This document shows, piece by piece, positions 1-20,094 of a stretch of 20,094 nt of DNA. The notes under the pieces were generated by a model. The model was not told the DNA's origin, ran no database searches, and saw nothing but the letters and a program-made list of their open reading frames with translations. Position 1 is the first letter of the stretch. Every line of letters starts with the position of its first letter. This DNA is from a virus. The stretch covers positions 2,364-22,457 of IMG/VR virus record IMGVR_UViG_3300023278_001734; one strand, given 5' to 3'. The position numbers were made by a program, and so were the translations under genes.

Positions 1-1109
1 ACATGTTTTGGATGGACCTGGATCGCGTGGAGTGGGAGACAACGGAGGCGGGGATCCTGATTCCGGACAGCGTGCGCATGAAGTGCCCGGCCTGTGAGTA
101 CCAGAACGAGGAGCGGCACAAGGGAAAAATGTTGGACGAGGGCCAGTGGGTGGCGCAGAACAAGGACGGGGAATACCCGTCGTTCAGGATTAATGATCTG
201 TACAAACCTACGCCATGGGGCTCCTGGATTAAATACGTGAAAGGGTATCGAAAGGCCAAGAAATCTGTACACACGTACAAGGTGTGGGTGAATACCAAGC
301 GGGCGCTGCCGTGGAAAGACAGGGAAACCAGCGCCGATCACGACGTGCTGTACAATCGTCGCGAGGAATACGCGGCCGAAGTTCCGGATCCGGTGATGAT
401 CCTCACGGCTGGCGTGGACGTCCAGGACGATAGACTCGAGGCTGAAATCGTTGGGTGGGGTGCCGGGTACGAAAACTGGGGAATCACACGCGTGTGCATA
501 TGGGGGAATACTGCGCTGCCACAGGTCTGGAAGGACTTGGACGCCTGGCTGCTGCAGTCGTGTACTCGGTCGGACGGCAGCAAAATGTACGTGGCTGCCA
601 CGGGCGTGGACCCGCTCGGACACCGTACCGACGAGGTATACCGGTGGTGCAAGCCAAGGGAGTTCCGACGTATATTCCCGTGTTACGGTGCTGGTGGAGA
701 CGGGAAACCGATCCTCGGACGGGTAACGACGCGACACAAATCAGGGTGTTACCTGTTCCCGATCGGTTCCGATACGTGCAAGGACGAGATCATGTCCCAG
801 TTGCTGATCGAGGAGCCTGGACCGAATTGCTGTCACTTCCCGAAAAACGGTGAGTACGACAAGGAGTTTTTTAAGCAGGTCACGGCAGAGTCTAAGGTGC
901 GGGAAATAAAAGACAATCGGGAACGCAACGTATGGAGAAAGACCAGGGTTCGAAATGAAGCGCTTGACATCCGACAGGAAAGTAGGGCAGCATTGGAAAT
1001 AACGAGTGTGGATTTAGACACATTGACGGAACCGTACCTGGCCCAACCCGTGGATCTCACCCCACGAAAAACCAGAAAAAACAATAAGCGTAGGGGAATA
1101 CAACCGTGA
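1..1109 (+). CDS. Terminase large subunit, lambda GpA type (5' partial)
   Basis: This is the C-terminal part of the packaging motor that cuts concatemeric DNA and pumps it into proheads. The reading frame is open at the left edge, so the ATG at position 3 is probably internal and the ATPase domain lies outside the window. Counting from that Met, a CPAC pair (C28/C31) looks like the second half of the zinc-binding motif seen in GpA proteins. The nuclease domain follows: GVDVQDDRLE with D139, the VDPLGHRTDEVY segment with D203, and NEALD with D322. These form a plausible acidic metal-binding triad in the usual order. The usual S/G residues after D203 are P-L here. The tail after residue 350 is basic. 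It overlaps the next gene by 4 bp (GTGA) and starts the lambda-like head module. The family call is firm; the catalytic residues are assigned by motif position only. Confidence 0.93.
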   Translation, partial: MFWMDLDRVEWETTEAGILIPDSVRMKCPACEYQNEERHKGKMLDEGQWVAQNKDGEYPSFRINDLYKPTPWGSWIKYVKGYRKAKKSVHTYKVWVNTKRALPWKDRETSADHDVLYNRREEYAAEVPDPVMILTAGVDVQDDRLEAEIVGWGAGYENWGITRVCIWGNTALPQVWKDLDAWLLQSCTRSDGSKMYVAATGVDPLGHRTDEVYRWCKPREFRRIFPCYGAGGDGKPILGRVTTRHKSGCYLFPIGSDTCKDEIMSQLLIEEPGPNCCHFPKNGEYDKEFFKQVTAESKVREIKDNRERNVWRKTRVRNEALDIRQESRAALEITSVDLDTLTEPYLAQPVDLTPRKTRKNNKRRGIQP

Positions 1110-1342
1110 GTAGTTGTGATCCAATGACCAGCGACGATGCTACGGAGATGTTTCTCCTGTACAAGTCTGCGTTAAAGGCGATCAAGGGTGGCCAGAGCTA
1201 CACGATCGACGGTCGCAGCCTCACGCGTGCGGATCTCGCAGACGTTTCCAAACAATTCCAATACTGGCGTGGGCAGGTGGAGCGGCTGTGCCTGACTGGC
1301 AACGGTGGGCCCACAGTACGGAGGGTGATACCTCATGGGTAG
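1106..1342 (+). CDS. gpW-like head-tail joining protein
   Basis: This is a 78-residue protein with a GTG start that overlaps the terminase stop (GTGA). In lambda, gpW is a small protein that binds below the portal and completes the DNA-filled head before tail attachment. Here a helical segment (LYKSALKAIKGG), a short beta hairpin (QSYTIDGRSLTRAD) and a second helix (LADVSKQFQYWRGQVERL) match the alpha-beta-beta-alpha layout of the gpW family. Its position between terminase and portal is the lambda A-W-B order. It overlaps the portal gene by 8 bp. The role rests on motif shape plus synteny. Confidence 0.82.
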   Translation: MSSCDPMTSDDATEMFLLYKSALKAIKGGQSYTIDGRSLTRADLADVSKQFQYWRGQVERLCLTGNGGPTVRRVIPHG

Positions 1343-3302
1343 AGGCGCAGGACTACGACGTGGTGGGGCGCTGGCTTACGCGGGTGCGAAGCTCCTTACG
1401 TCGATGGCCAGTCAGTACTTCGGGGTAACGACTCCGAACGGTGCGTACCAGGGGGCCAGCTCCACACGCCAGGCGATGCAGGCGTGGCGCACGTCCAACG
1501 CGTCTCCGGATGTAGATGTTCTGTCGAACTTGCCGATCCTGCGGTCACGCTCCCGCGACCTGATACGGAACGTCCCGACCGCCAGCGCGGCGATCAAGAA
1601 AAAAACAATAAACGTAGTATCCACGGGCCTGAAGTACAAGCCGAGACTGAACGCAGAACGCTTGGGAATCACTCGCGAGCAGGCACGCCAGAAGGAAAAA
1701 GAGATCGCGTACGTGTTCCATCGATGGGCGAAGTCCAAACATTCGGACGCAGCGCGCACGAATAATTTCTACCAGAACACGGCGCTAGTGTACCAGAGTA
1801 TGCTGTCCAGTGGTGATGTGTTTTCTCTCTTGCCGTTTATTAATCGGCCGACGTCGTACTTGGACGTAGCTGTAAAAGTTGTTGAATCTGATCTGTGCAG
1901 GGATCCACACTTTAACCTGCCTACGAGGGAACTTGTCGGTGGCATCGAGCAGGACGAGTGGGGCGCGCCGGTTGCGTACTGGTTCGCGAAGCACCACATC
2001 CAGGATGTTAACATCGAGGACAGCATCGAGAACATGATCAGGGTTCCGGCGTACGGTGAAGAGACCGGGCGCGAGATGGTCCTGCACGTGTTCGGGTTAG
2101 ATCGTCCTGGCCAGCGTCGTGGAGTTCCACTCCTTGCCGCAGTGATTGAACCACTGAAACAGCTAGGGCGGTATCGCGACGCTGAACTGATGGCTGCTGT
2201 TGTGGCTGGAATGTTTACCGTATTTGTTAAGACACTTACGGGAGCGCCGAGCAGCCAGGGCAACGTGCCAGACTCTGCGAAAGTTGGAAACGCTCCCAGC
2301 GTGGCAGATAAGGATCCCGGCGACTATGAGATGTCCTACGGTGGCATCGTGGATCTGGGACAGGACGAGGAGATTCAGACAGCGAACCCAGGTAGACCGA
2401 ACCCGAATTTTGATCCGTTCACGCATTCGATTTTAAAGGAGGCCGGTGGCCACCTCGGAATCGGTGTTGAGATGATACAGGGTTATTATGCCAGCAGCTA
2501 CACTGCAGCACGCGCTGCGTTCCTGGATGCGTTCGCTGGGTTTAAAGTTGAGTTCGCGAACTTGAAAGCCGATTTCTGTGAGCCTGTAAAAAATACAGTA
2601 ATGATGAACGCCGTCCTGCGTGGGAAACTGGATCTTCCTGGTTATCTTGACGACCCAGAGATCAGAGAGATGTGGGAGGATGGCGACTGGGTTGGTGTGG
2701 CTCCGGGGCAGTTGGATCCGCTGAAGGAAACTATGGCGTACGCGCTGAAAGTTAAAGAGCAGTTGAAATCCAGAAGGACTGCAGCCCAGGAGAGCGACGG
2801 CGAGGACTACGAGGAAGTGGTGGAAGAACTGGCAGAGGAGAAGGCCTGGCGCGAAGAGAGAGGCATTCCACTTGAGAAAGAAATCGAAGCCGGAGCCGTA
2901 GCCGATGGGATGCCACAGGCTGACGATCAGGATCCGGAGTCTGGTTCTGAAGAGGACGAGATGCAGGGCGAGGAGCTGACGCCACTGCAGGGCGAGGAAC
3001 TGGAAGACGCTGCGAAAACCGCCGACACGTTTGGCGTCCTGACTAGAGCCGGCGCCGCCACTCCACAGAAGTCTGACGAGGGATTTTTCAGGAAACTTTT
3101 CAGGCTGCCAACGGCGTCCAAAGAGGTAGAGGAGCTTTGGGATAGTTCTGGAGGATATCGCCGGCCGATTACTCTGGCCAAAGAGGAAGCCCAGACGGCT
3201 GAAAAGGTCGACGAAAACGAAGTAAGCGAAGAGGGTGCCGATGTCTCCACGTCGTCACCAGTACCAGGACAGGAAACAAACGGAGGATCCACCGATGACT
3301 AA
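1335..3302 (+). CDS. Portal protein, lambda gpB family, with long acidic C-terminal extension
   Basis: This protein would form the dodecameric ring at the unique capsid vertex through which DNA enters and leaves. The N-terminal part has family-like segments: RSRSRDLIRNVPTASAAIKK near residue 70, NVVSTGLKYKPRL near 95, SGDVFSLLPF near 158, and GRYRDAELMAAVVAGMF near 280. The family end motif, VEELAEEKAWREERGIPLE, falls near residue 500. At 655 residues it is longer than lambda gpB (about 530). The extra stretch of about 135 residues is acidic and low in complexity, with a tandem repeat of QGEEL (24-bp period) and a short basic patch (FFRKLFRLP). The ATG at 1335 overlaps the preceding gene. The last 8 bp overlap the protease start, so the two are probably translationally coupled. 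Confidence 0.92.
   Translation: MGRGAGLRRGGALAYAGAKLLTSMASQYFGVTTPNGAYQGASSTRQAMQAWRTSNASPDVDVLSNLPILRSRSRDLIRNVPTASAAIKKKTINVVSTGLKYKPRLNAERLGITREQARQKEKEIAYVFHRWAKSKHSDAARTNNFYQNTALVYQSMLSSGDVFSLLPFINRPTSYLDVAVKVVESDLCRDPHFNLPTRELVGGIEQDEWGAPVAYWFAKHHIQDVNIEDSIENMIRVPAYGEETGREMVLHVFGLDRPGQRRGVPLLAAVIEPLKQLGRYRDAELMAAVVAGMFTVFVKTLTGAPSSQGNVPDSAKVGNAPSVADKDPGDYEMSYGGIVDLGQDEEIQTANPGRPNPNFDPFTHSILKEAGGHLGIGVEMIQGYYASSYTAARAAFLDAFAGFKVEFANLKADFCEPVKNTVMMNAVLRGKLDLPGYLDDPEIREMWEDGDWVGVAPGQLDPLKETMAYALKVKEQLKSRRTAAQESDGEDYEEVVEELAEEKAWREERGIPLEKEIEAGAVADGMPQADDQDPESGSEEDEMQGEELTPLQGEELEDAAKTADTFGVLTRAGAATPQKSDEGFFRKLFRLPTASKEVEELWDSSGGYRRPITLAKEEAQTAEKVDENEVSEEGADVSTSSPVPGQETNGGSTDD
3282..3286 (+). 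promoter_or_regulatory. Shine-Dalgarno site fixing the protease start
   Basis: GGAGG lies 8 bases upstream of ATG 3295, inside the 3' end of the portal gene. The frame is open further upstream (an ATG at 3235), but that start has no comparable site and would overlap the portal gene by 68 bp. The start at 3295 is therefore preferred. Confidence 0.75.
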
Positions 3303-4680
3303 AATGATCGACGTCCACATGGGAACCCAGGAACAGACGCCCATGATGCTGGTGGCACCACAGGCACGGTCCAAAATGATGGAGGCCCTGCAGTTTAAGC
3401 CGTCTGAAATGATGAAGGCCGGATGGGATGGCGGATGGACCCAGGGAGAGAACGTCCGCAGTTATCAGCGTGGTAACGTGGGGATCATCGAGATAAATGG
3501 CCTACTGTGGACCAGCGACGACCGAACTGCGTATTTTATGGGGCTGACGACTTATGAATCGGTAGCTCTGGAGTATGGCAGGATGTTGGATACCGAGGGT
3601 ATCGACGGTTGTATTCTTGCGATAAATTCCCCCGGGGGGCTGGTGGCAGGATGCAGCGAGTTGGGCGATATGATATTTAATACGCGCGATCAGTTCCCCC
3701 TCGGTGTTGCCACCCACGTTATGGGGATGGCAGAGAGTGGTGGGTACTGGCTGGGGTCTTCGTCTCACAAAATTTTTATTGAACCGACGGCAATGCTGGG
3801 ATCCATTGGCGCCGTACTTGGACTTTATAAGGGGCCGGCTGTTGACGAGGACGGGGGGAAGGAAGTTGTTTTCATTTCCACCGTATCCCCGCTGAAGGCA
3901 GTAGATCCGGAAACTAAGGAGGGGGCCAGCGAGTACCAGTCGAACGTGGACGCAGTGGGAGAGGTTTTCGTGGAAACAGTCGCGCGCAATCGCGGCGTAT
4001 CGGTTGAAACCGTCCTCTCCGACTTCGGACAGGGTGGAGCCCTCGTCGGAATTAACGCAGTGAACGCAGGCATGGCCGATGGAATCGGCAGCCTTGAATC
4101 AGTAATAACAGAAATGCGATCTGCCGTTGGCGGGTCACAGATCACGGAAGGAACAAGTATGTCTATCACATCACAGAAAAAAGTCATTGCCGCCAACGGA
4201 ACCCAGACGCCAGCTCCCGCAGCACCCGCTGCTGCAGCCGTTGCCGCGCCCGTTGCTGCACCCGTTGCAGCTGCTCCCGCAGTCGTGGCCACGCCTGCCC
4301 CCGCTGCTGCTGTTGTGGCAGCAGTGCCCAGCATCGAGGAAGAGCGCGCGCGCACTTCGAGGATCCTGGCCGCCGTGGCAGGTACCGGCCTGGACGCCAA
4401 GGCCAGCGAGTACATCGCTGCCGGAACGAGCCTCGCGCAGGTAAATCAGGATCTGGTTGCTCACCTGAAAACGCAGAGGCCGGCCGAGGTTGCTGCGAAC
4501 CAGGGGACTCTCGCGTCCATGGCACAGGAATCTGGCGGCGCTGCGCAGGTTGCGAACGGCAACGGCGGAATCGGTGGCGGCGACGCGCAGGCAGTGGAAA
4601 AACAGGCTCTCAACTCAGCTTGGGCCGCAGGTGCCCAGACGGCGATCGCCAAAGGTGGCGCTAAAAAGGAACGGGTGTAA
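3295..4680 (+). CDS. S49-family head maturation protease with fused C-terminal scaffold (lambda gpC type)
   Basis: This is a 461-residue protein, taking ATG 3295 as the start. The protease domain covers about residues 55-275. It has the SPGG motif (AINSPGGLVAG), a nucleophile segment MAESGGYWLGS with Ser148, and Lys201 in STVSPLKAVDP. The spacing of 53 residues between them fits the Ser-Lys dyad of SohB/lambda C-type S49 enzymes. In lambda-like phages this enzyme is packed into the prohead, where it cleaves the scaffold and portal and then itself. After residue 288 comes an Ala/Pro/Val-rich linker and a helical region (EEERARTSRILAAVAGTG), matching the scaffold part of gpC. An internal start at 4159 probably yields the free scaffold. 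The gene lies between portal and decoration genes, as in lambda. Confidence 0.92.
   Translation: MTKMIDVHMGTQEQTPMMLVAPQARSKMMEALQFKPSEMMKAGWDGGWTQGENVRSYQRGNVGIIEINGLLWTSDDRTAYFMGLTTYESVALEYGRMLDTEGIDGCILAINSPGGLVAGCSELGDMIFNTRDQFPLGVATHVMGMAESGGYWLGSSSHKIFIEPTAMLGSIGAVLGLYKGPAVDEDGGKEVVFISTVSPLKAVDPETKEGASEYQSNVDAVGEVFVETVARNRGVSVETVLSDFGQGGALVGINAVNAGMADGIGSLESVITEMRSAVGGSQITEGTSMSITSQKKVIAANGTQTPAPAAPAAAAVAAPVAAPVAAAPAVVATPAPAAAVVAAVPSIEEERARTSRILAAVAGTGLDAKASEYIAAGTSLAQVNQDLVAHLKTQRPAEVAANQGTLASMAQESGGAAQVANGNGGIGGGDAQAVEKQALNSAWAAGAQTAIAKGGAKKERV
4148..4152 (+). promoter_or_regulatory. Internal Shine-Dalgarno site for nested scaffold
   Basis: AAGGA (within GGAAGGA) lies 6 bases before the in-frame ATG 4159, inside the protease gene. 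It is a well-placed ribosome binding site where none would be needed unless an internal product is made. Confidence 0.65.
4159..4680 (+). CDS. Nested scaffold protein (Nu3-like), in frame within the protease gene
   Basis: An in-frame ATG at 4159 with its own Shine-Dalgarno would give a 173-residue protein identical to the C-terminal third of the protease. It contains the Ala/Pro-rich linker (from TPAPAAPAAAA) and the following helical region. It ends in a Gly-rich stretch and a basic tail (AKGGAKKERV). In lambda, Nu3, the head scaffold, is made in exactly this way from inside gene C, and free scaffold is needed in large molar excess over protease. The sequence shows the start signal and composition; actual synthesis is inferred by analogy. 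Confidence 0.68.
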   Translation: MSITSQKKVIAANGTQTPAPAAPAAAAVAAPVAAPVAAAPAVVATPAPAAAVVAAVPSIEEERARTSRILAAVAGTGLDAKASEYIAAGTSLAQVNQDLVAHLKTQRPAEVAANQGTLASMAQESGGAAQVANGNGGIGGGDAQAVEKQALNSAWAAGAQTAIAKGGAKKERV

Positions 4681-4682
4681 TT

Positions 4683-5327
4683 ATGCAAGATCTTGGAACA
4701 AGAACACGAGAAAACGGGCGGTCCGGGGATCTGAAAATTGTAACCCAGCCACGCACGATCGCCGAGAGCATGACGCTCCTGCGGTTTGCTGCCCTGGGTG
4801 TTGTTAAATTCGCGGCCGGCGCGATCACTCCGAACGTTGGAAACACCGGCGACGGTGTTATGTCTGCGTTCGCGCTGGCAGCAGGCGGTCCCCCGAAAAT
4901 CGGGGACTACAGCGCGGTATGCGTGGCAGCTGCTGCGAACGCTGGCACGTTCAACGTATTCGATCCGGACGGCGTCCTGATCGGCGTTGCCACGGTTGCC
5001 GTTACCTTCGCAGGTGGTGGCGTCACATTCCTGATCGGCGACGGCGCTGCCGACTTCATCGTCGGTGACAGCTTCCTGATGGCGATGGGAGCTGGCAGTG
5101 GACAGGCGAAACTTCTGGACAACACTGCCACGGACGGAACCCAGCTCCTGGATTCCATCCTGTCCGAGGACGTGACCACGGGTGTCGGCGTTACACAGGT
5201 TACCACTGTGTACGAAACCGGAGAATTCAACGAAGGTGAGATCACATTCGAGAACGGGACCGTGGCCGAATACAAAGCCGCCGCCCGCGACTTGGGGATC
5301 TTTTTCAAAGCAGCAGTGCCCCAATAA
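4683..5327 (+). CDS. Head decoration protein, gpD-like, with large internal insertion
   Basis: The product (214 residues) has the ends of a lambda gpD-type decoration protein. The N-terminal part is RSGDLKIVTQ...TLLRFAALGVV. The C-terminal half (AKLLDNTATDGTQLLDSILSEDV, then TGEFNEGEITFENG) resembles the gpD beta-tulip core. gpD trimers cap the three-fold sites of the expanded capsid and stabilise it against DNA pressure. Between about residues 45 and 138 sits a Gly/Ala/Val-rich insertion (GDYSAVCVAAAANAGTFNV, DPDGVLIGVATV, GDGAADFIVGDSFLM) that roughly doubles the size relative to lambda gpD (about 110 residues). The gene starts 2 bp after the protease stop, with AAGGA upstream. Its place between protease and major capsid genes supports the call. 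Confidence 0.85.
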   Translation: MQDLGTRTRENGRSGDLKIVTQPRTIAESMTLLRFAALGVVKFAAGAITPNVGNTGDGVMSAFALAAGGPPKIGDYSAVCVAAAANAGTFNVFDPDGVLIGVATVAVTFAGGGVTFLIGDGAADFIVGDSFLMAMGAGSGQAKLLDNTATDGTQLLDSILSEDVTTGVGVTQVTTVYETGEFNEGEITFENGTVAEYKAAARDLGIFFKAAVPQ

Positions 5328-5348
5328 GGGGAGTAAAGGAACACAGTC

Positions 5349-6392
5349 ATGATTGATATTTTTGATCCCGCAGTAATGACCGAAGCCCTGATCACGAACT
5401 TCCCTCCGTTCATGTTCTTGACGAACATGTTCTTCAGCACGAAGAAACAGCACGGAACGAAGAATATCGACTTCGATATTCAGAAGGGCAAACGCCGGTT
5501 GGCGCCTTTCGTGAATCGTATGCACGAGGGAAAATTGGTCGAGAAAACCAATTTCAAAACCCAGCGTTTTGAGCCCCCGTACATTAAGCCCAAAATGGTT
5601 ACGGACGCCGAGGAGATCCTTAAGCGTCTCCCCGGTGAAGCCGTGTACGTGCAGGACGGGTCCAACGCTCCGTCCGCGCGAGCGAACCGGATCCTCGGCG
5701 AGGACGTCACCGATATGCAGATGGGTCTGAACCGTCGCATCGAGTGGATGTCTGCCAAGGCGTTGTTCACTGGCAAGGTTCCCGTGAAAGGCGAGGGCGT
5801 GGACTATGAAATTGACCTCCTGTACGGATCCGCGCAGAAGGTAACGCTACTCACCACCGCGCGCTGGTCGGAAACATCCACCGCTGATCCGATTGCCGAC
5901 CTCACGAACTGGAAACGCCAGATCAAGCAGCTGACCGGACTGATCGCCAAGGACGTTGTCCTGGGGCGCAACGCGTCGATCTCCTTGGAAGACAACGCGA
6001 AGATTGCCGAGAAGCTCGACAATCGCCGGACAGAAGCCGGTTTGTTGAAATATGCTGATCTTCCAGAGGGTGCCGTGTACATCGGCACGCTGACCAAGCC
6101 AGGCGTTGATCTGTTCACGTACGACGAATGGTACGTAGACGACGACACGCAGAACGAATTCGAGATGGTTCCTGAAAATCAGGTTCTGATCGGCGCCACG
6201 TCTGCTCGCTGCCGTCGTCACTACGCGGTGATCTCCGACGTAGAGGCTGGCAACTGGGAAGTCGAAACGTTCGTTAAGTCCTGGATTGTTCCGGATCCCA
6301 GTGCTCGCTTCGTAATGTTGCAGTCTGCGGTAATCACTGCCATCGAGCAGCCCGAGGCCTTCATCGTTGCGACCGTGCAGGACGCTGAGTAA
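5349..6392 (+). CDS. Major capsid protein, lambda gpE family
   Basis: This 347-residue protein is close in length to lambda gpE (341). Family-like features include IDIFDPAVMTEAL at the N-terminus, FLTNMFF, and KKQHGTKNIDFDIQKGKRRLAPFVNR. Also present are GKLVEKTNFKTQRFEPPYIKPK and the central GEDVTDMQMGLNRRIEWMSAKALFTGK. gpE has the HK97 fold and builds the icosahedral shell. A Shine-Dalgarno AAGGA sits 8 bases before ATG 5349. The gene is separated from the decoration gene by 21 bp and from the next gene by 34 bp, the largest true gap in the head module. That gap holds no convincing terminator or promoter. Confidence 0.95.
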   Translation: MIDIFDPAVMTEALITNFPPFMFLTNMFFSTKKQHGTKNIDFDIQKGKRRLAPFVNRMHEGKLVEKTNFKTQRFEPPYIKPKMVTDAEEILKRLPGEAVYVQDGSNAPSARANRILGEDVTDMQMGLNRRIEWMSAKALFTGKVPVKGEGVDYEIDLLYGSAQKVTLLTTARWSETSTADPIADLTNWKRQIKQLTGLIAKDVVLGRNASISLEDNAKIAEKLDNRRTEAGLLKYADLPEGAVYIGTLTKPGVDLFTYDEWYVDDDTQNEFEMVPENQVLIGATSARCRRHYAVISDVEAGNWEVETFVKSWIVPDPSARFVMLQSAVITAIEQPEAFIVATVQDAE

Positions 6393-6426
6393 AAAACACC
6401 GGTAACCCCGGAGAAACGAGTTTGAT

Positions 6427-6774
6427 ATGAAAGTAAGAATCACAGACGGGACTGCAGTTTTTGAAGGCAAAGAAATCACCAGCGAGAGCGGCGTGGTCGA
6501 TTTGCCCGAGGATGCTGTAGAGTCCCTGCAGGCTTCCACGATTGCAAGCGTTGAAATCGTGGGCGATGCCAGCGAGAGCGGCGTGGTTGAAACCACTGTC
6601 GAGAGCGGTACCGAGGGTAACCCAGGAGCGATCGACACCAGTGGCCCCAACGAGGGGACCGTGGCGTGGTTACGGCTGCAGCTGGACCAGATGGGCGTGG
6701 AGTTCGATCGCGAACTTCGCAAGGACGATCTGGAAGAGCTGTATCTGGAATCCTTGGAAGCGAGGAACGATTAA
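6427..6774 (+). CDS. Small acidic protein at the lambda FI position, HeH/LEM-like C-terminus
   Basis: This encodes a 115-residue acidic protein that I do not recognise at full length. Residues 1-60 are acidic and beta-prone. Residues about 80-112 (GTVAWLRLQLDQMGVEFDRELRKDDLEELYLE) have the helix-extended loop-helix pattern of HeH/LEM/SAP-like modules, which occur in small phage proteins at this locus. It sits between the capsid gene and the FII-like gene. That is where lambda FI, an accessory packaging protein that helps terminase bind proheads, is encoded. The segment SESGVV occurs twice, 30 residues apart, from a 19-bp DNA repeat. The start is ATG 6427; a GGAG lies 13 bases upstream, so the ribosome site is weak. 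The role is inferred from position. Confidence 0.6.
   Translation: MKVRITDGTAVFEGKEITSESGVVDLPEDAVESLQASTIASVEIVGDASESGVVETTVESGTEGNPGAIDTSGPNEGTVAWLRLQLDQMGVEFDRELRKDDLEELYLESLEARND
6479..6587 (+). repeat. 19-bp direct repeat pair, 90 bp apart
   Basis: The 19-base word CCAGCGAGAGCGGCGTGGT occurs at 6479-6497 and again at 6569-6587. The 90-bp period keeps the reading frame and duplicates the peptide SESGVV. It probably reflects a partial internal duplication in the FI-position gene. Confidence 0.8.
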
Positions 6775-6777
6775 ATT

Positions 6778-7143
6778 ATGAATACGTTCAGGGACCAGCT
6801 GGATCAGGATTTGCTAGACAACCACTTCAATGTCACTGAATTCGGGGAAGACTCCGAGGGCAGTGGCGAGGTGGTTGGCCTGACGTATCGTCCTGCCAGC
6901 GGTGCCCCTGAAAGTGTCATACAAGGATTATTCGACGCTTCGTTCGCTAACGGGTCCACCGAGGCCACTGTGGACGTAAACGACCACAGGCCGCACCTGA
7001 CCTGCAGGCAGGTGGACATTGAAGGCGAGAGGCTGCACAGCGATGATCGCTTCGTGATTCAGGGCAAGGAGTACAAGCCGACAGAAGACCAGAGCAACGA
7101 GATGGGCGTGATTCGCGCGTTCATGTTCGAGGTTCCGGCATGA
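6778..7143 (+). CDS. Head-tail attachment protein, lambda FII-like
   Basis: This 121-residue protein starts at ATG 6778, 3 bp after the previous stop. The N-terminal helix (FRDQLDQDLLDNHFNVTEFG) is followed by a beta-rich body. The end, DDRFVIQGKEYKPTEDQSNEMGVIRAFM, matches the pattern in FII-type attachment proteins, where the body ends in a strand pair, a turn and a final strand. FII sits on the completed head and forms the docking surface for the tail. Its position, last in the head module and just before the tail terminator, supports this. It overlaps the next gene by 4 bp (ATGA). Confidence 0.68.
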   Translation: MNTFRDQLDQDLLDNHFNVTEFGEDSEGSGEVVGLTYRPASGAPESVIQGLFDASFANGSTEATVDVNDHRPHLTCRQVDIEGERLHSDDRFVIQGKEYKPTEDQSNEMGVIRAFMFEVPA

Positions 7144-7727
7144 TCAGAATACTGGAACTCAGGGCGCACATTGTTCAGCGTCTCAAGGATGCTGCCATTC
7201 CGCGAATCGATGACAATGTATTCCCTGATCGCTCCCTGAAGTATCTGCCGGATGAACTTCCTGCCATCGGGGTTTATACCCGGAAAACGCCTTTTCAGGG
7301 CGCTGACCGGCAGCCCAGATGGATGCAGGCAGAGACGCAGCTGGTGGTGGAGTCTATCGTGCAGGGAGAGTTCGAGGGGATCAGTGTCGCAGACCAGAAC
7401 AGCCTGTTCACGCAGGCGATCGTCGACGCCTTGATCTACCCTTGGGACTCTGAAATTTTAGATCCCGGAGAAGAGGGATCGCAGGGGCCGTTCGATGGTC
7501 TCGCCGACGACGTGTATTTAACGGACGTTTCGAGCGATACCAGCACAGAGGGCGGTCAACTGATGGGTGGTGAGGCTGTCACGTTCACAATTGACTGGCA
7601 GGTACTGCTCCCGAACTTGGAACCCCCGGATACGTTCGCGCGCATGGGGGTAAAAATATTAACGCCAGAGGACGCACACGCAGAGGCTCTGGATATCGAG
7701 GACGTGGATCCACTGGATCCCGTGTAG
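7140..7727 (+). CDS. Tail terminator protein (Mu gp37 / gpU-like position)
   Basis: This 195-residue protein starts with LELRAHIVQRLKDAAIPRIDDNVFPDRSLKYLPDELPAIGVYT. That is the usual opening of tail terminator proteins: a helix, then a V(F)P-R strand, then LPAI-VYT. A terminator ring caps the completed tube and sheath and fits it to the head connector. The gene precedes the DUF2635 and sheath genes as gp37 does in Mu. The C-terminal 30 residues are acidic (EDAHAEALDIEDVDPLDPV). Two GGATCC sites lie 9 bp apart near the stop. The start overlaps the previous gene by 4 bp. The assignment rests on pattern and synteny. Confidence 0.7.
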   Translation: MIRILELRAHIVQRLKDAAIPRIDDNVFPDRSLKYLPDELPAIGVYTRKTPFQGADRQPRWMQAETQLVVESIVQGEFEGISVADQNSLFTQAIVDALIYPWDSEILDPGEEGSQGPFDGLADDVYLTDVSSDTSTEGGQLMGGEAVTFTIDWQVLLPNLEPPDTFARMGVKILTPEDAHAEALDIEDVDPLDPV

Positions 7728-7736
7728 GGTGATATT

Positions 7737-7952
7737 ATGATGGGTAGACAGGTAGTAATTCCGGCCAAAGGTGCCAGTGTACTGAATCCGAAAACCGACC
7801 AGCCCTTGGGAGAGAAAGGGGATCGAGTGATTTGGAGCAGCTACTGGGAACGGCGGTATGCAGAAAAATCGATCACCCTGGGCAAGGGTCCGATCAAAGA
7901 TAAACTGGAGGCCAAAGCAAAGGCCCTTAAAGCAATGAAAAAGGAAGGTTAA
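7737..7952 (+). CDS. DUF2635 protein (Mu gp38-like)
   Basis: This small protein (71 residues) contains VVIPAKGASVLNPKTDQPLGEKGDRVIWSSYWERRYAEKSI. It fits the DUF2635 pattern of a short K/R-P strand, a D/N-P-x-T-x-x-x-L turn and S-x-Y-W-x-R-R-x-x-D/E. The family is almost always encoded between the tail terminator and the sheath of Mu-like phages, as here. Its function is unknown to me. The C-terminal 20 residues are lysine-rich. Two adjacent ATG codons (7737 and 7740) are possible starts. The site GGGTG at 7727-7731 sits 5 or 8 bases upstream, so 7740 is also plausible. Confidence 0.78.
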   Translation: MMGRQVVIPAKGASVLNPKTDQPLGEKGDRVIWSSYWERRYAEKSITLGKGPIKDKLEAKAKALKAMKKEG

Positions 7953-7955
7953 ACC

Positions 7956-9428
7956 ATGACTATCTCATTCAACGAAATCCCATCAGATTCTCTGGTGCCT
8001 TTCTTTTACATCGAGTTCGATAACTCGATCGCTGACGAGGGATCCGTTCTGGTCCCGTGGCACGTGCTCCTAATCGGCCAGAAGATCGCAGCCGGTACCG
8101 CCGTCGCCAATACCATCGTGGAGATTTCCGCCGATGGACAGGCGGACGTGCTGGGAGGTGACGGATCTGTAGCCGCACGTCAGGCAGAGGCGTATCGGTC
8201 GAAACCCGGCCGTATGCGTATGTCTCTCCTGTTCCTCGACGACGATGGCACGGCTGTTGCTAGGACCGTTACGGTAACCTACACGGGAGCCGGGGACGCC
8301 AGCGATTCCGAATCCCTGTACATCGGTGCGCGCAAGGCTACCGTTGGAACCGAAAATCTTGACACACCGGAAGACCTCGCGGGCGCGATGGTTCTGAAGG
8401 TAAACGCGATCAAAAACGTTCCTTGCGTTGCTTCGAACGTCGCCGGCGTGATGACCCTGACGTTTAAAAACAAGGGCGCGCTGGCCAACGGCGTCGAGGT
8501 ATCCAACGATTACAACGGAGAGACGGACGCCTCTGGATTTACCACGGTGATCGCTGACGGTGTTGCCGGTTCTGTGGACCCTGACCTTACCACCGAGGGC
8601 GTGGTAGGTATCATTGGAGACCAGTGGTTTCAGGCTATCGGGCAGCCGTATCAGGACGCCACGAACATCGCGTACATCGATACCGAACTGGAAAACCGGT
8701 GGGGACCCACCCGCCAGATCGGTGGCATCCAGTACGTGGCCAAAAACGACACGTTCGCGAACGTGCAGTCGTGGGGCGCTGCTCTGAACAGCCCGTTCAC
8801 GTGCCCGCTGAACGCAGAAAACCTGCCGACTCCGACAGAGGAATATGCAGCGGAGATCTGCGCAGAGGTTGCGAACGCTGCGAACATCGACCCAGCGCGT
8901 CCGTTCCAGACTCTGGCGCTGGCGCACACACTGTCTCCTGTTAAAGCCGACAGGAATACCGGCGAGGAAAACGGTCTGCTCCTGAAGGCCGGCGTCTCCA
9001 CGTTCACCGTAGACGCAGGTGGTGGAGTTCGGATCCAACGTTTTGTAACCAGTTACAAAACGAGCGCTACCGGTGCGACGGACAAATCGTATCGGAACGT
9101 GAACACCGTGTACACGCTGCAGGCGATTCGGTACGATTTCCGCACGTACATGCAGAACAAGTACCCACGTCACAAGCTCGCCAGCGACGGAAACAACTAC
9201 GGAGCCGGACAGGCGATCATCACTCCCAAGGTTGGCAAGGCGGAGGCCATTGCCAGGTTCAAAGTGTGGGAGCGTGACAACGGCTGGGTGGAAGGACTGC
9301 AGGCGTTCAAAGAGAGCCTTGTTTGCGAGCGCAACACTGGCGACGTGGACCGGCTGGACTGGCTCATGAAACCGAATCTCATTAACCAATTCCGGATCGC
9401 TGGCGTACAAATCCAGTTCATCCTTTAG
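7956..9428 (+). CDS. Contractile tail sheath protein (Mu gpL family)
   Basis: The protein has 490 residues, a usual size for Mu gpL-type sheaths. The N-terminus ISFNEIPSDSLVPFFYIEFDNS is characteristic. VLLIGQKIAAGTA follows near residue 32. The core has FQAIGQPYQDATNIAYIDTELENRWGP and ARPFQTLALAHTLSPV. The C-terminal domain holds YNRN-like spacing replaced by DKSYRNVNTVYTLQAIRYDFRTYM and ends in RFKVWERDNGWVEG with FRIAGVQIQFIL. Sheath subunits form the outer tail cylinder that shortens during injection and drives the tube through the envelope. GGAAGG lies 7 bases before ATG 7956. The stop codon overlaps the Shine-Dalgarno of the tube gene. This is one of the clearest calls in the window. 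Confidence 0.95.
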   Translation: MTISFNEIPSDSLVPFFYIEFDNSIADEGSVLVPWHVLLIGQKIAAGTAVANTIVEISADGQADVLGGDGSVAARQAEAYRSKPGRMRMSLLFLDDDGTAVARTVTVTYTGAGDASDSESLYIGARKATVGTENLDTPEDLAGAMVLKVNAIKNVPCVASNVAGVMTLTFKNKGALANGVEVSNDYNGETDASGFTTVIADGVAGSVDPDLTTEGVVGIIGDQWFQAIGQPYQDATNIAYIDTELENRWGPTRQIGGIQYVAKNDTFANVQSWGAALNSPFTCPLNAENLPTPTEEYAAEICAEVANAANIDPARPFQTLALAHTLSPVKADRNTGEENGLLLKAGVSTFTVDAGGGVRIQRFVTSYKTSATGATDKSYRNVNTVYTLQAIRYDFRTYMQNKYPRHKLASDGNNYGAGQAIITPKVGKAEAIARFKVWERDNGWVEGLQAFKESLVCERNTGDVDRLDWLMKPNLINQFRIAGVQIQFIL

Positions 9429-9432
9429 GAGG
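9427..9432 (+). promoter_or_regulatory. Strong Shine-Dalgarno site for the tail tube gene
   Basis: A perfect AGGAGG overlaps the sheath stop codon and sits 5 bases before GTG 9438. It supports the non-ATG start and would give high expression, fitting a protein needed in many copies. Confidence 0.8.
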
Positions 9433-9437
9433 CAATT

Positions 9438-9800
9438 GTGGGAACACCAAACTTAAGAGCAGGAAAATTGTTCTGTAAGGCCAACGGTACGCGACTGCGC
9501 GCCAAAGGGGCCTTTACGTACAACTTGGGCAAAGACAAAAAGTCTAAAATCCTAGGCGTGGATACCGTGCATGGGGAAAAAGTCGAGCCCGTGGTCCCGT
9601 TCATCGAGGGTAAAATCTCCGATGGTAGCGACGTGGATCTGGCTTTGTTGATCGAGGCAGAGGGGACATTTACCCTCGAACTCGCCAACAATAAAATAAT
9701 TGTATTAGAAGGCGGCGTGTATGCTGCCGACGCCGACGTCGATACCGACGAGGGCGAAATTCCGGTTCGCTGGGAAGGCGAATCGTGTGAGGAGGCATAA
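9438..9800 (+). CDS. Tail tube protein (Mu gpM family)
   Basis: This 120-residue protein has a GTG start after AGGAGG. Family features include GTPNLRAGKLFCKANGTRLRAKGAFTYNLGKDKK at the N-terminus, the central VDTVHGEKVEPVVPFIEGKISDGSDVDL, and LIEAEGTFTLELANNKIIVLEGGVYA. The C-terminus, DEGEIPVRWEGESCEE, closes with the usual VRWEG-type strand. The protein stacks as hexamer rings to form the inner tube through which DNA passes. It follows the sheath as in Mu (L-M). The spacing to the chaperone gene is 3 bp, with GAGGAGG inside its own last codons. Confidence 0.93.
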   Translation: MGTPNLRAGKLFCKANGTRLRAKGAFTYNLGKDKKSKILGVDTVHGEKVEPVVPFIEGKISDGSDVDLALLIEAEGTFTLELANNKIIVLEGGVYAADADVDTDEGEIPVRWEGESCEEA

Positions 9801-9803
9801 TTG

Positions 9804-10154
9804 ATGTTCAAGAAAAAAGACAATGACACCGGCCAGGAGATGGACGAGGGTAAAGAAGAAAAACCCGAAGCCAAGAAAAACACTCTTCCTCTGGTAATTG
9901 ACTTGGAATACCCGTACGAGTACGCCAAGAAAACTGTAACCCAGTTGATTTGCGATCGCCGGCCACCCATGAGAACGATCAAGGCGGTTATGTCTGCAGG
10001 CGATGACGACGCGGAGGTTATGGAGATCATTTACGAACACCTCTTCGACAAGGTCCCTGCTGAAAGTGATATAATCGACGCGGAGGACGGAATCAAGGCC
10101 TTCGAAAAGGTGTTTGATTTTTTTCCACACCTGGCGGGGGGGGAGGATGCCTAG
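9804..10154 (+). CDS. Tail assembly chaperone (Mu gp41-like), frame-0 product
   Basis: The unshifted product (116 residues) resembles the E/gp41/gp14 tail chaperone group. A charged N-terminus (KKKDNDTGQEMDEGKEEKPE) is followed by LPLVIDLEYPYEYAKKTVTQLICDRRPPMRTIKAVMSAGDDDAEV and a helical C-terminus ending PHLAGGEDA. These proteins bind the tape measure protein before tube polymerisation and are usually absent from the mature virion. GAGGAGG at 9789-9795 sits 8 bases before ATG 9804; TTG 9801 is a weaker in-frame option. Two slippery heptamers near the 3' end probably give a longer -1 frameshift form. The gene lies between tube and tape measure, as expected. Confidence 0.85.
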   Translation: MFKKKDNDTGQEMDEGKEEKPEAKKNTLPLVIDLEYPYEYAKKTVTQLICDRRPPMRTIKAVMSAGDDDAEVMEIIYEHLFDKVPAESDIIDAEDGIKAFEKVFDFFPHLAGGEDA

Positions 10155-10303
10155 GCTGGCCAGATGGCTGGGAGTCTGACCTTTCTGCGATACTCGGATT
10201 CTTTGGATACTCCTCCGGCGTGGAGGAGTGGACGTCACGTGATTTCATATTTTATCGAGATCGCGCTGAACAGTGGTATGAGATAAACAAGCCGAAGGGA
10301 TAG
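9804..10303 (+). CDS. Tail assembly chaperone, predicted -1 frameshift fusion product
   Basis: If ribosomes slip back one base at G_GGG_GGG (10136-10142) or at T_TTT_TTT (10118-10124), translation leaves frame 0 before the TAG at 10152. It then continues in the -1 frame to TAG 10301, giving 166 residues in either case. The extension after 10142 is 53 residues. It is well-formed protein: GCLGWPDGWESDLSAILGFF, then GYSSGVEEWTSRDFIFYRDR, then AEQWYEINKPKG. It has no ATG and no start with a Shine-Dalgarno, so it is hard to express except by slippage. It ends 9 bp before the tape measure start and its stop overlaps that gene's Shine-Dalgarno. Lambda G/GT and many other tailed phages make their long chaperone form this way. 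Efficiency cannot be judged from sequence. Confidence 0.78.
10118..10124 (+). promoter_or_regulatory. In-register slippery heptamer T_TTT_TTT
   Basis: Seven T bases are read as (GA)T TTT TTT in frame 0, a perfect X_XXY_YYZ slip register encoding D-F-F. A -1 slip here leads into the same open -1 frame as the G-run site 12 bases later. Confidence 0.5.
10136..10142 (+). promoter_or_regulatory. In-register slippery heptamer G_GGG_GGG
   Basis: Eight G bases run from 10136 to 10143. In frame 0 they are read as (GC)G GGG GGG G(AG), so the heptamer 10136-10142 is in slip register, 10 nt before the frame-0 stop at 10152. Re-pairing of both Gly tRNAs after a -1 slip is perfect. Only weak pairing (GCC-AGAT-GGC, around 10159-10168) is seen just downstream. 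Confidence 0.7.
10209..10229 (+). other. Perfect 8-bp RNA hairpin with embedded Shine-Dalgarno-like arm
   Basis: ACTCCTCC pairs exactly with GGAGGAGT across a 5-base loop (GGCGT). It lies within the -1 frame extension of the chaperone, 66 bases after the G-run slip site and about 84 bases before the tape measure start. The 3' arm contains GGAGG. There is no T run, so it is not a typical intrinsic terminator. A role in pausing or in blocking ribosome entry is possible but unproven. Confidence 0.55.
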
Positions 10304-10312
10304 GGAGAGTCG

Positions 10313-12403
10313 ATGCCCCCAAGACTGCCAGACGTCAAACAGCGAGTCCAGATTACCGACGGCTATAAAAAGCCGCTGGCTGACATTCGCCGGATGATCG
10401 GTAAAACCAAGGGACAGTTCGTCCAACTCCGTAAGACAATCAAGGAAGTCAACGATCCGAAAGGGTTCAAAGGCCTCAAGAAGTCGATCAAGGCCGTCAA
10501 ACAGGGCGTGGCAGGGATGTCTCAGGGGTTCCAGACGTCCGCACGCAGAGCCCGCACGTTCATCGGTATCGCATCGCTCGGTATCGGCGGCCTCGCGTTT
10601 TCGATTAAAAAGCTCATGGGATCGTTCTCGCTGGTGGAGGACGCAGAGGCGTCGTTTACCCCGCTACTCGGGAGCGTGAACAAGGCCAAGGAACTCGTCG
10701 GGGCCCTGAACAAAACGGCAGCCAGCACGCCGTTCCAATTCGAAAATCTGTCCAGCGTGGCGCTGCAGCTGCTGCCGTCTATGAACGGTAATATCAAGGA
10801 AACGATCAGCCTTACACGTATGCTGGGAGACACGGCCGGAGGCAATGCACAGCGGCTGGACTCCGTCACGCGTGGGTACAACAAAGCACTGATCAAGGGA
10901 AAAGTTGACCTCGAGGGCCTGAATATTATCGCAGAGGCAGGGGTGCCCATATTCCAGGAGCTGGGAAAACAACAGGGTCTGTCTGGCGCCAAACTGTTCA
11001 AGGCTATTTCTGCGGGCAAGATAAAAATAACGGACCTGACCCAGACGTTCCAGACGATGACCAGCAAGGGCGGTCTATTCTACAAGGGCATGGAGATCGC
11101 GAGCAAGACGCTCACCGGTCAGATCTCCACGCTGCGCGACAATATTACTCTGGCCGCAGCGGACGCCGGGTCCACTCTGGCTCCGATGCTTAAGGGCATG
11201 GTGGGGAATCTCACCAAAATGATCCAGAAGAACCGACCACAGATCAAAAAGTTCTTTCAGGAGCTGGCGAAAAAGATCCCAGGGTACATCCAGAATATAA
11301 TCAAGTTCTTTAAAAAGCTCCGGGATACCGTGGGGCCGGTGTTTAAATTCATTCTCAAGGTGATCAACGCCGTAGGGTGGCAGAAATCTGCGATGTTTGG
11401 ATTCGGAGCATGGATTGGCGGGCCGTTCCTGCTGTCGCTAAAGAATATCATCCCGGTGGTGACCGGGATGATCGGCACCATACAGGGCGCGATCCCCGTG
11501 ATCAAAATGATGAAATTCGCGCTCTTTGGATTCGGGGGCCCCATTGGGTGGATAATTCTGGGAGTTACGGCCCTGACCGCAGCGATCATCATATTCAGGA
11601 AAGAACTGTCCCCCATATGGGTGGCGTTCAAGGACGGAATTAATCCGGTACTGATGGAGGCCAAGGCGCTATTCGGGGACCTGAAGGCCATGGTGGTGGA
11701 GATGTCTGGCGCGGTGGGACAGGCGGGCCTCGCTGGCGCGTGGAGCCAGCTGGGTGGCGTCTGGGTACAATCCATCGCATGGTTTACGAAGCTGGGCGTA
11801 CGCATGGCCACGTTGCCGCTGCGCGGTATCATATCAAGTGTTCGAGCGTTCGCGATCACGATGACGTTCCTGCTGAAAACAGTTAAGCGGTTCACCCAGT
11901 ATCTGGCTAAGAAATTCCGGCCCGAACTGGAGTGGCTTGGGAAAAAATGGGACTGGCTGGGTGGCAAAGCCAGAGCAGCCATAAAACCGATCAAGGACCT
12001 GATGAGCCTCGCGCGCAAGGCCGGGGAGTTAATCACGGGACCCAAGGGCAAGGAGATCCAGACCGGTGGCAGGGACCTGGTCCCTGGAAAGAAAACCAGC
12101 GGCGCCGGAGTCGGACGTCGTGAGGGAATCGGCGGCCGCAGCCTGACAGACCAGATTTCGCAGATCGGGGATCCGACGTACGCAAAGCCGACGCTGACGG
12201 AGAAGGTGCAGACAGGTGGCGGCCTCGGTAAAATGGACACGGCTGCCCTGTTGCGTGCCACAGGTGGAGGGAATACCACTGTGACCAATAACGCGAAAGT
12301 CGAATTCGATTTTAAAAACATGCCTCGCGGCGTGGAAACTAACATTTCAGGAGACGCTGACATCGATACCAATACCGGTCAGGCGTTCGGGGTGCCAGGC
12401 TGA
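10313..12403 (+). CDS. Tail tape measure protein
   Basis: This is a 696-residue protein. It has a basic N-terminus and a hydrophobic segment at about 83-105 (IGIASLGIGGLAFSIKKLM). A conserved tape-measure domain at about 108-290 includes EDAEASFTPLLGSVNKAKEL, STPFQFENLSSVALQLL, RLDSVTRGYNKALIKGKVDLEGLNIIAEAGVPIF and LTGQISTLRDNI. A long hydrophobic region at about 361-428 probably inserts in the host membrane during DNA entry. The C-terminal 120 residues are Gly/Lys-rich. Tape measure proteins set tail length and leave ahead of the DNA. By the rough rule of 0.15 nm per residue, the tail would be about 100 nm (inference). No lysozyme or peptidase domain is visible. AGGGAG lies 5 bases before ATG 10313 and overlaps the stop of the chaperone extension. 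It overlaps gene N by 1 bp. Confidence 0.92.
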   Translation: MPPRLPDVKQRVQITDGYKKPLADIRRMIGKTKGQFVQLRKTIKEVNDPKGFKGLKKSIKAVKQGVAGMSQGFQTSARRARTFIGIASLGIGGLAFSIKKLMGSFSLVEDAEASFTPLLGSVNKAKELVGALNKTAASTPFQFENLSSVALQLLPSMNGNIKETISLTRMLGDTAGGNAQRLDSVTRGYNKALIKGKVDLEGLNIIAEAGVPIFQELGKQQGLSGAKLFKAISAGKIKITDLTQTFQTMTSKGGLFYKGMEIASKTLTGQISTLRDNITLAAADAGSTLAPMLKGMVGNLTKMIQKNRPQIKKFFQELAKKIPGYIQNIIKFFKKLRDTVGPVFKFILKVINAVGWQKSAMFGFGAWIGGPFLLSLKNIIPVVTGMIGTIQGAIPVIKMMKFALFGFGGPIGWIILGVTALTAAIIIFRKELSPIWVAFKDGINPVLMEAKALFGDLKAMVVEMSGAVGQAGLAGAWSQLGGVWVQSIAWFTKLGVRMATLPLRGIISSVRAFAITMTFLLKTVKRFTQYLAKKFRPELEWLGKKWDWLGGKARAAIKPIKDLMSLARKAGELITGPKGKEIQTGGRDLVPGKKTSGAGVGRREGIGGRSLTDQISQIGDPTYAKPTLTEKVQTGGGLGKMDTAALLRATGGGNTTVTNNAKVEFDFKNMPRGVETNISGDADIDTNTGQAFGVPG

Positions 12404-13701
12404 TGGCTATATTCGACAACATATTCCAGACAAATCGTTCTGAACCAGGAAACAGGACTGATTTCTACGTCCAGGATCTCGAGAAAGTAAAGTTCACGAT
12501 CGACGGTGTGGAACGCGAGTTCGTGGGCGGGTCCTACGATGGCGTTCCGTTCTTCGTGGCGTCCCACGATCTGAACTTCGGGCGCCGTCTCGTCGTGAAC
12601 AACATGCCGAACGCGGACACGAACGTTATCCAGGACTTGGGGCGAAAAACCAGAGGCGTATCCATATCAGCGTACCTGCTGGGCTCGGATGTTTTCTCGC
12701 AAAAACAAAAATTGATCGACGCCATGGAGCGCGGTGGCAAGCGTCCATTGATTCACCCGTACCTGGGGCCGTTCACCGCACGCGGTGGAGAGGGAACCCT
12801 GAAGGAGCGGGAGCTGGTCAAGCAGTTCGCGCAGGTGGACCTGACGTTCGTGATCGAAAACGATTCGGTTACAAACAAGGAAGCCGCTAGCCGTGACGCC
12901 GTTCTGGCTGCAGCCGTGCAGGCGTCCGACGATAGTGTTCTCGCAGACTTCGTGCGCCTTTTCAACGCCGTGCAGGATACCACGAACGGAGTCGTGGACG
13001 CGGCTGCCGACGGTGTCAACAGTGCAGTGGACGGAGTTTTCGAGGCCAGGCAGAGCCTGCGCAACGTGTCCCTGTTTGTCGAGAAAATCAAGGCCATTAA
13101 AACGAATCTGTCGATCCTGCTGGGGTCCCCGGACTTACTGGGGCAGGCACTGTTGGATCTCGTAGGGTTCGAGAACGAGGACGACCCGGATCGTAATTAC
13201 AAAAACGAGCAGAACGAGTCTGTCGCCGGCAGCCTGTGGTCGAACGATACACCGAACCTGGTAACCGGCGCGCAGAGCGAGAACCAGATTCGAGATAACG
13301 ATAACGCACTGAACTCCCTGATGAAACAGGGGAACGCCGGGCAGGCGGCCGCCGTGACTCCGTTGGTGGTTTACGACAGCGTGCAGGACGCAGGGGACTC
13401 GATCGCCGCGCTGGGAACAGCGTTCGACGGCGCGCAGCTGGCTGCCACCAGTGACGGCGCGTATTATTCTGCGCTGTCACTGCAGACACAGACCCAGCAG
13501 TATATAGCTGAAATCAGCCAGGATCTGGCGTCCATCGAGACCATCGAACTGGATTACAGCACGACCGCGATCACTCTGACGTACGAGCTGTATGGGAGTC
13601 TGGACAATCTGCCGGACTATTTAAAACGAAATCGTATCAAGGACCCGTTTTTTCTGCCTCCGTATACCCCGTTCGAGGTTCTGTCTGGCGGCGACGAGTG
13701 A
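12403..13701 (+). CDS. Mu gpN-like baseplate protein (DNA circularisation N-terminal domain)
   Basis: This protein is 432 residues long. The N-terminal 150 residues carry the family pattern: KVKFTIDGVEREFVGGSYDG, PFFVASHDLNFGRRLVVNNMPNADTNVIQDLGRK, RGVSISAYLLGSDVFSQKQKLIDAMERGGKRPLIHPYLG. The strand LVKQFAQVDLTFVIEN follows. This region is called the DNA-circularisation domain in databases, after an older view of Mu N. In Mu-type tails the protein joins tube, tape measure and baseplate hub. The rest is Ala/Asp/Gln-rich and helical. Its place after the tape measure and before the hub is the Mu order. TGATG couples it to the tape measure gene. Confidence 0.88.
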   Translation: MAIFDNIFQTNRSEPGNRTDFYVQDLEKVKFTIDGVEREFVGGSYDGVPFFVASHDLNFGRRLVVNNMPNADTNVIQDLGRKTRGVSISAYLLGSDVFSQKQKLIDAMERGGKRPLIHPYLGPFTARGGEGTLKERELVKQFAQVDLTFVIENDSVTNKEAASRDAVLAAAVQASDDSVLADFVRLFNAVQDTTNGVVDAAADGVNSAVDGVFEARQSLRNVSLFVEKIKAIKTNLSILLGSPDLLGQALLDLVGFENEDDPDRNYKNEQNESVAGSLWSNDTPNLVTGAQSENQIRDNDNALNSLMKQGNAGQAAAVTPLVVYDSVQDAGDSIAALGTAFDGAQLAATSDGAYYSALSLQTQTQQYIAEISQDLASIETIELDYSTTAITLTYELYGSLDNLPDYLKRNRIKDPFFLPPYTPFEVLSGGDE

Positions 13702-14894
13702 CCGCTTTAATCGTACGCGCGAACGGGCGGGACGTGACTGGCTGGCAGGAGTCCGCAGTCACGGATTCGATCGGATCCATAGCTGATTCGTTTTCGATAA
13801 CCACTCCAAACACTCCGGATCCCATGGGGCTGTACCTGCCGATCGACCCAGAGGACGAGGTGGAGATCTACGACGACGAACGGATCATGAACGGATACTG
13901 CGATGGCCTGAACGTATCGATCGACCCGAGCAAAAACACGCTGGCGGCGGTGGGTAGGAGTCTCGCTGGCGACCTGGTAGACTGCGCCGTCGAAATACCG
14001 AGGGGTAACCTACGAAACGTAAACGCCCTGCAGATCATGCAGAGGGCTGCCAGCCCGTATCCTGTACCGATCAGCGTGGCCGCTGGTATCGACGTCGGAG
14101 GCGTATTCGATAAATTCAAGCGCGAGCCAGGCGAGAGCTGTTTCGAGTTCGCGAACAGGGCGCTAAAACTAAGGTCACTAATCGCCTCGACGATTCCGTC
14201 GACCGGAGGCGTGGAACTCGTAAAGGCTGGGGCGAAGTCCGCCACGGAGGCGCTGGTGGTTGGCGTGAACTGCCAGATGGCCAGCAGCAAGTTCACTGTG
14301 CGAGACCGTTTCCAAAAATACACCATCTATGGACAGTCGCCACCGGTCAGGAAAAAAACGGGGGTCACCACTGTTATCGGAAGCGTTGGGACACCAGGTA
14401 AAGTAACCACGATAAAAGACAGAAACCCAAGGAAAACGAATCAGGCGGCCGGCGTTGCGTTCGATAACGAGGTTTCACGGTATCGACATAAAATCATAGT
14501 CGCGTCCAAGAAACTGAACGCCAGCGAGGCGAACGAACTCGCGCGCTGGGAAGCCACGTATCGAGCAGGAAAATCCAACGCCATGAACGTCACCATGCCC
14601 AGGTGGAGGCAGGCGGACGGGTCCCCGTGGGTTTCAAACATGCGGGTCCGAATAACGAACCCAGTGTTCAACCTGGTGGACTACGAAATGTTGATCCTTA
14701 CCAGAACCCTGAAGTACTCGATCACGAGTGGAAAATCCGTTGTCTTGAGTCTGGTTCACCCGGACACGTTCACGCCTCCACCAGGCAAGGACATCCAGAA
14801 GGGTCGCCAGAAATCAGCGTGGAAAACTGGAACCGTTATTTCCAGCGTCGGACGTCTCGACGCCGGCGAAATCATAAACAAGGGTAGATCATGA
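13698..14894 (+). CDS. Baseplate hub protein (Mu gpP / gp44-like)
   Basis: Here a 398-residue protein starts at GTG 13698, overlapping the previous stop (GTGA). Family-like segments include an opening TALIVRANGRDVTGWQESAVTDSIGSIADSFSI, then YDDERIMNGYCDGLNVSIDPSKNTLAAVGRSLAGDLVDCAVE. A hub motif KFKREPGESCFEFANRALKLRSL follows near residue 137, then RDRFQKYTIYGQSPP and a late strand LVDYEMLILTRTLKYSITSGKSVVLSLVHPDTF. In Mu, P forms a trimer at the centre of the baseplate, similar to T4 gp27, and carries the spike. The next gene encodes that spike and overlaps by 4 bp, consistent with assembly of the two proteins together. Confidence 0.9.
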   Translation: MTALIVRANGRDVTGWQESAVTDSIGSIADSFSITTPNTPDPMGLYLPIDPEDEVEIYDDERIMNGYCDGLNVSIDPSKNTLAAVGRSLAGDLVDCAVEIPRGNLRNVNALQIMQRAASPYPVPISVAAGIDVGGVFDKFKREPGESCFEFANRALKLRSLIASTIPSTGGVELVKAGAKSATEALVVGVNCQMASSKFTVRDRFQKYTIYGQSPPVRKKTGVTTVIGSVGTPGKVTTIKDRNPRKTNQAAGVAFDNEVSRYRHKIIVASKKLNASEANELARWEATYRAGKSNAMNVTMPRWRQADGSPWVSNMRVRITNPVFNLVDYEMLILTRTLKYSITSGKSVVLSLVHPDTFTPPPGKDIQKGRQKSAWKTGTVISSVGRLDAGEIINKGRS

Positions 14895-15457
14895 GTGCCG
14901 TTACCGACTGGCTGACCAATAAGGTCGTGAACATGATCGCGCGCGCCGTAATCGATTCGATCAACGTCGAAGAGGACGGGACGATCACGGCCAAGCAGTC
15001 GGTCCTGGCTGACGACGACGACGAGGACATCGAGGTCATGCAGCAGTACGGGTACGCCAGCGTGCCCCTGAAAGGCGCTGAGTCCACCGTTGTGTACTTG
15101 GGTGGTGACCGTGACAGCGGCGTGATTATCGCCACTGAGGACGCGCGCTACCGCATAAAAAACATGAAGGGCGGCGAGGTAGCACTGTACACAGACGAGG
15201 GGGACGTGATACATTTTAAACGCGGCAGGATACTCGAAGTCGAAACTGGGACTTTGAACGCGAAGGTCCTGACCAAAGCCACGATCGAGGCACCCACTGT
15301 GGTAATCACTGGAAATCTGGAAGTAGGCGGTAATGTTTCAGACGGCACTGGTTCCCTGAATCAGCTGCGCACGGAATACGGCCTGCACATCCACGGCGGC
15401 GTGACAGTAGGTCAGGGATTAACCGCAGGACCCGAAGCCCCGCCGGTGCCACCATGA
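14891..15457 (+). CDS. Baseplate spike protein (Mu gp45-like)
   Basis: The product has 188 residues. The N-terminal half carries an OB-fold-like stretch (EEDGTITAKQSVLADDDDEDIEVMQQYGYASVPLKGAESTVVYLGGDRDSGVIIATED). The remainder is a run of short strands (GGEVALYTDEGDVIHFKRGRILEVETGTLNAKVLTKATIEAPTVVITGNLEVGGNV) of the trimeric beta-helix type. Near the end, H166-I-H168 (YGLHIHGG) matches the HxH motif that binds an iron ion at the apex of P2/Mu-type spikes. The protein punctures the outer membrane when the sheath contracts. It overlaps both neighbours by 4 bp. Confidence 0.92.
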   Translation: MSAVTDWLTNKVVNMIARAVIDSINVEEDGTITAKQSVLADDDDEDIEVMQQYGYASVPLKGAESTVVYLGGDRDSGVIIATEDARYRIKNMKGGEVALYTDEGDVIHFKRGRILEVETGTLNAKVLTKATIEAPTVVITGNLEVGGNVSDGTGSLNQLRTEYGLHIHGGVTVGQGLTAGPEAPPVPP

Positions 15458-15939
15458 GCGATTTAAAATTAGTACAGGGGATCGACGACCGCTGGGATCT
15501 CGACTTCGACGCCGTAGTGCAGGACCTGGTCCTGACCGACGACATCGAAACCAGTGTTACGATCTCCGTGGAAACCATCGCGCGCGCTAAAACCGGGGAC
15601 GACATCCCGGACGGCACGGACAGGAAACGCGGATTTTGGGGCGACGACTTCCTGGAGGAACCAGAGGACACGATCGGATCCCGTCTGTGGTTGCTCACGC
15701 GATCCAAGATGACGTCAGACATACTTTCGAAGGTGCGTACGCTGTTCGACGAGTGCCTGTCGTGGATGGTCCTCGACGGCGTGGCGACCAGCGCGAGAAC
15801 GCAGGCCGCACTGTATTCCGACGAGGTGATCGCGATTCGTACGGAGATCGTGAAACCGGATGGCACGACAGAGACGTTCCCGTTCTTTTTCAACTGGCAG
15901 GCTCAGGAGCTGAGACGGGCAACCGAGGAGGATTTGTAA
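15454..15939 (+). CDS. Baseplate wedge protein (Mu gp46-like, gp25 class)
   Basis: This 161-residue protein has the Mu gp46 pattern: a start LVQGIDDRWDLDFDAVVQDLVLTDDIETSVTISVETIARAK. The hallmark DRKRGFWGDDF ... TIGSRLWLLTRSKMTSDILSKVRTLFDECLSWMVLDGVA follows, and then FPFFFNWQAQEL at the end. The protein is the wedge component corresponding to T4 gp25, which links the central hub to the surrounding wedge proteins and starts sheath assembly. The gene order gp45-gp46-gp47 is as in Mu. It overlaps the spike gene by 4 bp and its own 3' end carries the GAGGAGG site (15925-15931) for the next gene. Confidence 0.92.
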   Translation: MSDLKLVQGIDDRWDLDFDAVVQDLVLTDDIETSVTISVETIARAKTGDDIPDGTDRKRGFWGDDFLEEPEDTIGSRLWLLTRSKMTSDILSKVRTLFDECLSWMVLDGVATSARTQAALYSDEVIAIRTEIVKPDGTTETFPFFFNWQAQELRRATEEDL

Positions 15940-15940
15940 T

Positions 15941-17050
15941 ATGGCATGGCAATCTCAAACACTGGCCGAATTAATCGCGCGCGTGGAGCAGGATTTCAGT
16001 GCCCGTTTTTTCGGCACGTCTGCCCCCCTGCGTCGTAGTGTCCTAAAAGTACTCGCGCGCGTGTGGGCCGCGATCGTGTTCCTGCTGACCCTGCTCCTTG
16101 AGTGGATTTACAGGAATAGTTTCGTGCACCTGTGTGATCCTGATCAGGTGCCACTACACGGAATTCCTATCGGCATCTACCAGACGCCATCGCAATTCGC
16201 CAGCGGGCCAGTGAAGGCCACCGGAACGATCGGGGAAACCGTCGACCAGGGCACGATCATTCAGGACATCGACGGAAACCTCGAATACGAAACCGTCCAG
16301 GATTATGACTTCGACGAAAACGGAGAGGCCGTGCTGGAAATTACCAGCCTCGACGGAGGTACCGAGTATAACCAGTTGGCTGATACGATCATGGAATTCC
16401 AGTCGTCGAATCCAAACTGGGACACCGAAGTCGTTGTACAGGAGGATGGACTCGCAGGCGGTGACGACCAGGAAGATCTAGAGGACGAGCGGGCACGGAT
16501 ACTTTACAAAAAGCAGAACCCTCCACAGGGGGGAGCCGACGCGGATTACGTCCAGAGGGTCACGGCGCTACCGAATATCACGCAGGCGTGGGTCCTCGGT
16601 GGATACCCGCAGGCGAACAACGTGCAGGTGGTGCTCGCTGACTACGATAAGGTGGAGCTGACGCCACCGCAGCCACCCACGGTCGCAGACGCTGACGTGG
16701 AGCGCGCACAGGAGTCGATTACGGATCCCACGTGGAAACCTGTGACGGCCGTGCCGATCGCATCCAGCTGCATTCCAGCGAACGTGGTGGTGGGCGCGCG
16801 CATACGTCCGAACACGTCGCAGAATAGAGACGCAGCGAACCGAGAGATCCGGGCGCTGTTCATCCAGACGGGAACCCCGAATAAGTCGATCCCTGACGAG
16901 ACTATCACGGCAGCCATAACAAAAGTGTACTCCATCGAAGCCGCCGAACTCGACCAGCTGCTGCAGGACGACGTGCCGGTCGAGGCCGTCACACTCGGAT
17001 TTAAGGGTGTCGCGTGGCTCTCTGGTTCCACGTACGGGGATTTGGTGTAA
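15941..17050 (+). CDS. Baseplate J-like wedge protein (Mu gp47-like)
   Basis: The gene encodes 369 residues. The start WQSQTLAELIARVEQDFSARFFGTSAPLRRSVLKVLARVWAAIVFLL, followed by LYRN-like LEWIYRNSFVHLCDPDQV, is typical of baseplate J. Then come the central beta domain (ASGPVKATGTIGETVDQGTIIQDIDG and AVLEITSLDGGTEYNQLADTIMEF) and the conserved GGDDQEDLEDERARILYKKQNPPQGGADADYVQRVTALPNITQAWVLGGYP. The protein forms the outer wedges of the baseplate, like T4 gp6 and P2 gpJ. GAGGAGG lies 9 bases before ATG 15941. A gap of 3 bp separates it from the gp48-like gene. Confidence 0.94.
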   Translation: MAWQSQTLAELIARVEQDFSARFFGTSAPLRRSVLKVLARVWAAIVFLLTLLLEWIYRNSFVHLCDPDQVPLHGIPIGIYQTPSQFASGPVKATGTIGETVDQGTIIQDIDGNLEYETVQDYDFDENGEAVLEITSLDGGTEYNQLADTIMEFQSSNPNWDTEVVVQEDGLAGGDDQEDLEDERARILYKKQNPPQGGADADYVQRVTALPNITQAWVLGGYPQANNVQVVLADYDKVELTPPQPPTVADADVERAQESITDPTWKPVTAVPIASSCIPANVVVGARIRPNTSQNRDAANREIRALFIQTGTPNKSIPDETITAAITKVYSIEAAELDQLLQDDVPVEAVTLGFKGVAWLSGSTYGDLV

Positions 17051-17053
17051 TAC

Positions 17054-18031
17054 GTGGCGATACCAATACTACAGACCATCACTCCAGATGTTGCGAACCC
17101 AGGGCTGCGCGTGCGGTGTACTGGGTTTAATCTGGATAGCGGGGATGTAGTACTGCAGATCAACGGTGGCACCGTCGTGGAGCCGTCCGCGTCGTCCACC
17201 GATACGGAACTGGAGTTTATAGTCCCGTATAGTTCAGCGTCCGGAAAAGGCGAAGTCCGTATCCAGAACGGAGATGGAACGAGTCGCGCGCTGACGTTCG
17301 TGATCACAGACGATCCGATGCTGGGATTCACTGTCTGCCTGCCCGGAAAGACTGCCGACGAATACCGGGACCAGTCCATACAGCTGCAGCCAGAGGGCAG
17401 GCCGTGGTCGCTGAACCCGCTGTCCAACTGGATGAAACTCATGGGCGCCGTGTGCGAGGAGATCGCCCGCGTGCGCGCGCGTGCCTGTGAACTGCGCACG
17501 GAACTGGTACCGAGTAAAACAGTAAACCTGTTACCGGATTTTGAGACGGAACTGGGGCTGCCAGAACCGTGTAACCTGAACGCGCCCACCGATTTCGAAT
17601 CCCGCAGGGACGAGGTGGTTAGGAAAACCGCAGCCGTAGGCGGAAACTCGATCGAGTATTACCGATCGCTGGCCGCGAAGTTGGGTGTCGAGGTCGTGAT
17701 TTACGAGGACACTGGCACCGAGTCGTTCCTGTGCGGCCGGAACGTATCCGGGGACGCGATAAACGGCACGATTTTTCTGTTCACGTGGTACGTGGAGGTT
17801 CAGAATTATACGGTGAACGTTTTCCAGTGCGGCCAGAACCAGTCGGGAACGCCGCTCCGGTGGTGGGGCGCCGAAGAATTAGAGTGTTTTTTCAATATTT
17901 TAAAACAGAGCCATACGAATGTGGTAATTAAATTCGCCGACCAGGATTGGATTTGCACGCCTGATTCCGGCGAAATAATTGTATCCAATGCGTCAGATGG
18001 TGATATTATAGTCAACGTACCGGAGGTTTAA
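17054..18031 (+). CDS. gp48-like baseplate/tail protein with N-terminal IPT/TIG Ig-like domain
   Basis: At 325 residues this is longer than usual for the group. The first 88 residues look like an IPT/TIG fold: PILQTITPDVANPGLRVRCTGFNL, then DVVLQINGGTVV, TELEFIVPYSSASGKGEVRIQNGDGTSRALTFVI. The rest, starting near residue 95, follows the Mu gp48 (DUF2313) pattern: SIQLQPEGRPWSLNP, then the helix LMGAVCEEIARVRARACELRTELVPSKTVNLLPDFETELGLPE, DEVVRKTAAVGGNSIEYYRSLAAKLGVEVVIYED, and a late LECFFNILKQSHTNVVIKF. gp48-type proteins connect the wedges to the fibres. Such added Ig-like domains in virions often bind cell-surface sugars. GTG 17054 is the first in-frame start after the gp47 stop and the ribosome site is weak. 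Confidence 0.84.
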   Translation: MAIPILQTITPDVANPGLRVRCTGFNLDSGDVVLQINGGTVVEPSASSTDTELEFIVPYSSASGKGEVRIQNGDGTSRALTFVITDDPMLGFTVCLPGKTADEYRDQSIQLQPEGRPWSLNPLSNWMKLMGAVCEEIARVRARACELRTELVPSKTVNLLPDFETELGLPEPCNLNAPTDFESRRDEVVRKTAAVGGNSIEYYRSLAAKLGVEVVIYEDTGTESFLCGRNVSGDAINGTIFLFTWYVEVQNYTVNVFQCGQNQSGTPLRWWGAEELECFFNILKQSHTNVVIKFADQDWICTPDSGEIIVSNASDGDIIVNVPEV

Positions 18032-18034
18032 TCG

Positions 18035-18916
18035 ATGGGCATTCCAGAAGGCGCAGACAAACGGATATTTTTCCCGATCAAGAATAACGATCCGTTCACG
18101 TTGTTAGAGGGCCAGTTCGGCATTACCGATGTGGCCACTGGCAGCAAGGCGTATTATCGACCGCATAGGACCCCGGCAGAAACTGAGGCGGGAGATCCTG
18201 TTCCTGATCCTATTCTATTCGGGACGAACGTAACCCCACAGAACTCAGTAGGCGAAGTACCCGCAGGACTGATTAACGGTTCTAATACCGTGTTCACCAC
18301 ATCGCAGGACGTTCAGAATCCAGCAACGGCCCTATTGGATGTTAACGGGGTTCTCAGGCAGGATCTGACCATCGTTGGAGACACCATCACGCTGGACTTC
18401 GCACCAGCTGCTGGCAGTAGTATCTATATCGTATTCGGGATTTCGCTTACAGGAGGGGTTTCGACGTTCAACGGACGATCCGGCACCGTGCTCCCGCTTG
18501 CTGGCGACTATCCCACGTCGCTAACCAGTGACGATTCTGACTGGGGGGGGCCGACAACTAAAGATTCGTTGAACGCTTCCAAGGCAGCGGTTGGTTCGTT
18601 ATCTTCACCCAGCGGTGAGGTAGTAAACGTTGCGTCATTTCAGGCCACGGCAGCGAGTCGCATACTTTATGTGGACCGAACCGTAACCGGAGAGTGCGCG
18701 ATTGAAATTTCCAGTGCATTAATCGCGTTGGCTCAAGTTGATCTGATAATCATCGATCGTGGTGCAAACGCAAGCATAAATAAAATTATCATTACCACCG
18801 AGGGTGCCGAGACAATCAACGGGGATTCCGCGGGCGCTGAGATAATTGCAGACCGTGGGGTTGTAAGGTTGCTCATGGATGGAAATAACGTGCACATTAC
18901 AGGAGGTGCAGCATGA
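18035..18916 (+). CDS. Tail fibre protein
   Basis: This 293-residue protein starts 3 bp after the gp48-like stop, with GGAGG 8 bases upstream. Residues 1-80 probably attach to the baseplate. Residues about 80-138 (LINGSNTVFTTSQDVQNPATALLDVNGVLRQ ... GDTITLDFAPAAGSSIYIVFG) form a beta domain common in phage virion proteins. STFNGRSGTVLPLAGDYPTSLTSDDSDW (about 143-170) is a recognisable fibre repeat motif. Residues 180-293 are beta-rich and end in ITGGAA. It probably binds the host receptor; the target is unknown. A run of eight G (18543-18550) sits after W170. The protein is short for a fibre, and no fibre chaperone gene follows directly. Base composition becomes more AT-rich from about 17900. 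Confidence 0.75.
   Translation: MGIPEGADKRIFFPIKNNDPFTLLEGQFGITDVATGSKAYYRPHRTPAETEAGDPVPDPILFGTNVTPQNSVGEVPAGLINGSNTVFTTSQDVQNPATALLDVNGVLRQDLTIVGDTITLDFAPAAGSSIYIVFGISLTGGVSTFNGRSGTVLPLAGDYPTSLTSDDSDWGGPTTKDSLNASKAAVGSLSSPSGEVVNVASFQATAASRILYVDRTVTGECAIEISSALIALAQVDLIIIDRGANASINKIIITTEGAETINGDSAGAEIIADRGVVRLLMDGNNVHITGGAA
18543..18550 (+). repeat. G8 homopolymer tract inside the tail fibre gene
   Basis: Eight consecutive G bases encode part of W170-G171-G172. Loss or gain of one G puts a stop codon within about 3-10 codons, which would remove the last 120 residues. The last seven bases are also in register as G_GGG_GGG for a -1 ribosomal slip, which would end after three more codons at TAA. 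Confidence 0.75.
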
Positions 18917-19752
18917 TCAGAATAGGAGCGTCGCCGCAATCGTTCGAGCTGGACGTCAGCCAGGGGCGTGTGCCAGGGAACGGAGTAGAGGACAAATTTG
19001 GCGGCAACAATTCTCTGTCACTCGGGGCTGCCAAGCAAACATTATGCGAGGGTTGTGTTGGGCTGTACTCGTATTCCGCTGTTGGTGCAGCAGACATTAT
19101 CAGTGTCAGTAGCGACAATGCTGGTGACAATACCACGCTTGAAATTGAAGGGGCGGATATAGATGGAAATCTTCATACGCAGGATTTGGTTCTAAACGGT
19201 CAAACCCGTGTAGCGCTGACTACGCCTCTATGGAGAGTGTGGAGGATGCAGGTAAAAGACCTTGACCATACCACTGGGGTGGCTGGGGTCGTTTACATCT
19301 ATACGGGCACCACTGAAACCGCTGGGGTACCGCCAGCGCCAGCGGAAAAGGGACGCATCACGGACGGCGACAACCAGACCTTGATGTCCTTGTACACCGT
19401 CCCCCTTGGCTATGTAGGGTTTCTGTACCGTGGGGAGCTGGGCATCAATGACACTTCTGCGGGAACAGATTCGTGCAAACTGCACTACCGCTCCCGACGC
19501 GTGGCGTCGATATTCAAAACCAAAAAGAACATTGACTGTGTAGCAACGGGGTCGTCTATTTTTCAGGACAAGCGCAGTTTTCCGGATCCGATACCGGCAT
19601 TAACCGACATCGAAATCACTAAAATTAGTGCAACTGCAGCGATGGGAGCATGGGCGGCATTTGACATATTACTCGTGGAAGAAGGCCAGCTTGACCCGGC
19701 TTACCTGAACGCTATCAGACAACCGTCTGTGATGCCAGACCCACCGGCGTAA
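18913..19752 (+). CDS. Probable distal virion protein, unrecognised at family-name level
   Basis: A 279-residue, beta-rich protein starts at ATG 18913, with AGGAGGT 5 bases upstream and a 4-bp overlap with the fibre gene (ATGA). The layout recalls a type of phage structural protein I have no name for: an SVSSDNAGDNTTLEIEGADIDGNLHTQDLVLNGQTRVALTTPLWRVWRMQV region, then VYIYTG, then GDNQTLMSLYTVPLGYVGFLYRGELGI. The end (TDIEITKISATAAMGAWAAFDILLVEE) has a similar strand pattern. No catalytic motif or signal peptide is visible. Its position in the fibre region and strong ribosome site suggest a tail tip, fibre-linked or other virion role. The function is not established. Confidence 0.7.
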   Translation: MIRIGASPQSFELDVSQGRVPGNGVEDKFGGNNSLSLGAAKQTLCEGCVGLYSYSAVGAADIISVSSDNAGDNTTLEIEGADIDGNLHTQDLVLNGQTRVALTTPLWRVWRMQVKDLDHTTGVAGVVYIYTGTTETAGVPPAPAEKGRITDGDNQTLMSLYTVPLGYVGFLYRGELGINDTSAGTDSCKLHYRSRRVASIFKTKKNIDCVATGSSIFQDKRSFPDPIPALTDIEITKISATAAMGAWAAFDILLVEEGQLDPAYLNAIRQPSVMPDPPA

Positions 19753-19766
19753 GGAGAAACTGAATA

Positions 19767-20094
19767 ATGGCACAGCCAAAAGTTACAGACAATGACGTCA
19801 CGTTCGCTGCTGAAATAGGCGACGCCATATCCATCCACACCGACCCAATCGAGGACGCGCCGGATGATTTGAGCGCGTTGGGGACGGAACTACTGACTAA
19901 TGGGAACTTTGATAATGGGTTAACCGGATGGACTGTAAACGAAACAGCTCCCGGCACAATTACGGTGACCAATGGTGAGTGCAGGTTCCTTTCGCCAGCT
20001 GGCGAAAATATTGATATGAATCAGTTGATATTGCAGATTGGAAAGCCCAGTCGTATCGAAATAAATGTTACCGATTCTACATCTGGGACATTGG
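19767..20094 (+). CDS. Possible tail adhesin with carbohydrate-binding-like start (3' partial)
   Basis: ATG 19767 follows the previous stop by 14 bp, with AAGGAG 10 bases upstream. The frame stays open to the window end (109 codons). The N-terminus is MAQPKVTDNDVTFAAEIGDA. From residue 40 the pattern TELLTNGNFDNGLTGWTVNE, then GTITVTNGECRFLSP, and a later strand SRIEINVTDSTSG resembles the galactose-binding-like (CBM4/9-type) jelly rolls often found in phage tail and fibre proteins. These bind sugars or form structural sandwich domains. Only the first part is visible, so the full domain set, length and role are unknown. Confidence 0.65.
   Translation, partial: MAQPKVTDNDVTFAAEIGDAISIHTDPIEDAPDDLSALGTELLTNGNFDNGLTGWTVNETAPGTITVTNGECRFLSPAGENIDMNQLILQIGKPSRIEINVTDSTSGTL

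Follow-up and report, generated by a model that had tools for sequence, protein, structure and literature searches.

How is the interval between the tail assembly chaperone gene and the tape measure gene of this virus expressed, and which of two homopolymer runs near the end of the chaperone gene could bring ribosomes into it? The window, that is, the whole stretch of 20,094 nucleotides analysed here, corresponds to positions 2364-22457 of IMG/VR record IMGVR_UViG_3300023278_001734, which comprises 23,954 bases in total. Its head genes were found to encode a gpA-type terminase, a lambda-family portal, an S49 protease and capsid E, together with a decoration-protein-D-like gene product that scored slightly below the Pfam cut-off. 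The tail genes encode a Mu-type sheath (37% identical to the Mu sheath), tube, tape measure, DNA circularisation protein, a gp44/GpP-like protein and Gp48. Within positions 3-9428, lambda-like head genes adjoin a Mu-like contractile tail module. The chaperone gene has the tube gene (PF10618) on its 5' side and the tape measure gene (PF20155) on its 3' side, the position characteristic of the P2 E/E+E' type (Table 1).

The earlier note on this DNA had proposed a programmed −1 frameshift in the chaperone gene with two in-register slip sites. The reading frames it described were reproduced: the frame-0 stop at 10152 leaves a gap of 158 nt to the tape measure ATG at 10313, and the −1 frame is open for 61 codons, between stops at 10115 and 10301-10303, ending 9 nt 5' of that ATG. 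Markov simulations of this region gave an open stretch of 61 −1 codons in 6.5% of cases. T7 was located in register as described; the G run was found to be eight bases long, not seven, and bases 1-7 of it are in register. Translation gave a 166-aa fusion for either slip point, containing 59 new −1 residues after a slip at T7 and 53 after a slip at G7. Among random-codon tails, an in-register T6N occurred in 0.2%, a G6N in 1.3% and both together in 0.005%; when the frame-0 protein was kept constant, these values were 9.7%, 6.6% and 0.7%, respectively. A second G8 run was observed at 18543-18550, in an unrelated gene (18035-18916) in which it forms part of the codons Trp-Gly-Gly. As G_GGG_GGG is also in register there, at 18544, the heptamer by itself is no rare feature of this genome.

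The extension is without a usable start, its sole ATG, GTG or TTG codon being GTG 10220, which lacks a Shine-Dalgarno sequence. This bears on the alternative that the extension is made by internal initiation, with G8AGG serving as the Shine-Dalgarno sequence. G8AGG does resemble such a sequence, and low-level initiation was suspected 3' of G_GGG constructs (PMC4066793), but GTG 10220 lies beyond the conserved WPxxW motif, and ATG 10147, in the third frame, would give a 10-aa peptide; internal initiation is thus scarcely credible.

Table 1. Features of the tail chaperone locus, in window coordinates.
Feature	Positions	Strand	Basis
Tail tube gene, upstream neighbour of chaperone	9438-9800	+	PF10618, E=3.9e-24
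Tail assembly chaperone, frame-0 product, 116 aa	9804-10154	+	ORF, ATG 9804 to TAG 10152-10154
Shine-Dalgarno-like AGGTG upstream of slip site, candidate stimulator	10108-10112	+	family-level motif excess
T_TTT_TTT, likely −1 slip site	10118-10124	+	in register (GA followed by T_TTT_TTT); T_TTT_TTN equivalent in 93/140 loci
27-nt insert, STPGGGGGC in −1 frame, between slip site and conserved −1 domain	10124-10150	+	slip-to-P spacing
−1 extension, predicted T-like domain, 59 residues past T7 slip	10124-10303	+	hhalign 96.5%; HMM E=2e-4
Predicted stem-loop downstream of slip site, with arms 10134-10142 and 10180-10188; candidate stimulator	10134-10188	+	−29 kcal/mol, z about −1.5
G8 run; bases 1-7 are the proposed second heptamer G_GGG_GGG (10136-10142)	10136-10143	+	sole in-register G_GGG_GGN among 140 loci
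Tape measure gene, downstream neighbour of chaperone	10313-12403	+	PF20155, E=1e-20

Because direct searches with the chaperone failed, relatives were collected by sheath and tube profiles. Viral contigs gave no match when scanned with the chaperone, extension or sheath as single proteins or searched for the exact pattern T7-spacer-G8; genome contigs scanned with the sheath alone, and phages searched by tblastn with the chaperone and with the fusion, gave none either. All counts refer to a set of 140 tube-anchored loci, the window included. The tape measure protein of the window gave no match in the contigs of two of the loci (L092 and L096), nor was any match to the window found in an Rfam scan or in NCBIfam. 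An unbroken chaperone of 154 aa was considered for L096 and ruled out, as this locus carries a 92-aa frame-0 ORF, T_TTT_TTG and the −1 domain. At about 6852-8335 of a Jiella pelagia prophage (L034), the chaperone gene appears, by eye, to be broken near its start by a transposase-like ORF.

An in-register T_TTT_TTN was detected towards the 3' end of the chaperone frame in 93 of the 140 loci, the last base being G in 55, C in 21, T in 9 and A in 8. In these loci the heptamer lies at a median distance of 39 nt from the frame-0 stop, and the −1 extension has a median length of 51 residues. In 80 of 91 loci, no more than 40 nt separate the −1 stop from the start of the tape measure gene, and the gap between chaperone and tape measure genes was seen again across the relatives. 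In the window, likewise, T_TTT_TTT stands 36 nt from the frame-0 stop, and a homologous extension ends beside the tape measure start. The aligned extensions share the motif WPxDW...A..FHFxPSEL....DL.FW. The window extension was matched to those of the relatives by hhalign (96.5%, E=9.6e-10). An HMM of the −1 domain, built without the window sequence and run on 451 six-frame segments of the window, gave the −1 stretch as the clear top hit (E=2e-4; runner-up, 0.76). As judged from this homology, the −1 frame of the window is coding, for a predicted T-like domain. Since T_TTT_TTN and the −1 domain are both found in the relatives, T7 represents a conserved slip site of the P2 E/E+E' type. Synteny, together with a conserved slip site and a homologous −1 domain shared with about 90 relatives, lends strong support to a programmed −1 frameshift in the chaperone gene. 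The alignment of homologues that the earlier note had called for thus bore out the conservation of T7 and of the −1 extension, and did not bear out that of G7, which is present in none of the other loci.

The same set of loci bears on two further explanations. Transcriptional rather than ribosomal slippage, at T7 or G8, could yield fusion mRNAs: both are homopolymer runs, and the under-representation of UUUUUUU in all frames of E. coli-type genes has been linked to possible transcriptional slippage (PMC4066793). However, 84 of the 93 loci have six T residues followed by a different base, always in the X_XXY_YYZ register, which is a better fit to two-tRNA slippage. Transcriptional slippage is disfavoured because the conserved feature is an in-register six-T heptamer and not a long homopolymer, and we consider it very unlikely. 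The frame break could also be an artefact of sequencing or assembly: were G8 in truth G9, chaperone and extension would be joined in a single frame. Homopolymers are error-prone and a single added G merges the frames, but the same −1 layout is present in about 90 relatives without G8, and T7 remains in register at the family position; such an error seems extremely improbable.

The frame-0 protein was assigned to the chaperone family by hhalign against the chaperones of 12 relatives (90%, E=1.4e-6), and its sequence-only match, to phrog_166, was weaker (E=0.012). PF10109 (Phage_TAC_7; 'E, or 41 or 14') was matched by the four relatives scanned (L002, L005, L096 and L103). The window chaperone gave no match to PF10109 at E<=1 and did not reach its curated cut-off. 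About 25 additional charged residues at the N-terminus (MFKKKDNDTGQEMDEGKEEKPEAKKN), encoded at 9804-9880, stand ahead of the part that aligns with the relatives.

The claim of a second slip site at the G run was not upheld. Besides the window, none of the 140 loci carries an in-register G_GGG_GGN. G8 is located within an insert of nine residues, STPGGGGGC, that is absent from nearly all relatives. The distance from the slip to the conserved P of WPxDW is three residues in 77 of the 92 aligned loci and twelve in the window; elsewhere, spacings of twelve and of eight were each found in one locus (L210 and L118 between them). A second, non-overlapping in-register heptamer before the frame-0 stop was present in 2 of the 93 loci against 9.9 expected by codon shuffling, a deficit that we read only as 'not enriched' because the −1 coding overlap may explain part of it. 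A second heptamer is thus neither conserved nor enriched in the relatives. Overlapping heptamer pairs such as GGGTTTTTTN were observed in 11 loci. The two loci with a second heptamer are the window and L175 (tube 60% identical), in which T_TTT_TTG at 3713 is followed, 15 nt on, by an in-register C_CCA_AAG formed by codons of a WPK stretch. C_CCA_AAG is the strongest motif in E. coli (PMC4066793). Heptamers ending in GGN are in E. coli on average less shift-prone than those ending in UUN or AAN, and G_GGG_GGU without a stimulator showed the lowest value, 0.018% (PMC4066793), rates that can serve only as a guide for the present virus. The selected motifs above 0.10% include U_UUU_UUU and omit G_GGG_GGG (PMC4066793), an omission that is weak evidence because the list also demanded under-representation. 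No tail chaperone with two slippery sites or with a G7 site was found in the literature searched.

If both heptamers work, frame-0 ribosomes that have passed T7 would have another opportunity for a −1 slip, at G_GGG_GGG, and the proportion of fusion would thereby be increased or adjusted. In favour of this, G7 stands exactly in register, and a slip there opens the same −1 frame and yields the same 166-aa fusion. The family spacing of three residues to the WP motif is also approached more closely from G7 (six) than from T7 (twelve), and L175 likewise has a second heptamer. Nevertheless, the G heptamer is confined to this sequence among the 140 loci, within an insert that is almost specific to the lineage; heptamers of its class slip poorly in E. 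coli, and it is also in register in the unrelated gene at 18544, so that the joint action of both heptamers is unlikely. In a related two-step slip, the inserted G_GGG_GGG would offer a second chance after the ancestral T_TTT_TTT, and the paired G8 would also stimulate T7. This is distinctly unlikely; if true, one lineage-specific insert would tune the ratio of chaperone to fusion. G8 is more likely to represent glycine linker codons or a stem arm than a slip site.

Possible stimulators of the T7 slip were examined at the family level. In 51 of the 93 loci, against 24.4 expected, a Shine-Dalgarno-like motif precedes the slip heptamer by 6-17 nt. This excess of about twofold was also observed with amino acids fixed, by synonymous redraw (49/91 against 25.5 +/- 3.4 expected) and after dereplication (26/51 against 13.1 +/- 2.5). 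Downstream, the 60 nt beginning 5 nt past the heptamer formed the most structured position tested in the family (mean z −1.14 +/- 0.15); against synonymous redraw, z at this position was −0.68 +/- 0.17, compared with −0.21 for the control. The family signal for downstream structure is partly due to coding. The predicted stem of the window, which carries G8 in its 5' arm, is only a suggestion because its own signal is modest, and the four nearest relatives, folded to a consensus, gave no stem clearly common with the window. The inverted repeat AGGTGT/ACACCT around T7 (10108-10113 and 10127-10132) was considered as a stimulator and set aside because its arms lie within or against the ribosome sitting on T7.

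These observations altogether make it highly probable that the locus uses a −1 ribosomal frameshift of the P2 E/E+E' type at T7, to which G8 contributes little or no slippage. In the mechanism that we infer, most ribosomes would terminate at 10152 and release the 116-aa chaperone, and a minority would move back one base at T_TTT_TTT (10118-10124), probably aided by AGGTG upstream and perhaps by the downstream stem. The slipped ribosomes would translate the −1 frame to 10303 and produce the 166-aa fusion carrying the conserved T-like domain. If the lambda pair gpG/gpGT is a guide, chaperone and fusion may both bind the tape measure, the T-like domain recruiting the tube protein. G8, inside the glycine-rich insert between both domains, may double as a stem arm and would support little or no slippage. 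Counting against frameshifting at T7 are the post-slip insert, which is unusual for the family, the missing PF10109 match and weak phrog_166 match of the window chaperone, and the modest stem signal.

The −1 frameshift of tail chaperones is well known as a kind, from P2 (PMC3091744), the Pseudomonas Mu-like phage PaMx73 (PMC4378225), lambda and many others, and the virus analysed here, divergent and uncultivated, is very probably a further tailed phage that carries it. With about 90 aligned relatives, the slip site, the −1 domain and the candidate stimulators become open to comparison. The insert with G8 is a detail; among the by-products, the most useful are the statistics on stimulators across the family: the excess of Shine-Dalgarno-like motifs and of structure suggests that P2-type tail-chaperone frameshifts may be stimulated in the manner of dnaX and IS elements. 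This contrasts with the P2-like phages KS5, KS14 and KL3, which were reported to be without downstream hairpins (PMC3091744).

P2 produces a 91-aa E and a 142-aa E+E' by slippage at TTTTTTG (PMC3091744). As in the window, P2 (T_TTT_TTG) and its relatives KS5, KS14 and KL3 have the chaperone between tube and tape measure, a six-T heptamer near the 3' end of the chaperone gene, and a −1 extension of about 50 residues that stops near the tape measure start (PMC3091744). The window differs from them in Z = T (T_TTT_TTT), in the nine-residue glycine-rich insert after the slip and in AGGTG upstream. SfV-type phages and the Bordetella phages PBb001 and PBb002 (L005, L002 and L011) share with the window the Mu-like contractile tail module and the homologous −1 domain; their slip heptamers are T_TTT_TTC and T_TTT_TTG, respectively. 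Unlike the window, they have neither G run nor insert, and their chaperone of about 90 aa is without the charged N-terminal extension. The −2 frameshift of Mu gp41 (GGGGGCGA) resembles the present case in tail module and gene position. Mu-type loci carry GGGGGCGA and an open +1/−2 frame without an in-register T heptamer, whereas in the window GGGGGCGA is absent and the +1/−2 frame closes at 10177, which does not fit a −2 frameshift. Lambda is a siphophage, and its slip heptamer, G_GGA_AAG, differs from that of the window. Its gpG and gpGT, a chaperone and its −1 extended form, may nonetheless be viewed as analogous to the arrangement in the window, and in lambda the two are made at a set ratio for tail assembly (PMC5009743).
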